Position numbers and translations under genes: made by a program
Notes under the pieces: generated by a model
Databases searched by the model: none
What the model saw: the letters and a program-made list of their open reading frames with translations, nothing else
What the model was told of the DNA's origin: nothing
Source of the DNA: Alloyangia pacifica
GTDB lineage: Bacteria > Pseudomonadota > Alphaproteobacteria > Rhodobacterales > Rhodobacteraceae
Assembly: GCF_003111685.1 (NCBI RefSeq)
Contig: NZ_CP022191.1
Coordinates: forward strand, 186,001 to 250,000
Direction of reading: 5' to 3'
Length of the DNA stretch: 64,000 nucleotides
Part shown: one piece after another, positions 1 through 64,000 of the stretch
How the letters are laid out: every line of letters starts with the position of its first letter
How positions within the stretch are numbered: position 1 is the first letter of the stretch

Positions 1-1
1 C

Positions 2-619
2 ATCGGTGTGGGTCTGGTCATTCCGCTGGCCGCCTTCCTCGGGTTGCTGGCCTTCCTCAACAACCTGATCCCCGAGGCCGCCGCCGCGCCGGTACTGGTC
101 TTCGTGGCGCTGAGCCTGATCACCAACACCGCCCATTGCGTCAAACCTGCGCATATGGCCGCCGTCACCATCGCGATGATGCCGCATGTGTCGTCCTTCC
201 TGATGATCAAATGGGGGGCGCTGATGGGCGCGCTGCAGGCCACCGGCGTGGAGGGCCTGCCGCAGCTGGGTGACGAGGCGCTGACCGCCGCGCTGCTGCA
301 GCAGGGCGCGCATTTCGCGGGGCACCTGTCGCTGAGCCAGGGTGCGATCCTCACCGGGCTCATCTGGGGCGCGATCGTCGCGAGCGTGATCGACGGGCGG
401 TTCCGCAATGCCGGGGGCTTTGCGCTCGCCGCCGCGCTCATGTCACTGGTGGGGATCATCCATGGCGCCAGCCTGCACTGGCCCGCGCTCGGCCCGGTGT
501 CCGCCGGCTACCTGATGGCCGCCGCCTTCCTCTACATCTACCCGCTCTTCCACCGCGAAGGCGCGACGCAGAACCAGAACGTGGTGGTCGAGGAGCCGCC
601 TGCCGCGCCCGCGGAGTGA
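2..619 (+). CDS. Purine permease-like membrane protein, C-terminal part
   Basis: The frame is open from the window edge, so this is the last 205 residues of a longer protein; the real start lies upstream. The fragment is strongly hydrophobic, with about five likely membrane segments and a short charged tail (HREGATQNQNVVVEE). The stretch NTAHCVKPAHMAAVTIAMMP resembles the late conserved part of AzgA/NCS2 nucleobase permeases. Guanine deaminase follows on the same strand, which fits uptake of guanine or another purine. Family assignment rests on general resemblance and context and is moderate only. Confidence 0.5.
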   Translation: MGVGLVIPLAAFLGLLAFLNNLIPEAAAAPVLVFVALSLITNTAHCVKPAHMAAVTIAMMPHVSSFLMIKWGALMGALQATGVEGLPQLGDEALTAALLQQGAHFAGHLSLSQGAILTGLIWGAIVASVIDGRFRNAGGFALAAALMSLVGIIHGASLHWPALGPVSAGYLMAAAFLYIYPLFHREGATQNQNVVVEEPPAAPAE

Positions 620-690
620 TCCGGGCAGAGCCATCCTCACCCCACCGGCGCGGGCCACGTCCCGGCCCGCGTCCCTATGCCCTCCCCCGC

Positions 691-714
691 CAGATCCCCG
701 GCCAGATCCCCGGC
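691..714 (+). repeat. Two tandem copies of a 12-bp repeat before guaD
   Basis: CAGATCCCCGGC occurs twice without a gap, with a third degenerate start after it. It lies in the leader between the permease end and guaD, just upstream of the guaD ribosome site. It may be a slippage product with no function. Confidence 0.6.
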
Positions 715-736
715 CAACTCCCCGAAAGGTGATCCG

Positions 737-2074
737 ATGAAAACCGACCAAGTGCTCCTGCGCGGACGCATCCTCAGTTTCAACGCCGAGCCGCAGGGCC
801 CCGACGACCATGCCGCCTACCGCTACATCGAGGACGGGGCGATCCTGATCGCGGGCGGGATGATCCGCGCCAGCGGCGCCTTCGACCAGCTTGCCCGACA
901 GGCTCCGAGCGTGCCGGTGGTGGACCACCGCCCGCACCTGCTGATGCCCGGCTTCATCGACACCCACATCCATTACCCGCAGGTGCAGGTCATTGCCTCT
1001 TGGGGGGCGCAGCTGCTGGACTGGCTCAACAGCTACACCTTCCCCGAAGAGACCCGCTTTGCCGATCCCGCCCATGCCGGGGCCATGGCCGAGTGGCTGA
1101 TCGCGCAGCTCTGCGCCCATGGCACCACCACGGCTGTGGCCTATGCTTCCGTCCACGAAGCCTCGGCCGAGGCCTTCTTTGCCGCTGCCGCGCGCCGCGA
1201 CATGCGGATGATCGGCGGCAAGGTGATGATGGACCGCAACGCGCCCGAGGCGCTGCGTGACACGCCGCAATCGGGTTATGACGCCAGCAAGCGGCTGATC
1301 GCCCGCTGGCATGGCCGCGGCCGCGCCAGCTATGCCATCACCCCGCGCTTCGCCATCACCTCAAGCCCCGAGCAGATGGAAATGGCCGGCGCGCTCGTCG
1401 CCGAGCACCCCGAGTGTTTCCTGCAGACCCATCTCTCGGAGAACCGCGACGAGATCGCCTATACGCTCAGCCTCTACCCCGAAGCGCCGGACTATCTTGG
1501 CGTCTACGAGCGGTATGGCCTGCTTGGGCCCAAGACGCTGCTCGGCCATTCGATCCACCTCGAGCCCCGCGAGATCGACCTGCTGGCCGAGATCGGCGCC
1601 AAGCCCGTCTTCTGTCCGACCTCGAACCTCTTTCTTGGCAGCGGGCTCTTCGACGACGCCGGGTTGCGCGCGCGCGGCATTTGCAATGCCATCGCCACCG
1701 ACGTCGGCGCGGGCACCAGCTACTCGATGCTGCAGACCCTGAACGAGGCCTACAAGGTGCTGCAGCTTCAGGGCCAAAAACTCCACCCGCTGCGTGCTTT
1801 CCACTGGATCACCCGTGGCAATGCCCTTGCGCTGGGACTCGAGGACAAGATCGGCACGCTGGAGCCGGGGACCGAAGCGGATATCGTGGTGCTCGACTCT
1901 TCGGCGACCGAGCCGATGGCCTTGCGCATGCAGCGGGCCGGGACTCTGAGCGAAGAGCTTTTCGTGCTTCAGATGCTTGGCGACGACCGCGCCGTGGCAG
2001 AGACCTATGTCGCGGGCGTGCCGCAGAAAAACGCAGCGGTCCGCGCTCCGCGACCCGAACTGCAGTCTGCCTGA
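737..2074 (+). CDS. guaD: Guanine deaminase
   Basis: Zn-dependent amidohydrolase that turns guanine into xanthine and ammonia in the cytoplasm. The 445-residue length fits the family. The metal motif PGFIDTHIHYPQ is at about residues 71-82 (His77, His79), and QTHLSEN, GHSIH and the ATDVGAG aspartate follow in the usual order. I start at ATG 737, behind AAAGGTG, rather than at an in-frame ATG at 677 whose extra residues are only Ser/Pro/Ala/Arg repeats. It lies between a probable purine permease and allE, and its xanthine product would feed urate formation and the PuuD route nearby. Confidence 0.93.
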   Translation: MKTDQVLLRGRILSFNAEPQGPDDHAAYRYIEDGAILIAGGMIRASGAFDQLARQAPSVPVVDHRPHLLMPGFIDTHIHYPQVQVIASWGAQLLDWLNSYTFPEETRFADPAHAGAMAEWLIAQLCAHGTTTAVAYASVHEASAEAFFAAAARRDMRMIGGKVMMDRNAPEALRDTPQSGYDASKRLIARWHGRGRASYAITPRFAITSSPEQMEMAGALVAEHPECFLQTHLSENRDEIAYTLSLYPEAPDYLGVYERYGLLGPKTLLGHSIHLEPREIDLLAEIGAKPVFCPTSNLFLGSGLFDDAGLRARGICNAIATDVGAGTSYSMLQTLNEAYKVLQLQGQKLHPLRAFHWITRGNALALGLEDKIGTLEPGTEADIVVLDSSATEPMALRMQRAGTLSEELFVLQMLGDDRAVAETYVAGVPQKNAAVRAPRPELQSA

Positions 2075-2122
2075 ACCCGCCCCTGCCACATCCGCCATCT
2101 CTGGCGAGATGAGACATCCATG

Positions 2123-2155
2123 GGCGCGCCTTTCGGCAAGTCCGAAAGGCGCGCC
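2123..2155 (+). terminator. Perfect 14-bp hairpin after guaD
   Basis: The arms GGCGCGCCTTTCGG (2123-2136) and CCGAAAGGCGCGCC (2142-2155) pair perfectly around a 5-nt loop. A six-T run follows at 2166-2171, itself inside a small CCTTTTT/AAAAAGG hairpin. This is a strong intrinsic terminator candidate between guaD and allE. The 10-nt gap between stem and T run is longer than usual, so it could instead act as an attenuator or RNA-stability element. Confidence 0.65.
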
Positions 2156-2260
2156 GCGATTATCCTTTTTTCCAAAAAGGACTTTTCGCCCCGCGCCCTG
2201 TCGCCCGCGCCGCCCGGAGCGCCCATACTTCCGGCAGTTCCCCTCCCATCGGAGCCCCAG

Positions 2261-3142
2261 ATGACCCAGACCCCTTCCTACTACGCCCCCACCGGCGGCC
2301 ACCCGCCGCAAACCCAGCTCTTGACCGACCGCGCGGTGTTCACCGATGCCTACGCGGTCATCCCCAAGGGCACGATGCGCGACATCGTCACCAGCTTCCT
2401 GCCGTTCTGGGAGGACACGCGTCTGTGGGTGCTGTCGCGCCCGCTCAGCGGTTTTGCCGAGACCTTCTCGCAGTACATTATGGAAGTGCAGCCGGGCGGC
2501 GGCTCGGACCATCCCGAGACCGACGCTGGCGCCGAGGGGGTGCTCTTTGTCGTCGGCGGCGAAGCTGTGCTGACCGTCGAAGGCGAGGCGCATGTTCTGC
2601 GCGAGGGCGGCTACGCCTTCCTGCCGCCCGCGACGCTTTGGAGCCTGCGCAACACGGGTGAAGACATCCTGCGCTTCCACTGGATCCGCAAGGCCTACGA
2701 GGCAGTGCCCGGCCTGCCCCATCCCGAGGTGATCATCGCCAACGAGCAGGACATCGCCCCCACCCCGATGCCCGGCACCGACGGCAAATGGGCCACCACC
2801 CGCTTTGTCGATCCGTCAGACCTGCGCCACGATATGCACGTCACGGTTGTGACCTTCGAACCCGGCGCGGTGATCCCCTTTGCCGAGACCCACGTGATGG
2901 AGCACGGGCTCTACGTGCTCGAAGGCAAGGCGGTCTACCGGCTCAACCAGGACTGGGTTGAGGTCGAGGCCGGAGATTACATGTGGCTCCGCGCCTTCTG
3001 CCCGCAGGCCTGCTACGCGGGCGGTCCGGGCCGGTTCCGCTACCTGCTCTACAAGGACGTCAACCGGCACATGGCGCTGCGTCCGTCGGGCGCGGCACAG
3101 CCGATGTCCGCGCACCGCAAGGTCAGCGCTCCGGCGGGCTGA
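2261..3142 (+). CDS. allE: (S)-ureidoglycine aminohydrolase, bicupin
   Basis: Mn-dependent bicupin that releases ammonia from (S)-ureidoglycine to give (S)-ureidoglycolate. At 293 residues it has two cupin halves: the first holds VQPGGGSDHPETDAGAEGVL and the second holds EPGAVIPFAETHVMEHGLYV with the metal His/Glu set. ATG 2261 is preceded by GGAG. A longer in-frame start at 2120 would lie before the hairpin and adds a low-complexity leader. Its end overlaps the end of convergent bhcR by 20 nt. The next step, ureidoglycolate lyase AllA, is encoded 7 kb away. Confidence 0.9.
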   Translation: MTQTPSYYAPTGGHPPQTQLLTDRAVFTDAYAVIPKGTMRDIVTSFLPFWEDTRLWVLSRPLSGFAETFSQYIMEVQPGGGSDHPETDAGAEGVLFVVGGEAVLTVEGEAHVLREGGYAFLPPATLWSLRNTGEDILRFHWIRKAYEAVPGLPHPEVIIANEQDIAPTPMPGTDGKWATTRFVDPSDLRHDMHVTVVTFEPGAVIPFAETHVMEHGLYVLEGKAVYRLNQDWVEVEAGDYMWLRAFCPQACYAGGPGRFRYLLYKDVNRHMALRPSGAAQPMSAHRKVSAPAG

Positions 3143-3965
3143 CCCCGCCGATCGCCGCCGTAAGCTCCCGGGCCGCGCGCATCACCGCGCGGCTCGTTTC
3201 GTCTGTGCTCTCCTCGCGTATACGGATCGTCGGGCCGGACACCGAAACGCCCGCCACCGCCTCGCCCGAGGCATCGAAGACCGCCGCCGCGATGCAGCGC
3301 ATTCCCAGATTCTTTTCTTCTGCATCAATAGAATAGCCCCGCGTCCGGATCGCCGCGAGATCGGCGCGCAGTGCCTCCGGCTCGGCCAGCGTGTGCTCGG
3401 TGAAGCGCTCCATGTCCCGCGCCAACAGTTTCTCGAGCCTGTCCCCACCCATCTCCGCCAACAGCGCCTTGCCAATGCCAGAGGCATGCAGCGGCGACAG
3501 CGTGCCCGGCGGAAAGAACGCGCGGATGCTCTCATGTGTCTCGACCTGGCTGACGAAAAGCACCGACGCCTCGCGCACGATGCCGAGGTTGGCCGTCTCA
3601 CCCGTGTCTTCCATCAACGTGCGCAGGATAGGTCGCGCCCGCTCTACGAGGCTGGTCCGGCGCAGGAAGCGTGCGCCGATGACAAAGGATTGCGGGCCGA
3701 CGTGCCAGAGCTGCTCGGTGGGATCGAACTCGACCATCCGCCGGCCTTCGAGGGTGACGAGGATGCGGTAAACCGTGGCCGGGGATTGCTGCAGATCGCT
3801 CGCCAGTTCCGACAACGTGAGGCCTGGGCGGGCACTCAGGTAGTCCAGCACCTCCATCGCTCGGTCGAGCGACTTGATGGTGTTCTGCGCACTGTTGTCC
3901 TCCCATCCACGCGGCCGGCCGCGGGCACGGCGGGGGGTGATTTCGGCATCTTTAGGAGAATCCAT
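3123..3965 (-). CDS. bhcR: IclR-family regulator of the beta-hydroxyaspartate cycle
   Basis: 280-residue IclR protein with an N-terminal winged helix (LTLSELASDLQQSPATVYRI) and a C-terminal effector domain (HASGIGKALLAEM; GYSIDAEEKNLGMRCIA). It is divergent from bhcABCD, the arrangement of bhcR in Paracoccus denitrificans, where BhcR senses glyoxylate. I chose ATG 3965, which has a purine-rich GAAAGAGAT upstream; an in-frame ATG at 4004 has no ribosome site. Its 3' end overlaps allE by 20 nt on the opposite strand, so strong transcription of either gene could interfere with the other. Confidence 0.9.
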   Translation of the reverse strand: MDSPKDAEITPRRARGRPRGWEDNSAQNTIKSLDRAMEVLDYLSARPGLTLSELASDLQQSPATVYRILVTLEGRRMVEFDPTEQLWHVGPQSFVIGARFLRRTSLVERARPILRTLMEDTGETANLGIVREASVLFVSQVETHESIRAFFPPGTLSPLHASGIGKALLAEMGGDRLEKLLARDMERFTEHTLAEPEALRADLAAIRTRGYSIDAEEKNLGMRCIAAAVFDASGEAVAGVSVSGPTIRIREESTDETSRAVMRAARELTAAIGGVSPPER

Positions 3966-4056
3966 AAAATCTCTTTCATTTACCTTGAAAGCGAAATTCA
4001 CCATATGAAAAAATCAACCATCTGACAACGAATGGTTTTCCTGCTTGGCTCATTTC

Positions 4057-4071
4057 TGAAAAACGATTTCA
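4057..4071. promoter_or_regulatory. Candidate BhcR operator, bhcR-bhcA intergenic
   Basis: TGAAA-AACGA-TTTCA is a perfect inverted repeat with 5-bp arms in the AT-rich region between divergent bhcR and bhcA. A related TGAA/TTCA pair lies closer to bhcR near 3983-3997. IclR proteins often bind short TGAAA/TTTCA-type palindromes. The assignment to BhcR is inferred from position. Confidence 0.4.
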
Positions 4072-4133
4072 AAAAAAATTCTCCGCGGGCCGCCCCCGGT
4101 TAGGGTCGTTTCCAGCGACCAGAGGAGGTGGCC

Positions 4134-5324
4134 ATGAGCTTTCAGAACCCCGTTTTCATTCCGGGCCCGACCAACATCCCCGAGCGCCTGCGCAAGGCCT
4201 GCGATATGCCGACGATCGACCATCGCTCGCCGCTGTTCGGGCAGATCCTGCACCCGGCCCGCGATGGCGTGCGCAAGGTGCTTAAGAGCACGCGCGCCGA
4301 GGTGTTCATCTTTCCCTCGACCGGCACCGGGGGTTGGGAGACGGCGCTGAGCAACACGCTCTCGCCCGGCGACACCGTGCTGGCGGCGCGCAATGGCATG
4401 TTCAGCCACCGCTGGATCGACATGTGCCAGCGCCACGGGCTGAACGCCGAGGTCGTCGAGACGCCCTGGGGCGAGGGCCTGCCAGCGGAGCGCTACGCAG
4501 AGATCCTGGCTGCGGACAAACAGCATCGTATCAAGGCGGTTCTCGCCACCCACAACGAGACCGCCACCGGCGTGCGCTCGGACATCGCCGCGGTGCGCCG
4601 CGCGCTCGATGACGCGGGCCACCCGGCGCTGCTGTTTGTCGATGGCGTCAGCTCGATCGCCTCGATGGATTTTCGCTTTGACGAGTGGGGCGTCGACTGC
4701 GCCGTCACCGGCTCGCAGAAGGGCTTCATGCTGCCGCCGGGCCTTGCCATCGTCGGCTTCAGCGACAAGGCCATGGCGGCCACAAAGACCGCGAAGCTGC
4801 CGCGCACCTTCTTCGACGTGCAGGACATGGCGAAGGGTTATGCCAACAACGCCTACCCCTACACCCCCGCCGTCGGCCTGCTGAACGGGTTGAACGAGGC
4901 CTGCCGCCTGGTGCTGGACGAGGGGCTGGAGAACGTTTTTGCTCGCCATCACCGCATTGCGGAAGGCGTACGCTCGGCGGTCCGCGCCTGGGGCCTCGAA
5001 CTTTGCGCCGCCTCGCCCGAGGTCTACTCGGACACGGTCAGCGCCATCCGCACGCCCGAGGGGTTCAACGCCACTGACATTGTCAGCCACGCCGCGCAGA
5101 CCTATGGCGTCGCCTTCGGCACCGGGCTTGGCGAAGTTGCCGGCAAGGTGTTCCGCATCGGCCACCTCGGCAGCCTGACCGATGTGATGACCCTTTCCGG
5201 TCTCGCTTGCGCCGAGATGTGCATGAAGGACCTTGGGCTCGACATCACGCTCGGCTCGGGCGTCGCGGCGGCGCAGGAGTTCTACCGCGCCACCCCCGCG
5301 CTCGCCCGGAAGGAGGCCGCGTGA
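4134..5324 (+). CDS. bhcA: Aspartate-glyoxylate aminotransferase
   Basis: Class V PLP aminotransferase, 396 residues. In the beta-hydroxyaspartate cycle it moves the amino group of aspartate to glyoxylate, giving glycine and oxaloacetate. The N-terminal FIPGPTNIPERLR motif and the PLP lysine in TGSQKGFMLPPG (Lys196) are present. The start is ATG 4134 behind GAGGAGG; an upstream in-frame GTG at 4128 overlaps that ribosome site. Its stop overlaps the bhcB start by one base (TGATG), so the two are probably translationally coupled. Oxaloacetate is the net product that leaves the cycle. Confidence 0.92.
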   Translation: MSFQNPVFIPGPTNIPERLRKACDMPTIDHRSPLFGQILHPARDGVRKVLKSTRAEVFIFPSTGTGGWETALSNTLSPGDTVLAARNGMFSHRWIDMCQRHGLNAEVVETPWGEGLPAERYAEILAADKQHRIKAVLATHNETATGVRSDIAAVRRALDDAGHPALLFVDGVSSIASMDFRFDEWGVDCAVTGSQKGFMLPPGLAIVGFSDKAMAATKTAKLPRTFFDVQDMAKGYANNAYPYTPAVGLLNGLNEACRLVLDEGLENVFARHHRIAEGVRSAVRAWGLELCAASPEVYSDTVSAIRTPEGFNATDIVSHAAQTYGVAFGTGLGEVAGKVFRIGHLGSLTDVMTLSGLACAEMCMKDLGLDITLGSGVAAAQEFYRATPALARKEAA

Positions 5325-6295
5325 TGAAGGATATCGCGCTGAGCATCCCCACCTATGACGACATGCTGGCGGCCCACGCCCGCATCGCGCCGCACATCCA
5401 TCGCACCCCGGTGCTGACCTCGTCCTTCCTGAACGAGCTCACCGGCGCGCAGCTCTACTTCAAGTGCGAGAACTTCCAGAAGGCCGGCGCCTTCAAGGTG
5501 CGCGGCGCCTCCAACGCGGTCTTCAGCCTGACGGACGTCGAGGCGGCACGCGGCGTCTGCACCCACAGCTCGGGCAACCACGCGCTGTCGCTGAGCTATG
5601 CCGCCGGGCGGCGCGGCATCCCCTGTAATGTGGTGATGCCGCGGAGCGCGCCTCAGGCCAAGAAGGACGCCGTGCGCGGCTACGGCGGGATCATCACCGA
5701 ATGCGAGCCCTCGACCAGTTCGCGCGAGGCGGTGTTTGCCGAAGTGCAGGCGGCTACGGGGGGCGATTTCGTCCACCCCTACAACGACCCCCGCGTCATC
5801 GCGGGTCAGGGCACCTGCTCGCGCGAGTTCATGGAACAGACGGACGGGCTCGACATGGTCGTGGCGCCGATCGGCGGCGGCGGCATGATCTCGGGCACCT
5901 GTCTCACGCTCTCCACGCTCGCCCCCGAAGTCCAGGTCATCGCCGCCGAGCCCGAGCAGGCCGATGACGCCTACCGCAGCTTCAAGGCCGGGCACATCAT
6001 CGCCGATGACGCGCCCGAGACCGTGGCCGACGGGCTGAAGGTGCCGCTGAAGGATCTGACCTGGCACTTCGTCTCCAGCCACGTCAGCGACATCCTCACC
6101 GCCTCGGAAGAGGAAATCGTCGAGGCTATGAAGCTGATCTGGAAGCGCATGAAGATCGTGATGGAGCCATCGAGCGCCGTGCCGCTTGCCACAATCCTCA
6201 AGAACCGCGACCGTTTCGCCGGAAAGCGCGTCGGTCTCATCATCACCGGCGGCAATGTCGATCTCGACCGTCTGCCCTGGACCAAAGGAGCCTGA
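5324..6295 (+). CDS. bhcB: beta-Hydroxyaspartate dehydratase
   Basis: Fold-type II PLP lyase of the serine/threonine dehydratase family, 323 residues. It removes water from (2R,3S)-beta-hydroxyaspartate to form iminosuccinate. The PLP lysine lies in KAGAFKVRGA (Lys58), SSGNHALSLSYA binds the substrate carboxylate, and the glycine loop PIGGGGMISG holds the cofactor phosphate. It overlaps bhcA by one base and is followed after 3 nt by bhcC. From sequence alone it could be a threonine or serine racemase/dehydratase; the locus decides the call. Confidence 0.9.
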   Translation: MKDIALSIPTYDDMLAAHARIAPHIHRTPVLTSSFLNELTGAQLYFKCENFQKAGAFKVRGASNAVFSLTDVEAARGVCTHSSGNHALSLSYAAGRRGIPCNVVMPRSAPQAKKDAVRGYGGIITECEPSTSSREAVFAEVQAATGGDFVHPYNDPRVIAGQGTCSREFMEQTDGLDMVVAPIGGGGMISGTCLTLSTLAPEVQVIAAEPEQADDAYRSFKAGHIIADDAPETVADGLKVPLKDLTWHFVSSHVSDILTASEEEIVEAMKLIWKRMKIVMEPSSAVPLATILKNRDRFAGKRVGLIITGGNVDLDRLPWTKGA

Positions 6296-6298
6296 GCC

Positions 6299-7462
6299 AT
6301 GAATGCACCCGTGACTTTCGACCAACTCGAGGTCGGCTTCGACGTTCCCGCCCTGCCGGGCATGGACGCGGCGGACATCCAGACACCCTGTCTCGTGCTC
6401 GATCTGGATGCGCTCGAGCGCAACATCCGCAAGATGGGCGACTACGCCCGCGCCCACAACATGCGCCACCGCGTGCACGGCAAGATGCACAAATCGGTGG
6501 ACGTGGCCAAGCTGCAGATCCGGCTCGGCGGGGCCATTGGCGTCTGTTGCCAGAAGGTGTCGGAGGCCGAGGTTTTCGTGCGCGGCGGCATCAAGGATGT
6601 GCTGGTCTCGAACCAGGTGCGCGACCCGCGCAAGATCGACCGGCTGGCGCGGCTGCCGAAGCTCGGCGCGAAGATCATCGTCTGCGTCGACGACCTCGCC
6701 AATGTGGCCGAGCTAGCAGAGGCCGCGCAGCGCCATGGCACCACCATCGAGTGCTTTGTCGAGATCGACTGCGGCGCGGGCCGCTGCGGCGTGACCACCT
6801 CCGAGGCGGTTGTGCAGATCGCGCGTGCCATCGATGCCGCCCAGGGCCTCGAGTTCACCGGCATCCAAGCCTACCAGGGCGCCATGCAGCACCTCGACAG
6901 CTACGAGGCGCGGCGCGACAAGCTGAACGTTGCCATCGCGCAGGTGAAGGAGGCCGTCGCCGCGCTCGAGGCCGTGGGCCTGAAGCCCGATCTGGTCTCT
7001 GGCGGCGGCACCGGCAGCTACTACTTTGAGAGCAACTCCGGCGTCTACAACGAGCTTCAGTGCGGCTCCTACGCCTTCATGGATGCCGATTACGGCCGGA
7101 TCCGTGACAAGGACGGCAACCGCATCGACGACGGCGAGTGGGAGAATGCCTTCTTCATCCTCACCCAGGTGATGAGCCACGCCAAGTCCGACAAGGCGAT
7201 CTGCGACGCGGGCCTCAAGGCCCAGTCGATCGACAGTGGCCTGCCGGTGATCTACGGGCGCACCGACGTGGAATACGTCAAGTGCTCGGACGAGCACGGC
7301 GTGATCGCCGATCCCTCGGGCGTGCTGAAGGTCGGCGAGAAGCTGAAGCTGGTGCCCGGCCACTGCGACCCCACCGCCAATGTCCACGACTGGTACGTCG
7401 GCGTGCGCGGCGGCAAGGTCGAGACGCTCTGGCCGGTCTCGGCGCGCGGCAAGGCTTACTGA
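6299..7462 (+). CDS. bhcC: beta-Hydroxyaspartate aldolase
   Basis: Fold-type III PLP enzyme of the D-threonine aldolase/alanine-racemase group, 387 residues. It joins glycine and glyoxylate to (2R,3S)-beta-hydroxyaspartate. The N-terminal barrel carries the PLP lysine in HGKMHKSVDVAK (Lys62); the C-terminal DSD-like domain has the metal site around PGHCDPTANVHDW. The ribosome site AAAGGAG lies within the end of bhcB. Two hairpins, one with a T run, separate it from bhcD. Confidence 0.92.
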   Translation: MNAPVTFDQLEVGFDVPALPGMDAADIQTPCLVLDLDALERNIRKMGDYARAHNMRHRVHGKMHKSVDVAKLQIRLGGAIGVCCQKVSEAEVFVRGGIKDVLVSNQVRDPRKIDRLARLPKLGAKIIVCVDDLANVAELAEAAQRHGTTIECFVEIDCGAGRCGVTTSEAVVQIARAIDAAQGLEFTGIQAYQGAMQHLDSYEARRDKLNVAIAQVKEAVAALEAVGLKPDLVSGGGTGSYYFESNSGVYNELQCGSYAFMDADYGRIRDKDGNRIDDGEWENAFFILTQVMSHAKSDKAICDAGLKAQSIDSGLPVIYGRTDVEYVKCSDEHGVIADPSGVLKVGEKLKLVPGHCDPTANVHDWYVGVRGGKVETLWPVSARGKAY

Positions 7463-7484
7463 ACCGCACCCCCCCTCATGCTCC

Positions 7485-7511
7485 GCGCGCCCGCTCACCC
7501 CGCGGGCGCGC
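7485..7511 (+). other. Perfect 10-bp hairpin after bhcC
   Basis: GCGCGCCCGC (7485-7494) pairs fully with GCGGGCGCGC (7502-7511) across a 7-nt loop. It is the first of two adjacent hairpins in the 106-nt bhcC-bhcD gap and has no T run of its own. It may protect the 3' end of the upstream message. Confidence 0.5.
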
Positions 7512-7514
7512 CTT

Positions 7515-7551
7515 GCCCGCGCGTCCATAGTCCCGGCGCGCGGGCCTTTTT
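7515..7551 (+). terminator. Intrinsic terminator-like hairpin inside the bhc operon
   Basis: GCCCGCGCG (7515-7523) and CGCGCGGGC (7537-7545) form a perfect 9-bp stem with a 13-nt loop, followed at once by CTTTTT. This is the classic form of a Rho-independent terminator, placed between bhcC and bhcD. It could lower bhcD expression relative to bhcABC, or end one transcript while bhcD has its own promoter. Confidence 0.6.
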
Positions 7552-7568
7552 CACGAAAGGAGAGCCCC

Positions 7569-8534
7569 ATGCTCATCGTTCCCGAACGCGAGATCGCCGA
7601 CCTGATGACCCGCGAGGCCGCCTTTGCCGCGGTCGAGAAGGTGTTTGCCGCCATGGCCACCGGAGACGCCTACAACTTCCCCGTGGTCCGTGAAGCCATC
7701 GGCCACGAAGACGCGCTCTACGGCTTCAAGGGCGGCTTCGACCGCTCCGGCCTCACGTTGGGGCTGAAGGCTGGTGGCTACTGGCCCAACAACCTCGAAG
7801 AGCGTGGCCTCATCAACCACCAGTCCACCGTGTTCCTCTTCGATCCCGATACCGGCAGGGCAAAGGCCATGGTCGGGGGCAACCTGCTGACGGCGCTGCG
7901 GACCGCCGCCGCCTCCTCGGTGTCGATCCGCCACCTCGCGCGCGAGGACGCCCGGGTGATCGGCATGGTCGGCGCGGGACACCAGGCGACCTTCCAGCTG
8001 CGGGCCGCGCTCGAGCAGCGCGACTTCGACAAGGTGATCGGCTGGAACCTGCACCCCGAGATGCTGCCCAACCTCGAGAAGGTTGCCGCCGAGGCGGGCC
8101 TGCCCTTCGAGGCGGTCGAACTCGAGGGCATGCGCGAGGCAGATGTGATCATCTCGATCACCTCCTCCTTCGCGCCGATCCTTCTTGCCGAGCACGTCTC
8201 GCCGGGCTGCCACATCGCCTGCATGGGCACCGACACCAAGGGCAAGCAGGAGGCCGCGCCGGAGCTGCTGGCAAAGGCGACGGTGTTCACCGACGAAGTC
8301 GCGCAGTCGGTCTCGATCGGCGAGGCGCAACACGCGGTCACCGCAGGGCTGATCGGCGACGCCGACATCACCCAACTCGGCGCGGTGATCGGCGGCACAC
8401 ACATCGGGCGCAGCTCGGCCGAGGAGATCACCCTCTTCGACGGCACCGGCGTCGGCCTGCAGGATCTGGCCGTGGCCGCGGCTGTGGTCGATCTGGCCGT
8501 CGAGAAGGGCATCGCGATCGAGGTCGATTTCTGA
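7569..8534 (+). CDS. bhcD: Iminosuccinate reductase
   Basis: Ornithine cyclodeaminase/mu-crystallin family dehydrogenase, 321 residues. It reduces iminosuccinate to L-aspartate with NAD(P)H and so regenerates the amino donor used by BhcA. The nucleotide-binding motif is VIGMVGAGHQATFQ, and LGLKAGGYW holds the family's substrate-site lysine. ATG 7569 follows AAAGGAG. It completes the cycle genes in the order A-B-C-D, as in Paracoccus. From the family alone it could be an alanine dehydrogenase or ornithine cyclodeaminase. Confidence 0.9.
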   Translation: MLIVPEREIADLMTREAAFAAVEKVFAAMATGDAYNFPVVREAIGHEDALYGFKGGFDRSGLTLGLKAGGYWPNNLEERGLINHQSTVFLFDPDTGRAKAMVGGNLLTALRTAAASSVSIRHLAREDARVIGMVGAGHQATFQLRAALEQRDFDKVIGWNLHPEMLPNLEKVAAEAGLPFEAVELEGMREADVIISITSSFAPILLAEHVSPGCHIACMGTDTKGKQEAAPELLAKATVFTDEVAQSVSIGEAQHAVTAGLIGDADITQLGAVIGGTHIGRSSAEEITLFDGTGVGLQDLAVAAAVVDLAVEKGIAIEVDF

Positions 8535-8662
8535 GCCATCTTACTGCGGTGCACGGGCGGGGCGGAGGCGGCAAGCCTTCACCCTTTCTCTATTGTGGAA
8601 TGCGGCCCCCGTGCCCACCCGGAAAAAGGCCGAAGGTCGCCCGGGGCTCTCTCAAAGGCAAA

Positions 8663-8686
8663 CGGCGCGCCCCGAGCGGCGCGCCG
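8663..8686. terminator. Hairpin between convergent bhcD and the urate/xanthine permease
   Basis: CGGCGCGCC (8663-8671) and GGCGCGCCG (8678-8686) form a perfect 9-bp stem with a 6-nt loop in the gap between two convergent genes. There is no clear T run on either side. It is a possible bidirectional terminator. Confidence 0.45.
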
Positions 8687-8711
8687 CAGCTTCTGCGAAG
8701 GATGGATGGGG

Positions 8712-10175
8712 TCAGGCGCTCTCGCCGCGCGGCTCCTCTCCGCGATGGCCGGCCATGCCTCCCGAAACCTCTTCGGTGGATTCCTCGGCCAGCTCCTTCG
8801 GCAGCACGAGGTTGAGCACGATGGCGATCAGCGCTGCGGGCAGGATCCCCGAGGCGCCGAGGATGCGCAGCGTGTCGGGCAGGTGCTGCAGCGCATTGGG
8901 CGCGCCCGGCGCGACGTTCAGCACCTCGAGCTGCAGCCCGAGTCCGACAGAGAGCGCCACGGCGAAGATCACCATGTTGCGCCGCGTCCAGTCGACGTCG
9001 GACAGCATCGAGATACCCGAGGCGACGACCATGCCGAACATCACGATGACGCCGCCGCCCAGCACCTCGATCGGCACGGTGCGGATCACGCCGCCGACCT
9101 TCGGCACCAGCCCGCAGACGATCAGGAAGATCGCGCCGATGGTCACCACGTGGCGGCTCATCACGCCGGTCATGGCGATGAGCCCGACGTTCTGGCTGAA
9201 CGAGGTGTTGGGCAGGCCGCCGAAGATCCCGGCGATCGCCGAGCCTACACCGTCGGCATAGGTGGCCCCGGCGATCTCGCGGTCGGTGGCCTCGCGCCCC
9301 GCGCCGCCCTTGGTGATGCCCGAAACGTCGCCGACGGTCTCGACCGCCGAGACGAAGGCCATCAGGCAAAAGCCGATGACCCCGGCGACCGTGAACTCGA
9401 TGCCGTAGCGGAACGGCTGCGGCAGCGAGAAGGCGGCGGCGTTCTGCCACGAGCCGGCGATGGCGTCGAACGAAAGCAGCCCGGTGAAGATCGCGTAGAC
9501 ATAGCCCACGAGAATGCCCACCAGCACCGCCGAGATGCTGAGCATGCCGCGGGCGAAGAACTTCAGCCCCAGCGTCACCGCCAGCACCACCAGCGCCGTC
9601 GACCAGCTTGCCCAAGACCCGTACCTGGCGAGCCCGGCCTCCTTGGCCGGCACGCCGCCCGCCGCGTATTCGATGCCGACTTTGACCAGCGCGAGGCCGA
9701 TCATCGTAACGACCAGGCCGGTCACCAGCGGCGGCAACGCAAAGCGGATGCGGCCGATCACCGTGCCAAGGAGCGCGTGGAAGAGGCCGCCCGCGAGGAT
9801 GCCGCCGAACATGGCTGCCAGCCCGTCGACCCCCTTGCCCGCGACCAGCGGGATCATGATCGGGATGAAGGCAAAGCTTGTGCCCTGCACGATCGGAAGG
9901 CCCGCTCCGATCGGCCCCAGCGTGAGCGTCTGGAACAGCGTCGCCACCCCGGCAAAGAGCATGGACATCTGGATGAGATAAAGCAGTTCCGGGAAGTCGG
10001 GGCTGTTCGAGCCGAAGCCGAAACCCGCCGCGCCCGCGACGATGATCGCCGGGGTCACGTTCGAGACGAACATCGCCAGCACGTGCTGGATGCCGAGCGG
10101 GATGGCGCGGCTGAGCGCGGGGGTGAAGTTCGGATCGCGCAATTGCTCGGGCGTTCCGATGCGGTGGTCGGTCAT
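8712..10175 (-). CDS. NCS2-family urate/xanthine permease
   Basis: Proton symporter of the nucleobase-ascorbate (NCS2) family, 487 residues with about 12-14 predicted membrane segments. The signature NTSFSQNVGLIAMTGVMSR and the early VQGTSFAFIPIM are present. The QNVG form of the motif and the neighbouring urate-pathway genes (allA, allantoinase, puuD) favour urate or xanthine over uracil. It is the last gene of a leftward group with allA and the allantoinase fusion, 52 nt after allA. Exact substrate is inferred. Confidence 0.85.
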   Translation of the reverse strand: MTDHRIGTPEQLRDPNFTPALSRAIPLGIQHVLAMFVSNVTPAIIVAGAAGFGFGSNSPDFPELLYLIQMSMLFAGVATLFQTLTLGPIGAGLPIVQGTSFAFIPIMIPLVAGKGVDGLAAMFGGILAGGLFHALLGTVIGRIRFALPPLVTGLVVTMIGLALVKVGIEYAAGGVPAKEAGLARYGSWASWSTALVVLAVTLGLKFFARGMLSISAVLVGILVGYVYAIFTGLLSFDAIAGSWQNAAAFSLPQPFRYGIEFTVAGVIGFCLMAFVSAVETVGDVSGITKGGAGREATDREIAGATYADGVGSAIAGIFGGLPNTSFSQNVGLIAMTGVMSRHVVTIGAIFLIVCGLVPKVGGVIRTVPIEVLGGGVIVMFGMVVASGISMLSDVDWTRRNMVIFAVALSVGLGLQLEVLNVAPGAPNALQHLPDTLRILGASGILPAALIAIVLNLVLPKELAEESTEEVSGGMAGHRGEEPRGESA

Positions 10176-10227
10176 GTCTTGGGGTGCTCCCTGCTGGGGC
10201 GCGGGGCCGGTCTTGCTGCCGGCGTCC

Positions 10228-10716
10228 TCACGCGGTGGCGTGAATGAGGTAAGGCTCTTCGAACCAGTGCTCCTCGAGGTTTGGCCCCGCGCCGATCCGG
10301 TCGATCACGGCGAAGAGCCCCGGCGCGCGCAGCGGGGTCAGCACCCCGTGCCACGTGCCGCGACGGAAATTGATCCCCTGTCCGGGGCGGGTGAGAAAGG
10401 CGCGGGGCGCTCCCGGCACGCCGCCCTCGTCGGGGGCGACAACCACGAGGAACGGATCATGGCTCATCGGCAGAAAGGCCTGGCTGCCCTGTGGGTGGCG
10501 CTCGACCATCTCGAGCCGCAAGGGCAGCGCGCGCGGCTCCGCCTTGAAGAGGCTGATCCCGGCGTGGCCATCCAGCATGTCGAGCGTCGCGCGGTCGTGG
10601 AAACGTCCGCACAGCCCCTGGTTGATGATCCGGTCAGGCGGTCCCTCCGCCTCCAGCACCTCGCCAAAGGGGGCAAAGGCGGCGGCGGCAAGAGGTTCGG
10701 CGACGATCCGGCTCAT
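10228..10716 (-). CDS. allA: Ureidoglycolate lyase
   Basis: Cupin-fold lyase, 162 residues, that splits (S)-ureidoglycolate into glyoxylate and urea. Typical features are LDMLDGHAGISLF, VERHPQGSQAF and the C-terminal FRRGTWHGVL. I start at ATG 10716, which overlaps the stop of the upstream allantoinase fusion (ATGA), instead of an in-frame ATG at 10770 inside that gene. The product glyoxylate is the substrate of the bhc enzymes encoded 2-6 kb away. Confidence 0.92.
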   Translation of the reverse strand: MSRIVAEPLAAAAFAPFGEVLEAEGPPDRIINQGLCGRFHDRATLDMLDGHAGISLFKAEPRALPLRLEMVERHPQGSQAFLPMSHDPFLVVVAPDEGGVPGAPRAFLTRPGQGINFRRGTWHGVLTPLRAPGLFAVIDRIGAGPNLEEHWFEEPYLIHATA

Positions 10717-12149
10717 GCGCCGAGCTTGTCCATCAGGCGCAGCTCGGCAATGCGCTCGACCTGCCTGCACGCCTCTTCGAACTCGGTGGCGCGATCATTG
10801 CCGAGGCGGCGGCGGAAGGCCTCCATGATCGAGAGCTTGTCGTTGTCACGCACGGCAATGATGAAGGGAAAGCCGAATTTCGCGGTATAGGCCTCGTTGA
10901 GCCCGGTAAAGGCGTCGCGCTCGGCATCGGTCAGCGCATCGAGCCCCGCCCCCGCCTGCTCGGCGGTCGACTCCTCGGTGAGCCGCTTGGCCTGTGCCAG
11001 CTTGCCCGCCAGATCGGGGTGCGCGGTCAGCACGGCAAGCCGCTGTTCGTCGGAGGCCGCGCGGAAGACCCGCGCCAGCGCGGCATGAACGCCGCGCGCG
11101 GTGTCATGGGTCTGCCCGAGTTCCAGCGCATGGGCGCCCTCGGCGATCCAAGGGCTGTGCTCGAAGACGCCGCCGAAGGCCTCCACGAAGGCGCGGCGGT
11201 CCATCCGCGACGGGCGCGGGCCGGTCGGCGCGGGATGCTCCGTCGCCCAATGCTCGGCGATCTGCGCGCGGGTGGCGAACCAGACGCCCTCCTGCGCGGC
11301 CATGTGGGCCAGCACCCGCTTCAGCGCCGCCACCCGGCCCGGACGGCCGACGAGCCGGCAATGCAGGCCGATCGACAGCATCTTCGGCGCCCCCGCGAGG
11401 CCCTCCTCATAAAGCGTATCGAAACTGTCGCGCAGGTAGGCCTCGAACTGGTCGCCCGAATTGAACCCCTGCGGCGAAGCAAAGCGCATGTCATTGGCGT
11501 CGAGCGTATAGGGCACGATCAGCTGCTCCTTGCTGCCGACCTTCACCCAATAGGGCAGGTCGTCGGCGTAACTGTCGGCGATGTAGTCGAAATCCCCCTC
11601 CTCGGCGGCGAGACGCACGGTGTTCATCGAGCAGCGCCCGGTGTACCAGCCGCGCGGCGGCGCGCCGGTGACGAGGGTGTGCAGGCGGATCGCCTCGCGG
11701 ATCTGCGCGCGCTCCTCTTCCTCGGGCATGTCCTTGTGCTCGACCCACTTGAGACCATGCGAGGCGATCTCCCAGCCGGCGCGCTGCATGGCAGACACCT
11801 GCTCTGGCGCACGGGCAAGCGCGGTGGCAACGCCGTAGACGGTGACGGGGAGGTCCTTCAGCAGCCGGTGCAGCCGCCAGAATCCGGCGCGGGCGCCGTA
11901 TTCGTAGATCGACTCCATGTTCCAGTGACGCTGGCCCGGCCATGGCGCCGCGCCGACGATCTCGGACAGGAAGGCCTCGGAGGCGGCGTCGCCGTGCAGG
12001 ATGTTGTTCTCGCCGCCTTCTTCGTAGTTCACCACGATCTGCACCGCGATCTTTGCGCCGTTCGGCCAGTTCGCGGCGGGCGGGGACTCGCCATATCCGG
12101 TCATGTCGCGGGGATAGCGGGGTGCGGTCAGCGGGCTCAGCAGCGTCAT
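10713..12149 (-). CDS. Fused allantoinase (PuuE) and OHCU decarboxylase (UraD)
   Basis: Two-domain protein of 478 residues. Residues 1 to about 305 are a PuuE-type, metal-independent allantoinase of the polysaccharide deacetylase fold (NYEEGGENNILHGD, GWEIASHGLKW, GWYTGRCSMNT). Residues about 315-478 are 2-oxo-4-hydroxy-4-carboxy-5-ureidoimidazoline decarboxylase (EHSPW near 330, the HPDL motif at 377-380, KFGFPFIIAV at 424-433). It should turn OHCU into (S)-allantoin and then allantoate. ATG 12149 follows AAGGAG; an in-frame start at 12224 adds a non-conserved leader. It overlaps allA by 4 nt. Confidence 0.92.
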   Translation of the reverse strand: MTLLSPLTAPRYPRDMTGYGESPPAANWPNGAKIAVQIVVNYEEGGENNILHGDAASEAFLSEIVGAAPWPGQRHWNMESIYEYGARAGFWRLHRLLKDLPVTVYGVATALARAPEQVSAMQRAGWEIASHGLKWVEHKDMPEEEERAQIREAIRLHTLVTGAPPRGWYTGRCSMNTVRLAAEEGDFDYIADSYADDLPYWVKVGSKEQLIVPYTLDANDMRFASPQGFNSGDQFEAYLRDSFDTLYEEGLAGAPKMLSIGLHCRLVGRPGRVAALKRVLAHMAAQEGVWFATRAQIAEHWATEHPAPTGPRPSRMDRRAFVEAFGGVFEHSPWIAEGAHALELGQTHDTARGVHAALARVFRAASDEQRLAVLTAHPDLAGKLAQAKRLTEESTAEQAGAGLDALTDAERDAFTGLNEAYTAKFGFPFIIAVRDNDKLSIMEAFRRRLGNDRATEFEEACRQVERIAELRLMDKLGA

Positions 12150-12273
12150 CTGGGACGGGCTCCTTCGGTGTTGCCTCCGGGTCATCCCTAAGGTGTAATC
12201 CGAATAATGCCGGATGATTTTCAATTTCCGTTTGAAGCTGCCTCAACAACCTTGCGTGGAGCCCGGCGCGCCC

Positions 12274-13209
12274 CTAGCGCCCGCTTTCCGTCGCGCGGTC
12301 CTCGGCCTGCCGGATTGCCGCGCCGACCCGGTCCGTGATGTAATCCATGAAGAGCCGCGTCTTGGGGTCCTGTCCCTTGCGATGGGTGAACAGGCAGGCC
12401 ATTTGAATCGGCTCGGGCGGCGTGTCCTCGGCCACCGGGACCAACCGGCCGATGCGCAGGTATTCGGCCACTTCGAAGACCGGCTTCAGCGCGATCCCCT
12501 CGCCCGCCAGCGCCCAGTCGGTCAGCACGTCGCCGTCATCGGATTCGTAGCGTCCGGAGACGGCGAAGCGTTTCGGCCCCTCGGGCGTGCGCAGCCGCCA
12601 CTGGAACTCGGTGGCGCCGGGAAAGCGCAGGTTGAGGCATTCGTGGCGGTGGGCGATCAGCGCCTCGCCCGAGGTCGGGTTGCCCCGCCGCGCGGTGTAG
12701 GAGGGCGCGGCGACGAGCACGCGCTGCACGTCGGCGATCTTGCGCATCCGCAGCGCGCTGTCCTCGGGCGTCCCGAGGAAGAACGCCAGATCGAGCCCCT
12801 CGGTTGTCAGGTCCACCTTGCGATCCGACAGGCGAAGGCGGATCTGCACATCCGGGTATTCCTTGAGGAACCCGGGCACATGGGGCGCGATCAGCCGCCT
12901 GCCGACGCCGAGAGGCGCCGCGACGTAGAGCGAGCCCTTCGGGTTGTCGGTGAGCTGGGCCACCTGCGCCTCGGCCATCTCCAGCACCTCGAGCACTTCG
13001 CGCGCCCCCCCGTAGAAGGCCCGACCCTGCTCGGTCGGGGCGAGGTTGCGCGTGGTGCGCTGGAAGAGCCGCACATTGAGATGCTCCTCGAGCTGCGAGA
13101 TTCGCGCCGAAGTGACCGCCGGTGAGATTCTCAGGTCGCGGCCTGCGGCGGACATGCTGCCCAACTCGTAGACACGGACGAAGGTGCGGATATTGTCGAG
13201 ATAGGACAT
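12274..13209 (-). CDS. LysR-family regulator, probable purine-pathway control
   Basis: 311-residue LysR protein. The N-terminal winged helix-turn-helix (MSAAGRDLRISPAVTSARIS) is followed by a two-lobed effector-binding domain. It is divergent from puuD, with about 100 nt between their starts, and lies upstream of the leftward allantoinase-allA-permease group, which suggests control of urate breakdown. An AGCA-N7-TGCT inverted repeat at 13251-13265 in the shared gap is a possible binding site. The ligand is unknown. Confidence 0.82.
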   Translation of the reverse strand: MSYLDNIRTFVRVYELGSMSAAGRDLRISPAVTSARISQLEEHLNVRLFQRTTRNLAPTEQGRAFYGGAREVLEVLEMAEAQVAQLTDNPKGSLYVAAPLGVGRRLIAPHVPGFLKEYPDVQIRLRLSDRKVDLTTEGLDLAFFLGTPEDSALRMRKIADVQRVLVAAPSYTARRGNPTSGEALIAHRHECLNLRFPGATEFQWRLRTPEGPKRFAVSGRYESDDGDVLTDWALAGEGIALKPVFEVAEYLRIGRLVPVAEDTPPEPIQMACLFTHRKGQDPKTRLFMDYITDRVGAAIRQAEDRATESGR

Positions 13210-13310
13210 TCTTCGGCAAAACTTGAAACTGCTTGGATGTTGCTGGAGATAGCAGAATAATTGCTCGCGGCCTAGAGTGCCGCAACAAACTGCATCAGGG
13301 AGAGACCGGC

Positions 13311-14543
13311 ATGTATGATCTCGCGATCCTCTGGGATTGGCTCGGCTTTGCCGTGCGTTGGCTGCACGTGATCACCGCGATCGCCTGGATCGGCTCGTCC
13401 TTTTATTTCATCGCGCTCGACCTCGGCCTGCGCAAGGCGCCGCACCTGCCGGTCGGCGCGCATGGCGAGGAATGGCAGGTCCATGGCGGCGGGTTCTACC
13501 ACGTGCAGAAGTACCTCGTGGCGCCCGAGGCGATGCCCGACCACCTGACCTGGTTCAAATGGGAGAGCTATGCCACCTGGCTCTCAGGCGCGGCGCTCTT
13601 GATGATCGTCTATTGGGCGGGCGGCGAGCTTTTCCTGATCGATCCCACCAAGGCCGACATCTCGCTCTTCCAGGGCATCGTGATCTCGGCGCTGTCGCTG
13701 ACCCTCGGCTGGCTGGTCTACGACCGGCTCTGCAAGTCCAGGCTCGGCGAGACGCCGACGCTGCTGATGGTGCTGCTCTTCGGGATGCTGGTGGTGATGT
13801 CCTGGGGCTACACCCAGGTGTTCACCGGCCGCGCCGCGCTCTTGCACCTCGGCGCCTTCACCGCGACGATCATGACCGCCAACGTCTTCTTCATCATCAT
13901 GCCGAACCAGCGCATCGTGGTGGACGACCTGAAGAACGGCCGCACCCCCGATCCCAAGTACGGCAAGATCGCCAAGCTGCGCTCGACGCACAACAACTAC
14001 CTGACGCTGCCGGTCGTCTTTTTGATGCTGTCGAACCACTACCCGCTGGCCTTTGCCACCGAGACCGCCTGGATCATTCCCTGCCTGGTCTTCCTCATGG
14101 GGGTGACGATCCGGCATTTCTTCAACACGATGCACGCGCGCAAGAAGGCGCCCTACTGGACCTGGGCGGTGACCGCGCTGCTCTTCATCGCCATCGCCTG
14201 GCTCTCCACCGCGCCGATGCTGGATACCTACGAGGAGGCCGAGGCCCGGCCGCTCACCGCCGCCGAGCAGCGTTTCGCGGGGGCGGCGGGCTTCGAGGAC
14301 GCCTATCACGCGGTGATCGGCAATTGCTCGATGTGCCATGCGCGCGAGCCCTCGTGGGACGGGCTGCACCACCCGCCCAAGGGCGTGGTGCTCGAGACCG
14401 AATCCGACGTCGCCCGCCACGCGCGGCTGATCTTCCTGCAGGCCGGCGCCAGCCACGCCATGCCACCGCCCAACGCCATCCAGATGGACCCGGCGGCGCG
14501 CCGCGAGATCGTCCAGTGGTACCGCGCCGCGACAAAAGGCTGA
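13311..14543 (+). CDS. puuD: Membrane urate hydroxylase with cytochrome c domain
   Basis: Integral membrane urate oxidase of the PuuD type, 410 residues, unrelated to soluble uricase. It oxidises urate to 5-hydroxyisourate and passes electrons through a fused cytochrome c. About eight N-terminal membrane segments (WLHVITAIAWIGSSFYF; FKWESYATWLSGAALL) precede a C-terminal heme c domain with CSMCH at 339-343 and a likely Met ligand in HAMPPPN (Met384). The start ATG 13311 has AGGGAGAG upstream. The next enzyme, 5-hydroxyisourate hydrolase, is not in the window. Confidence 0.92.
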   Translation: MYDLAILWDWLGFAVRWLHVITAIAWIGSSFYFIALDLGLRKAPHLPVGAHGEEWQVHGGGFYHVQKYLVAPEAMPDHLTWFKWESYATWLSGAALLMIVYWAGGELFLIDPTKADISLFQGIVISALSLTLGWLVYDRLCKSRLGETPTLLMVLLFGMLVVMSWGYTQVFTGRAALLHLGAFTATIMTANVFFIIMPNQRIVVDDLKNGRTPDPKYGKIAKLRSTHNNYLTLPVVFLMLSNHYPLAFATETAWIIPCLVFLMGVTIRHFFNTMHARKKAPYWTWAVTALLFIAIAWLSTAPMLDTYEEAEARPLTAAEQRFAGAAGFEDAYHAVIGNCSMCHAREPSWDGLHHPPKGVVLETESDVARHARLIFLQAGASHAMPPPNAIQMDPAARREIVQWYRAATKG

Positions 14544-14693
14544 GCACGCGCCGGTCGAGACTTCCGCCTGTTGCGCAGGTGCGGCAGTGTGGGGCGTCCC
14601 GGTCTCGGACCGGGTCGTCTCGCCGGTGATCCGCCGCGCCCATCGCAAGGGGCATGCCGGCACCGTGCACCCGGTTGCCCTGGAGATCCCGAC

Positions 14694-15683
14694 TTGAAGG
14701 TTCACATACTCGACGATTGGTACGACAACCTGCGGTGCCTGCCGTCTTTTTCCCTGCTCGACGGCCATGAGGTCACCGTCTGGACCGACCGCGCCCCCGA
14801 TGCCGCCGCCCAGGCCGCGCGGCTGAAGGGCGCCGAGGCGGTGGTGCTGTTCCGCGACCGGACCACGATCAACGCCGAGCTGGCCGAAGCGCTCGATGGG
14901 GTGAAGCTGATTGCCATGCGCGGCCAGCATGGCCATGTGGATACCGACGCGCTGAGCCGTGCCGGCATCCTCTTTTGCTCGAAGATGAGCAAGGACGGCC
15001 CCTCGACCTCGACCGCCGAGCTGACCTTCGGGCTGATCATCGCGGCGCTGCGCCACCTGCCCGAGCAGATCGCCTCGGCCCTCGCGGGGGCTTGGCAGGG
15101 CCACGCGCCGCTGGGGCGCAACGTGGCGGGCAAGAGGCTGGGACTCTACGGCTACGGCGGCATCGCCAAGGTGGTGGCGGGGTATGCGCGTGCCTTCGGA
15201 ATGGACGTGCAGGTCTGGGCCTCGGAGGCGAGCCGTGCCCGCGCCGCTGTCGATGGTTTGATCGTTCCCGAGGACCGCGAGGCCTTTTTTGCAAGCTCGG
15301 ACGTGGTGTCGATCCACAAGCGCCTGCTGCCCGAGACCCGGGGCGAGGTCACCGAGGCCGACCTGATGGTGATGCGGCCGGACTCGGTGCTGGTGAACAC
15401 CTCGCGCGCCAGCGTCATTGCGCCGGGTGCCCTGCTGGCCGCGCTCGAGGCGGGCCGCATCGGGCAGGCCGCGCTCGATGTCTTCCCCGCAGAGCCCGTC
15501 ACCGATCCCGCCGATCCGCTGCTCTCGCACCCCCGGGTGATCCCGACGCCGCACGTGGGTTTCGTGACCTCCGAGGAGCTCGACAAGCAATTCGGCGAGA
15601 TTTTCGAGCTGATCATTGCCTACGCCGAGGGCGCACCGATCGAGATGATCAATCCCGAGGTCTGGTCGCCCAGCCAGAGTTGA
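14694..15683 (+). CDS. D-2-hydroxyacid dehydrogenase, TTG start
   Basis: NAD(P)-dependent D-isomer 2-hydroxyacid dehydrogenase, 329 residues. The Rossmann motif is LYGYGGIAKVVAGYA, and the catalytic Arg-Glu-His set is in VNTSRASVI, VFPAEPV and TPHVGFV. Homology begins at KVHILDDWYD with no ATG nearby, so TTG 14694, seven bases after GGAGAT, is the best start. It lies 150 nt after puuD on the same strand. Reduction of glyoxylate, hydroxypyruvate or another 2-oxoacid is possible; the substrate is not evident from sequence. Confidence 0.8.
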   Translation: MKVHILDDWYDNLRCLPSFSLLDGHEVTVWTDRAPDAAAQAARLKGAEAVVLFRDRTTINAELAEALDGVKLIAMRGQHGHVDTDALSRAGILFCSKMSKDGPSTSTAELTFGLIIAALRHLPEQIASALAGAWQGHAPLGRNVAGKRLGLYGYGGIAKVVAGYARAFGMDVQVWASEASRARAAVDGLIVPEDREAFFASSDVVSIHKRLLPETRGEVTEADLMVMRPDSVLVNTSRASVIAPGALLAALEAGRIGQAALDVFPAEPVTDPADPLLSHPRVIPTPHVGFVTSEELDKQFGEIFELIIAYAEGAPIEMINPEVWSPSQS

Positions 15684-15912
15684 GCGCGAGGCGGGCCGGA
15701 ACCTGGCGAGCAGCTCCGGTCATCGTCGATCGTGCGCGGGTGGTGCGCCAGCGCCGCGTGGCTGAGGGTCGGCGCCTCAACGCCGCGCTGGAAAGAGCCG
15801 TCATCGGCTTTGCCCCTGCAGGCCTCCTGCTCCAGATAGACGACCCGCACCCCTTGTTCTTCCCTGCAATAGTTGAGATCCTGCGGCACCTTACTGCAAG
15901 AGCAAACCTCCC
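15684..15912. other. Gap between the 2-hydroxyacid dehydrogenase and the TauE/SafE gene
   Basis: This 229-nt stretch has open frames on both strands but none with a recognisable family. I see no strong terminator. It may hold the promoter of the TauE/SafE gene. Confidence 0.4.
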
Positions 15913-16668
15913 ATGATCCCATCCCTGCTGCTGCCCGACGGCATGACCGAAGCGGTCTTTGCCCTGCTCATCGGCACGAGCTTCGCCGCCTCCTTCATCA
16001 CCGTCGCCTTCGGCATCGGCGGCGGCGGTGTCCTCTTGGCGGTCATGGCGAGCCTGGTGCCCCCGGCGGCGCTGATCCCGACCCATGGCGTCATCCAGCT
16101 TGGCTCGAACTTCGGGCGCGCGGCGCTGACCTTCCGCCACATCCACTGGTCGGTGATCCCGGCCTTTGCACTCGGCTCGCTGATCGGCGCGGCGGCGGGC
16201 GGCGTCATCGCGGTGACCTTGCCGCCGTCGATCATGCAGATCGGTATCGGCGCCTTCGTGATCTACTCGGTCTTTGCCAAGCCGCCCAAGGGGCTGCGCG
16301 ACTGGCCTGCCATCGTCGGCGCGGTGTCGAGCTTCCTGACCATGTTCTTCGGCGCAACCGGGCTCTTCGTTGCGACCTTCACCAAGTCGCAGGAGCTGCC
16401 CCGCCACTCCTATATCGCGACCCATGCGACGCTGATGACGGTGCAGCACGGGATCAAGACGCTGACCTTCGGCCTGCTCGGCTTCGCCTTCGCCCAATGG
16501 GGGGCGTTCGTCGTGGCGATGATCGCCGCCGGTCTGCTCGGAACGGTCTCGGGGAAGATGGTGCTCAACAGGATGAACGATCACCGCTTCCGTTTGGCGC
16601 TCGACACGATCCTGATCCTGCTGGCCCTGCGGCTCATCTATGCGGGTCTGCGGGATCTTCTGGGCTGA
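15913..16668 (+). CDS. TauE/SafE-family membrane carrier
   Basis: 251-residue protein with about eight membrane segments and the duplicated TSUP fold: FGIGGGGVLLAVMASLVPP in the first half and FFGATGLFVATFTK in the second. The family exports or imports organosulfur compounds or small organic acids such as sulfoacetate and glycolate-like anions. No sulfur genes are close by. Its position after a 2-hydroxyacid dehydrogenase suggests an organic acid, but that is a guess. Confidence 0.8.
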   Translation: MIPSLLLPDGMTEAVFALLIGTSFAASFITVAFGIGGGGVLLAVMASLVPPAALIPTHGVIQLGSNFGRAALTFRHIHWSVIPAFALGSLIGAAAGGVIAVTLPPSIMQIGIGAFVIYSVFAKPPKGLRDWPAIVGAVSSFLTMFFGATGLFVATFTKSQELPRHSYIATHATLMTVQHGIKTLTFGLLGFAFAQWGAFVVAMIAAGLLGTVSGKMVLNRMNDHRFRLALDTILILLALRLIYAGLRDLLG

Positions 16669-16969
16669 GGGCCGCTTGGCCACAGGCGCGCCCGGCGGCA
16701 ATCAGATCTTGGAGCATCAGCGCAGCCGCTGACAAGTATGTGTTCGCGCGGGCAACAACCTAGACGCCGCGGATCACCTCCGGCGTCACCAGATTGCGCA
16801 GCGCGCGCGGCCGCGCTTCAAGCCTTCGGTCTTTGCGCCGCTCGCGGCCCACACGCTCAAGGAACTGGCGCCGAAGATGGAGCTGCCTCGGGCCGCAGCT
16901 CGCCGCCATTCGCAGATCTGCAAGGCCTGCTGCGGTGGCGAGGGCAATTGCGGCGGCTATCCCGACGAG
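16669..16969. other. Unexplained 300-nt stretch with a Cys-rich open frame
   Basis: Lies between convergent genes. One forward frame through about 16817-16975 reads FKPSVFAPLAAHTLKELAPK and then ICKACCGGEGNCGGYPDE. It has no credible start and runs on into antisense of the asparaginase gene, so it is more likely a gene remnant or chance frame than a gene. I do not recognise the family. Confidence 0.3.
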
Positions 16970-17902
16970 TCACGGTGTGCGGTAGATTGCCAGCACAGGC
17001 GACTCTCCCTCGCGCACGCTTGCGCGGTACATGCCTTCGCAGTTGAAGGGCATCGCGATGCTGCCGTCCTGCGACACGGCGATCACCCCACCCGAACCAT
17101 CGTGGTCATGCAGGTCATGCATCACCACATGGCTGGCGGCGTCCTCGAGCGTCTCGCCCAGGAACCTCATCCGCGCGGCGATCTCGCTGCCCGCCGTGTA
17201 GCGGATGAAAACCTCTCCATGCCCCGTGCCCGAGACCGCGCAGGTGGCATTCTCGGCGAAGGTTCCCGCCCCCGGCAGCGGCGTGTCGCCGACCCGGCCG
17301 GGCAGCTTGGCGGTCATCCCCCCGGTGGAGGTGGCCGCCGCGAGGTTGCCCGCGCGGTCGCGCGCCACCGCGCCGACCGTGCCGTGGCGGCGGGCCGGAT
17401 CGTCGCTTTCCTCGCCGTTGCGGCGCATCTCCAGCGTCTCCTGCAGGGCGTCCCAGCGGGCCTGAGTGAAAAAGTACTCCGGCTCCTCGAAGGGCAGCCC
17501 GGCATCGCGCGCGACCTGCAGCGCGTTGGGCCCAATCAGCAGCACATGCGGCGTGCGCTCCATCACCGCGCGGGCAGCGCGCACCGGGTTGCGCGGGCCG
17601 CAGATCCCGGCCACGGCCCCGGCGCTGCGGTCGCGCCCGTCCATCACGCAGGCGTCCATCTCCTGCACACCTTCGGTGGTGAAGACCGCGCCGCGCCCGG
17701 CGTTGAACAGCGGCTCATCTTCGAACGCGCAGACCGCGGCGGTCACCGCATCCATCGCGCTGCCGCCGCTCCGCAGCACCGCCTCGCCCGCCTCGAGCGC
17801 GCGGGCCAGCCCGGCCTCGTAGGCGGCTTCCTTTTCGGGGGACATCTGAGACTTGAGGATGGTCCCGGCCCCGCCGTGGATCGCAAGCGAATAGGTGGTC
17901 AT
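16970..17902 (-). CDS. Isoaspartyl peptidase / L-asparaginase, Ntn hydrolase
   Basis: 310-residue plant-type asparaginase. The precursor would be cut before the catalytic Thr175 in HGTVGAVA to give alpha and beta chains; FNAGRGAVFT and ATSTGGMTAKLPGRVGD are the conserved blocks on either side. These enzymes hydrolyse isoaspartyl dipeptides and asparagine. I start at ATG 17902, which overlaps the stop of the deacetylase gene (ATGA); an upstream in-frame ATG at 17971 lies within that gene. It is the last gene of the six-gene GntR operon. Confidence 0.88.
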   Translation of the reverse strand: MTTYSLAIHGGAGTILKSQMSPEKEAAYEAGLARALEAGEAVLRSGGSAMDAVTAAVCAFEDEPLFNAGRGAVFTTEGVQEMDACVMDGRDRSAGAVAGICGPRNPVRAARAVMERTPHVLLIGPNALQVARDAGLPFEEPEYFFTQARWDALQETLEMRRNGEESDDPARRHGTVGAVARDRAGNLAAATSTGGMTAKLPGRVGDTPLPGAGTFAENATCAVSGTGHGEVFIRYTAGSEIAARMRFLGETLEDAASHVVMHDLHDHDGSGGVIAVSQDGSIAMPFNCEGMYRASVREGESPVLAIYRTP

Positions 17903-18798
17903 TTCGGTCCTTTCAGCCCGGCCTCTTCGGCGCAGTAGCGGGCGATCTCGCCATGGGTGGCAATCCAGCAATCGCCGGTCGCGGTGATATGCTCGAGCAG
18001 CTCTTCAAGAATGAAGATGCGCGAGCGGTAGCCGGTGATATGGGGGTGCATGGTGAGCAGGAACAGCCCGCCCTCGGCCCGCGCCCCGTCGAACTCGCGG
18101 CGGAAAATATCGAGCACGTCGGCCGGCGGCGTGTAGGGACGCTGCGCACCAAAGCGGTTCATCATGAAATAGACGGCGTCGTCGCGGATCCATTCCACCG
18201 GCAGCTCGACGATGCCCGTCGGCTCGCCCGCATCGAGGATCTCGAAGGGGTCGTCGTCATTGAACAGCGAGCTGTCATAGAGCAACCCGAGCTCGCGCGC
18301 GATCTTCAGCGTGACCTGCGAGTAGTCCCAGGACGGCGTGCGCATCCCGACCGGACGCGTTCCGGTGATCTTCTCCAGCGTGTCAGCAGAGCGCAGCATC
18401 AGGTCGCGCTCCGCCTCGGGCGGCACCTGCGTGTTGCGCTCGTGGATCCAGCCGTGCAGGCCGATCTCGTGGCCTTCCTGCGCCAGCATCCGCTGTTCCT
18501 CGGGGTGCAGAAGCGCCGCGACGGCGGGAACGAAGAAGCTTGCCTTCGCGTCGAAGCGGTCGAGCACCTGCTTGATCCGCGGGATGCCGCGGCGCGCGCC
18601 GTATTCACCCCAGCCGAGACGGGCGATCGAGGTGCCGCCATCGCGCAGCTCATTGGTCTCGTGGTCGCTGTCGAAGCTGAGCGCCACGGCGCAGCGCGCG
18701 CCGCCCGGCCAGCGGTCCGGCAGCAGGCTGCGCCCGGCGCGCACCTGCCCCACCAGCCCGCGCCACTGCGCCTCGTCCCATTCGTGCGGCTCGCTCAT
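17899..18798 (-). CDS. Polysaccharide deacetylase-family hydrolase
   Basis: 299-residue NodB-fold protein. The metal or catalytic motifs SFDSDHETN, HEIGLHGWIHE and TPSWDYS are visible, with a late FLLTMHPHITGYRS. Relatives include PuuE allantoinase and cyclic imide hydrolases as well as sugar deacetylases. No signal peptide is seen, so it acts in the cytoplasm on a small molecule rather than on cell wall. The start ATG 18798 overlaps the SDR stop. Operon partners suggest hydrolysis of a cyclic amide or imide; the substrate is unknown. Confidence 0.8.
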   Translation of the reverse strand: MSEPHEWDEAQWRGLVGQVRAGRSLLPDRWPGGARCAVALSFDSDHETNELRDGGTSIARLGWGEYGARRGIPRIKQVLDRFDAKASFFVPAVAALLHPEEQRMLAQEGHEIGLHGWIHERNTQVPPEAERDLMLRSADTLEKITGTRPVGMRTPSWDYSQVTLKIARELGLLYDSSLFNDDDPFEILDAGEPTGIVELPVEWIRDDAVYFMMNRFGAQRPYTPPADVLDIFRREFDGARAEGGLFLLTMHPHITGYRSRIFILEELLEHITATGDCWIATHGEIARYCAEEAGLKGPK

Positions 18799-19547
18799 GC
18801 ATGTCCTCCGTCCACAGACAGCACCTGTCCGCTGATCCATTCCGCCGCCTCCGAGGCCAGGAAGGTCACCGCCCCGGCGATATCCTCGGGCCGACCGAGC
18901 CGCCGCGTGTGAATGCCGCTCAGCACGGCTTTCTGGCGCTCGGGGCCGAAGGCCTCCCACTGTTTCTCGGTCGAGGGGTTCGACAGCACGAAGCCCGGCG
19001 CCACCGAGTTGACGGTGATCCCCTGCGGCCCCAGCTCCAGCGCCAGCTGCCGCGTCAGCCCGACGAGCGCGTGTTTCGCTGAGGCATAGGCCTGAATGCC
19101 GGTGAGGCTGGGCCGCAGCCCCGCGCCCGACGAGATGGTGACGATCCGCCCGCTCCCGCGCGCCTTCATCCCCGGCGCCACTGCCTGCGCGCACCACATG
19201 GCGGCATCGACGTTGGCGCGGAAGATGGCGTACCAGTCGTCCTCGGCGATCTCCTCGATCGGGCGGCCCACCTGCCCGCGCACCCCGCCAGCGGAGGTGA
19301 CCAGAACGTCGATCCGGCCATGGCGCGCCAGAACCTCAGCAATGGCGGCAGCGGCGCTCTCGCGGCTGCCGAGATCGGCGGCGTGCAGGCTCATGCCCTC
19401 TGCGCCGAGCGTCGCCATGCCGTCCATATCGATGTCGAGCCCCGCGACCCGTGCGCCCGAGTCGGCGAAGCGCCGCGCGATGGCCGCCCCGATGCCCTGC
19501 GCCGCCCCGGTGACCGCCACGACCTTGCCCTCGAAACTCAGACGCAT
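18795..19547 (-). CDS. Short-chain dehydrogenase/reductase
   Basis: Classical SDR, 250 residues. It has the cofactor motif TGAAQGIGAAIA, the NAG-region variant VTSAGGV, the catalytic Ser in TISSGAG and the YASAKHA Tyr-Lys pair, and ends WISGQVLSVDGGHA. An acidic residue after the second strand (GLDIDMDG) favours NAD over NADP. It overlaps the ketopantoate-reductase-like gene by 10 nt and the deacetylase gene by 4 nt, so translation is probably coupled. The substrate cannot be read from sequence. Confidence 0.85.
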   Translation of the reverse strand: MRLSFEGKVVAVTGAAQGIGAAIARRFADSGARVAGLDIDMDGMATLGAEGMSLHAADLGSRESAAAAIAEVLARHGRIDVLVTSAGGVRGQVGRPIEEIAEDDWYAIFRANVDAAMWCAQAVAPGMKARGSGRIVTISSGAGLRPSLTGIQAYASAKHALVGLTRQLALELGPQGITVNSVAPGFVLSNPSTEKQWEAFGPERQKAVLSGIHTRRLGRPEDIAGAVTFLASEAAEWISGQVLSVDGGHA

Positions 19548-20557
19548 AGCGGCAGCATCTCCGTCACCAGATCGGCGGACTGCGCGCGCCGGCCTTCCTC
19601 GATGTCATGGATCAGCTCGACCATCCGCGCCAGCGCCGGCACCTCGATGCCATGCGTTTGGCCGAGCCCGACCATCACCCCGATCTGCGCGTCCACCTCG
19701 GTGCGGCGCTTGCGCACGGCGAGGTCGCGCCAGATTCCGGAATGGGTTTTCGCCGTCTTTCGGTTGTGCGCGACCAACTTGTCCATCGAGACGTCGATCG
19801 CCGCGCGGTCCCCGGCACGAAAGGCCTCGGGGTCGAAGCCGTTGAAACCCAGCGGCGTGACCCCTTCGGCGGCGGCCAGCGTCATCACCTCGCGGCCGAG
19901 CTGCGCGTAGACCGCGCGATGCTCGGGTCGGGCCATGGCGTCGGACATGCTGTCGGGCGTCAGCGCGGTGCAGAAGAGCAGCGCACCATAGCCCATCTTG
20001 CCCCAGAGATAGCCCCAGATGTTGTCGGTCAGCACCGCCTCGGGCTCGAGGATCGACAGCAGCGCATGGACCTCGCGCGCGCGGTCGGTGACCTGCCCGT
20101 CAAGCTCGCCCACCGCCACCGCGGCGCGGTTGCCGAAGAGGACAACCCCCGGCTCCAGCCAGTCGGCGCCGTAGTTGACGAAACAGCCGACGGTATTTTC
20201 CGCACCGACCCGCGCCGCGATGACCCGCTCGTTGAGCCCGTTCTGCGCCGAGACCACGTAGCCACCCGGCGCCAGATGCGGCAGCAGCATTTCCAGCGCC
20301 GCCTCGGTGACATGCGCCTTCACCGCGAGGATGACGACGTCATAGATGCCGGTCAGCTCTTCCGGGGTGCTGGCGGGCAGCACCTGGGTGAACTCTTCGA
20401 CCGGCCCTTCGATGCGCAGCCCGGACGTGCGCATGGCTTCGACGTGCTCGGGCACGATGTCGACCATGTGCACCGCCCGCCCGGCGCGGGCGAGATAGGC
20501 ACCGAGGATGCCCCCGATCGCCCCCGCGCCCCAGATCAGGATCGGACGCGCGCTCAT
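19538..20557 (-). CDS. Ketopantoate reductase-family (PanE/ApbA) oxidoreductase
   Basis: 339 residues with the N-terminal NAD(P) motif IWGAGAIGGILGAYLARAG and the family's VVILAVKAH and SAQNGLNE blocks. The lysine in WGKMGYGALL matches the catalytic Lys region of PanE. It is embedded in a catabolic operon between a creatininase-family gene and an SDR, so it probably acts on a 2-oxo or 2-hydroxy acid other than ketopantoate. It overlaps the creatininase gene by 4 nt. Confidence 0.82.
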   Translation of the reverse strand: MSARPILIWGAGAIGGILGAYLARAGRAVHMVDIVPEHVEAMRTSGLRIEGPVEEFTQVLPASTPEELTGIYDVVILAVKAHVTEAALEMLLPHLAPGGYVVSAQNGLNERVIAARVGAENTVGCFVNYGADWLEPGVVLFGNRAAVAVGELDGQVTDRAREVHALLSILEPEAVLTDNIWGYLWGKMGYGALLFCTALTPDSMSDAMARPEHRAVYAQLGREVMTLAAAEGVTPLGFNGFDPEAFRAGDRAAIDVSMDKLVAHNRKTAKTHSGIWRDLAVRKRRTEVDAQIGVMVGLGQTHGIEVPALARMVELIHDIEEGRRAQSADLVTEMLPLCV

Positions 20558-21255
20558 GCCCAGTCCCCGTCGAGCAGTGCGCGGGTCTCTTCCACGGCCA
20601 CGCCCCAGAGCCGGTCGGTCTCGGCGTCGGGCTTCTGGTAGACGCCGCCGTAGTTGCCATCGCCGATCAGCGCGCGCACCCCGGCGGCGTCGCGATCGCG
20701 CAGCCGCTCGAAGGGCACGAAGGGCTTCTGCTCATCCGGCAGCGCGCGGCCCGGCAGCCGCGTCCAGGGGAAGTTCTCCATCCAGCTCGCGTGGCTGGCC
20801 ACCGGGTCGATCTCCTGCACGCAGGCCCAGGTCTTCGGCGCGCGCCACCAGTCGTGAAACCGGCAACGGGCGCCCGGGTTGGCCTGCATCCACTCCATGG
20901 TGACCGGCTGCACCGGGCTGTTGCCGCCGTGACCGTTGACGATGAGGATGCGGCGGAAGCCGGTGGCGTAGAGACTGTCGAGGATGTCCCGAACCACGGC
21001 GGCATAGGTCGCGAGCTTCAGCGTCACGCTGCCGGGAAAGCCCATGAAGTAGGGGGTGAGCCCGTAGGCCAGCGCCGGGAAGACCGGCACGCCGAGCGGC
21101 TCGGCGGCATCGGCGGCGACTTTCTCCGACAAAATCGAGTCGACCGAGAGGCTCAGGTAGGCGTGCTGCTCGGTGCTGCCGAGCGGCAGCACGCAGCGGT
21201 CGTCGGTCTCGAGGTACTTCTCGATCTCGAACCAGTTGCTTTCCGAAATCCTCAC
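20554..21255 (-). CDS. Creatininase-family amidohydrolase
   Basis: 233-residue metal-dependent hydrolase of the creatininase fold. The family marks are LPLGSTEQHAYLSLSVDS, with Glu and His ligands, and IVNGHGGNSPV. Members hydrolyse creatinine, FAPy-type and other cyclic or linear amides. It starts two bases after the end of the GntR gene and overlaps the next gene (ATGA), so it is the first enzyme of the operon. No creatinase is nearby, which argues against creatinine itself. Confidence 0.85.
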   Translation of the reverse strand: MRISESNWFEIEKYLETDDRCVLPLGSTEQHAYLSLSVDSILSEKVAADAAEPLGVPVFPALAYGLTPYFMGFPGSVTLKLATYAAVVRDILDSLYATGFRRILIVNGHGGNSPVQPVTMEWMQANPGARCRFHDWWRAPKTWACVQEIDPVASHASWMENFPWTRLPGRALPDEQKPFVPFERLRDRDAAGVRALIGDGNYGGVYQKPDAETDRLWGVAVEETRALLDGDWA

Positions 21256-21256
21256 G

Positions 21257-22252
21257 TCAGTCTTCCTTCTTGCTGGTCAGTCGCAGGCGATGGTCCTCAA
21301 TGGCCGGCAGAAGCTCGGTCCGGATCGACTGGTTGTCGGGGGTGTGGCGATATTCAAAGCCGGTTTGGCCCGGCCGCAGGTTGTCGCGCAGGTAATCGGT
21401 GCCGGTGGCGTAGACGAGCACATCGGCCTCGGCGATCAGCGCCTCGGCGCCCGGCTCGCCGCGCACTGCCATCGAGACGTCCGACACATGCGGCGCAAAG
21501 CGCCGGATGCCCGCCTTCATGATAGTGACGAACTCGGGGAAGTAGGAATAGCCGACCACCCGCGCTTCCGTGGGCAGCGAGGCCAGAGACACCCGCGTCG
21601 CCTCGTCCGGGATCAGCGTCAGCCCGTAGACCGCGACGCCGGGAAACAGCTCGCGCGCCGCGCCGAGAAGGGTGCGCGGGGCCACCACCAGATCGATATC
21701 CTGCGGCGGCGCCCCGCGAAGTTCGGAGAGCACGCCCGGCACGATCTCGTCGCCTTCCGCCAGGCGCGGGCGCAGCGCGGCGGCATAGGCCTCGGTCGCA
21801 TCGTGGAAGTTGCCGAGCATCATCATGCGCAGCGCCCGGCGCTTGCGGGACTGCGCGGTCGAGACCCGCGTAGCCAGGTCGTCGGCGCTGAAGCCGCATT
21901 GCTTGCCCACCCGGATCAGCTCGGCGACAAGCTCGTCGAGCTTGCGCAGCTGCGTGGCGCAGGTGACCGCCGCCCCGGCAGACACGAAGGTGCCCGAGCC
22001 CACCCGTCCCTCCAAGTGCCCACCCTCCTGCAGCGTCGCGTAGACCGTGCTGACGGTGACCGGCGAGATACCGAGCCGCGCGGCCATCACCCGCACCGAG
22101 GGAAGTCGCGCCCCGGCGGGAAGCTCGCCCGAGGCGATTCCGAATTCCAGCGCCCCACGCAGCTGGACAGAGACCTGTACCGACGACTCGCGGTCGATCG
22201 CCTCGGCGATGCGGTTCAGGGATTGATCAAGTTGGGCCTGTTTCTTGCTCAT
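21257..22252 (-). CDS. GntR-family regulator with an unassigned effector domain
   Basis: About 331 residues. A GntR winged helix is seen at roughly residues 25-90 (PAGARLPSVRVMAARLGISP, VSTVYATLQEGGHLEGRVGSG). The remaining 230 residues match neither the FCD, UTRA nor aminotransferase-like effector domains I know. The start could be ATG 22252 or ATG 22267; neither has a clear ribosome site. It is the first gene of the leftward operon and divergent from the dipeptide-type ABC genes, so it probably controls both. Confidence 0.78.
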   Translation of the reverse strand: MSKKQAQLDQSLNRIAEAIDRESSVQVSVQLRGALEFGIASGELPAGARLPSVRVMAARLGISPVTVSTVYATLQEGGHLEGRVGSGTFVSAGAAVTCATQLRKLDELVAELIRVGKQCGFSADDLATRVSTAQSRKRRALRMMMLGNFHDATEAYAAALRPRLAEGDEIVPGVLSELRGAPPQDIDLVVAPRTLLGAARELFPGVAVYGLTLIPDEATRVSLASLPTEARVVGYSYFPEFVTIMKAGIRRFAPHVSDVSMAVRGEPGAEALIAEADVLVYATGTDYLRDNLRPGQTGFEYRHTPDNQSIRTELLPAIEDHRLRLTSKKED

Positions 22253-22342
22253 TTCGTCACATTGCATTTAAACACTTTAACTGCCAAGTGTTATGTTTTT
22301 CCCTGCACATTATTTATGCAGCTAATCTGTTCGTAGCTATCC

Positions 22343-22390
22343 GTATCAACATTTTCTTGACCGTATCAATAACTCACCTCAGTGTATCAA
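22343..22390. promoter_or_regulatory. Three GTATCAA repeats on the same face of the helix
   Basis: GTATCAA occurs at 22343-22349, 22363-22369 and 22384-22390, that is at 20- and 21-bp steps (about two helical turns). The sites lie in the AT-rich gap between the GntR regulator and the ABC binding-protein gene. This layout suggests cooperative binding of a dimeric regulator, most likely the GntR protein. The third copy is 30 nt before the ATG of the binding protein. Confidence 0.55.
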
Positions 22391-22420
22391 CATCAAATAA
22401 CACAACAAGGGAGTTTCAAG

Positions 22421-23992
22421 ATGACACGAGCGACACTCAAGTCCGCCGTCGCGGCTTTGGCCCTGCTGGGCACGGCCCCGATGGTTATGGCCGATGATCT
22501 GGTGATCGGCCTGCGCGCCGGTCCCGATTCCATCGACCCGCATTGGTCCACCCTCGGCAGCCAGGCCGAGGCCCTGCGCCACATCTATGACACGCTCGTC
22601 GATGTGGATGACAACCTGCAGCTCAAGCCCGGCCTCGCCCTGTCCTGGGAACCCGTCGATGACACCACCTGGGACTTCAAGCTGCGCGAAGGCGTGAAAT
22701 TCCACGACGGCAGCGACTTCACCGCCGAGGACGCGAAATTCTCGATCGAGCGAATCCCCGAGGTCACCGGCCCGATGTCGATGACGCTCTACACAAAGTA
22801 TGTGGACAGCGTCGAAGTGGTCGACGACTACACGCTGCGCGTCCACACCAAGGGCATCGCCCCGGCCCTGCCGAACGACTTCACCCGCCTCTTCGTCGTT
22901 CCCTCCGAGACCGGCATGGAGGCGCGCAACGAAGAGTTCAACTCGGGCGCCAAGGCGATCGGCACCGGCCCTTACACCTTTGTCTCCTGGCAGCCCAAGG
23001 GCGATCTCGTGCTCGAGAAGTTCGACGGCTACTGGGCCGACACCCCGGCCTGGGACAAGGTCATTCGCAAGGAGATCCCGGACGATGCCGCCCGCGTCGC
23101 CGCGCTGCGCTCGGGCGAGGTCGACATGATCAACTACGTGCCCGCCTCCGACTACCTGGCGATGAAGAATGATTCCGGCCTCGAGACCTTCATCTCGGAC
23201 TCGGTCTACATCCTCAACGTGCAGCCCTCGGTCGTTGACGAAGAGCCGCAGCCGATCACGCTCAACGGCGCGCCGGTCGACGGCAACCCGCTGCAGGATG
23301 TGCGCGTGCGCAAGGCGCTGGACCTCGCGATCAACCGCGACGTGCTGGTCAATGTCGTCCTCGAAGGCCTCGGCACCCCCGCCAACCAGCTTATGCCCGA
23401 GGGCTTCTTCGGCTATTCCGACGAGATCGGCGCGCGTGAATACGACATCGAGCAGGCCAAGGCGCTGCTGGCAGAAGCCGGCTATCCCGACGGGTTCGAG
23501 ATCGACTTCACCTGCACCAACAACCGTGTCCCGGGTGACGCGGTGGTCTGCGAGGCGCTGGCCCAGATGTGGTCGCGGCTCGGGCTGAAGGTGAAGGCGC
23601 AGGCGCTCAACGGCACCGTCTTCTTCCCTGCCGCGGCGCGCAAGGAATACACCATGGCCATGTCCGCCTGGGGCACGTTGACCGGCGAGGCCGCCTACAC
23701 CTACGGCGCCCTGACCCACACCCCGGACGAGGAGAAGGGCTTCGGCAACTTCAACCGCACCGGCTATTCGAACCCCGAGTTCGACAAGGTCTTCGACGAG
23801 GGCGCGCAGACGCTCGACCCGGAGGCACGCCGCAAGCTCTACGAGAAGGCGTCCTACATCGCGATGGAAGACCGGGCGCTGATCCCGACGGTCATCCTGC
23901 AGACGGTCTGGGCGGCGGATGCTTCCTCTCTGGAGTTCACGCCGCGCGTCGATCAGGAGACCCGCGCCTACGAAATCTGGCCGGCCAAGTGA
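22421..23992 (+). CDS. Dipeptide-type ABC transporter substrate-binding protein
   Basis: SBP_bac_5 (DppA/OppA) family periplasmic protein, 523 residues, with a Sec signal peptide (cleavage near APMVMA-DDLVIGL). The block GLALSWEPVDDTTWDFKLRE and the later TGPYTFVSWQPKGDLVLEKF are typical. It delivers a peptide or another amphipathic solute to the permeases downstream. ATG 22421 follows AAGGGAG. A strong hairpin lies after it. The operon ends in a carboxypeptidase, which supports a peptide-like ligand. Confidence 0.88.
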   Translation: MTRATLKSAVAALALLGTAPMVMADDLVIGLRAGPDSIDPHWSTLGSQAEALRHIYDTLVDVDDNLQLKPGLALSWEPVDDTTWDFKLREGVKFHDGSDFTAEDAKFSIERIPEVTGPMSMTLYTKYVDSVEVVDDYTLRVHTKGIAPALPNDFTRLFVVPSETGMEARNEEFNSGAKAIGTGPYTFVSWQPKGDLVLEKFDGYWADTPAWDKVIRKEIPDDAARVAALRSGEVDMINYVPASDYLAMKNDSGLETFISDSVYILNVQPSVVDEEPQPITLNGAPVDGNPLQDVRVRKALDLAINRDVLVNVVLEGLGTPANQLMPEGFFGYSDEIGAREYDIEQAKALLAEAGYPDGFEIDFTCTNNRVPGDAVVCEALAQMWSRLGLKVKAQALNGTVFFPAAARKEYTMAMSAWGTLTGEAAYTYGALTHTPDEEKGFGNFNRTGYSNPEFDKVFDEGAQTLDPEARRKLYEKASYIAMEDRALIPTVILQTVWAADASSLEFTPRVDQETRAYEIWPAK

Positions 23993-24014
23993 TCCGGACG
24001 CTCCGCTGATAGAG

Positions 24015-24036
24015 GGGGCGCCTGCCCGGGCGCCCC
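24015..24036 (+). other. Hairpin after the dipeptide-type binding-protein gene
   Basis: GGGGCGCC (24015-24022) and GGCGCCCC (24029-24036) form a perfect 8-bp stem with a 6-nt loop and no T run. It sits between the binding protein and the first permease. Such hairpins often stabilise the upstream message so that the binding protein is made in excess. Confidence 0.5.
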
Positions 24037-24095
24037 TACCTGCAACCGCGCGGCGGGCCGCTTCCGCTGCGCGCCGTCACCGACAAGAGGCCCCA

Positions 24096-25070
24096 ATGCT
24101 AGGATATCTCGCCAGGCGTCTCGCCCAGGCCGTGGTCGTGGTCTTCGCCATGTCGATCATCGTGTTCGTCGGCGTCTACGCCATCGGCAACCCGATCGAC
24201 GTGCTGATCGACCCCGGCGCGACGCAGGAGATCCGCGCCAAGCTGATCGCCCAGTACGGGCTCGACCAGCCGCTCTGGCGGCAGTATTTCACCTTCCTTT
24301 CGAACGTCGCCCAGGGCGATCTCGGCACCTCGATGGTCTACAACATCCCGGTGGTCGATCTGGTCTTCTCGCGCCTGCCCGCGACGCTGGAGCTGGTCTT
24401 CGTCTCGGTCTGCATCGCGACCTTCATCGGCATCCCGGCGGGGCTCTACGCGGGTTACAAGCCCGGGAGCCTCGGAGCCCGCGCGATCATGGCGCTGTCG
24501 GTTCTGGGCTTTTCCGTGCCGACCTTCTGGATCGGCATGCTGCTGATCATGGCCTTCGCGGTAAATCTCGGCTGGCTGCCCTCTGGTGGACGCGGCGATG
24601 TCGGCAGCCTCTTCGGCATCCCCACCTCGCTGGCCACCGCCGACGGCTGGAGCCATGTCATCATGCCGGCGCTGAACCTGTCGCTCTTCAAGATGGGCCT
24701 GCTGATCCGCCTCACCCGCGCCGGCATGGTCGAGGCCATGCAGACCGACTACGTGAAATTCGCCCGGGCGCAGGGGCTGCCCGACCGGCAGATCGTCTTC
24801 AGCCACGTGCTGCGCAATATTTCCATCCCGATCGTCACGGTCTTCGGCCTCGAGCTCGGCTCGACCCTCGCCTTCGCCGTGGTCACCGAGAGCGTCTTTA
24901 CCTGGCCCGGCGTCGGCAAGCTGATCATCGACTCGATCCTGCAGCTCGACCGGCCGGTAATGGTCACCTACCTGGTGCTGGTGGTGATCCTCTTCGTGCT
25001 GATCAACCTGGTGGTCGATCTCGTCTACGCCCGGCTCGACCCGCGCGTGCGCCTGAAGGGGAAAGCCTGA
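24096..25070 (+). CDS. Dipeptide-type ABC permease (DppB-like)
   Basis: 324-residue inner-membrane permease with six predicted membrane segments. The N-terminal MLGYLARRLAQAVVVVFAMS and the coupling-loop motif YVKFARAQGLPDRQIVFSHV (EAA loop) are typical of DppB. It pairs with the DppC-like protein whose start overlaps its stop by one base (TGATG). ATG 24096 lies behind AAGAGG. The substrate is inferred to be peptide-like from family and from the carboxypeptidase in the operon. Confidence 0.88.
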   Translation: MLGYLARRLAQAVVVVFAMSIIVFVGVYAIGNPIDVLIDPGATQEIRAKLIAQYGLDQPLWRQYFTFLSNVAQGDLGTSMVYNIPVVDLVFSRLPATLELVFVSVCIATFIGIPAGLYAGYKPGSLGARAIMALSVLGFSVPTFWIGMLLIMAFAVNLGWLPSGGRGDVGSLFGIPTSLATADGWSHVIMPALNLSLFKMGLLIRLTRAGMVEAMQTDYVKFARAQGLPDRQIVFSHVLRNISIPIVTVFGLELGSTLAFAVVTESVFTWPGVGKLIIDSILQLDRPVMVTYLVLVVILFVLINLVVDLVYARLDPRVRLKGKA

Positions 25071-26008
25071 TGTCCGACACCGCTCCCATTGCGCAGGCCA
25101 GCCTGCCCCTGCCACCCGCACCCGATGTCGAAACCCGCGCGCAGCGGTTGCGCAATTTCTGGGCTGACTACCGCCGCTCGCCGGTGGCGGTGGCCTCGTT
25201 GGTGGTGATCCTGCTCTTGGCCTTCGTCTCCTTCGGCGCGCCGCTGGTCTCGCCGCAGGATCCCTATGACATGGCCGCGCTCGACTGGATGGATGCCTTC
25301 CTGCATCCGGGCGAGACCGGCTCGGGCGGCTACACCCATCTGCTCGGCACCGACAACGCCGGGCGTGACATGCTCTCGGCGATCTTCTACGGGCTGCGCA
25401 CAAGCTTCGTCATCGGCCTCTCGGCGGGGGCGCTGGCGCTCTTCACCGGCATCTGCGTCGGGCTCACCGCGGCCTATTTCGGCGGCCGGGTTGAAAGCCT
25501 GCTGATGCGCATCGTCGATCTTCAGCTCTCGATGCCCGCGATCCTGCTGGCGCTGGTGCTGGTGGCCATGCTGGGCCAGGGCGTCGGGCAGATCATCCTC
25601 GCGCTGGTTGTCGCGCAATACGCCTATTTCGCCCGTACCACCCATGGCGCCGCCACGGTCGAGCGCAGCAAGGATTACATCGAGGCCGCGCGCTCGACGC
25701 CGCTGCCAACGCGCCGCGTGCTCTTTCGGCACCTGCTGCCCAACGTCATGCCGCCGCTGATCGTGGTCGCCACCGTGCAAGTCGCGAGCGCCATCGCGCT
25801 CGAGGCCACGCTCTCGTTCCTCGGGGTCGGCCTGCCGCTGACCGAGCCTTCGCTCGGCTCGCTGATCTCCAACGGCTTCAAGTACATCCACTCGGACCGC
25901 TACTGGCTGTCCATCTATCCGGGGATATTCCTGATGATCACCGTGGTTGCCATCAACCTCGTCGGGGACCAGGTGCGCAGCGTGCTCGACCCGCGAGGCC
26001 AGCGATGA
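25070..26008 (+). CDS. Dipeptide-type ABC permease (DppC-like)
   Basis: 312-residue partner permease. It has the family's N-terminal FWADYRRSPVAVASLVVILL segment, the periplasmic block HLLGTDNAGRDMLSAIFYGL and the EAA loop DYIEAARSTPLPTRRVLFRH. Six membrane segments are expected. It overlaps DppB by one base and the first ATPase gene by 4 nt, which indicates tight co-translation. Confidence 0.88.
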   Translation: MSDTAPIAQASLPLPPAPDVETRAQRLRNFWADYRRSPVAVASLVVILLLAFVSFGAPLVSPQDPYDMAALDWMDAFLHPGETGSGGYTHLLGTDNAGRDMLSAIFYGLRTSFVIGLSAGALALFTGICVGLTAAYFGGRVESLLMRIVDLQLSMPAILLALVLVAMLGQGVGQIILALVVAQYAYFARTTHGAATVERSKDYIEAARSTPLPTRRVLFRHLLPNVMPPLIVVATVQVASAIALEATLSFLGVGLPLTEPSLGSLISNGFKYIHSDRYWLSIYPGIFLMITVVAINLVGDQVRSVLDPRGQR

Positions 26009-26966
26009 CCGCCGCGCTCGAGGTTCGCGGCCTCACCACCCGCTTCGAGACCCGCAAGGGCCCGGTCACCGCCGTCAACGACGTCAGCTTCTCGGTGCAA
26101 CCGGGGCGTATCATGGGGCTGGTCGGCGAAAGCGGGTCGGGCAAGAGCGTCACCGGCTTTTCCGTACTCGGGCTGATCGACGAACCGGGGCGCGTCACCG
26201 GCGGTCAGGTGCTGGTGCAGGGCACCGACCTGCGAACGCTCTCGCCCGACGCGCTGCGCCGGATGCGCGGGAGCAAGGTGTCGATGGTCTTCCAGGATCC
26301 GATGATGACCCTCAACCCGGTCCTGCGCGTCGGCGATCAGATGGCCATGGCGGTGCGGGTGCACGAAAAGATGAGCAAGCGCGCCGCCTGGGACCGCGCC
26401 CGGCAGGCGCTCGAGACCGTGGGCATTCCCGCCCCCGCCGAGCGGCTGCAGGCCTATCCGCACCAGCTCTCGGGCGGGATGCGCCAGCGCGTCGCCATCG
26501 CCATGGCGCTGCTGCACCGACCCGCGGTGATCATCGCCGACGAGCCGACCACCGCGCTCGACGTGTCGATCCAAGGGCAGATCCTCGCCGAGGTGCGCCG
26601 CCTTGCCGACGAGACCGGCACCGCCATCGTCTGGGTCACCCATGACCTCGCCGTGGTCAGCTCGCTCGCCGACGACATCTCGGTGATGTACGCCGGGCGC
26701 ATCGTCGAGAGCGGCACCGCCGCGCAGGTGATCGGCAACCCGCGCCACCCCTACACCCGCGGGCTCATCGACAGCGTGCCAAGCCTGCACGAGCCCGGCG
26801 CAAAGCTGCCGCAGATCCCCGGCGCGACACCGCAGCTCGCGAACCTGCCCTCCGGCTGCCCGTTCCGCCCGCGCTGCGCCTTCGCCACCGAGGCCTGCGC
26901 CAGCCCCCCTCCCCTGCACGAGGCGCACGGCCGCCACGTCCTGTGCCATCACCCGCTGGAGGCGAC

Positions 26967-26970
<4 letters not shown>
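26005..26970 (+). CDS. Dipeptide-type ABC ATPase (DppD-like)
   Basis: 321-residue ATPase. Walker A is GESGSGKS, the ABC signature LSGGMRQRVAIAMAL, Walker B VIIADEPTTALD and the switch histidine is in WVTHDL. The C-terminal oligopeptide domain has the Cys-rich GCPFRPRCAFATEAC, the Fe-S-type motif of DppD/OppD. Start and stop both overlap the neighbouring genes by ATGA. Confidence 0.9.
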
Positions 26971-27985
<1,015 letters not shown>

Positions 27986-27989
<4 letters not shown>

Positions 27990-29467
27990 CCAGCGATCTC
28001 TCGACCCGTGTCGCCCGGCTCAACGACGTCCTTTGCAGCGTCAACGCGCTGCAATGGGACGCGCGGGTGATGATGCCGCGCGGCGGGGCCGAAACCCGCG
28101 GCCACCAGCTTGCCACGCTCAAAGGCATCGCCCGCGAGATGATCCTCGACCCGGCAATGGAAGCCGCGGCAGAGGCGGCGCTTGGCACCGGTGAGGATGC
28201 CGCGGCGCGGGCGGTTCAGGCCGCGCGCCGCTGGCACGCCGCCTTGCCCGCCGAGTTGCTGCGCCGCCAGGCCGAGCAATCCGCCCTCGCCGGCGCGGTC
28301 TGGGCCGAGGCGCGCGCCAGCGGAGATTTCGCCCTCTTCAAACCCTACCTGCAGACCATGCTGGACCTCGCGCGGCAGGTCGCGCAGGCGAGCGGCTTCG
28401 GCGCGCACCCCTATGACGCGATGGTCCACGCCTTCGAACCGGGCGAGGCGGCCGCCAGCCTTGCCGCGCTCTTCGACCGGCTGCGCGCCGCGCAGAAGCC
28501 GATCCTCGACAGCGCGCTCGGCAAACCCAGACCCCGGACCGAGTTCCTCTACCGCGACTATCCCGTCGCGCAGCAGCAAGCCTTCTGCCGCGCGCTGGTT
28601 GCCGAGTTGGGCTATGAGTTCGCCCACGGGCGACTGGACACGGCGGTGCACCCCTTCGAGATCAGCATGACCCGCGGCGACGTGCGCATCACCTCGCGCT
28701 GGCGGCCCGATTACCTGCCGATGTCGATCTTCGGCTCGATCCACGAGACCGGCCACGCGCTCTACGAAATGGGCGTCGACCCGAGCTTCACCCGGAGCGC
28801 CATGACCACCGACATGATCGGCCTCTACGCCGTTGGCGGCACCAGCTTCGGGATGCACGAAAGCCAATCGCGCCTGCTGGAAAACCACGTCGGCCGCGCG
28901 CCGGAGTTCTGGCAGCGCCACTTCGACACCCTGCGCGATCATTTCCCCGAGCAGCTTTCGGATGTCAGCGCAGAGGAGTTCGTCGCGGCCGTCAACCGTG
29001 TCGAGCCAGGCCTCATCCGGGTCGAGGCCGACGAGCTGAGTTATGATTTCCACATCATGCTGCGCGTCCGGCTCGAGATGGCGCTGATGGAAGGCAGCCT
29101 CGACCCCGCCGACCTGCCCGACGCCTGGAACGCCGCCATGCGCGAAGATCTCGGGGTAGAGGTGCCGCACGATGGTCTCGGCTGCCTGCAGGACGTGCAT
29201 TGGTCCTCGGGCTACATCGGCTCCTTCCCGACCTACACCATTGGCAATGTCACCGCCGCGCAGATCATCGAGCATTACCGCAACCATCGGCCCGAGATCG
29301 CGGCCGGACTCGGGCGCGGCGAGACGGGTCCGCTGCGCGAGGCTCTGAAGGCAGATGTCTGGCGGCACGGGCGGAGCCGCAGCCGGGCGGAAATCCTGGA
29401 CGGACTGGGGCAGACGGCTTCGGACCCAGCGGCCTATATCGGATACCTTCGACGAAAGTTCACCTGA
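27986..29467 (+). CDS. M32-family carboxypeptidase
   Basis: 493-residue Zn metallocarboxypeptidase of the Taq type. The HETGH motif at 253-257 supplies two zinc ligands and the catalytic Glu; HESQSRLLENHVGR follows with the third ligand. M32 enzymes remove C-terminal residues except proline from peptides in the cytoplasm. It overlaps the last ABC gene by 4 nt, so it probably trims the compound brought in by that transporter. Confidence 0.9.
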
Positions 29468-29734
29468 CCGCGGGCCAGCGACACGCGTCCATATCTGAGG
29501 CCCAGGCGGTGCCCCTTGCTGGCGGTCAGTTCCATGCAAATGAAGGCGCCGTCACTCACCGCGTCGGGCGCACCGCTCGAAAGAGTGCTTTCCCGGTCTC
29601 GCCGCAGCAGGCTGTGGGGCGGTCAATCTCTCGGACAAGGTCGACCCATGGATGAGTTGACGCGCACCCGTCACGCGCAGCCTTGGCACCGCCCAATAGG
29701 CAGGGGCATCGAGCTGCCGACCCGGCACCACCTA
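29468..29734. other. Gap between convergent carboxypeptidase and aminotransferase genes
   Basis: This 267-nt stretch has only short open frames. A reverse-strand frame near 29470-29560 reads CMELTASKGHRLGLRYGR, which looks protein-like but has no start or recognisable family. I see no clear hairpin terminator. Confidence 0.3.
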
Positions 29735-30919
29735 TCAGGCGACGGCGCGCCCGACCAGCGTCCGACACAGCGCCTCGATCCGCTGCGTGGCCAGCGCGAG
29801 CTCTGCGTCCGGAACCGTCAGCGCCACACGCACCAGCCCCGTGCCGTTGCTGCCGAAGGCGCTGCCCGGCATCACCGCCACGCCCTGCTCCTCCAGCAAC
29901 CGCCAGGCGAAGCCCTCGCCATCGAGCCCCGTTCCCGAAACGTCGAGCATCAGGAACATGCCGCCGCGCGGCATCTGGGACGAAAGACCCGGCACATCGT
30001 TCAACCGGTCGCAGAGCATGCGCGCTCGCCGGCCAAAGGCCTCGCGCATCCGCTCCGAGGTATCAAAGGCCCCGCGCAGGGCGGCCTCGGTCATATCCGC
30101 GATGAAAGGCTGGTTGCCGAACAGCATCGTTTCCGAGACCGGCAGCACAGCCGCGCAGAACTCCGCCGGGCCGATGGCCCAGCCGCTGCGAAAGCCCGTG
30201 GCCGCGTGGCTCTTCGAGATCGAAGAAACCACGACCACCCGCTCGCGAAGCGCCGCGATCTCGATCGGCGAGGCGAAGCTGCCCTCGAAGATAAGCTCCG
30301 CGTAGACCTCGTCGCAGACGATCCAGAGGTCGTGCTCGGCGCAGATTTCCCCCAGAGCCTCCAGCGTCGCGCGGTCGATCACCGCGCCCGTCGGGTTGTG
30401 CGGCGTGTTGAGCAGCAGCACCCGGCTGTCCTTCGTTATGGCCGCGCTCAGGTCGTCCGGCTGCAGCACGAAATCCCGGTCCATGTGCAGCGGCACCGGC
30501 TGCACGTGGCCACCGGCGGCGGCCACCACGCCCTCGTAGGTGGCATAGTAGGGATCGCCGATCAGCACCCCCTCGCCCGGCCCCACCAGCCCCAGCATGA
30601 CGGTGAAAAGCGCGGTCTGGGTGCCGGGAAAGCACAGCACGTTCTCGGGTCCGATATCCGGCTGCCGGGGCCGGTAGGCCTCGACCAGCGCATCGATCAG
30701 CCCCGGCTCGCCCCGCCCGTTGGAATATTGCGTGCGGCCTGCGCGCAGCGCGGTGACGCAGCGCTCGATCAGCTCCGGCGCAGGCGAGATATCCGGCTCG
30801 CCGATGGTCAGCTCGAGGATGTCCTCTCCCGCGTCGCGCCGCGCGCGGGCCGCGTTGTGCACCGCCCATTTGTCTCCGCCGAGGGTGCGCAGGCGTTCGG
30901 TGATCGCGGCATACCGCAT
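29735..30919 (-). CDS. Class I/II PLP aminotransferase
   Basis: 394-residue fold-type I aminotransferase of the aspartate/methionine/kynurenine group. The PLP lysine is Lys236 in SSISKSHAATGFRSGW; NTPHNPTGAV and DEVYAELIF are the other cofactor blocks. It starts one base after the end of the TetR gene, so the two form an operon. The divergent amino acid ABC transporter next door suggests that it deaminates the imported amino acid. The exact substrate is not evident. Confidence 0.85.
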   Translation of the reverse strand: MRYAAITERLRTLGGDKWAVHNAARARRDAGEDILELTIGEPDISPAPELIERCVTALRAGRTQYSNGRGEPGLIDALVEAYRPRQPDIGPENVLCFPGTQTALFTVMLGLVGPGEGVLIGDPYYATYEGVVAAAGGHVQPVPLHMDRDFVLQPDDLSAAITKDSRVLLLNTPHNPTGAVIDRATLEALGEICAEHDLWIVCDEVYAELIFEGSFASPIEIAALRERVVVVSSISKSHAATGFRSGWAIGPAEFCAAVLPVSETMLFGNQPFIADMTEAALRGAFDTSERMREAFGRRARMLCDRLNDVPGLSSQMPRGGMFLMLDVSGTGLDGEGFAWRLLEEQGVAVMPGSAFGSNGTGLVRVALTVPDAELALATQRIEALCRTLVGRAVA

Positions 30920-30920
30920 G

Positions 30921-31583
30921 TCAGGTCCTTTCGTCTTCGAGCGCCAGGTGGCGCGTCAGCGTGGTGTCGGGCAGCCTCATGATGCCTTCGGCGGCCTGAA
31001 GCGCGATGCCAGAGAGCCGCCGCGCATCGTAAAGCCCGTGGCCGAGCGACCCCTCGATCCAAAGGCCATCGATCAACCCGTTGAGCGCGATGGCCAGATG
31101 CTTGCACCGGGCCGGGTCCGCCGGGCAGCCATGCGCCAAGAGCACCGGGTGGATGCGGGCTTCAAGCAGATCGAGGAACTCGCGGTAGCCCTCGCGGTGG
31201 ATGTCGGCATAGGCCGGATCGACGCGCACGCGGCCCACGAAAGTAGCCCAGAGCGAGACCTTCACCCCGGAAAGGCTGGGCGGCGCGAAGTTGGCGGCAA
31301 TGAATTCCGCCAGCGCCGCGTCGGGCGGTTGCGCGCCGCCGGCCCCGGAATCTTCGGCGGCGGCGGTCATCTGTCCCATGAGGTAGGCGTAGGCGGCGCG
31401 CACCATCTCCTCTTTCGAAGGGAAATAGTGACGGATCAGCCCCGCCGAGACCCCGGCGCGCTCGGCGATCTGCCGCGCCCCGGCCTTGTCGAGCCCGAGA
31501 TCGGCGACGCAGGAGAGCGTCGCCTCGAGCAGGTCGGTGCGGCGACGGTCCTGCGACAGGCGGCTATAGACACGCCGGGTCAC
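30921..31583 (-). CDS. TetR-family (BetI-like) regulator
   Basis: 220-residue TetR protein. Its N-terminal DNA-binding domain contains GARQIAERAGVSAGLIRHYF and the following PSKEEMV. The C-terminal half resembles the BetI/RutR-type ligand domain (LSGVKVSLWATFVGRVRVDP). It is divergent from the polar-amino-acid ABC operon and co-transcribed with the aminotransferase. A palindrome at 31657-31675 in the shared gap is its likely site. Confidence 0.82.
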   Translation of the reverse strand: MTRRVYSRLSQDRRRTDLLEATLSCVADLGLDKAGARQIAERAGVSAGLIRHYFPSKEEMVRAAYAYLMGQMTAAAEDSGAGGAQPPDAALAEFIAANFAPPSLSGVKVSLWATFVGRVRVDPAYADIHREGYREFLDLLEARIHPVLLAHGCPADPARCKHLAIALNGLIDGLWIEGSLGHGLYDARRLSGIALQAAEGIMRLPDTTLTRHLALEDERT

Positions 31584-31656
31584 GCCCGGCCTCCCGCCGC
31601 CAAGAGCATCCTGTCACGCGCATTCCGTATGGTCACTTTGACTTCCTCGTCGAGAT

Positions 31657-31675
31657 TTGTTTTACAGTCGTACAA
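31657..31675. promoter_or_regulatory. Candidate TetR operator before the amino acid ABC operon
   Basis: TTGT-N3-ACaGT-N3-ACAA is an imperfect 19-bp palindrome between the TetR gene and the ABC ATPase gene. A similar half-site (GTACAA) recurs in the palindrome before the GhrA-like gene at 35965-35982. Binding by the TetR protein is inferred from position and symmetry. Confidence 0.45.
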
Positions 31676-31738
31676 CAGCGAAGAAATTGCAAGGGATGCA
31701 GCCACCCGGGATCGTCCGGATTCGGCAGAGGGACAGCC

Positions 31739-32512
31739 ATGAACGACGCCACGCCGGCGGTAGAGATCCGCGACCTGCACAAGCACTTCGGACGTCTCGA
31801 GGTGCTCAATGGCATCTCGCTCACCGCCCGCCCCGGCGACGTCGTGGCGGTGATCGGCGGTTCGGGTTCGGGAAAGTCCACCATGCTGCGCTGCATCAAC
31901 ATGCTCGAGACCCCCAGCGCCGGCCGGATCGCCATCCATGGCGAGCCCTATGCCATGCGCCCCACCCGCGACGGCGGGCTCGAGCCCTCGGACCGCGCGC
32001 AGTTGCAGCGCATCCGCGCCCAGCTCGGCATGGTGTTCCAGAACTTCAACCTCTGGCCGCATCGCACAGTGCTCGGCAATGTGATCGAGGTTCCAATGCA
32101 GGTGCTCGGCATCCCCAAGGAGGAAGCCGTCGCCCGCGCCCGTCAGGTCCTCGTCCGCGTCGGGCTGGCGGACAAGGAAGGCGCCTACCCCGCCCACATG
32201 TCCGGTGGCCAGCAGCAGCGCTGCGCCATCGCCCGCGTGTTGGCAGTGGAGCCGCTGGCGATGCTCTTCGACGAGCCGACCTCGGCGCTCGACCCCGAAC
32301 TGGTCGGCGAGGTGTTGAATGTGATCCGCGACCTCGCCGCCGAAAAGCGCACGATGATCCTCGTCACCCACGAGATGGGCTTCGCCCGCGATGTGGCGAG
32401 CCACGTCGTCTACCTGAAGGACGGCAGGATCGAGGAGGAGGGCTCGCCAGAACAGATCTTCGGCGACCCACGCTCGCCGCACCTACAGCAATTCATCCGC
32501 TCGATCGCCTGA
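31739..32512 (+). CDS. Polar amino acid ABC transporter ATPase (HisP/GlnQ type)
   Basis: 257-residue ATPase. Walker A GGSGSGKS, signature MSGGQQQRCAIARVL, Walker B LFDEPTSALD and switch region VTHEMGFARDVA are all intact. It is the first gene of an ATPase, binding protein, permease, permease operon. Subfamily features (LRCINMLE, FQNFNLWPHRTV) place it with histidine, ornithine, octopine-type uptake systems. Expression is probably controlled by the divergent TetR gene. Confidence 0.9.
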   Translation: MNDATPAVEIRDLHKHFGRLEVLNGISLTARPGDVVAVIGGSGSGKSTMLRCINMLETPSAGRIAIHGEPYAMRPTRDGGLEPSDRAQLQRIRAQLGMVFQNFNLWPHRTVLGNVIEVPMQVLGIPKEEAVARARQVLVRVGLADKEGAYPAHMSGGQQQRCAIARVLAVEPLAMLFDEPTSALDPELVGEVLNVIRDLAAEKRTMILVTHEMGFARDVASHVVYLKDGRIEEEGSPEQIFGDPRSPHLQQFIRSIA

Positions 32513-32550
32513 CCGCGCGGGTGCACGACAAGACCAACAGAGGAGAGACC

Positions 32551-33327
32551 ATGTTCAGAACACTCGCGCTTGCCGCCACTGCCGCCGCCACGCTCGCCGC
32601 CCCGGCCCTCGCAGAGCCTTACAAGGTCGGCATCGCCGCCGAGCCCTATGCGCCCTTCTACAGCCCTGCCTCGGACGGCAGCTGGAGCGGCTGGGAGATC
32701 GATTTTGCCGACGCGCTCTGCGCCGAGATCGAGGCCGACTGCGAGATCACCCCGGTGGCCTGGGACGGCATCATCCCGGCGCTCAACACCGGCAAGATCG
32801 ACATGATCGTCGCCTCGATGAGCATCACCGAGGAACGCGCCAAACAGATCGCCTTTTCGGACAAGTACTATGACACGCCGACCGGCGTGATCGCCCTCAG
32901 GGACAGCAAGGTCGAGCCCACCCCCGAGGGCGTCAAGGGTGCCTATCTCGGCGTCTCGGTGGGCACCATCCACGAGACCTACGCCCGCACGCATTTCTCC
33001 GAGACCGCCGCCGACATCCGCAGCTACCCCACGGTGGACGAAGAGCTTCAGGATCTCGCCGCGGGCCGGATCGACGCGGTGATCGGCGACATGCTGGCGA
33101 TGATGCCCTTCCTCGACACCAAAGCCGGCGCGGCCTGCTGTGAGTACCGCGGCGCGGTCAACAGCGACCCGGCGATCCTCGGTAAAGGGGTCGGCGTCGG
33201 ACTGCGCAAGGAGGACAGCGAGCTGCTCGAACGGGTGAACTCTGGCATTGCGGCGATCCGCGAGAACGGCACCTACGACAAGATCTCGGAGCCCTACTTC
33301 GAAGGTCTCGACATCTACGGCAGCTAA
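32551..33327 (+). CDS. Polar amino acid ABC substrate-binding protein
   Basis: 258-residue periplasmic SBP_bac_3 protein with a clear signal peptide (MFRTLALAATAAATLAAPALA). The block GWEIDFADALCAEIEADCEI and the arginine/acidic pair near SMSITEERAKQIAFSDKYY match the histidine/lysine/ornithine-binding group. ATG 32551 follows AGGAGAG. Two adjacent cysteines (GAACCEY) are present in the second lobe. A 13-bp hairpin follows the gene. Confidence 0.88.
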   Translation: MFRTLALAATAAATLAAPALAEPYKVGIAAEPYAPFYSPASDGSWSGWEIDFADALCAEIEADCEITPVAWDGIIPALNTGKIDMIVASMSITEERAKQIAFSDKYYDTPTGVIALRDSKVEPTPEGVKGAYLGVSVGTIHETYARTHFSETAADIRSYPTVDEELQDLAAGRIDAVIGDMLAMMPFLDTKAGAACCEYRGAVNSDPAILGKGVGVGLRKEDSELLERVNSGIAAIRENGTYDKISEPYFEGLDIYGS

Positions 33328-33335
33328 GCCGCCTT

Positions 33336-33367
33336 CCCGGGCCGCGACACGACCGTCGCGGCCCGGG
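33336..33367 (+). other. Perfect 13-bp hairpin after the amino acid binding-protein gene
   Basis: CCCGGGCCGCGAC (33336-33348) pairs fully with GTCGCGGCCCGGG (33355-33367) across a 6-nt loop. It lacks a T run and lies between the binding protein and the first permease. It probably protects the upstream message or attenuates the permeases. Confidence 0.6.
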
Positions 33368-33397
33368 CACTGCAATAATCAAGGACACCGCCGCACG

Positions 33398-34117
33398 ATG
33401 TTCGATGCTTTCGATTTCAGCCTGCTCGCCCTCACGTCACCGGGATGGGGCGGCGCGCTCCTTGCCGGGTTCCTGCGCTCGGTCGAACTGGCGGCAGGCG
33501 GCTATCTGCTCGGCATCGTCATCGGCCTGCTCGGTGCCACCGCCAAGCTCTACGGCGGGCGCGTGCTGCGCGATATCGCCGAACTCTACACGCTGCTCAT
33601 CCGCGCGGTGCCAGAGCTGGTCTTGATGCTGCTCTTTTACTACGTGGGCACCGACCTGCTGAACAAGCTGATGGCCACCCTGGGCCGCGAGGGTATCGAC
33701 ATCGACGGCCTCAGCGCCGGTATCCTGGTGATCGGCTTGGTGCAGGGCGGCTACGCCACCGAGGTGATCCGCGGCGCCATCCGCGCCGTGCCGCCCGGGC
33801 AGATCGAGGCCGCGCAGGCCTTCGGTATGTCACCGCTCAAGGTGCTGCGCCGGGTGACCCTGCCTGCCATGACGCCGCATGCGCTGCCCGGCATGGCGAA
33901 CCTGTGGATGATCGCCACCAAGGACACCGCGCTGCTTGCCGTGATCGGCTTCTCCGAGCTGACGCTGGTGACCAAGCAGGCCGCCGCCGCGACGCGGGAG
34001 TATTTCCTGTTCTTCGCCGCCGCGGGGCTGCTCTACCTCGCGCTCACCCTGATCTCGAACCTCGGCCTGCGCTGGCTCGAACGGCGCGCCCGCCGCGGCT
34101 TGCCGGCCGCCGCCTGA
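33398..34117 (+). CDS. Polar amino acid ABC permease (HisQ-like)
   Basis: 239-residue permease with about five membrane segments. The coupling-loop motif GQIEAAQAFGMSPLKVLRRV is characteristic of the HisQM group, and LYTLLIRAVPELVLMLLFYY is the typical early helix. I start at ATG 33398, 12 nt after AAGGA. It forms a heteromeric channel with the next permease. Confidence 0.88.
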   Translation: MFDAFDFSLLALTSPGWGGALLAGFLRSVELAAGGYLLGIVIGLLGATAKLYGGRVLRDIAELYTLLIRAVPELVLMLLFYYVGTDLLNKLMATLGREGIDIDGLSAGILVIGLVQGGYATEVIRGAIRAVPPGQIEAAQAFGMSPLKVLRRVTLPAMTPHALPGMANLWMIATKDTALLAVIGFSELTLVTKQAAAATREYFLFFAAAGLLYLALTLISNLGLRWLERRARRGLPAAA

Positions 34118-34127
34118 GGAGCGCCCC

Positions 34128-34958
34128 ATGCCCGATATCAACATCGCCTCTCCGATCCGCCCCGCCCCTGCGCTGCCCCTGCGCGCCCGACTCGCGCCGC
34201 TGCTGATGCCGCACCGCCTGGCCCTGGCGGCGCTGGCGCTGGCTGCGCTCGCGGCGATCCTCACCCAGATGGACTGGACCTGGCTGCCCGCCTACCTGCC
34301 GAAGATCGGCCACGGACTGCTGGTGACCCTGACGCTGCTGGGCTCGAGCATCGCCGCCGGCCTCGCGCTCGCGCTGCCGCTCGGCGCGGTGCAGGTCGCC
34401 GGCCCGGCGCCCCTGCGCTGGCTGGCGGCCGGCTTCTGCACGGTGATCCGCGGAACGCCGCTGCTGCTGCAACTCTGGCTGATCTACTACGGCCTCGGCG
34501 CACTCTTCGCGCAATTCCCCGAGATTCGCGGCTCTTGGCTCTGGCCCTACCTGCGGCAGGCCTGGCCCTACGGTTTCCTGACGCTGGCCCTCTCCTTCGC
34601 CGCCTACGAGGGCGAGGTGATGCGCGGCGCCTTCGCCGGGGTGCCGCGGGGCGAACTCGAGGCTGCCCGGGCCTTTGGCATGTCGCCGCCAAAAGTGTTC
34701 CGCCGGGTCTGGTTGCCCCGCGCCATGCACCGCGCGCTGCCCACGCTGGCGGGCGAGATTATCCTGCAACTCAAGGCGACGCCACTGGTCGCGACAATCA
34801 CCGTCACCGACCTCTATGCAGTGATCACCCGCGTGCGGCAGGACACCTACCTCACCTACGAGCCGCTGCTGCTGTTGATCGCGATCTACCTGTGCCTGAG
34901 CGGCACTCTGACCCTGCTGCTGCGCTGGATGGAGGGGCGGGTGCCGAGCGGGCGCTGA
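34128..34958 (+). CDS. Polar amino acid ABC permease (HisM-like)
   Basis: 276-residue second permease. It has a longer N-terminal extension with an extra hydrophobic segment, then the HisM-type core (GFCTVIRGTPLLLQLWLIYY; EAA loop GELEAARAFGMSPPKVFRRV). It starts 10 nt after the HisQ-like gene. A small hairpin overlaps its stop codon, where the convergent GhrA-like gene ends. Confidence 0.88.
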   Translation: MPDINIASPIRPAPALPLRARLAPLLMPHRLALAALALAALAAILTQMDWTWLPAYLPKIGHGLLVTLTLLGSSIAAGLALALPLGAVQVAGPAPLRWLAAGFCTVIRGTPLLLQLWLIYYGLGALFAQFPEIRGSWLWPYLRQAWPYGFLTLALSFAAYEGEVMRGAFAGVPRGELEAARAFGMSPPKVFRRVWLPRAMHRALPTLAGEIILQLKATPLVATITVTDLYAVITRVRQDTYLTYEPLLLLIAIYLCLSGTLTLLLRWMEGRVPSGR

Positions 34959-34964
34959 GCCCGC
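34948..34964. terminator. Hairpin at the end of the amino acid ABC operon
   Basis: GCGGGC (34948-34953) and GCCCGC (34959-34964) form a 6-bp stem with a 5-nt loop that includes the TGA stop of the last permease. It sits between convergent genes and could serve both. The stem is short and lacks a T run. Confidence 0.3.
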
Positions 34965-34974
34965 CCCGAGAAGG

Positions 34975-35931
34975 TCAGTAGCCGCGCGCCCGGTCCACCG
35001 CACAGATCATCGGGCGCCCGTCGCGCAGCGCCCGCGCCGTCTCGACCACCTGCTCGGCCACCACCTCGGGCAGAGAGTCGCTGGCCACATGAGGGGTGAT
35101 CCGCAGCCGCGCATCTTGCCAGAAGCGGTGCTCAGGCGGCAGCGGCTCTGCGCGGAAGACATCCAGCGTCGCCGCCGCCAGTTGGCCGCTGTCCAGTGCC
35201 GCCTCGAGATCGGCCTCCACAAGGTGCTCGCCACGACCGATTTGCACCAGACTCGCCGCCGGAGCGAGCTGCGCGAAGAGCGCCGCATCCAACACGTTCT
35301 CGGTCTCGGCAGTCAGCGGCAGGACATTGACGAGGTACTGTGCACCCTCGGCCGCACGCGCCACGGCGCCCGGCCCGGAAAGATAGCTCACACCCGGCAG
35401 CCGCTCTGCCGGTTCGCCGCGACAGGCCACGCGTACCGAAAATCCCAAGGCCCGCAGCCCGGTCACCACCGCCCGGCCCATAGTCCCGTGTCCCAGCACC
35501 GCAACCTGCACCGAACCCGGGGCCCTCATCCGAAGCGGAAGCCACCGGGCTTTGGCGGCATTGCGCGCCATCTCGGCGAAGCCGCGCTCGTAATGCAACA
35601 CCTCATGCACCGCATAGCCCGCCATCAGTTCGGCCTGATGCGGATCACGCACCCGCGCAACGACGGCAGCGTCGGGCAGTCCGGGATGCGCCAGCAAAGC
35701 GTCGACGCCCGCCGCGACCGACATGGCGAGCCCAAGGTTCGGATAAGGCGCGAAAGCCCCCTCTCCCGGCTCCCAGCAAATCGCGAAGCGCACATCCTCG
35801 GGTCGGTCGATCTGGTCGGGGCGGCGCAGCAACACATCCGACGCACACTGCCGCAGCGCTGCGCCGTAAAGCGCATCCAGGTCCGCCGTTGCACTGAGGT
35901 ATACACCGAGGATTGGTGACTGCGCGGGCAT
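34975..35931 (-). CDS. GhrA-like glyoxylate/hydroxypyruvate reductase
   Basis: 318-residue D-2-hydroxyacid dehydrogenase of the GhrA subgroup. The cofactor motif is VLGHGTMGRAVVTGLRALGF; the catalytic Arg, Glu and His are in IGRGEHLVE, FRAEPLPPEH and TPHVASDS. GhrA enzymes reduce glyoxylate and hydroxypyruvate with NADPH. It lies downstream of the carnitine operon on the same strand but has its own promoter region with a palindrome like that of the ABC operon. The exact 2-oxoacid is not certain. Confidence 0.82.
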   Translation of the reverse strand: MPAQSPILGVYLSATADLDALYGAALRQCASDVLLRRPDQIDRPEDVRFAICWEPGEGAFAPYPNLGLAMSVAAGVDALLAHPGLPDAAVVARVRDPHQAELMAGYAVHEVLHYERGFAEMARNAAKARWLPLRMRAPGSVQVAVLGHGTMGRAVVTGLRALGFSVRVACRGEPAERLPGVSYLSGPGAVARAAEGAQYLVNVLPLTAETENVLDAALFAQLAPAASLVQIGRGEHLVEADLEAALDSGQLAAATLDVFRAEPLPPEHRFWQDARLRITPHVASDSLPEVVAEQVVETARALRDGRPMICAVDRARGY

Positions 35932-35964
35932 GGGGCTGCTTCCCTTTCATTGATCGGGACTCTT

Positions 35965-35982
35965 ATTGCACAAATGTACAAT
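35965..35982. promoter_or_regulatory. Palindrome upstream of the GhrA-like gene
   Basis: ATTG-N-ACA-N2-TGT-N-CAAT is symmetric at 14 of 18 positions. It lies 34-51 nt upstream of the GhrA-like start, where an operator would overlap the promoter. It shares GTACAA with the palindrome at 31657-31675, so one regulator may act on both genes. Confidence 0.45.
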
Positions 35983-36068
35983 AGACGCCATGCCGCCGGC
36001 TCTGCCATCCGCCGGATCGGCGCCCGCGCGCGGCCGCCGGTCGCGCCCATGCCGCGACCGGCGCGAGA

Positions 36069-37076
36069 TCACATGGTCACACAGATCTTGCCGAAATGCG
36101 CGCCGCTTTCCTGGTAGCGGAAGGCCTCGGCGAGATCGGCCAGCGCGAAACTGCGGTCGATCACTGGGCGGAGGTTCAGCGCCTCGAGCGCCTTGACGAA
36201 GTCGAGCTGGTGCTGGCGCGAGCCGACGATCAGTCCCTGAAGCCGCTGCTGGCGCGCCATCAACAATGCCGTGGGAATTTCGCCGGAGCGCCCGGTGAGC
36301 ACGCCGATCAGTGCGATATGTGCCCCCGGGCGCCCCGCAACGATGGATTGTGCCAGCGTCGCCGGACCGCCAACCTCGACCACGATGTCAACGCCGCGCC
36401 CGCCGGTGAGGCGGCGCATCTCCTCGCCCCATTCGGGCGTGGTGCGGTAGTTGATCACGTGGTCCGCCCCGAGCGCGCGCAGGCGCTCGAGCTTGGCGTC
36501 GGACGACGAGGTCGCAATCACCGTTGCACCCATCGCCTTGGCAAGCTGAAGCGCGTAGATCGACACGCCGCCGGTTCCCAGCACCGCGACCGTATCGCCT
36601 GCCTTGATCCCCGCATCGACCACCAGCGCGCGCCAGGCGGTCAGCCCGGCGGTGGTGATCGTCGATGCCTCCTCGTGGCTCCAGCCCGCGGGCGCAGGGG
36701 TGAACCAGGAGGCGGGCAGCGTGACCCGCTCACGGGCGTAGCCGTCGCGCCCGTCACCCGGCGTGGTCGAGAAATCGCTAGGGCGATCGTCGCCGGTCTG
36801 CCAGTCGGGGAAGAAGCAGGACACCACAGCATCGCCGGCTGCGAAGCCCTCGACACCTGCGCCGACCGCCTCTATCTCGCCCGCGCCATCGGCCATCGGG
36901 ATCCGACCGTCAGGCAGCGCGCCCTCGACGGCGCAGACCCGGTAGTCGTGGTAGTTCAGCGAACTGGCGCGCAGGCGCACGGTAATTTCACCGGCCGCCG
37001 GAGCCGAAGGCTCCGCGGTGTCGCTCGTGACGAGATTCTCGAGACCGCCCGGCGCTTTGTTTGTCACCTGTTTCAT
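36069..37076 (-). CDS. MDR-family zinc-independent-looking alcohol dehydrogenase/quinone reductase
   Basis: 335-residue medium-chain dehydrogenase/reductase. The N-terminal GroES-like half contains SLNYHDYRVC and the C-terminal Rossmann half VLGTGGVSIYALQLAKAMG. The usual catalytic-zinc Cys and structural four-Cys loop are not seen, so it is more likely a quinone oxidoreductase or enoyl reductase than a classic alcohol dehydrogenase. ATG 37076 follows AAGGAA. It is near the end of the carnitine operon, 119 nt after the aldolase gene; its role there is unknown. Confidence 0.8.
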   Translation of the reverse strand: MKQVTNKAPGGLENLVTSDTAEPSAPAAGEITVRLRASSLNYHDYRVCAVEGALPDGRIPMADGAGEIEAVGAGVEGFAAGDAVVSCFFPDWQTGDDRPSDFSTTPGDGRDGYARERVTLPASWFTPAPAGWSHEEASTITTAGLTAWRALVVDAGIKAGDTVAVLGTGGVSIYALQLAKAMGATVIATSSSDAKLERLRALGADHVINYRTTPEWGEEMRRLTGGRGVDIVVEVGGPATLAQSIVAGRPGAHIALIGVLTGRSGEIPTALLMARQQRLQGLIVGSRQHQLDFVKALEALNLRPVIDRSFALADLAEAFRYQESGAHFGKICVTM

Positions 37077-37195
37077 TGGATTGCCTTCCTTCTGTCTTGG
37101 CCCGCTGGCAGGCCACGCCCACCTTTTCGGCGGATCTAGCGCGCCTCGCCGAGAGTCCATTCCCGAGGCGCTTGCGTAAGAGGCCCGTCGCTCGC

Positions 37196-37936
37196 TCAGC
37201 CGCGGAAGTCGGGGCCGACGCCTTCGATCGAGCGCAGATGCGCCTGCCATTCGAGTTCGAGATCGCCATCTTCCTCGTTCATCTGCACGTACTGCTGGTG
37301 CACCCGGGCGGCGATCTCGTCGTCCACCATGCGCAGCGGCTGGCCGCTGGAGGTGGCGGCGATCTGAATCTCGCAGGCGCGCTCGAGGTAGAACATGTTG
37401 TTGAACATCTCGGCGGCGCTTCGGCCAGTGGCGATGAGCCCGTGGTTGCGCAGCATCAGCACCGGGTGATCGCCGAGGTCCTCGACGATGCGCTCGCGCT
37501 CTTCCAGATCCAGCGCGATGCCTTCGAAGTCGTGGTAGCCGATGCGATTGTGGAACTGCAGCGAAATCTGATTGAGCGGCAGCAGCCCTTCTTCCATGCA
37601 GGAGACCGCCACGCCCGCGCGGGTATGGGTGTGCATGATCCAGGCCGCGTCATGCCGGGTCATGTGCACCGCCGAATGGATGGTGAAGCCCGCCGGGTTC
37701 ACCCGCTGCGGGCTGCCGTCGACCTTGTTGCCGTCGACATCGATCTTCACCAGCGAGGAGGCCGTGATCTCTTCCCAGCGCCAGCCATAGGGGTTGATCA
37801 GGAAATGCCCGTCTTCGCCCGGCACGCGGGCGGTGATATGCGTGTAAATGAGGTCGGTGAATTTATGCAGCGCCGCGAGCCGGTAGCAGGCGGCGAGCTC
37901 TTCGCGGGTCTGTTTCTCTTCAGGGGACATGGTCAT
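37196..37936 (-). CDS. Class II aldolase/adducin-family protein
   Basis: 246 residues with the fuculose-phosphate-aldolase fold. The zinc site is HTHTRAGVAVS plus a later His in LRNHGLIATG, and the early YTHITARVPGEDGHFLINPY is the phosphate-loop region of the family, here without a typical GGN-S phosphate motif. Such non-sugar members often act on oxo acids or as decarboxylases. It is 15 nt downstream of the carnitine dehydrogenase gene, so a role with carnitine side products is possible but unproven. Confidence 0.82.
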   Translation of the reverse strand: MTMSPEEKQTREELAACYRLAALHKFTDLIYTHITARVPGEDGHFLINPYGWRWEEITASSLVKIDVDGNKVDGSPQRVNPAGFTIHSAVHMTRHDAAWIMHTHTRAGVAVSCMEEGLLPLNQISLQFHNRIGYHDFEGIALDLEERERIVEDLGDHPVLMLRNHGLIATGRSAAEMFNNMFYLERACEIQIAATSSGQPLRMVDDEIAARVHQQYVQMNEEDGDLELEWQAHLRSIEGVGPDFRG

Positions 37937-37951
37937 CGGTGTCTCCGGTCT

Positions 37952-39373
37952 TCAGTTGCGTTGGCCGACGGCGCCACCGGCGCCCTCGGCGGGGCGCCCG
38001 GCGTGGGCCGCGGCCAGGGTTTCGAGCGCCTGCGCCACCTGCGGCTCCGGCGGGCATGCGCGGCGCGTGGTGAGGTCGGTGTGAACAAGCAAGGTTTCGA
38101 GCGTGGCCGCAAGGGTCCCATCGGGTTTTATCACCCGGTGGAAGAGTTTCATCTTCTTGCCCGCGCCCTCCAGCACCTGTGTGGTCACCGTCAGGAGGTC
38201 CCCGCGATGCACCTCACTCAGATAGCGGATGCGGGTGTCGACAGTGAAGAAACTCTTGCCCGAGGCGACATAGGCGTCATCCGCGCCCACGAGTTTCATC
38301 AGCCCGTCGGTGGCCCAGGTGCCCAGCTCGAGATAGGCAGCCTCGTTCATGTGACCGTTGTAGTCCGTCCAGGTGACCGGCACCGACTGGCGCAGGGTGA
38401 TCGGCAGACCGTCTTGCTCGCCGCCCCTGTCCAGCAATTTCTCGTGCCGCAGAAGCACCCCACCCGCGCCACTGCCGGTGCGGCGGAGGCCGCGCAGGAT
38501 GGCGACAAGATTGTCGTCGCGCAGCCGCTCCAGCTCCCGGATGCCAAGATGGCCGGACTGGGCGTCGGACTGGCTGCTGATGGTTTCGACAAGCGCCGCA
38601 TCCAGCTCGGGCACATCGGTCAGCTTTGTCCATGGCCAGTCGAGGGTCGGGCTGAACTGCGCGATGTAGCTCTGCATTCCCGCCTCGCCGCCTGCGATGC
38701 GATAGGTCTCGAAGAGCCCCATCTGCGCCCAGCGGAGGCCGAAGCTCATGCGGATCGCGTCATCGATCTCGGCGGTGGTGGCGATGCCGTCCTTCAGCAT
38801 CCACAGTGCCTCGCGCCAGACCGCCTCCTGGAAGCGGTTGCCGATGAAGGCGTCGATCTCCTTGCGCAGTACCAGCGGGTGCATGCCGATCGAGGTAACC
38901 ACCTCGGCGGCCTTGTCGCAAAGTGTCGGATCGCCCGAAATTTCCGCCAGAGGCAGCAGGTAGACCGGGTTGAACGGATGCACCACCACCACCGGCGCGC
39001 CGCCGGAGGCGAGGTCGCTGGCCTTGAAGCCCGAGGTCGAGGACGCGATGAAATCACCCTCGCGCAGCGCCGCGGTGATTTCATCATACACCCTGTGCTT
39101 CAGCTCGAGCCGCTCCGAGACGCTCTCCTGCACCCAGTCCGCGCCCGCCACCGCTTCGGAGATCGAGGTGGCAAAGGTGAGGCTGCCCTCGGGCGGCAAC
39201 GGGCGGGCATAGAGCGCGGGCAGCGCGGCGCGGGCATTGTCCAGCACCTCACCGATCTTGCGCGCGGCTTCGGGATCTGGGTCAAAGACGGCGACGTCCC
39301 AGCCGTTGAGCAGGAAGCGCGCGGCCCAGCCACCGCCGATGACGCCCCCGCCGATGATCGCGGCGCGGCTCAT
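37952..39373 (-). CDS. lcdH: L-carnitine dehydrogenase fused to a hot-dog thioesterase
   Basis: 473 residues. The N-terminal part is a 3-hydroxyacyl-CoA-dehydrogenase-like domain (GGGVIGGGWAARFLLNGWDV; SSTSGFKASDL; VVVHPFNPVYLLP) that oxidises L-carnitine to 3-dehydrocarnitine with NAD. From about residue 335 there is a hot-dog thioesterase domain (VTWTDYNGHMNEAAYLE), matching the betainyl-CoA thioesterase that releases glycine betaine. The start ATG 39373 overlaps the BKACE stop (ATGA). With BKACE it forms a two-gene route from carnitine to glycine betaine and acetoacetate. Confidence 0.9.
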   Translation of the reverse strand: MSRAAIIGGGVIGGGWAARFLLNGWDVAVFDPDPEAARKIGEVLDNARAALPALYARPLPPEGSLTFATSISEAVAGADWVQESVSERLELKHRVYDEITAALREGDFIASSTSGFKASDLASGGAPVVVVHPFNPVYLLPLAEISGDPTLCDKAAEVVTSIGMHPLVLRKEIDAFIGNRFQEAVWREALWMLKDGIATTAEIDDAIRMSFGLRWAQMGLFETYRIAGGEAGMQSYIAQFSPTLDWPWTKLTDVPELDAALVETISSQSDAQSGHLGIRELERLRDDNLVAILRGLRRTGSGAGGVLLRHEKLLDRGGEQDGLPITLRQSVPVTWTDYNGHMNEAAYLELGTWATDGLMKLVGADDAYVASGKSFFTVDTRIRYLSEVHRGDLLTVTTQVLEGAGKKMKLFHRVIKPDGTLAATLETLLVHTDLTTRRACPPEPQVAQALETLAAAHAGRPAEGAGGAVGQRN

Positions 39374-40293
39374 GCCGGAGCCGCGGGGGCGGCGCGCTTC
39401 ACGAGGCCAAGCTGCGCGCGCACCTCTTCCGGCCCGATCAGCGAGGCGCCCATGTTGCTCAGCAGGTTGGCTGCCTTCTCGACAAGCTGCGCGTTGGTCG
39501 CCAGCACGCCACGCTCGAGGTAGATGTTGTCCTCCAGCCCGACCCGGACGTTGCCGCCTGCCAGTGCCGCCGCCGCCACATAGGGCATCTGATCGCGGCC
39601 AAGGCTGAAGGCCGACCAATTCCAGCTCTCGGGCACGTTGTTGACCATCGCCATGAAGGTATTGAGGTCGTTCGGCGCACCCCACGGGACGCCCATGCAG
39701 AGCTGCACCAGCGCCGGGTTTTCCAGCACGCCTTCCTTCACCAGCTGCTTGGCGAACCATAGATGGCCGGTGTCGAAAGCCTCGATCTCGGGTTTTACGT
39801 CGAGCTCGGTCATCTGCTGGCCCATGGCGCGCAGCATGCCCGTGGTGTTGGTCATCACATAATTGCCGTCGCCGAAGTTCATCGACCCGCAGTCGAGCGT
39901 GCAGATCTCCGGCAGGCAGGCGCGGATGTGGGCCATACGCTCGGTCGCGCCCGCCATGTCTGTGTTCGGCGTATCGAGCTGCATCGGCGTCTCGGGATCG
40001 CCGAAGGTCAGATCGCCGCCAATGCCCGCAGTGAGGTTCAGCACCACGTCCACCTCGGACGCGCGGATGCGGTCGGTCACTTCTCGGTAGTAGTCCAGAT
40101 CGCGGCAGGGCGCGCCGGTCTCGGGGTCGCGCACGTGGCAGTGCACGATCGCGGCCCCGGCCCTGGCGGCGTCGATGGCGGCATCGGCGATTTCCTTGGG
40201 CGAGCGCGGTACGAGGTGGCTCTTGTCCTGCGTTGCGCCCGCGCCAGTGATCGCAGCGGTGATGAAGGGTTTGCGGTTCATCTGAAGAGGCAT
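39370..40293 (-). CDS. beta-Keto acid cleavage enzyme (BKACE, DUF849)
   Basis: 307-residue Zn-dependent TIM-barrel enzyme. The metal pair is in IVHCHVRDPETG (His51, His53), and the strands DVVLNLTAGIGGD and EICTLDCGSMNF are typical of DUF849. In the carnitine-type subgroup it transfers the cleaved unit of 3-dehydrocarnitine with acetyl-CoA to give betainyl-CoA and acetoacetate; the neighbouring lcdH supports that substrate. ATG 40293 follows CAGGAG; an in-frame ATG at 40362 lies within caiD. Confidence 0.9.
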   Translation of the reverse strand: MPLQMNRKPFITAAITGAGATQDKSHLVPRSPKEIADAAIDAARAGAAIVHCHVRDPETGAPCRDLDYYREVTDRIRASEVDVVLNLTAGIGGDLTFGDPETPMQLDTPNTDMAGATERMAHIRACLPEICTLDCGSMNFGDGNYVMTNTTGMLRAMGQQMTELDVKPEIEAFDTGHLWFAKQLVKEGVLENPALVQLCMGVPWGAPNDLNTFMAMVNNVPESWNWSAFSLGRDQMPYVAAAALAGGNVRVGLEDNIYLERGVLATNAQLVEKAANLLSNMGASLIGPEEVRAQLGLVKRAAPAAPA

Positions 40294-40312
40294 GGTGTCT
40301 CCTGTCGTCTCG

Positions 40313-41098
40313 TTACCGGCCTTTCCAGACCGGGTCGCGTTTCTCGGCGAAGGCGCGGGCACCTTCCTTTTGGTCCTCGGAGCGGTAGAGCCGCTCGACG
40401 GTTTCGAACTGGCTGCGGGTGATGCGGTTCATCGCGTCCTGGAACTTCATGTCCTCGGCCTCGCGGGCGATCTCCTTGATCGCGGCGAAGACCAGCGGCG
40501 GACCGGCGGCCAGTTCGTCCGCCATCTTGCGCGCCTCGGCCATCAGTTCGGCCCCCGGCACGACGCGGTTGACCAGGCCCCAGCGATGCGCCTCCTCCAC
40601 GTCGAACCAGCGGCCGGTGTAGAGCAGCTCCATGGCGATGTGATAGGGGATGCGCTTGGGTAGCTTGAGGGTCGCCGCATCGGCCACGGTGCCGGATTTG
40701 ATCTCCGGGAGGGCAAAGGAGGCGTGGTCGGCGGCGAAGATGATGTCGGCGCTGATCGCCAGCTCCAACCCACCACCGCAAGCGATGCCGTTGACCGCAG
40801 CGATCACCGGCTTGTTCAGGCCGCGCAGCTCCTGCAGACCGCCGAAGCCGCCCTTGCCATAGTCGCCGTCGGCATCCTCGCCGCTGGCTGCGGCCTTGAG
40901 GTCCCAGCCCGGGCAGAAGAACTTCTCGCCCGCGCCGGTGAGGATCGCCACGCGCAGCTCGGGGTCGTCCCGGAAGTTGGTGAAGATTTCCCCCAGCTCG
41001 CGGCTGGTGGCCATGTCGATCGCGTTGGCCTTGGGCCGGTTCAACGTCACCTCGAGCACCGCGCCACGGCGCTCGGTGAGCACGTTCGAAGAGGTCAT
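40313..41098 (-). CDS. caiD: Crotonobetainyl-CoA hydratase (CaiD-like)
   Basis: 261-residue crotonase that adds water to crotonobetainyl-CoA to form carnitinyl-CoA. It strongly resembles E. coli CaiD: NRPKANAIDMATS, FFCPGWDLKAAA, KPVIAAVNGIACGGGLELA and the identical C-terminal FAEKRDPVWKGR. It overlaps the CoA-ligase gene by 4 nt and lies upstream of BKACE. No CaiB CoA-transferase is present, so CoA loading probably falls to the neighbouring synthetase. Confidence 0.9.
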   Translation of the reverse strand: MTSSNVLTERRGAVLEVTLNRPKANAIDMATSRELGEIFTNFRDDPELRVAILTGAGEKFFCPGWDLKAAASGEDADGDYGKGGFGGLQELRGLNKPVIAAVNGIACGGGLELAISADIIFAADHASFALPEIKSGTVADAATLKLPKRIPYHIAMELLYTGRWFDVEEAHRWGLVNRVVPGAELMAEARKMADELAAGPPLVFAAIKEIAREAEDMKFQDAMNRITRSQFETVERLYRSEDQKEGARAFAEKRDPVWKGR

Positions 41099-43149
41099 TG
41101 TTTCTCTCCCATCCTGATGAGTGCATCCGCCGCCACCACGTCGGAGGCACGGCAGATCAGCGGGTTGATTTCGATTTCATGCAGGCTGTCCGCGTGGGTG
41201 CGGACCAGCTCCTGCACTGCCATGATCGTGTCGAGCACCGCCTCCATGTCCGCCGCCGGACGTCCACGGTAGCCGGTGAGCAGAGCGCCGCTGCGCAGGC
41301 CCCTGAGCGCGCGATGCACCTCCTCGCGGCTGACGGGGACCAGCAGCGAGGCGGTGTCGCGAATGAGTTCGGTGAGGATACCGCCAAGCCCCAGCGTCAG
41401 CACGAAGCCATGCGCCGGGTCGCGGGTCACGCCGATCAGCAGCTCGGCCACGGTGCCGGTGATCATCTCTTCGACGAGAAAGCTCTGCGCGGGCATGCCC
41501 GTCGCCGCCTCCATCACCGCCGCGCGGCAGTCGAGGTTCAGCACCACCGCCCCGGCCTCGGTCTTATGGACGATGCCCTCGCCCTTCAGCACCACCGGGA
41601 AGCCGATGGCAGAGGCGCAGGCTCCGGCGGTCTCGGCACAGTCGGCGCGGTCGGACTTCGGCACCCGGATGCCTGCTGCCGCGAGCAGCGCCTTGGCCTC
41701 CGCCTCGGGATAGATGCGGGTGGCACCATGGCCGTTAAGCGGTATCAGCACCGGCTCGGTTGGTCGGTTGTCGCCCGCGGACCGGATGCCGACCTGTGCC
41801 GCGGCGCCAATCGCGCGCAGTGCCTCGCCCATGCCGCAGAGCGGGGTGATGCCGAGCTCCAGCGCCCGTGCAGCGACCGGCTCGGGCAACCCCTCGGCGA
41901 GCAGCGAAACCAAGGCCATCGGCGTGCCGGTGGTGTGTCTCGTTCGGGCCACCGCGCGCAGCACCTGGTCGTAGTCTGGCGCGGCAAAGCGGTCGTCGCG
42001 CGGGTAGTCGATCACCACGCAGCCGAGCGCCAGGTCGGCGTCGCAAAGGCCGGTGAAAGTGGCTTCCAGCGCCGCCTCGTCGCCCCAGATATATGTGTTG
42101 TAGTCCAAGGGGTTTGCCAGCGCGACCTTCGGGCCGAGCGCGGCCCGCAGAGCGGATTTCTGGGTATCGTCCAGCGTGGGGAAGTCGACGCCCACTGCCT
42201 CGCCCATGTCGGCCATCAGCGAGGCCTCGCCGCCCGAGCAGGACGCCGAGGCGATCCGCGCAGAGGACAGCCCGCCGGTGACATGCAGCAGCTTCAGCGT
42301 CTCGACCAGCTCCGACGGCGTGGCGACCTGCGCCATGCCGAGCCGGCGCAGCAGCGCCCGCGCCCCGGCATCGCTGCCGGTGAGCGAGGCGGTGTGCGAG
42401 ATTGCCGCCTCCTGCGCCTGCTGCGACGCTCCGACCTTCAGCGCGACGATGGGCTTGCCCAGCTCCTGCGCGCGGCGGGCCAGCCCCTCGAAGGCGGGCA
42501 GATCGCTGATCCCCTCAATGTGCAGCCCAAGCGCGGTGATGCGTGGGTCTTCCAGCAGCGCGATGCCGAGATCGGCCATGGAGGTCTGCGCCTGATTGCC
42601 CGCCGCCACGACCGCGGCCAGCGGCAGCCCGCGGCGCTGCATTGTGAGGTTGATCAGCACGTTGGACGACTGGCCAATGACGGCGACGCCGCTCTCCACC
42701 GGCGACATGCCGTGCCGGTCGGGCCAGAGCGCCACGCCGTCGAGCGCGTTGACCATGCCATAGCAGTTCGGTCCCAGGATCCGCATATTGCCCGCGGCGG
42801 CGACCAACTGCTCCTGCAGGTCATCTCCGTCGGCCAATTCCGAGACCGCCTCGCTGAAGCCGGCGGCAAAGCAGACCGCGCCGCCGCAGCCCATGGCCGA
42901 GAGCTCTCCGGCGATCTGTACCGAAAGCTCGCGGTTGACCCCGATGAAGGCGGCATCCGGAACGCCTGGCAGCGACGAGAGGTCCGGGTAGGCCGGCAGC
43001 CCGCCGACCTCGGATTTCTTGGGGTGCACCGGCCAGATCGGCCCCGAGAAGCCGGTCTCGCGGCACTGGCGCACCACGCTCTCGCACCAGGTACCACCGC
43101 CGATGACGGCGATGGCCTTTGGCGAAAGGAAGCGGCTGAGCGGCTCCAT
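41095..43149 (-). CDS. NDP-forming acyl-CoA synthetase, probable betaine-CoA ligase
   Basis: 684-residue fused alpha-beta acyl-CoA synthetase. In order: a CoA-binding domain (about 6-130, AIAVIGGGTWCESV), a succinyl-CoA-ligase-like part with the phosphohistidine site SHTASLTGSD, and a C-terminal ATP-grasp domain (FPVVLKGEGIVHKTEAGAV; EIEINPL). It would activate gamma-butyrobetaine, crotonobetaine or carnitine with CoA. It is 3 nt from the acyl-CoA dehydrogenase gene and overlaps caiD. The substrate is inferred from the operon only. Confidence 0.85.
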   Translation of the reverse strand: MEPLSRFLSPKAIAVIGGGTWCESVVRQCRETGFSGPIWPVHPKKSEVGGLPAYPDLSSLPGVPDAAFIGVNRELSVQIAGELSAMGCGGAVCFAAGFSEAVSELADGDDLQEQLVAAAGNMRILGPNCYGMVNALDGVALWPDRHGMSPVESGVAVIGQSSNVLINLTMQRRGLPLAAVVAAGNQAQTSMADLGIALLEDPRITALGLHIEGISDLPAFEGLARRAQELGKPIVALKVGASQQAQEAAISHTASLTGSDAGARALLRRLGMAQVATPSELVETLKLLHVTGGLSSARIASASCSGGEASLMADMGEAVGVDFPTLDDTQKSALRAALGPKVALANPLDYNTYIWGDEAALEATFTGLCDADLALGCVVIDYPRDDRFAAPDYDQVLRAVARTRHTTGTPMALVSLLAEGLPEPVAARALELGITPLCGMGEALRAIGAAAQVGIRSAGDNRPTEPVLIPLNGHGATRIYPEAEAKALLAAAGIRVPKSDRADCAETAGACASAIGFPVVLKGEGIVHKTEAGAVVLNLDCRAAVMEAATGMPAQSFLVEEMITGTVAELLIGVTRDPAHGFVLTLGLGGILTELIRDTASLLVPVSREEVHRALRGLRSGALLTGYRGRPAADMEAVLDTIMAVQELVRTHADSLHEIEINPLICRASDVVAADALIRMGEKQ

Positions 43150-43152
43150 GAG

Positions 43153-44313
43153 TCAGGCTCCCAGCGGCCGGAAAATTTCCCGGCTGATGATGTGACGCTG
43201 GATCTCGGACGTGCCGTCCCAGATGCGCTCAACGCGGGCGTCACGCCAGAAGCGTTCGATCGGCAGTTCGTCCATCAGCCCCATGCCGCCGTGGATCTGC
43301 AGCGCGGCGTCGGTGACGCGGGCCAGCATTTCCGAGGCATAGACCTTGGCCGAGGCGATCTCGCGGTTGGCGGGCAGGCCCTGGTCGAGGCGCCATGCGG
43401 AGGAGAGCGTCAGCATGTCTGCGGCATCGATCTCGGTGATCATGTCGGCGATCTGGAAGCTGACGCCCTGGAACTTGCCGATCGGCTGGCCGAACTGCTT
43501 GCGCTCGGCGGCGTATTGCACGGCGTGGTCGAACACCCGGCGGGCGCGGCCCACCGACATGGTCGCCACAGTGATGCGCGTGGCGTAGAGCCATTCGTTC
43601 ATCACCTCGAAGCCGCCATCGACCTCACCCAGCACCTGCGCGTCGGGCAGGCGGCAGTTGTCGAAGTAGAGGATGCAGTTCTTGTAGCCGCGGTGCGAGA
43701 CCGAGTTGTAGCCCTTCGCCACCTCGAACCCGGGGGTGTCGCGATCGACAAGGAAGCAGGTGATGCGCTTCTTGGGGCCGCGCGGGGTCTCGTCGACGCC
43801 GGTGGCAACGAAGACGATGAAGAAATCCGCGTGGTCGGCGCCGGAGATGAAGTGCTTGGAGCCGTTGATCACCCAGTCGCCGCCGTCACGGGTGGCGGTG
43901 CATTTCATACCGCGCACGTCCGAGCCGGCGTCGGGCTCGGTCATCGCCAGCGCGTCCATGCGCTCGCCGCGCACGGCGGGCATCAGGTAGCGCTCCACCT
44001 GCTCGCCCTCACAGGCCATCAGGATGTTTTGCGGGCGGCCGAAGAAGTGGGTCAGCGCCATCGAGCCGCGGCCCAGTTCGCGCTCAACCAGCGCGAACTC
44101 CAGGTGCGACAGGCCCGGCCCGCCAACGCTCTCGGGGAAGTTGGAGGCATAAAAGCCGAGATCGAGGCACTTCTGCTTGATCTCCTGCGCCACCTCTGCG
44201 GGCACCTCGCCGCTGCGTTCGACCACGGCCTCATGCGGGTAGATCTCGTTCTCGACGAAGCTCCGGACGGTGGAGACGATCATCTCCTGTTCTTCGGTCA
44301 GTCCAAAATGCAT
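43153..44313 (-). CDS. Acyl-CoA dehydrogenase, probable gamma-butyrobetainyl-CoA dehydrogenase
   Basis: 386-residue FAD enzyme with the usual three-domain layout: helical N-terminus (LTEEQEMIVSTVRSFVENEI), central beta domain (AMTEPDAGSDVRGM) and C-terminal helical domain (QIHGGMGLMDELPIERFWRD; RIWDGTSEIQRHII). It would convert gamma-butyrobetainyl-CoA to crotonobetainyl-CoA, the substrate of CaiD. I start at ATG 44313, behind GAGGG. The same frame stays open upstream for another 205 codons through an ABC permease fragment, so a longer fused product cannot be excluded. Confidence 0.88.
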   Translation of the reverse strand: MHFGLTEEQEMIVSTVRSFVENEIYPHEAVVERSGEVPAEVAQEIKQKCLDLGFYASNFPESVGGPGLSHLEFALVERELGRGSMALTHFFGRPQNILMACEGEQVERYLMPAVRGERMDALAMTEPDAGSDVRGMKCTATRDGGDWVINGSKHFISGADHADFFIVFVATGVDETPRGPKKRITCFLVDRDTPGFEVAKGYNSVSHRGYKNCILYFDNCRLPDAQVLGEVDGGFEVMNEWLYATRITVATMSVGRARRVFDHAVQYAAERKQFGQPIGKFQGVSFQIADMITEIDAADMLTLSSAWRLDQGLPANREIASAKVYASEMLARVTDAALQIHGGMGLMDELPIERFWRDARVERIWDGTSEIQRHIISREIFRPLGA

Positions 44314-44388
44314 GTCGGACCCTCTTGTTCTGTCGTTGCGTTGGTCTGGGGTTTTGCGGGGTTTCCCGCGCCGCCGAGGCGCGGGAGA

Positions 44389-44928
44389 CAGGATCAGCAG
44401 CACCGAGAGCGTGGCGATCGAGGGGTCGACATTGTCACGCAGGCCCATCCACATGCGGCGTGTCAGGGTGATGGACTCGACCGAGATGACGAAGAGCGTC
44501 ACGCCGATCTCGTCCCAGCTGAGCAGGAAGCACGGGAAGAACGCGTCCAAGAAGCCGAAGCGGATGTTGGGAAGGATCACCCCGAAGACGCGGGTCGGCA
44601 GACTCGCGTCCATGGATTGCCCGGCCAGGTCCATGCGCCGGTCGAGCTCGCTCAGCGACATCATGGCCACGACCACGGCACAAGGCACGATCATCCCCAT
44701 ATGGGCGAGGATCACGCCACCGAGGCTGTCGTAGGCGATCAGGGTGTTCCACTCCGACAGCTTCTTGAGGAAGAAGTAGAGCGTCAGCGACGAAACCACG
44801 GGTGGCGCCACCATGGGCCGCAGCACGAAACCGGTCATCCGCCCCGAGGCGCGCGCGCGCAGCATCCAGATGCCGATGCAGAAGGCGATGGCCAGCGGGA
44901 GGTTGATGGCACAGCGGAATTGTCGCAA
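44389..44928 (-). pseudogene. ABC permease (PotC type) remnant, in frame with the acyl-CoA dehydrogenase
   Basis: About 180 codons match the middle and end of a spermidine/putrescine-type permease: APPVVSSLTLYFFLKKL, then the coupling loop SMDASLPTRVFGVILPNIRF, then FLLSWDEIGVTLFVIS and WMGLRDNVDPSIATLSVLLI. The first third and the last membrane helix are missing. No stop codon separates it from the dehydrogenase; about 25 unrelated codons bridge the two. It probably remains from a lost betaine or polyamine transporter. Confidence 0.8.
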
Positions 44929-45104
44929 CCACGTTTAGGATGTGGCGCCTAAGGCGTGGAACTTCCCTTATTCTTTTTCCGACCGAACGTGCTTCGATCT
45001 GCGTTGTGTTCACCACAATCGCCTCGCTCTTCATTCTTGCCCGTTATGGGACAAGGGTAGGGAGACGAGCACATGGACCGCAAATGAAACTTGTTGACCT
45101 GCGC

Positions 45105-45121
45105 GACAAATAGAATTTGTC
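45105..45121. promoter_or_regulatory. Perfect 17-nt palindrome at the LysR gene end
   Basis: GACAAAT-AGA-ATTTGTC is a perfect inverted repeat with 7-bp arms. It overlaps the stop codon of the LysR gene and lies upstream of the carnitine operon on the same strand. It may be an operator or a weak terminator hairpin. Confidence 0.4.
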
Positions 45122-46067
45122 ACCCGTCGCGGCGTTGGCGAAACCTGCTCAATTCAATTCGTCTTTTCAGCCAGTTACGAAACTCAGCCACGATCTCGGT
45201 TTCGAACTTTTCCTCCGGGGTACAAAGAAAATAACCGGTGTCGGCATGCAGGGACGCCGCGAAGGGACGCATCAGCTTGCCGTCTCGCAACTCATTTCGC
45301 CACAGGACCGTGTCACCGATCGCGATCCCCTGTCCGGCCAGAACCGCCGTGTGCACGATGTTCATGTCCGAGTAGCAGATGCCGCGATGGGCGTTCTCTG
45401 TCGGCAGGCCGGAGAGCTGCATCCAGTTCTCCCAGTCGGTGAAATCTTTCATGTGTATCAACGTCGCGGCCTTGAGAATCCCGAGGTCGTTGAAGTTCTT
45501 GAACTGGCTCAGGTAGGCGGGGCTGCAGAGCGGCGTGAAGTCGACCGCCATCAACGGCTCGATCACGAGGTGCGCGCGCGGCTCCTGCCCGAAGGTGATG
45601 AAGGTATCGACCTCGGGGTTGTTGGTGTCGGCAAGATTGTGAGTGCTGATCACGTTCAGCACCACCTCGGGGTTCTCCGCCAGGAAATCACCGACATGCA
45701 GGCACAGCCAGGACGACGCGAAGCCCGGGGGGGCGCTCACCGTCAGCCGCCCGGTCAGCCCCTGCTGCGAGACGCGCGCCGTCGAGCTGGCGATCATGCT
45801 GAGCGCGCGGCGCACGTCTTCGGCATAGGCGCGAGCCTGCGGGGTGATCTCGGTCCGGTTGCCGTGGCGCTCGAGGATCTTGAAGCCGAGGTCGGTTTCC
45901 AGCAGGCGCAGCTGATGGCTGACTGCGCTGCGGGTGACGTTAAGCTCGGCGGCGGCTCGCCAGAGCGCGCCATTGCGCGCGACGCTTTCGATGGCGCGCA
46001 GCGCCTGGATCGAGGGGAAACGTTTGATGGCGGGCCTCGCGCGGTTGAAAAACGGCCCCCGCTGCAT
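45120..46067 (-). CDS. LysR-family (GcvA-like) regulator
   Basis: 315-residue LysR protein. The DNA-binding domain begins at IQALRAIESVARNGALWRAA with the recognition helix VTRSAVSHQLRLLE, close to GcvA. The effector domain includes TGRLTVSAPPGFASSWL. It lies upstream of the carnitine/gamma-butyrobetaine operon on the same strand with only a decayed permease between, so it is the best candidate regulator of that operon. Ligand unknown. Confidence 0.82.
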   Translation of the reverse strand: MQRGPFFNRARPAIKRFPSIQALRAIESVARNGALWRAAAELNVTRSAVSHQLRLLETDLGFKILERHGNRTEITPQARAYAEDVRRALSMIASSTARVSQQGLTGRLTVSAPPGFASSWLCLHVGDFLAENPEVVLNVISTHNLADTNNPEVDTFITFGQEPRAHLVIEPLMAVDFTPLCSPAYLSQFKNFNDLGILKAATLIHMKDFTDWENWMQLSGLPTENAHRGICYSDMNIVHTAVLAGQGIAIGDTVLWRNELRDGKLMRPFAASLHADTGYFLCTPEEKFETEIVAEFRNWLKRRIELSRFRQRRDG

Positions 46068-46103
46068 AGCGCGGCGCAGGCGCGTGATCGAGACCTCCCG
46101 CGC

Positions 46104-46455
46104 TTATGGCAGGGTCACCTGCGACTTCAGGAACTCAAAGTGCCGGTCAGCCATGCCGCGGTAGGCCAGCCAGCCGTCCGCGGTGTTCTGCGCCACCGCA
46201 TCCGAAAGCACCGCAAGTGCCGCTCCGGTCGAGCGCGCGAGGATCAGCGTCTGCATTGCCTTGTCGAAGAAATAGAGGTTCTCGACAGCCTGCACGACGG
46301 TCTGCCCGACGATGGTGCCTCCATGGTCGCCCATGACCGACACCTCCTTTTCGCCCAGAGAGTCCGACAGCCGTTCACCCTCCTCCCCGGCGCTGCCGAT
46401 GGCGCCGAAATCCAGATCATTGGCAGTACGGCCGTAAAAGCGCGCGGGGGTGGTG
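46104..46455 (-). pseudogene. Class II aldolase remnant, C-terminal half
   Basis: The frame reads ARFYGRTANDLDFG, then EEGERLSDSLGEKEVSVMGD, HGGTIVGQTV and a NLYFFDKAMQTLILA helix, which matches the second half of a class II aldolase/adducin protein. The metal-binding first half is absent. Upstream, in the same frame, the coding matches a gamma-butyrobetaine dioxygenase instead, so the two fragments were joined by a deletion near 46455. Confidence 0.75.
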
Positions 46456-47130
46456 TCGATCGGGGCGGGCACCTCCGAGAGCACCTTGATCCCCTCCGGA
46501 TCGCGGAGCCGGGAATCCTTGGCAACGGCCACGCCATTCGCGGAGAGACTCTATCGCCCTCGACGCTGTTGGCCCGGCAGAGCAGGAACTGCACGCCCGG
46601 CGCGAGCTCCTCGGCAGGCGTGTCGGCATGCAACTCGTGCCCCGGCGCGGTATAGGCCGTGTGGGTCGGGTTGATGTGGGTCTTCGCGTCAAAGTGGTCG
46701 CCAAAGAAAATCGGGCGGAGCTGACCAATCACCCCCGGCAGCCTCGGTAAGGCCCGCGTCGCTGTCCGGCATGTCGGTGAGGATCACGAGGCCTTCGACC
46801 AAAAGCGCCTCGATCCATTTGGCGCTCGGAGTGGGGTCGGCCAGAAGCACAGGCTGGCTGAATCGCGGCACGTCGGAGTCGTGGTCGCCGTACCATGCCG
46901 TGCGCTCAGGTCTGCCGGGTCGGGGCAGCGGCGCGGAGACTTGTAGGCTTTGAGCCAGTCCAGCGGGAAGCGGGTGACGTGATCCTCGCCCGCCCAGGTG
47001 ATCTCCGGCTCATCGCCGTTCGCCTCGGCGGTCTGCCATCGCGGTGCGGTGTCGAAGCGCAAGATGTCGAAACCGCGCTCTCGCGTGCCGGCGTTGAACG
47101 AGCTGGGAAAACTACGTCCCGGCGCACGGC
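46455..47130 (-). pseudogene. gamma-Butyrobetaine dioxygenase remnant, frameshifted and truncated
   Basis: Pieces in three frames add up to a TauD/BBOX-type dioxygenase. In order: GFDILRFDTAPRW and EDHVTRFPLDWLKAY (N-terminal domain, about 47080-46940); then RPERTAWYGDHDSDVPRF and WIEALLVEGLVILTDMPDSD (to about 46740); then IGQLRPIFFGDHF and ELHADTPAEELAPGVQFLLC with the HxD iron motif (46732-46553); then AVAKDSRLRDPEGIKVLSEV. Frame changes fall near 46925, 46738 and 46545. The C-terminal part with the distal iron histidine is gone. Intact homologues hydroxylate gamma-butyrobetaine to L-carnitine. Confidence 0.78.
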
Positions 47131-47235
47131 ATCGAAGGGAGCCGGCTCTAAGACAAGACCTTCGACAATTGCGATCAGACGCCGCTGCGAAAGCGTCCGC
47201 GGCCGCGCGTCGGCGCGGACCGCGGAACACGTCGC

Positions 47236-48477
47236 TCACTGCTTCTTGAGCTTGACCTGTTCCAGCGACCAGTACTCCATGTCGAAGAGATCGCGCTCGG
47301 AAATGGGAGTGAAGCGCCGGTAGGCCTCGGCGGCGTTCACCACACGGCAGGTCTGCTCGAAGAGATCCCCCGCGATGCGTGCCGCCTTCATGTTCGCGCC
47401 GACCCCGAAGATGCCTGCGCCCGGCACGAGGATGACGCGCGGCAAGGGGTCGAGCATGACCTTTTCTTCGGCTGCGTGGGGCGCATTGCGCTCAAAGTAA
47501 GCGCGGTATTCCGCGGCGAACCCGTCGAGCGCGGCGTCGATCTCCTCGCGCGTGGCGCCCGCCTGGAGCAACATGCCGAAGGGTTTCAGCCGGATCACGT
47601 GGTCGGGGGTCACCGTACCGCGCCGCGCGAGCTCCGGCAGGTCGTCACGCCCGAGATAGGCGCGGATCGCGGGGGTCGAGCGGAAGTCGAGGGCCGGCTC
47701 ATCGCCAAGCGCGTCGCGCGCGGCGAGCGCGTCGGCAAGGTCGCGAACCAGCGCTTCGGGTGCCGTGCGGTCGGTGTCTTCCGGGGCCGGAACGGTGATA
47801 CCACGCGCCGCGAGGTAGTCCTCTGCCCTGGTCACGAACTCGATCATCAGCTCGTAGCTCTCGCGCGCCGTCTCGGCGAAGGTGAAGAGCCCGTGCTGCG
47901 CCAGCCAGAGCCCCTCGACCGAGGGATCGCGCGCCAGCGCGTCCTTGCAGGCGTGGCTGAGATTGTAGCCCGGCATCACGTAGGGCACCCAGCCGACCCG
48001 CCCGCCGAAGATCTCCTGCACCACCGGCTCCATGTCGGCCTGGTCGGCCAGCACGAGGATCGCCGTTGCGTGGGTGTGATCGACGAAGGCATGTGGCATG
48101 TAGGCATGCAGCAGCGCCTCGACCGAGGGGTTGGGCGCGGAGGCATCGAGCAGGTGGCTGCGCAGGAACGCGACCATGTCCTCGTCCGACATGCGCGGCA
48201 CGTCGCGCGTCTCGAGCAGCGGCGCCAGATGCATGGCCGGCAGGCCCGGCGCCTCGATGTCGCCGAGATCCCAGCCCGAGCCCTTGACGTGGATCACCGT
48301 GCCTTCCGCCGCCGGGATCTTCACCGAGGTGTTGCCGCCGCCGTGCAGAACGAGGTCCGGGTCCTGCCCGATCAGCCGCGAGCTGTAGACCCGCAGCCCC
48401 AGCGCGGCGGGCTCTCCCCGGGCCTCGGCCCCGGCCGCGAAGGCCTCAGCTTCCTTGTCGTTCCAGCGGCTCTGCAT
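47236..48477 (-). CDS. RhaD-like class II aldolase without the dehydrogenase domain
   Basis: 413-residue zinc aldolase. It has VLHGGGNTSVK (phosphate loop, 44-53), the zinc pair in HTHAT (134-138) and a third His in AQHGLFTF (195). It matches the N-terminal part of the long RhaD-type aldolase/SDR proteins (about 700 residues), but stops right after DMEYWSLEQVKLKKQ, where the SDR domain would begin. It lies 68 nt downstream of lsrB in the lsrACDB operon, the place of lsrF elsewhere. A role in splitting the phosphorylated AI-2 product is possible. ATG 48477 follows AGGGAG. Confidence 0.82.
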   Translation of the reverse strand: MQSRWNDKEAEAFAAGAEARGEPAALGLRVYSSRLIGQDPDLVLHGGGNTSVKIPAAEGTVIHVKGSGWDLGDIEAPGLPAMHLAPLLETRDVPRMSDEDMVAFLRSHLLDASAPNPSVEALLHAYMPHAFVDHTHATAILVLADQADMEPVVQEIFGGRVGWVPYVMPGYNLSHACKDALARDPSVEGLWLAQHGLFTFAETARESYELMIEFVTRAEDYLAARGITVPAPEDTDRTAPEALVRDLADALAARDALGDEPALDFRSTPAIRAYLGRDDLPELARRGTVTPDHVIRLKPFGMLLQAGATREEIDAALDGFAAEYRAYFERNAPHAAEEKVMLDPLPRVILVPGAGIFGVGANMKAARIAGDLFEQTCRVVNAAEAYRRFTPISERDLFDMEYWSLEQVKLKKQ

Positions 48478-48498
48478 CTCGGTTCTCCCTGTCATGGA

Positions 48499-48523
48499 CC
48501 GGGGGCGCCGCAAGCGCCCCCGG
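48499..48523 (-). other. Perfect 10-bp hairpin after lsrB
   Basis: CCGGGGGCGC (48499-48508) pairs with GCGCCCCCGG (48514-48523) across a 5-nt loop, between lsrB and the aldolase gene. It has no T run. Like the hairpins after the two other binding-protein genes, it may stabilise the lsrB message or reduce read-through to the aldolase. Confidence 0.6.
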
Positions 48524-48545
48524 GTGGTCTGTGGCAAAAGCGGCC

Positions 48546-49562
48546 TCAGAAGTCGTAGTTGTCGATGTTCTCGGCGTTAAAAACGGTGCGTTCGGGCAGC
48601 AGGATGATGCCATTGCCCTCGGCCTCGTAGTCGTAGCCCTGCACCGCGTTCGGCGAGACCTCGACCGGGCCGATGCCCGGCACGTCGATGCTGTCACCCA
48701 CGTTGAGCGGGCCGTCCTTCAGCACATGCGCCGCCACCGCGACCGAGATCGCCCCTTGCTGTGTCACGTCCCAGAGGCCGAACCGCTCGACCGTGCCGCG
48801 CTTCACGTAAGGGCGCATCACGTTCGGTGTCGAGAAGCCCACGATGGTCACCTCGCCGGCGCGGTCCAGATTCTCGGCTGCCTGAGCCGATGCCGGGAGC
48901 GCGTTGGCGTCGGGCGCGATGATCGCGTCAAGGTCGGGATAGGCGCCAAGGATGCTCTCGGCGGTCTGCAACGATTTCTGCGCGTCGTTGTAGCCATATT
49001 GCGTGGTCACGATCTCCCAGCCCGGGTGCTCGGCGGCGATCTTGGCCTTGGCGGCCTCGGCCCAGGCATTCTGGTCGGTCACGGTCGGCGAAGAGTAGAA
49101 GAAGGCGACCTTGGCCTTTTCCTTGCCGGCGAGCCCGTCATCCGCCATGTCCACGAGCAGCCCGCCAAGCTGGTCCGGCGTGCCCTGGTTGATGTAGTAG
49201 GAGCGGCACTCGGGGTTCACGTCGCTGTCCCAGGTCATCACCAGCACGTCGCGGGCCATCGCCTGCTTGAGCGCCGGGCAGAGGCCGTCGGGCGAGACCG
49301 AGGAGAGCACGATCGCGCCGTAGCCCTGGTTGACGAAGTTGTTCACGAACTGAACCTGGCCCGAGACGCTGGGCTCGGTCGGGCCGTCATAGGTCACGTT
49401 GACTCCAAGCTCGTCGCCCATGGCCATCGCCCCGTTCCCACCCGAGGTGAAGAAGCCCACCCCGACCAGTTTCGGGATAAAGGCGATGTCTTGGGCGCTC
49501 GCGACGTTGGCGGCCATCAGGCCAGCCGCAACTGTACCAAGCAGCGTCAGGGATTTACGCAT
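48546..49562 (-). CDS. lsrB: Autoinducer-2 binding protein
   Basis: 338-residue periplasmic protein with a signal peptide (cut near [12 protein letters not shown]). It is very close to E. coli and Salmonella Lsr[57 protein letters not shown] and the C-terminal LLPERTVFN. The AI-2 contacts known in LsrB (Lys in PKLVG, Asp in TWDSD, Asp in PDANALP, the Pro-Ala region) are kept. This supports true AI-2 binding rather than ribose or rhamnose. It starts 35 nt after lsrD. Confidence 0.95.
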
Positions 49563-49597
49563 GGTGTTTCCTCCTCCATTGAAACAAGTGCCCGGGG

Positions 49598-50581
49598 TCA
49601 GTGCGTCTGCCGCGAGCGGACCGGTAAGAAATCCCGAAGCAGCTCAGCGCCGTGGCGCAGGGCGACTACGAGGACCAGCAGCGCCCCGGACAGCGCGCTG
49701 GAAATCTGACTGGGCACACCGCTCATCTGCAGGCCCTGCTGCAGGTAGCCGATGATGAACGTGGCGATGATCGTGCCCAGCACCGAGCCCTGACCGCCGT
49801 AGATCGAGGCGCCTCCGAGCACGGCCGCAGTGATCGCCGGCAGCAGCGTTGCGCTGCCGAGATCGACCCGGGCCGAGCCGAAATAGGCCGATAGCATGAG
49901 CCCCGCGAGCGCCGCGGCAAGGCCGGTCAGCACGTAGGTCACCAGCTGCACACGGAAGACAGGCATACCCGAATGGCGCGCAGCGTGCTCGTTCTGACCG
50001 ACCTGGAACACCAGCCGTCCGAACCGCGTCAGGTGCAGCAGGACCAGCAGCAGCGCTGCAAAGCAGAGAAACACGAAGAGCGGCATCGGCAGGCCCAGCA
50101 CCTGTGCGTATCCAAGCGCGGTGAAACCGGCGGGAAAGCCGCCGATGCCTTCGTAGCCACTGGCGCCGACCAGCCCCGAGAGCACGGTCGCCGCGCCCGA
50201 GAACATGTAGAGCGAGCCCAGCGTCACCACCAGCGGCTGCAACCGCGTGAGCCGGATCACCACCGCGTTCAGCAGTCCTGCGGCTGCACCGGTGGCAAAA
50301 CCCACCAGCAGCGAGAGCGGCAGCGGCAGCCCGAAGAAGTTGGCGATGCCAAACGTGATCGCGGCAAGCCCCACGGTCGATGCGAAGCTCACGTCGATCC
50401 CTCCGGCGATGATCACCAGGGTCAGCGGCACGGCGACGATGCCCACCTGCACGAAGTCCGAGGTCCCGAACAGCAGCGACGCGGGCCGCAGGAAGCGCGG
50501 GTTGATCATCCCGAAAATGGCGAGCTCGGCCAGCAGCACCGCGAAGAGCAGCACTTCCCAGCGCATCAAGTGGCGTTTCAT
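49598..50581 (-). CDS. lsrD: Autoinducer-2 ABC permease LsrD
   Basis: 327-residue permease with eight to ten predicted membrane segments. It closely follows E. coli Lsr[38 protein letters not shown]-type [12 protein letters not shown] and [20 protein letters not shown]. It overlaps lsrC by 4 nt. With LsrC it forms the channel for AI-2. Confidence 0.93.
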
Positions 50582-51588
50582 GCGGCATCCTCCAGGTCGC
50601 TGCGCGGGGCGATCTTGTGGCTCGAGCGGCGGTAGCGCGCGGCCCGGTCACGGGCCTCGAGCGCGATGCGCAGCCGGCCGTCGATCAGCAAGACGGTCAG
50701 CAGCATGCCGCCGCCGATGAGGTCGTTCCAGTAGGCGGGGATCTTGAGGAACACGAGCGAGGTGTCGATGGAGGTGAAGAAGATCACCCCGATGACCACG
50801 CCCGCCACGGTCCCCACGCCGCCAAGCAGGCTGATCCCGCCGAGCACCAGCGCGGCGATGGCGCGCAGCTCGATGCCGCTGCCCGCCTGGTTCGGCACAA
50901 AACCGATCTGCGCGGCGAAAGTGATCCCGGCCAGCGCGTACATCGCGCCGCCCCAGGCGAAGCAAAGGAACTCGATGCGCTTCACCGGCAGCCCGAGGTG
51001 GCGCGCCGCGGCGCGGTTGTCGCCGACGACCTTGACCCAGCCGCCGCGGCGCGAGCGCAGGAACAGCCAGAGCAGCACGATAACACCCGCGGCGACCAGC
51101 CCCATGACCGACAGGCCCGCGACCGACTTGGCGCCGAGCGCCTTCAGCGCCTCGGGAAGCTCCTCGATCCACTCCCCGCCGGTGGCGATCAGCATCACCC
51201 CGCGGAAAAGCCCGAGCGTGCCGAGCGTCGCCACGATCGAGGGCACGCCGAGCAGCGCCACGAGCGCGCCGCTGAGCGCCCCGGCCATCACCCCGACACC
51301 AAGCGCCGCGCCGCAGGCGAGCGGCAACGCGACGCCGGCGTTGAGCGTCAGACCCAGGGTCACCGCCGAGAGCCCGAGCACCGAACCGCCAGACACGTCG
51401 ATGTTGCGGGTCAGGATGATCGGGAAGATCCCCAGCGCCACAAGCATCAGCACCAGACCGTTGGACCAGATGATGCTCGCGGTGTGCGCCGACAGGAAGC
51501 CCGGCGCCGCGGCGCCGACCGCCAGCAGCACGGCCAGCGTGACGAGGAAGAGCGTCGCGACACGGTCGCGGGCGATGCGTTCAAGCAT
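50578..51588 (-). CDS. lsrC: Autoinducer-2 ABC permease LsrC
   Basis: 336-residue permease. The helices [20 protein letters not shown] and [15 protein letters not shown] and the loop [20 protein letters not shown] match LsrC of enteric bacteria. I start at ATG 51588, which overlaps the end of lsrA by 8 nt, rather than an in-frame ATG at 51615 deeper in lsrA. Its stop overlaps lsrD. Confidence 0.92.
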
Positions 51589-53056
51589 GGGCGGCCTCCC
51601 CGGCCTCGAAGGCAAGCTGTGCGATGTCGTCGGTGCTGGACCCGGCGGGCAATTCTCCCGCGAAATGGCCCCCCGCCATCACCGCGATCCGGTCCGAAAG
51701 GCGCAGCACCTCATCGAAGTCGGACGAGATCAGCAGCACCGCGGTGCCGGTCTCGGCGAGCTCCTCGATGATGCGGTAGATGTCGTTGCGCGCGCCCACG
51801 TCGACGCCCCGTGTCGGCTCGTCGAGGATCAGCACCCGCGGCGCCGCGGCCAGGCATTTCGACAGCAGGACCTTTTGCTGATTGCCGCCCGACAGGCTGC
51901 CGACCGGCTGGTCGGGTCCGGCACAGCGGATGCCCAGCGACTTGCGGTACGCTGCGAAACGGCGGCGTTCCTGCCCGGGCCGCAGCAGGAAGGGCAGCCG
52001 GTCGTGCACCAGCGACGAGGTGTTCCAGTAGAGCGGCGCCTCGAGGAAGAGCCCGTATTGCTGCCGGTCCTCGGAGAGGTGCACCACCCCCGCCTTCACC
52101 GCCGCCCCCGGCCCCCTGGCCTTGAAGTCTCGGCCTTCGAGCGTGACCCGCCCGCCGCTGCGCGGGCGCAGTCCAACCAGCGTCTCGGCCAGTTCCGTGC
52201 GCCCCGCACCGACGACGCCAGTCAGCCCGAGGATCTCTCCCGCGCGCAACGACAGCGAGATGTCGACGAAGCCCTCGCCGCTCAGCCCCTCGAGGGACAG
52301 TACCGGCGCGCCGGTGATCTCGCGCTGCCGTTCGCGCACATCGAGCGCGGTGACGCCCGGGCTCATGGCAGCAAGTATATCGGCGTCGGGGCTCGCGCTC
52401 ATCCGCTCGCTCAGCACAACGTAGCCGTCACGCAGCACTGTGATCCTGTCGGAGACCGCGCGCAGCTCGTGCAGCTTGTGGGAAATGAAGACAAGCCCGT
52501 GCCCTTCGGCGCGCAGCGCACGCATGTGGCCAAACAGCGTCTCTACCTCGTGCGGCGTCAGCGCCGAGGTCGGCTCGTCGAGGATCAGCACCTTGGCCTC
52601 GCGCAGCAGCCCGCGCAGGATCTCGACGATCTGCCGGTCGGCGATTTCCAGCGTCGCGGCCTTGGCATCCGGCGACAGCGAAACGCCGAGTTGGGCAATC
52701 AGCTCCTCGACGCGCGCGCGGTAGGCACCGGCGGGCTTCGGCATGCCGACGCAGATATTCTGGAGCACCGACTGGTTGGGGAAGATATGCGCTTCCTGCG
52801 GAACGAGGTAGAGACCCATTGCCTGCGCCTGCGCGGGAGTCGCGGGCGAGAGCTGCGCGCCGCCGAGCCGGACTTCGCCGCCCGATGCGGACACGAGCCC
52901 CGCGAGAATTTTCATCAGCGTCGACTTGCCCGCACCGTTGCCCCCCAGCAGGGCATGAACCTCGCCGGAGCGGATCGTGAAATCGACCGCCTTCAGCACG
53001 GGGACGCCCGCGTAGCTTTTCGACACGGACTTCAATTCCGCGAGAACAGTTTCCAT
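51581..53056 (-). CDS. lsrA: Autoinducer-2 ABC ATPase LsrA
   Basis: 491-residue double ATPase. The first half has Walker [29 protein letters not shown] and DEPTSALTP. The second half has a degenerate Walker A ([10 protein letters not shown]), as in LsrA and other sugar-type ATPases, with signature [13 protein letters not shown] and [16 protein letters not shown]. Sequence agreement with E. coli LsrA is high along its length ([17 protein letters not shown]). It is the first gene of the leftward lsr operon, with GGAGG 7 nt before ATG. Confidence 0.93.
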
Positions 53057-53271
53057 GACGCCTCCTCACCGATGCCGAGCGCGAGCCGACCACCAGTTGA
53101 TGTTCATTTGCACTCTTCGCCATCATTTGTGCAGCCATCATACGTCGTGTCAATCTGATTCTGCGCATTTATAGGGCACAATCGCCGCATAATTGGGCAG
53201 TTGACTTGATCAATTATTTGATGAAGAACTATTATGATCTCGCTTGCAGCTCGCAGGAAAGGACCCGCCCG
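53057..53271. promoter_or_regulatory. lsrA-lsrR divergent promoter region
   Basis: This AT-richer 215-nt gap separates the two lsr transcripts. It holds a perfect TTGATCAA palindrome at 53206-53213, and CATTTG repeated at 53105-53110 and 53124-53129. LsrR homologues repress from such divergent gaps until phospho-AI-2 binds. Which sequence is the operator is not settled by inspection. Confidence 0.5.
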
Positions 53272-54210
53272 ATGATGGAACAGCCTCAGAGCGCCACCGA
53301 CGATGCCCTCATGGCGCGCGTGGCCTGGCTCTATTACAACGATGGGCTGACCCAGAGCGAAGTCGGCGACATCCTCAACATCTCTCGCATAAAGGTCTCG
53401 CGCCTGCTCGACGCCGGGCGCAGCTCTGGACTCATCCAAGTGCGGATCAACTCGCGCCAGCAGGGTTGCCTCGAGCTCGAGACCCGGATGCGGCAACAGT
53501 TCGACCTGAGCGACTGCCGGGTGATTCCCGAAAGCTCGGTCGCAGACGTGAACCTGCGCGTAGGGCAGGCCGCCGCCCAGTACCTGATGCAGAAGCTGGC
53601 CCCGGGCGAGACGCTGTCGGTCGGGTGGGGCGAGACCATCACCCATTCGATCCGCATGCTGGGCCACACAGCGCAGGAGCGCGGCATTGGCCTCTATTCG
53701 CTCACTGGCGGCGTGCAGACCTACGTCGAGGGGATGCGCGAGGCGAACTGGCATCGCAACATCAACATCATCCCGGCGCCGCTGGTGGTCTCGACGCCCG
53801 AACTGGCGCGCGCGCTCATGCAGGAGCCGTCCATCGCCGCGCTCATGGCGCAGGCGCTCGAGGCGGACTACAAGCTGGTTGGCATCGGCGGGCTGAGCGA
53901 GAGCGCGACGGTGGTGACGCAGGGCTACATCCCGGCGGGCGAGATCGATCCGCTGCGCCGGGGCGGCGCGCGCGGCGACATCCTCTGCCGTTTCTACGAC
54001 CGTCGCGGGCAGGACATCGGCGTGCCGCTGCACGACCGGGTGGTCGGCGTCGACCTCGAACAACTGCGCGCCTCGGACCGGGTGATCGGCGCGGCGGGAG
54101 GGCCGAGCAAGACCGGTCCGATCCTCTCGGCCCTGCGCGGCGAAATCCTCGACATCCTGGTCACCGACGAGCCGACCGCGCTCGCCCTTCTCGACGCGGC
54201 GGAGGCCTGA
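53272..54210 (+). CDS. lsrR: AI-2 response regulator LsrR (SorC family)
   Basis: 312-residue SorC-family repressor, close in length to E. coli LsrR (317). The N-terminal helix-turn-helix is LTQSEVGDILNISRIKVSRL. The sugar-phosphate-binding domain includes LSVGWGETITHSIRML and, near the C-terminus, DRVIGAAGGPSKTGPILSAL. It should sense phospho-AI-2 made by LsrK. I start at ATG 53272, nine bases after GGAAAGGA; an in-frame ATG at 53206 has no ribosome site and overlaps the candidate operator. Confidence 0.92.
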   Translation: MMEQPQSATDDALMARVAWLYYNDGLTQSEVGDILNISRIKVSRLLDAGRSSGLIQVRINSRQQGCLELETRMRQQFDLSDCRVIPESSVADVNLRVGQAAAQYLMQKLAPGETLSVGWGETITHSIRMLGHTAQERGIGLYSLTGGVQTYVEGMREANWHRNINIIPAPLVVSTPELARALMQEPSIAALMAQALEADYKLVGIGGLSESATVVTQGYIPAGEIDPLRRGGARGDILCRFYDRRGQDIGVPLHDRVVGVDLEQLRASDRVIGAAGGPSKTGPILSALRGEILDILVTDEPTALALLDAAEA

Positions 54211-54212
54211 GC

Positions 54213-55742
54213 ATGCCCTATTTCCTTGCTTTCGATGCCGGCACCGGCAGCGGCCGCGCCGTGCTCTTCGACGACACCGGCGCCGAGATCGCGGCCTCCG
54301 GACAGGAATGGTGGCACGCCACCGACCCCCGCTTCCCCGGCTCGATGGATTTCGACACCGCCGGCAACTGGGCCGCGCTGGCGCGCTGCTGCCGCGAGGT
54401 GATCGCGGCAAGCGGGATCGACCCCACCGAGATCCGCGCGGTCAGCGCCACCGCCATGCGCGAAGCCTTCGTGCTGCATGACGCCAGCGGCGCCGAAATC
54501 TGGGCCTGCGCCAACGTTGATGCCCGCGCGGGTGACGAGGTGCGCGAGCTTAAGCGGGCCCACCCCGGGCTCGAGGCAGAGATTTACGCACGCTCCGGCC
54601 AGACCTACGCGCTTGGCGCCCTGCCCCGTCTCGCCTGGCTGCGCCGCCACGCGCCGGAAACGCTCGACCGCGCGCGCAGCCTCACTATGCTCTCGGATTG
54701 GATCCTCTACCGGCTCTCGGGCGAGCTGACGCTCGAGCCCTCGAACGGCGGCACCACGGGCCTGCTTGATCTGCGGACCCGCGCGCCGCTGACCGGGGCG
54801 CTGGAAACCGTTGGCCTGCCCACCGATCTCTTTCCCCGCGGCGTCACCACCGGCGAGGTCATTGGCAAGGTCCATGCCGCTGCCGCGGCCGAAACCGGTC
54901 TGGCCCCCGGCACGCTGGTCGTCGCCGGCGGCGGCGACTGCCAGACCGGCGCGCTTGGACTCGGCATCGTGCACGAGGGAGACTGCGCGGTGCTGGGTGG
55001 TACCTTCTGGCAGCAGGTGGTGAACGTGCCCCTGTCGCTCACCGATCCGAGCATGACTCTACGCATCAACCCGCACATGGTTGCCGGGCTCAACCAGGCC
55101 GAGGCGATCAGCTTCTTCACCGGCGCGGTCATGCGCTGGTTCCGCGATGCCTTCGGCAACGGCAAAGGCTACGCGGCGCTCGAGGCCGACTCGATGGCCG
55201 TGCCGCCCGGCGCCTATGGGATCATCCCGATTTTTTCCGACGTCATGCGCTACGGCGACTGGTTCCACGCCGCGCCTTCACTGCTCAACCTCTCGCTCGA
55301 CGCGGCCGCCTCGGGTCCGGCCGCGATCTTCCGCGCGCTGCAGGAGAACGCGGCCATCGTCGCGCGGCGGAACCTCGAGGCCGTCTTTGCCCTCACCGGC
55401 CACCGGCCCGAGCGCCTGGTCTTCGCCGGCGGCGCCGCGAAATCCGCCCATTGGTCGCAGATCCTTGCCGATGTCACCGGGCTGACGGTGGTCACGCCGA
55501 AGGTGACCGAGGCCACCGCACAGGGCTGCGCCTCGGCGGCGGCGACCGGTGCTGGCCATTTCGCCTCGCTCGCCGAGGCGGGCGGTGCCTGGACGCGGAT
55601 CGAACGGACCTTCACCCCCGATACGGCGCTGCGGCCGCTCTACGACGAGGCCGGCGAGCGATGGGCCAAGGCCTATGCCGCGCAGCGCCAGCTCGTGCTT
55701 GACGGCACCACCACCTCGATGTGGCAGGCGCCCGGCATCTGA
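54213..55742 (+). CDS. lsrK: Autoinducer-2 kinase
   Basis: 509-residue FGGY kinase that phosphorylates the open form of AI-2 (DPD) in the cytoplasm. It follows E. coli LsrK closely: LAFDAGTGSGRAVLFD, WACANVDARAGDEV, GTFWQQVVN and EAISFFTGAVMRWFRDAFG. A glycine-rich ATP loop (FAGGAAKSAHWSQILAD) is near the C-terminus. It starts 2 nt after lsrR and should produce that regulator's inducer. Confidence 0.94.
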   Translation: MPYFLAFDAGTGSGRAVLFDDTGAEIAASGQEWWHATDPRFPGSMDFDTAGNWAALARCCREVIAASGIDPTEIRAVSATAMREAFVLHDASGAEIWACANVDARAGDEVRELKRAHPGLEAEIYARSGQTYALGALPRLAWLRRHAPETLDRARSLTMLSDWILYRLSGELTLEPSNGGTTGLLDLRTRAPLTGALETVGLPTDLFPRGVTTGEVIGKVHAAAAAETGLAPGTLVVAGGGDCQTGALGLGIVHEGDCAVLGGTFWQQVVNVPLSLTDPSMTLRINPHMVAGLNQAEAISFFTGAVMRWFRDAFGNGKGYAALEADSMAVPPGAYGIIPIFSDVMRYGDWFHAAPSLLNLSLDAAASGPAAIFRALQENAAIVARRNLEAVFALTGHRPERLVFAGGAAKSAHWSQILADVTGLTVVTPKVTEATAQGCASAAATGAGHFASLAEAGGAWTRIERTFTPDTALRPLYDEAGERWAKAYAAQRQLVLDGTTTSMWQAPGI

Positions 55743-55777
55743 GGCTTCCCATTCTTCTACTCACAAAGGACAAGGTC

Positions 55778-56086
55778 ATGCTGATCCAACTCGTCAACAT
55801 CAAGGTTCAGGAAGGCACGCGCGACACCTTCCTCAAGGCTTTCACTCTGAACTGCGAAGGCACGCGCAAGGAGCCGGGCAATCTGCGCTTCGATTTGCTG
55901 CACGACCCCGCAGACGAGAACAACTTCTACGTCTACGAGATCTTCGAGAGCGAGGCCGCTCTGGACGAGCACCGCAAGACCCCGCATTACCAGACCTGCG
56001 TGTCAATGATCGATCCGATCACCCTCGGCGGACGCAGCAAGACCTACTTCTCGCCGGTGCTGATCCAGGACCAGGCGCCCGCCTGA
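55778..56086 (+). CDS. lsrG: Phospho-AI-2 isomerase LsrG
   Basis: 102-residue protein of the antibiotic-biosynthesis-monooxygenase (ABM) fold. LsrG isomerises phospho-DPD to 3-hydroxy-2,4-pentanedione 5-phosphate. Matching blocks are GNLRFDLLHDP, NFYVYEIFESEAALDEH and the strongly conserved TPHYQTCV. It is 35 nt after lsrK, behind AAAGGA. The next enzyme, LsrF, is missing here. Confidence 0.9.
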   Translation: MLIQLVNIKVQEGTRDTFLKAFTLNCEGTRKEPGNLRFDLLHDPADENNFYVYEIFESEAALDEHRKTPHYQTCVSMIDPITLGGRSKTYFSPVLIQDQAPA

Positions 56087-56218
56087 GCCCGCAGCCAAGC
56101 CGATCGTCAAGCCGTGCCGCCGTCCTTGCGATGGCGCAGGCTTGTCCCGCATGAGAAGGGAACCCGGCCTCTGCGGAGGAAGGCCGCAAGACTTGGCACG
56201 CGCACCCATCACATGTGC

Positions 56219-56953
56219 CTAATGCGACAGCCGCCTGAGGAACCGCTGCAGCCGCTCGTCCTTGGGCGACCCGAAGATCTGTTCCGGGCTTCCTTCCTCG
56301 ACAATCTTGCCGCCGTGCATGAAGATCACCCGGTCGGCAATCTCGCGGGCGAACTGCATCTCGTGGGTGACGATCAGCATTGTCTGGCGACGCGCGGCGA
56401 CGCGGCGCATGAGGTCGAGCACCTCGCCCACCCATTCCGGGTCAAGCGCCGAGGTCGGCTCGTCGAAGAGCATGAGCTCGGCGCCGATGGCCATGGCTCG
56501 GCCGATGCCGACGCGCTGCTGCTGTCCGCCCGAGAGGCTCGCAGGGTAGCTGTCCGCCTTTTCGGCGAGGCCGGTCTCGGCCAGCACCTCGAGCGCACGC
56601 CGCTCGGCCTCGGCCGGCGGGCGGCCCTGCACGGTGACCAGCGCCTCCATGATATTTTCCTTCGCGGTCTTGTTGGCAAAGAGCGCGTAGTTCTGGAAGA
56701 CGAAAGCCGAGCGGCGGCGCAGGGCGAGAACTTCGGCCCGGCTCGCCCGGGCGGCATCGAGCGTGACGGCGCCGATGGTGATCCGTCCCGCGTCGGGCTC
56801 ATCGAGGAAGTTGAGGCAGCGCAGGAGGGTCGACTTGCCGGTCCCCGAGGGGCCGATGATCACCACCCGCTCGCCCGGCGCGATGTCGAGATCGATCCCA
56901 TCGAGCACCGCAGTGCCGTTGAAAGTCTTGCTGAGACCGCGGACGGAAATCAT
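56219..56953 (-). CDS. Cystine-type ABC transporter ATPase
   Basis: 244-residue ATPase of the polar amino acid family. It has Walker A GPSGTGKS, signature LSGGQQQRVGIGRAM, Walker B LFDEPTSALDPEWVGEV and switch VTHEMQFAREIADRV. Its start overlaps the permease stop by 4 nt. It is the last gene of a binding protein, permease, ATPase operon and ends convergent to lsrG. Confidence 0.88.
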   Translation of the reverse strand: MISVRGLSKTFNGTAVLDGIDLDIAPGERVVIIGPSGTGKSTLLRCLNFLDEPDAGRITIGAVTLDAARASRAEVLALRRRSAFVFQNYALFANKTAKENIMEALVTVQGRPPAEAERRALEVLAETGLAEKADSYPASLSGGQQQRVGIGRAMAIGAELMLFDEPTSALDPEWVGEVLDLMRRVAARRQTMLIVTHEMQFAREIADRVIFMHGGKIVEEGSPEQIFGSPKDERLQRFLRRLSH

Positions 56954-57624
56954 CGTGCATACGCCTTGTTCAGATAGACCTCGAGCCGCTTCTGCCCCTG
57001 GCTCAGCAGTTCGACCATGGCCCAGTACATCAACGCCACGACGAGGAAGGCCTCGAAATAGAGGAAGCTGCCCGCCGCCTCTTTCTGCGCCGCGCCCATC
57101 ATCTCGGTGACGCCAAGGGTGAAGGCCAGCGAGGTGCCCTTGATCATGTCGATGAAGTAGTTGACCAGCGTCGGCGCCGCCACCCGGGCGGCCTGCGGCA
57201 GGATGATCCGCCGCATCATCTGCAGCTGGGTCATGCCGATAGACTGTGCCGCCTCCCATTGGCTGCGGTCGACACCGAGGATCGCCGCGCGGATCGTCTC
57301 GGCCATGTAGGCCGAGAAATGCAGCGTCAGCCCCATGATCGCGGCGGTGACCCCGTTGATGCTGGTCAGGAAGCTCATCACCTGCGGCAGACCGTAGTAG
57401 AAGAGGAAGAGCTGCACCAAGAGCGGCGTGCCGCGGAAGAAGCTGATGAACAGCACAACCGCCCAGTCGATCCAAGGCAGACGGAACACCCGCTCGACCG
57501 CCAGCAGCGAGGCGAGGATGAGCGCCAGGACCATCCCCGCCGCCGCCATACCCAGCGTCAGCGGCACGTAGCCCAGGATAACGGGGACCAGCCCCAGCAT
57601 GTAGTCGAGGTCCAGTCCCCGCAT
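56950..57624 (-). CDS. Cystine-type ABC permease
   Basis: 224-residue HisM/TcyB-type permease with about five membrane segments. The coupling loop is SQWEAAQSIGMTQLQMMRRI and the early helix FISFFRGTPLLVQLFLFYYG. It starts 4 nt after the binding-protein gene. Only one permease is encoded, so it probably works as a homodimer, as in cystine systems. Confidence 0.87.
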   Translation of the reverse strand: MRGLDLDYMLGLVPVILGYVPLTLGMAAAGMVLALILASLLAVERVFRLPWIDWAVVLFISFFRGTPLLVQLFLFYYGLPQVMSFLTSINGVTAAIMGLTLHFSAYMAETIRAAILGVDRSQWEAAQSIGMTQLQMMRRIILPQAARVAAPTLVNYFIDMIKGTSLAFTLGVTEMMGAAQKEAAGSFLYFEAFLVVALMYWAMVELLSQGQKRLEVYLNKAYAR

Positions 57625-57628
57625 GGGT

Positions 57629-58387
57629 TCACTCCGGGCTGGTGATGTCGGTGCCGAACCACTTCTGCGAGATCTCGGTCAGCGTGCCGTTCTCGCGCAG
57701 GGTGGACAGCGCCGCGTCCACCTCGTCGCGCAACGCGGTGCCGGCCGCGTCGTTGCGGAAGGGCAATGCGTTGTGGATCTCCGAAAAGGGCTTGCCGGCC
57801 AGAGCCAGCGGCAGCGGGCTTTCCTGGATGAGCTGCGCCGAGGAGACGCGATCCATCACGAAGGCATCGACCCGACCCAGCGCGGTGTCCTGCGCGATGT
57901 TGGACTCGTAGGTCTTGATCTCCACCTCGTCGGCGAAGGGCAACTCGCGCAGCAGCTGCTCGAAGTTCGAGCCGAGGTTCACAGCGACGGTACGCCCGCG
58001 CAGGTCCTCGACGCTGGTGATCTCGTCATTGCCCTCGCGCACCACCACCTGCGCCCCGTCGTAGACATAGGGCTGGGTGAAGGCGAACTTGGCCTCGCGC
58101 TCGGGGGTGATGGTGATCTGGTTGGCGATCGTGTCGATGCGGCCCGCGTCGAGCGCGCCGACGAGACCCGAGAAGGACATGGTCTCGAATTCCACGTCGA
58201 GGCCGGTCTGCTCGCCAACGGCGTTCATGACATCAACCTCGAAGCCCTGCAGCACGTCCTGCTTGACGAAGGTGAAGGGGAAATAGCCGCCCGACATGCC
58301 CACCCGCAGGGTCTGGGCCTCTTGCGCCATGGCGCTGCCTGCGAGCCCGGCGGCGAAAATTGTGGCGGTGGCGATAGACTTGAGCAT
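57629..58387 (-). CDS. Cystine-type ABC substrate-binding protein
   Basis: 252-residue periplasmic protein with a signal peptide cut near GSAMAQ. The core resembles E. coli TcyJ/FliY: FVKQDVLQGFEVDVMNAVGE, GALDAGRIDTIANQITITPE, then GRVDAFVMDRVSS and a C-terminal ISQKWFGTDIT. This points to cystine or a related sulfur amino acid, but other polar amino acids are possible. A 15-nt palindrome lies about 105-120 nt upstream of the start. Confidence 0.85.
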   Translation of the reverse strand: MLKSIATATIFAAGLAGSAMAQEAQTLRVGMSGGYFPFTFVKQDVLQGFEVDVMNAVGEQTGLDVEFETMSFSGLVGALDAGRIDTIANQITITPEREAKFAFTQPYVYDGAQVVVREGNDEITSVEDLRGRTVAVNLGSNFEQLLRELPFADEVEIKTYESNIAQDTALGRVDAFVMDRVSSAQLIQESPLPLALAGKPFSEIHNALPFRNDAAGTALRDEVDAALSTLRENGTLTEISQKWFGTDITSPE

Positions 58388-58491
58388 CTTGGCAACTCCT
58401 TTGAATTAGGGGCACTAGGTGTCTTCCCGGGTCGCGAGGATCAATGGGTCCACAAAGAAAAGGTCCCTGTCTCGAGGTAACGCTCGGCTTG

Positions 58492-58506
58492 CGGAACGTC
58501 GTTCCG
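58492..58506. promoter_or_regulatory. Perfect palindrome upstream of the cystine-type operon
   Basis: CGGAACG-T-CGTTCCG is a perfect 15-nt inverted repeat in the gap between the LysR gene end and the start of the binding protein. It is placed where a regulator of the ABC operon could bind. The regulator is unknown; the LysR gene next door is a candidate. Confidence 0.4.
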
Positions 58507-58622
58507 TCTTATCCGCCCCGGAAAGAATGCCCGTTTGCCCCGGGTCCGTCGATGGGGTTGGTGCAGCTGTCCCTTTCCCGCCCCTGCGGCAAGAGATTTC
58601 CGGGGGGGGAACGCAATGACGG

Positions 58623-59519
58623 TCAGGCGGCGGTACGGGAGAGTTTCTCCGACAGCCATTCGAGAAAGACCGCGAGCCGTCGCAACCCCGACGTGCGGGT
58701 AAGATAAAGCGCGGTGATCTCCAGCGGGTCTGCCAGCAGGCGATCGGGAAAGAGCGACACCAGCCGCCCCGCCGCGATATCCTCGGCCACCATGAACTCC
58801 GAAAGGCGCGCAATCCCCATGCCGCCAAGGATGAGGCTGCGCACCGCCTCGCCATTCTCGGCGTAAACCGAGGCGGGGACGTCAACTGGCCCGGAAAGCC
58901 CCTCGAAGTGCAGGCCGTTGATGTGCGACGGCGCGGTGAAGCGCACCTGCCGGAGCTGCCCAAGCGCCTCGGGCCTGTCGGGCCAGCCTGCGCGGTCAAG
59001 ATAGGACGGAGCCGCGACCAGACGCCATGGCGTGCGTCCGAGCGGCCGCTGCAGCACCTCGCTGTCAGCCAATCGCCCGAAGCGGATCGCCACATCCGCA
59101 TGACTGTCGATCAGGTCGACGAGGCGATCGGTCATGTCGAGAGTGACCTCCACCTCGGGAAACCGCGCGTGGAACTCGACCAGCTGCGGCGCGATCACGT
59201 GCAGGACGAAGCCTGCCGGGGCATTCACCCGCAGCGGACCTCGCGGTGCACGCCCCTGCGCCGCGAGATCGGCCAGCGACTCGGTCCGGGTGACGATGTC
59301 CTGTGCCGCCACGAGCAGGTCGCGCCCCTCAGCGGTCAGTTCGATCGCGCGGGTACTCCGGCGCAGCAAGGTGGCGCCGAGTTGCAGCTCGAGGCGGGTC
59401 ACCGCTCGGCTCAGCGTCGAGGGAGCCACGCCAAGATGCCTGCCGGCCTCGGCAAAGCCCCCGGCCTCGATCACCTTAACAAAGGTCGCAAGGTCTCGGG
59501 TCTGCGGTAATTCGTGCAT
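58623..59519 (-). CDS. LysR-family (CrgA/AaeR-type) regulator
   Basis: 298 residues. The winged helix contains GGFAEAGRHLGVAPSTLSRA, and the effector domain has the GPLRVNAPAGFVLHVIAPQL block common in the group that controls drug and aldehyde efflux genes. I start at ATG 59519; an in-frame ATG at 59576 adds a poorly conserved leader. It is divergent from the MFS transporter 90 nt away and probably regulates it. Confidence 0.83.
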   Translation of the reverse strand: MHELPQTRDLATFVKVIEAGGFAEAGRHLGVAPSTLSRAVTRLELQLGATLLRRSTRAIELTAEGRDLLVAAQDIVTRTESLADLAAQGRAPRGPLRVNAPAGFVLHVIAPQLVEFHARFPEVEVTLDMTDRLVDLIDSHADVAIRFGRLADSEVLQRPLGRTPWRLVAAPSYLDRAGWPDRPEALGQLRQVRFTAPSHINGLHFEGLSGPVDVPASVYAENGEAVRSLILGGMGIARLSEFMVAEDIAAGRLVSLFPDRLLADPLEITALYLTRTSGLRRLAVFLEWLSEKLSRTAA

Positions 59520-59608
59520 CAAGCGCAACGAGCCTTTGCCAACCTGTCTGTTCACGCAAAAGCCTAGCGCGGCCATCTTCGCGGCGAAAGTGGAAACAGG
59601 AGCCTCCC

Positions 59609-60787
59609 ATGCCCTTAGCTCTCTGGGCGCTGACGATCAGCGCCTTCGCCGTCGGCACGACCGAGTTCGTGATCGTTGGCCTCATCCCGACCATCGCCGC
59701 GGACCTCGGCGTATCCCTGCCCTCAGCCGGCCTTCTGGTCAGCCTCTATGCGCTTGGCGTGACCATCGGCGCGCCGGTGCTGACCGCGCTTGCCGGGCGC
59801 CTGCCGCGCAAGACGCTGCTGCTGTCGCTGCTGGTCCTGTTCATCGCCGGCAATGCCTTCGCCGCCTTTGCACCCGGGTACGACAGCCTGATCGCCGCGC
59901 GCTTTCTGACCGGTCTCGCGCATGGTGTCTTCTTCGCCATCGCCTCGACCATCGCTACGGATCTCGTTGATCGCGAGAAGGAAAGCTCCGCGATCGCGCT
60001 GGTCTTTCTGGGCCTGACCGTCGCGCTGGTCACCGGTGTGCCGCTCGGCACCTGGATTGGTCAGAACTTCGGGTGGCAGGCGAGCTTCCTCGGCGTGTTC
60101 GTTCTAGGCGTGATCGGGCTGATCGCCTCGGCGCTGCTTGTGCCCGGCACGCTGCGCCGGCGCCCGGTGCCGCGCCTGAGCGCTCAGGCAAAGGTGCTGA
60201 CCTCGCCACGGCTGCTGCTCGTCTACCTGATCACCGCGGTCGGCTACGGCGGAAATTTCATCGCCTTCACCTACCTTGCCCCGATGCTGAGCGAGGTGAC
60301 CGGGCTCGGCACGGGCGCGGTGAGCCTCGTCATCCTGCTCTACGGCGCTTCGGTCGCGGTCGGCAACATCATCGGCGGCAAGTTGGCGGACCGCATGGGC
60401 GCGGTGCGCGCGCTGACGCTGATCTTCATCGGGCTGTCGGCGGTCTTGCTGGCGCTCGGCCTGACGCTCTCGTCGCCTGCGGCGGCCATCGCGGTGATCG
60501 CGGTCTGGGGCGGTTTCGCCTTCGCTAACGTGCCGCCGCTGCAGGTCTATACCGTGCAGATCGCCCGCGAGGTTGCGCCGGATGCGGTCGACGTTGCCTC
60601 GGGTCTCAATATCGGCGCCTTCAACCTTGGCATCGCGCTTGGCGCATGGACGGGCGGGCTCGTCGTCGCGGGCAGCGGCCTTGCCGCGGCACCCCTGCTC
60701 GGCGCTGCGGTGGTCTTCGTCGGCGTGCTTCTGACCCGGCTCTCCGGTCGTCTCGACCGGACGGCCTCCCCTCTTCCAGCAGAATAG
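59609..60787 (+). CDS. MFS transporter of the DHA1 (AraJ/SotB-like) family
   Basis: 392-residue carrier with 12 predicted membrane segments. The N-terminal ALTISAFAVGTTEFVIVGLI and the loop LLVSLYALGVTIGAPVLTAL match the drug:proton antiporter 1 group of arabinose and drug exporters. It is divergent from a LysR gene and followed 13 nt later by an aldo/keto reductase remnant, the pairing often seen in reactive-aldehyde or sugar efflux units. Substrate unknown. Confidence 0.87.
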   Translation: MPLALWALTISAFAVGTTEFVIVGLIPTIAADLGVSLPSAGLLVSLYALGVTIGAPVLTALAGRLPRKTLLLSLLVLFIAGNAFAAFAPGYDSLIAARFLTGLAHGVFFAIASTIATDLVDREKESSAIALVFLGLTVALVTGVPLGTWIGQNFGWQASFLGVFVLGVIGLIASALLVPGTLRRRPVPRLSAQAKVLTSPRLLLVYLITAVGYGGNFIAFTYLAPMLSEVTGLGTGAVSLVILLYGASVAVGNIIGGKLADRMGAVRALTLIFIGLSAVLLALGLTLSSPAAAIAVIAVWGGFAFANVPPLQVYTVQIAREVAPDAVDVASGLNIGAFNLGIALGAWTGGLVVAGSGLAAAPLLGAAVVFVGVLLTRLSGRLDRTASPLPAE

Positions 60788-60800
60788 GAGGACTTGTCCC

Positions 60801-60951
60801 ATGACCATTGGACACATTGGGCGCGCCGGATTCCCCGCGCTTGGCCTCGGCACCGTCCGCATGGCGCCCGGCGAAGCGCGCGACTTCCGCGGCGGCGGAG
60901 CCGCATGGCCGCATCGTCTCGCCCGAGGGGCTGGCACCCGATTGGGACTGA
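60801..60951 (+). pseudogene. Aldo/keto reductase remnant with an internal deletion
   Basis: It begins like an aldo/keto reductase (MTIGHIGRAGFPALGLGTVR, ATG 60801, good AGGAGG upstream) and ends, in another frame, like the C-terminus of the same family (GRIVSPEGLAPDWD, then TGA at 60949-60951). About 230 residues between are missing. Read in the first frame it gives only a 52-residue nonsense product. This is a deletion scar of a diketogluconate-reductase-type gene that formed an operon with the MFS gene. Confidence 0.8.
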
Positions 60952-60974
60952 CGCGCTAAATCTGCAAGGTCCGA

Positions 60975-60999
60975 CCCGCCCCGGTGCATCCGGGGCGGG
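60975..60999 (+). terminator. Perfect 10-bp hairpin after the reductase remnant
   Basis: CCCGCCCCGG (60975-60984) and CCGGGGCGGG (60990-60999) pair fully around a 5-nt loop. It lies 24 nt after the old reductase stop and is probably the original terminator of the MFS-reductase operon, though the T run is missing. Confidence 0.55.
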
Positions 61000-61117
61000 C
61001 GTGCGCGCGATGTCATCTGGGTCCGGGACGTGGAGCGCGACAAGCGACCTCTGCAGATGCTCCCGCTCGCGGGACGCGAGCATGTTCCATCTAAAGCGTT
61101 CATTTATATAGATATAA

Positions 61118-61164
61118 TTGATACGTATTTTGATACGATTATTGAATTTGATTCATCGTACCAA
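61118..61164. promoter_or_regulatory. Candidate FadR-type operators before the tct regulator
   Basis: The AT-rich leader holds TTGATACG at 61118-61125 and 61130-61137 (12-bp step) and the related CGTACCAA, inverted, at 61157-61164. The middle also forms CGTAT-N4-ATACG (61124-61137). The cluster fits operators of the FadR-family regulator that follows. The sites are seen directly; the regulator assignment is inferred. Confidence 0.5.
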
Positions 61165-61249
61165 ATTGTCTATGACTGATTCATCTTGGACCGTGGGGTG
61201 GAGGCGCTACGGTCGGTCAGCCGCCGAGGTTGACATGGAGGAGACAGCC

Positions 61250-62005
61250 GTGAGCGAATTCGCACTGCCTGAGACCCTGGGAGCCGATGCGCGCCCTCTG
61301 AAGGCGTCCGAGGCTCTTGACACGCTGGGCCGGCGCATCGTCGCCGGCACGTACGAGGTCGAGGGCACGCTGCCGGTCGAGGCCAGCCTGATGGACGATC
61401 TGGGGATCAGCCGCACCACCCTGCGCGAGGCGATCCGCACGTTGGTCGCGCTCGGGCTGGTCGAGGTGCGGCCGCGGATCGGCACCCGGGTGCTGCCGCG
61501 CAAGCACTGGAACCTGCTCAATCGCGACGTGCTGCGCTGGATGATGCCGAGCGAAGGCTTCAACGTCGAGCTGATGGGCTCGATCGACGAGGCGCGCGAG
61601 GTGTTCGAACCCGCCGCCGCGGCGATGGCCGCCGAGCGCGCCAGCCGCAGCGCGATCACCGCGATCCGCGTCGCCTACGACAAGATGGAGGCCGCCGCCG
61701 ACAGCGGTGATGCCGTTGCCGCGATCCGCGCCGACCGCGAGTTCCATCTGGCGATCCTCGCCTCGACCGGCAACCCGATCATCGAGGCCTTCGACACCGC
61801 CATCGACGCCGTGCTCGGGCAACTGTTCCGGGTCGCCATCGAGATGCATATGGAGAATTTCCGCAACAACCTGGTCAATCACCGCAACGTTCTTGACGCC
61901 ATCGAGCGCAAGGACGCGGCGACCGCCCGACAGGCGATGCTCGACACCATCTGGTTCACGCGTCGCCACTTGGAAAGGCACAAGCTTACCAAGACATTCA
62001 GCTAA
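61250..62005 (+). CDS. FadR-family (GntR/FCD) regulator
   Basis: 251 residues. The N-terminal winged helix has LPVEASLMDDLGISRTTLRE and AIRTLVALGLVEVRPRIGTR; the C-terminal FCD domain carries the metal-site residues around ADREFHLAILASTGNPII and NHRNVLDAIERKD. I favour GTG 61250, seven bases after GGAGGAGA; ATG 61235 in the same frame is the alternative. It lies 14 nt before tctC, so it probably controls the tripartite carrier in response to its organic-acid substrate. Confidence 0.85.
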   Translation: MSEFALPETLGADARPLKASEALDTLGRRIVAGTYEVEGTLPVEASLMDDLGISRTTLREAIRTLVALGLVEVRPRIGTRVLPRKHWNLLNRDVLRWMMPSEGFNVELMGSIDEAREVFEPAAAAMAAERASRSAITAIRVAYDKMEAAADSGDAVAAIRADREFHLAILASTGNPIIEAFDTAIDAVLGQLFRVAIEMHMENFRNNLVNHRNVLDAIERKDAATARQAMLDTIWFTRRHLERHKLTKTFS

Positions 62006-62019
62006 ACGGAGGAGACCCC

Positions 62020-62991
62020 ATGCTGAAGAAAATGACGTTCGCGAGCATTGCCCTGCTCGCGGCGGCCGGCACCGCCATGGCCGAATACCCCGAAAAGCCG
62101 ATCACCATGATCGTGCCGTGGAACGCCGGCGGAGGCACCGATGCCGTCGCGCGGATGCTGGCCAAGGGGCTGGAAGCCGAGCTTGGAACCAATGTCGCGG
62201 TCGTGAACCGCTCGGGCGGCGCCGGTGTCGTCGGCCACAACGCCATGGTGACCGCGCCGACCGACGGCTACACCATCGGCTTCGCGACCGCCGAGATGGT
62301 GACCTACTACTGGACCGGCAACGCCGAGTTCACCGACGAGGACTTCACGCCGATCAGCTTGGTGAATTTCGACAGTGGTGCCTTCCACGTGGCCGCAGGC
62401 AGCGACTGGGAAACCGTCGGCGACGCCGTCGAGGCAATCAAGAATGCGCCCGCCGGCACCTTCAAGATGTCCGGCACCGCCGTCGGCGCGGCCTATCACC
62501 TGGCCTTCGCCGGCTTCCTGCAACAGCAGGGCGTCGACCCGCTGAAGGTCACGATGGTGCCCTCGCAGGGCGCTGCCCCCGGCTTTCAGGAACTGGCTGC
62601 CGGAGGCGTGCAGATCATCCCGTCGTCGCTGCCCGAGGGCAAGACCATGATGGATGCGGGACGCTCCAAGGCACTGGCCGTCTTCGCCGACGAGCGCAAC
62701 GCGGCCTTCCCGGACGTGCCCACCGCCGCCGAACAGACCGGCACCCCCTACTCGGGCGGCACCTGGCGCGGCGTCGTCGGCCCCAAGGAGATGGATCCCG
62801 AGGCCGCGGCCAAGCTCGAAGCCGCCGTGAAGACCGTCTTCGACAGCGAAGAGTTCCAGTCCTTCATGGCGCAGCAGGGCTTTGGCGCTCGCTACCTCGA
62901 CGCCGCGGAGTTCACTGACTTCCTCGACGAGACGCAGCAGAGCGTCGGCGAGGTCATGAACGCCATCGGCCTCGCGCAACGCGGCAGCTGA
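62020..62991 (+). CDS. tctC: Tripartite tricarboxylate-type binding protein (Bug/TctC)
   Basis: 323-residue periplasmic protein with a signal peptide cut near AGTAMA-EYPEKP. It has the family blocks ITMIVPWNAGGGTDAVARML, VVNRSGGAGVVGHNAMV and AAYHLAFAGFLQQQG. Bug proteins capture citrate-like acids, aromatic acids or other carboxylates. ATG 62020 follows CGGAGGAG. It precedes tctB and tctA; the substrate cannot be named from sequence. Confidence 0.9.
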   Translation: MLKKMTFASIALLAAAGTAMAEYPEKPITMIVPWNAGGGTDAVARMLAKGLEAELGTNVAVVNRSGGAGVVGHNAMVTAPTDGYTIGFATAEMVTYYWTGNAEFTDEDFTPISLVNFDSGAFHVAAGSDWETVGDAVEAIKNAPAGTFKMSGTAVGAAYHLAFAGFLQQQGVDPLKVTMVPSQGAAPGFQELAAGGVQIIPSSLPEGKTMMDAGRSKALAVFADERNAAFPDVPTAAEQTGTPYSGGTWRGVVGPKEMDPEAAAKLEAAVKTVFDSEEFQSFMAQQGFGARYLDAAEFTDFLDETQQSVGEVMNAIGLAQRGS

Positions 62992-63002
62992 GGAGAGTAG
63001 GG

Positions 63003-63485
63003 ATGCGGCTTCCGGATATCTGGACGGGGCTTGGCTTCGCGATACTCGGGATCTTCGTGGTCCTGCAGGCGCAGGGCTTTCCCGAACCTGCGGGGGCCGC
63101 ATCCCCGCGGCTCTTCCCGCGCATCGTCGGCTCGGGCTTCGTGCTCTTCGGCCTGCTGATCGCGGGGCGCAGTCTCGCGGCACGGATGCAGGGCGCCGAG
63201 GTGCGGCTCCTCCCCGAGGTCGAGGATTGGATGCGCAGCCCCAAGCGGCTGGCGCGGATCCTCTTCATCCCGCTGGCAATCGTGCTCTATGGCCTGCTTG
63301 CGCCCGTGCTCGGCTCGCTGCCGGTCTCGGTGGTGCTGGTCCTTGTCAGCGCCCTGCTCTGGGACGAGCGACCGATTGCGGCCGCCGTCGTTTCTATCGC
63401 CGTCTGTCTCGCGGTCACGCTCTTCTTCATCGAGGTGATGCGTGTGCCCCTGCCCACCGGGCCCTTCCCCGGCTCCCTGTTCTGA
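63003..63485 (+). CDS. tctB: Tripartite carrier small membrane subunit TctB
   Basis: 160 residues with four predicted membrane segments, the usual layout of TctB (FAILGIFVVLQAQGF; GSGFVLFGLLIAGRSL; FIPLAIVLYGLLAPVLGSLP; VVSIAVCLAVTLFFIEV). It starts 11 nt after tctC. Its role is to support the large subunit TctA. The sequence is poorly conserved in this family; order and topology carry the call. Confidence 0.85.
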   Translation: MRLPDIWTGLGFAILGIFVVLQAQGFPEPAGAASPRLFPRIVGSGFVLFGLLIAGRSLAARMQGAEVRLLPEVEDWMRSPKRLARILFIPLAIVLYGLLAPVLGSLPVSVVLVLVSALLWDERPIAAAVVSIAVCLAVTLFFIEVMRVPLPTGPFPGSLF

Positions 63486-63495
63486 AGCGACCCGC

Positions 63496-64000
63496 ATGGA
63501 TGTCCTGATTTCCGCCTTTCACATGGTCTTTAGCCTCGACGTGCTGGGAGTGATCCTGCTCGGCTCGGCCTTCGGCCTTTTCGTCGGCGCGACCCCGGGT
63601 CTCAGCGCGACCATGGCGGTGGCGCTGCTGGTGCCGGTGACCTTTTTCCTCTCGCCGGTGGCGGCGATCGGCGCCATCGTCTCCTGTTCGGCCATGTCGA
63701 TCTTCGCCGGCGACATTCCCGGGGCGCTGCTGCGCATCCCCGGCACCCCGGCCTCGGCCGCCTACATGCGCGAACTCGATGCGCTGAACCGCATGGGTCG
63801 GCTGGATCTCGCGCTCGGCACGTCGATGATGGTGGCGGTGATCGGCGGGCTGATCGGCACAGCGGTTCTCGTGCTCGCCGCACCGCAACTGGCCGAGGTG
63901 GCGCTGCTCTTCTCGACCTACGAATATTTCTGGCTGGCGCTGCTCGGCCTGTCCTGCGCCACGCTGGTCGCCGGGCGCGACCGTCTCAAGGGCACGGTGT
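63496..64000 (+). CDS. tctA: Tripartite carrier large membrane subunit TctA, 5' part
   Basis: The first 168 codons of a TctA protein (about 500 residues when complete); the window ends inside it. The signature region GLFVGATPGLSATMAVALLV and the block IFAGDIPGALLRIPGTPASA are clear. It starts at ATG 63496, 10 nt after tctB. It forms the main transport channel for the solute bound by TctC. Confidence 0.9.
   Translation, partial: MDVLISAFHMVFSLDVLGVILLGSAFGLFVGATPGLSATMAVALLVPVTFFLSPVAAIGAIVSCSAMSIFAGDIPGALLRIPGTPASAAYMRELDALNRMGRLDLALGTSMMVAVIGGLIGTAVLVLAAPQLAEVALLFSTYEYFWLALLGLSCATLVAGRDRLKGTV

Follow-up and report, generated by a model that had tools for sequence, protein, structure and literature searches.

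The locus raises the question of how a bacterium that appears equipped to import and phosphorylate AI-2 completes its degradation when LsrF, the last enzyme of the known pathway, is missing. In the window, the whole 64,000-nucleotide stretch of Alloyangia pacifica DNA analysed here, an unrelated metal-dependent aldolase stands where LsrF should be, as it does in a scatter of other alphaproteobacteria, and these bacteria therefore probably finish AI-2 digestion by a different reaction. We consider it fairly probable that this aldolase replaced LsrF and that it would cleave the LsrG product to dihydroxyacetone phosphate (DHAP), probably together with acetate and independently of CoA.

The window contains a complete lsr locus in which the aldolase gene (47236..48477), lsrB (48546..49562), lsrD (49598..50581), lsrC (50578..51588) and lsrA (51581..53056) lie on the minus strand, divergent from lsrR (53272..54210), lsrK (54213..55742) and lsrG (55778..56086) on the plus strand. 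Curated NCBIfam cut-offs were passed by the binding protein LsrB (622 bits, cut-off 384), the ATP-binding protein LsrA (697, cut-off 586) and the AI-2 kinase LsrK (776, cut-off 528). For the permeases LsrC (335, cut-off 388) and LsrD (373, cut-off 500), the repressor LsrR (285, cut-off 486) and the P-DPD isomerase LsrG (99, cut-off 135), the corresponding lsr model was the top match at a score below its cut-off; the LsrG model was the sole match of the window LsrG, which shares much of the conserved pattern of LsrF-type LsrGs. All seven lsr genes named in the original prediction are thus present by top match. The lsrR start at 53272 follows the annotation of an Alloyangia gene of 99% identity, while the frame opens earlier, at 53206, in its longer version; the region between lsrA and lsrR (53057..53271) is presumably regulatory, judging from its position. 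LsrB matched the Sinorhizobium meliloti LsrB structure 3EJW at E 1.6e-176, and its six AI-2 contact residues, which we take to be K35, D116, D166, Q167, P220 and A222 (Salmonella numbering), aligned as identical to those of solved LsrBs, in agreement with the earlier claim that the AI-2 contacts are kept.

The transporter, kinase, repressor, isomerase and divergent layout are those of the Escherichia coli and Salmonella system (lsrKR-lsrACDBFG), and the aldolase occupies the position that LsrF holds there after lsrB. The window locus differs from that system in having a class II aldolase for the LsrF thiolase, in placing lsrG behind lsrK and in that no luxS gene (AI-2 synthase) was found in the whole genome. 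The absence of lsrF, also predicted, extends beyond the locus: the NCBIfam LsrF model (NF006081) gave only a 23-bit match in the genome against a cut-off of 297, and the E. coli LsrF query gave nothing better than an 87-aa match at 30% identity (E 0.0018), so that an lsrF hidden elsewhere in the genome was rejected. LsrF-type genomes passed the LsrF cut-off (487-554 bits), demonstrating that the search works; among its 14 control genomes, the E. coli fell below the cut-off and also gave no LsrK match, and therefore probably has no lsr system.

The aldolase gene most likely starts at the ATG at 48477, giving 413 aa, rather than at the upstream TTG at 48537, because the 97% identical Alloyangia pacifica plas3 gene is annotated with that length. 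Its product scored 80.5 bits against Pfam PF00596 (Aldolase_II, cut-off 22.2). The HTHAT stretch spans residues 134-138, and His134, His136, His195, Glu120, Ser118 and the GGGNTS and KxSG stretches are present in all 41 aligned lsr aldolases; by comparison with FucA and RhaD residues, the three histidines presumably bind the metal and Glu120 is presumably catalytic. An AlphaFold model (pLDDT 87) adopts the class II aldolase fold, with Foldseek matches to 3m4r, FucA, DrdA (6btg, 6btd) and RhaD. Domain score, residues and predicted fold consequently place the protein among the class II aldolases of the AraD/FucA fold, and the claim of a class II enzyme with intact motifs directly after lsrB is upheld. 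The aldolase gave no match to the LsrF model NF006081 at E 0.001: no sequence similarity to LsrF was found, and the fold is a metal-dependent class II one.

The label "RhaD-like" attached to the enzyme by the original prediction is a loose one and was not supported. The top curated family is NF006192, an aldolase/short-chain-dehydrogenase fusion, matched by the aldolase half only at 472 bits where 639 are needed, and it is closer than the RhaD model TIGR02632 (251 bits where 568 are needed), both scores being below cut-off. The reading frame stops at the domain border and the C-terminal SDR domain is absent, which places the protein outside the fusion family; in the 40 other lsr loci whose aldolase gene is full-length, the aldolases, trimmed to the matched start, likewise measure 410-419 aa. 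The bifunctional rhamnulose-1-phosphate aldolase/dehydrogenase RhaD-RhaE (TIGR02632) belongs to the same superfamily and shares the long, C-terminally extended aldolase half, but the window aldolase is only 31-34% identical to its own genome's RhaD copy, lacks the SDR half, and carries Glu at position 120 where the RhaD fusion has Asp. That separate RhaD fusion (1069 bits, cut-off 568) also led us to reject the aldolase as this genome's rhamnose enzyme, and several of the closest fused kin lie beside MtnK and MtnA, not rhamnose genes.

A survey of 80 LsrB loci, comparing aldolase with lsrF as the original prediction had proposed, showed that the replacement recurs in Rhodobacterales: overall, the aldolase directly followed lsrB in 42 loci (cut by a contig end in L005 and L030), lsrF was present in 33, neither in five and both in none, a recurrence that exceeds chance by far. 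The aldolase sits at the place of lsrF in Rhodobacterales, Rhizobiales-type families and Thalassospira, including S. meliloti 1021 and 4H41 and Tritonibacter mobilis NBRC 101030 (L136, L044 and L006). Simple loss of the last step was rejected, since 42 of the 47 non-LsrF-type loci have the aldolase; the five loci with neither enzyme (L025, L028, L034, L052 and L063), in which the aldolase is absent or only remnants are left, suggest that the step may be dispensable. LsrF was sought in the 42 genomes that carry aldolase-type loci, of which three lack the aldolase in lsr and two have it truncated at the end of a contig; it exceeded its cut-off in two of the 42, both Shinella and both outside lsr. 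LsrF is of the class I aldolase type, and 17 others of these genomes gave weaker, class I aldolase-like matches to its model (67-109 bits, cut-off 297). Conversely, the five LsrF-type genomes searched contained no aldolase homologue at E 1e-15. In an LsrK tree, the aldolase type forms one clade nested in the LsrF type, a pattern that points to replacement having happened once; the rooting of this tree, built by a quick method, is weak, with one key fork at 84.

LsrG, LsrK and LsrR are kept in all 39 aldolase loci that extend far enough, and the LsrG product should therefore still be made. From the gene families, LsrB and LsrACD would import AI-2, LsrK would phosphorylate it, phosphorylated AI-2 would lift repression by LsrR, and LsrG would convert P-DPD to 3-hydroxy-5-phosphonooxypentane-2,4-dione; the locus would thus be an operon for AI-2 uptake and catabolism in a host without a detected LuxS, its last step being carried out by the class II aldolase and not by the CoA thiolase. 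LsrF (NF006081) is the thiolase of this same dione, with the same DHAP release as proposed here, and a passage of PMC8016206 describes it as CoA-dependent. The LsrG product, CH3-CO-CH(OH)-CO-CH2-OP, is a 5-deoxy-ketopentose 1-phosphate in its 4-keto form, and related class II aldolases cleave compounds of this type. With the DHAP half bound by the metal, scission would fall between acetyl and CHOH carbons and free DHAP, as it is freed from rhamnulose- or 5-deoxyribulose-1-phosphate; since the carbon that leaves is already a (hydrated) ketone, acetate and not an aldehyde should result, and neither CoA nor a dehydrogenase domain would be needed. Known class II aldolases perform retro-aldol cleavage of hydroxy compounds, and to our knowledge hydrolytic cleavage of a 1,3-diketone would have no precedent in this fold. 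The anatomy points to the LsrG product as the compound that is cleaved, with DHAP set free, and the original prediction is supported in part.

The relatives of the aldolase outside LsrB loci bear on this assignment. A single clade unites the stand-alone aldolases linked to LsrK, with support of 97/94 in a tree that included 13 of the 41 lsr aldolases and of 80/91 once a Sagittula enzyme is added. The closest kin beyond this clade are mostly dehydrogenase fusions, 41-53% identical over the aldolase half, and a fusion adjoins MtnK and MtnA in eight of the 25 neighbourhoods outside lsr that were read, an assignment confirmed with profiles for L119 and L143 and made by eye for the remaining six. 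Residues W191 and T288 distinguish the lsr aldolases from the MtnKA-linked fusions. LsrF likewise accompanies MtnK and MtnA in two genomes (G387, G403) and MtnK in a third (G551), as if LsrF and the aldolase served substrates of the same skeleton. The two enzymes also occur together at non-lsr loci of Sagittula sp. MA-2, Shinella (L116/L117) and G387; full mutual exclusion was accordingly dropped, and they are not plainly interchangeable everywhere.

These fusions lend some weight to an alternative, unlikely in our judgement, in which an unlinked reductase first converts the LsrG product to a 5-deoxy-ketopentose 1-phosphate, from which the aldolase would yield DHAP and acetaldehyde in the manner of the DHAP shunt. 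The closest fused kin do have a dehydrogenase, several beside MtnK/MtnA, and DrdA produces DHAP and acetaldehyde from 5-deoxyribulose 1-phosphate, according to a passage of PMC6079011. The DHAP-shunt enzymes DrdA/Ald2 and the mtnKA-linked aldolase-SDR fusions share the class II fold with the window aldolase, and the likely substrate of those fusions and the LsrG product are one carbon's oxidation step apart. However, the clade has no fused dehydrogenase, and no gene is conserved downstream of the aldolase across aldolase loci, by which a conserved partner there, such as a split-off dehydrogenase, was rejected. MtnK and MtnA, whose linkage marks the DHAP-shunt aldolases, were absent from the profiled lsr genes and from the annotated 21 kb around a near-identical Alloyangia locus, and DrdA is of a short type (203-207 residues in Foldseek), distant in sequence from the window aldolase.

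It is less easy still to credit an aldolase whose substrate is P-DPD, or some other product of LsrK, and which works either ahead of LsrG or in place of it. Two members of the stand-alone clade, L118 and L138, adjoin a kinase that is merely LsrK-like (38-39%), with no LsrG seen, and the Sagittula aldolase is stand-alone with neither LsrK nor LsrG adjoining; the former two suggest that the substrate range of the clade may be wider. Against this, P-DPD has no keto group next to the phosphorylated carbon, as required for DHAP release, and LsrG accompanies the aldolase both in the 39 far-reaching lsr loci and in four loci that lack LsrB altogether. In those four, LsrK, LsrR, LsrG and this aldolase are joined to a LuxP-like receptor, a linkage of the aldolase to LsrG and LsrK independent of LsrB. 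LuxP-like matches were found in 26 of 317 genomes, 24 of them at 33-38% identity; the two of these 24 that were read (L162 and L163) gave no LsrK, LsrG or aldolase match in 19 kb, and only four close LuxP-like loci were therefore counted. Roseicitreum antarcticum pRA01 is one carrier of a LuxP-like protein.

The same recurrence with two different receptor families makes it improbable that the enzyme is a co-regulated sugar aldolase, acting on rhamnulose-, fuculose- or 5-deoxyribulose-1-phosphate and unrelated to AI-2, with P-HPD decaying or being handled by another enzyme. Its fold and residues are as in ketose-1-phosphate aldolases, and the five lsr loci with neither enzyme would fit such a role, but the near-identical Alloyangia plasmid locus has neither an annotated sugar isomerase nor, besides LsrK, an annotated sugar kinase, and the genome's rhamnose fusion is a separate gene. 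Very improbable is an lsrF too divergent to detect, as the 87-aa similarity, at G000:C1:2158233, lies within a 340-aa frame scoring 23 bits, where LsrF matches in the same bacterial family reach 480-507.

If the aldolase indeed cleaves the LsrG product in place of LsrF, two unrelated folds gave rise independently to AI-2 degradation, AI-2 carbon enters metabolism as DHAP, probably with acetate, a signal-degrading enzyme is concealed under the annotation "class II aldolase/adducin family protein", and the import-coupled LuxP-like receptor is a candidate new AI-2 system. A broader scenario can be advanced only tentatively: that Alphaproteobacteria possess a second, CoA-independent AI-2 ending, yielding DHAP and acetate, whose aldolase was recruited once from a 5-deoxysugar-phosphate fusion that lost its dehydrogenase half, with one LsrK-LsrG-aldolase core fed by LsrB or by a LuxP-like receptor that has an ABC importer of its own, so that non-producers would eat both non-borate and borate-type AI-2. 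Such non-producers are on record, S. meliloti and Ruegeria mobilis Rm01 being described in part of PMC6333666 as responding to AI-2 without making it; how the signal ends in these two is a question not raised in the passages of open-licence literature found. The aldolase-type Tritonibacter mobilis genome is from a strain other than Rm01 of what we take to be the same species as R. mobilis. The lsr-like loci of Rhodobacter sphaeroides and S. meliloti, given as lsrBDCARKG with no F in a passage of Rezzonico and Duffy 2008 (PMC2561040) that does not mention the aldolase, are of the same type as the window locus, and an lsr-linked aldolase as a replacement for LsrF was not found in print in the open-licence literature searched.

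The spacer between lsrB and the aldolase gene (48478..48545, minus strand) carries AGGGAGA, resembling a ribosome-binding site, before the aldolase ATG. It is also predicted to fold into a hairpin of -31.4 kcal/mol (z -2.2; 8 of 200 shuffles equally good), and a simple local hairpin was obtained in seven of eight relatives folded; this structure perhaps stabilises the mRNA after lsrB.

The window carries a full lsr locus (47236..56086), with lsrA, lsrC, lsrD, lsrB and a class II aldolase in that order on the minus strand and lsrR, lsrK and lsrG divergently on the plus strand. NCBIfam profiles bore out the original prediction of all seven lsr genes: LsrA, LsrB and LsrK exceeded the curated cut-offs, and LsrC, LsrD, LsrR and LsrG each matched their own lsr model best, with scores under its cut-off. 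The AI-2 contact regions of LsrB are kept, as predicted; in the alignment, the six residues that we take to contact AI-2 are the same as in solved LsrBs. The 413-residue aldolase (47236..48477, minus strand) directly follows lsrB, the ATG at 48477 being its most likely start. Folding predicted a GC-rich hairpin in the intervening spacer (48478-48545; z -2.2, 8 of 200 shuffles as good), and a simple local hairpin of differing sequence in the corresponding spacer of seven of the eight relatives folded. Plasmid plas3 of Alloyangia pacifica T6124 has the same locus, where the 97% identical aldolase is annotated as a "class II aldolase/adducin family protein" and LsrG as an "antibiotic biosynthesis monooxygenase".

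The window LsrB was scanned against bacterial and archaeal genomes, the best 80 of 119 relatives were kept, and the E. coli locus was added as a yardstick. The suggestion that the aldolase occupies the place of lsrF held across this survey: 42 of the 81 loci had the aldolase and 34 had LsrF (33 of 80 without E. coli), none had both, and five had neither (L025, L028, L034, L052 and L063, with aldolase remnants in L034 and L063). The aldolase lies 66-125 bases from lsrB, is cut by a contig end in L005 and L030, and, where its frame is full-length (40 lsr loci), measures 410-419 residues, trimmed to the matched start and without a dehydrogenase half; no conserved gene follows it. LsrG, LsrK and LsrR are present in 39 of the 39 aldolase loci reaching the other arm, L018, L031 and L043 being too short to do so. 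Sinorhizobium meliloti 1021 pSymB shows the same gene order, with the kinase alignment in two pieces. The locus represents a conserved, putative variant of the lsr pathway.

The claimed absence of LsrF extended to the whole genome, in which the best LsrF-model score was 23 bits against a cut-off of 297, and E. coli LsrF as query gave only 30% identity over 87 residues. The control E. coli genome fell under the cut-offs of both the LsrF and LsrK models and was therefore unfit as a positive control; LsrF-type genomes served as positive controls for LsrF, at 487-554 bits. LuxS had no match in the genome, with five of 14 control genomes positive, E. coli included. At E 0.001 or better, the genome has a single paralogue of the window aldolase, with 34% identity; it is a true RhaD-type fusion of aldolase and dehydrogenase (1069 bits against a cut-off of 568), and the rhamnose-derived label "RhaD-like" originally given to the window enzyme is loose.

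In line with the aldolase motifs described as intact, His134, His136, His195, Glu120, Asn49-Thr50-Ser51, Lys65, Ser67-Gly68 and Ser118 were invariant in 41 of 41 sequences; they match the positions that serve metal binding, catalysis and phosphate binding in FucA-type aldolases. The AlphaFold model (pLDDT 87, pTM 0.87; residues 69-77 poor) matched 3m4r best, followed by YgbL, another aldolase II protein, FucA and DrdA; RhaD ranked lower, and other members of the fold also matched. The 3m4r sequence match spans residues 24-226, the remainder being an extension common to fusion enzymes. Trp191 and Thr288 are constant across the lsr aldolases and shared by the enzyme of Sagittula sp. MA-2; several relatives have Ile, Leu or Phe at the first position and Val at the second.

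The 41 lsr aldolases form a group, adjoined by the stand-alone enzyme of L118 (support 98/92 with L118 and 91/96 without). The LsrK-linked stand-alone aldolases, including 13 of the 41, form one clade at 97/94, dropping to 80/91 on addition of the Sagittula enzyme; the tree program issued a long-branch warning for the outermost rows. A quick-method tree of 81 LsrK rows places the aldolase type in a single clade (SH-aLRT 100), nested within the LsrF type when rooted on the kinases of L116-L118, and the fork uniting it with Pleomorphomonas-type LsrF loci has a support of 84. This tree suggests, short of proof, that the aldolase took over from LsrF once.

The aldolase also occurs at loci without LsrB. 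In G517, G457, G892 and Roseicitreum antarcticum pRA01, lsrK and lsrR accompany a ribose-type permease, a binding protein, a protein with a single ATP-binding domain, RbsD/FucU, lsrG and the aldolase (L139:2002-11200; L140:1391-9536; L161:5503-13323; L164:436-10332). Profiling of two of these loci, L139 and L140, put the kinases over the LsrK cut-off and the LsrG matches under theirs. The best solved relatives of the binding protein are Vibrio LuxP (E 7e-47 for L139, 3e-44 for L164), with sugar-binding proteins far behind; the L140 and L161 binding proteins share 74-75% identity with the L139 one. Among eight positions that we take to be the LuxP contacts with AI-2, six are kept and two changed in the alignment, and we infer that the protein would bind AI-2. 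LsrF over cut-off was absent from G457 and G517, the two of the four genomes searched for it. The linkage of the aldolase with LsrK and LsrG is therefore independent of the receptor, and a LuxP-fed system of AI-2 import and catabolism in Rhodobacterales is possible.

Outside lsr, the nearest aldolase homologues (51-55%) are stand-alone enzymes adjoining LsrK or an LsrK-like kinase, and the next nearest (41-53%) are mostly aldolase-dehydrogenase fusions. Such a fusion accompanies MtnK and MtnA in eight of 25 non-lsr neighbourhoods (profile-verified in L119 and L143, recognised by eye in the remaining six), which by analogy points to 5-deoxyribose or 5-methylthioribose as the substrate, cleaved to dihydroxyacetone phosphate (DHAP) and an aldehyde. 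The relevant parts of PMC6079011 and PMC10986504 show this cleavage of such 5-deoxysugars for other aldolases. The LsrG product, 3-hydroxy-5-phosphonooxypentane-2,4-dione, has the skeleton of the 5-deoxysugar substrate with one carbon oxidised.

In the section of PMC8016206 on LsrK, LsrG and LsrF chemistry, LsrF transfers an acetyl group to CoA and DHAP is released. With moderate confidence, we propose that the aldolase replaced LsrF and cleaves the LsrG product to DHAP, probably plus acetate, without CoA. A class II aldolase already stabilises the DHAP enediolate, and action on the hydrated ketone would give DHAP and acetic acid directly. Such a reaction would account for the retention of LsrG and for the loss of the dehydrogenase half, which in fusions would deal with an aldehyde. 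We infer every one of these steps. The observation behind the original prediction is confirmed, and the direction of its interpretation appears largely right. Counting against this proposal are the five lsr loci with neither enzyme, the lack of a visible LsrG in L118 and L138, and the co-occurrence of LsrF with a class II aldolase in Sagittula sp. MA-2, two Shinella genomes and G387.

On Sagittula plasmid p3 (L165:251-10158), lsrF stands immediately before a class II aldolase of the stand-alone kind; the locus also encodes an FGGY kinase, a glycerol-3-phosphate dehydrogenase-like protein, a sugar ABC transporter and a transcriptional regulator of the sugar-binding type. The module at L118:249-11173 and L138:1341-11260 combines an LsrK-like kinase (38-39%) and a stand-alone aldolase with a glyoxalase-family protein, sugar-type ABC genes and a gene that by eye resembles those of 2-hydroxyacid dehydrogenases.

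LsrF over cut-off accompanies MtnK and an epimerase in G387, G403 and G551, with MtnA also present in the first two; it may therefore have a role in 5-deoxysugar catabolism apart from AI-2. Such lsrF loci lie near mtnK and mtnA at L143:5996-17597 and L144:637-5977 and near mtnK at L147:1063-8371, the epimerase being ribulose-phosphate 3-epimerase-like in all three. Both the fusions and LsrF occur with MtnK and MtnA, and thus LsrF and the aldolase appear to shuttle between one and the same pair of pathways.

In the lsr operon text of PMC2561040, the operons of R. sphaeroides and S. meliloti are written lsrBDCARKG, with no mention of the aldolase. The pertinent text of PMC3420918 names R. sphaeroides, R. 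capsulatus and S. meliloti as having lsr homologues and takes fructose-bisphosphate aldolase as an LsrF synonym in a different putative Rhizobiales system; that of PMC6333666 reports LsrA, B, C, D, K and R in Ruegeria mobilis, which responds to AI-2. No description of the aldolase in lsr was found in the open-licence literature searched.

Whole-genome searches covered 52 genomes, of which G489/G680 and G672/G715 share coordinates and are probably the same genomes; the set covers five of the 33 LsrF-type loci and does not include L025, L039, L042, L043 or L063. LsrF exceeded its cut-off in nine. Two of these, G493 and G606, belong to the window's family, five are other LsrF-type genomes, and two are from Shinella, where the gene lies outside lsr. 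The 42 genomes with aldolase-type loci include 17 more that had only weaker matches (67-109 bits), and at E 1e-15 the aldolase had no homologue in the five other LsrF-type genomes. In the window's family, for which 295 genomes were searched, LsrB was found in six, LsrK over cut-off in eight and LsrF over cut-off in seven; 35 have a homologue of the aldolase at E 1e-90 or better. LsrK occurs with LsrB and the aldolase in the window's own genome, G435 and G489, with LsrB and LsrF in G493 and G606, with the aldolase but no LsrB in G457 and G517, and with LsrB and neither end enzyme in lsr in G672; it is missing over cut-off from five of the seven LsrF genomes. The distribution of the lsr system is patchy: G470, of the same genus, has no LsrB, and in a sparser class-wide sample LsrB occurred in one of 385 genomes, the window's own. 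G493 also carries, away from its lsr operon, a further LsrF gene over cut-off (C36:23475-24344).
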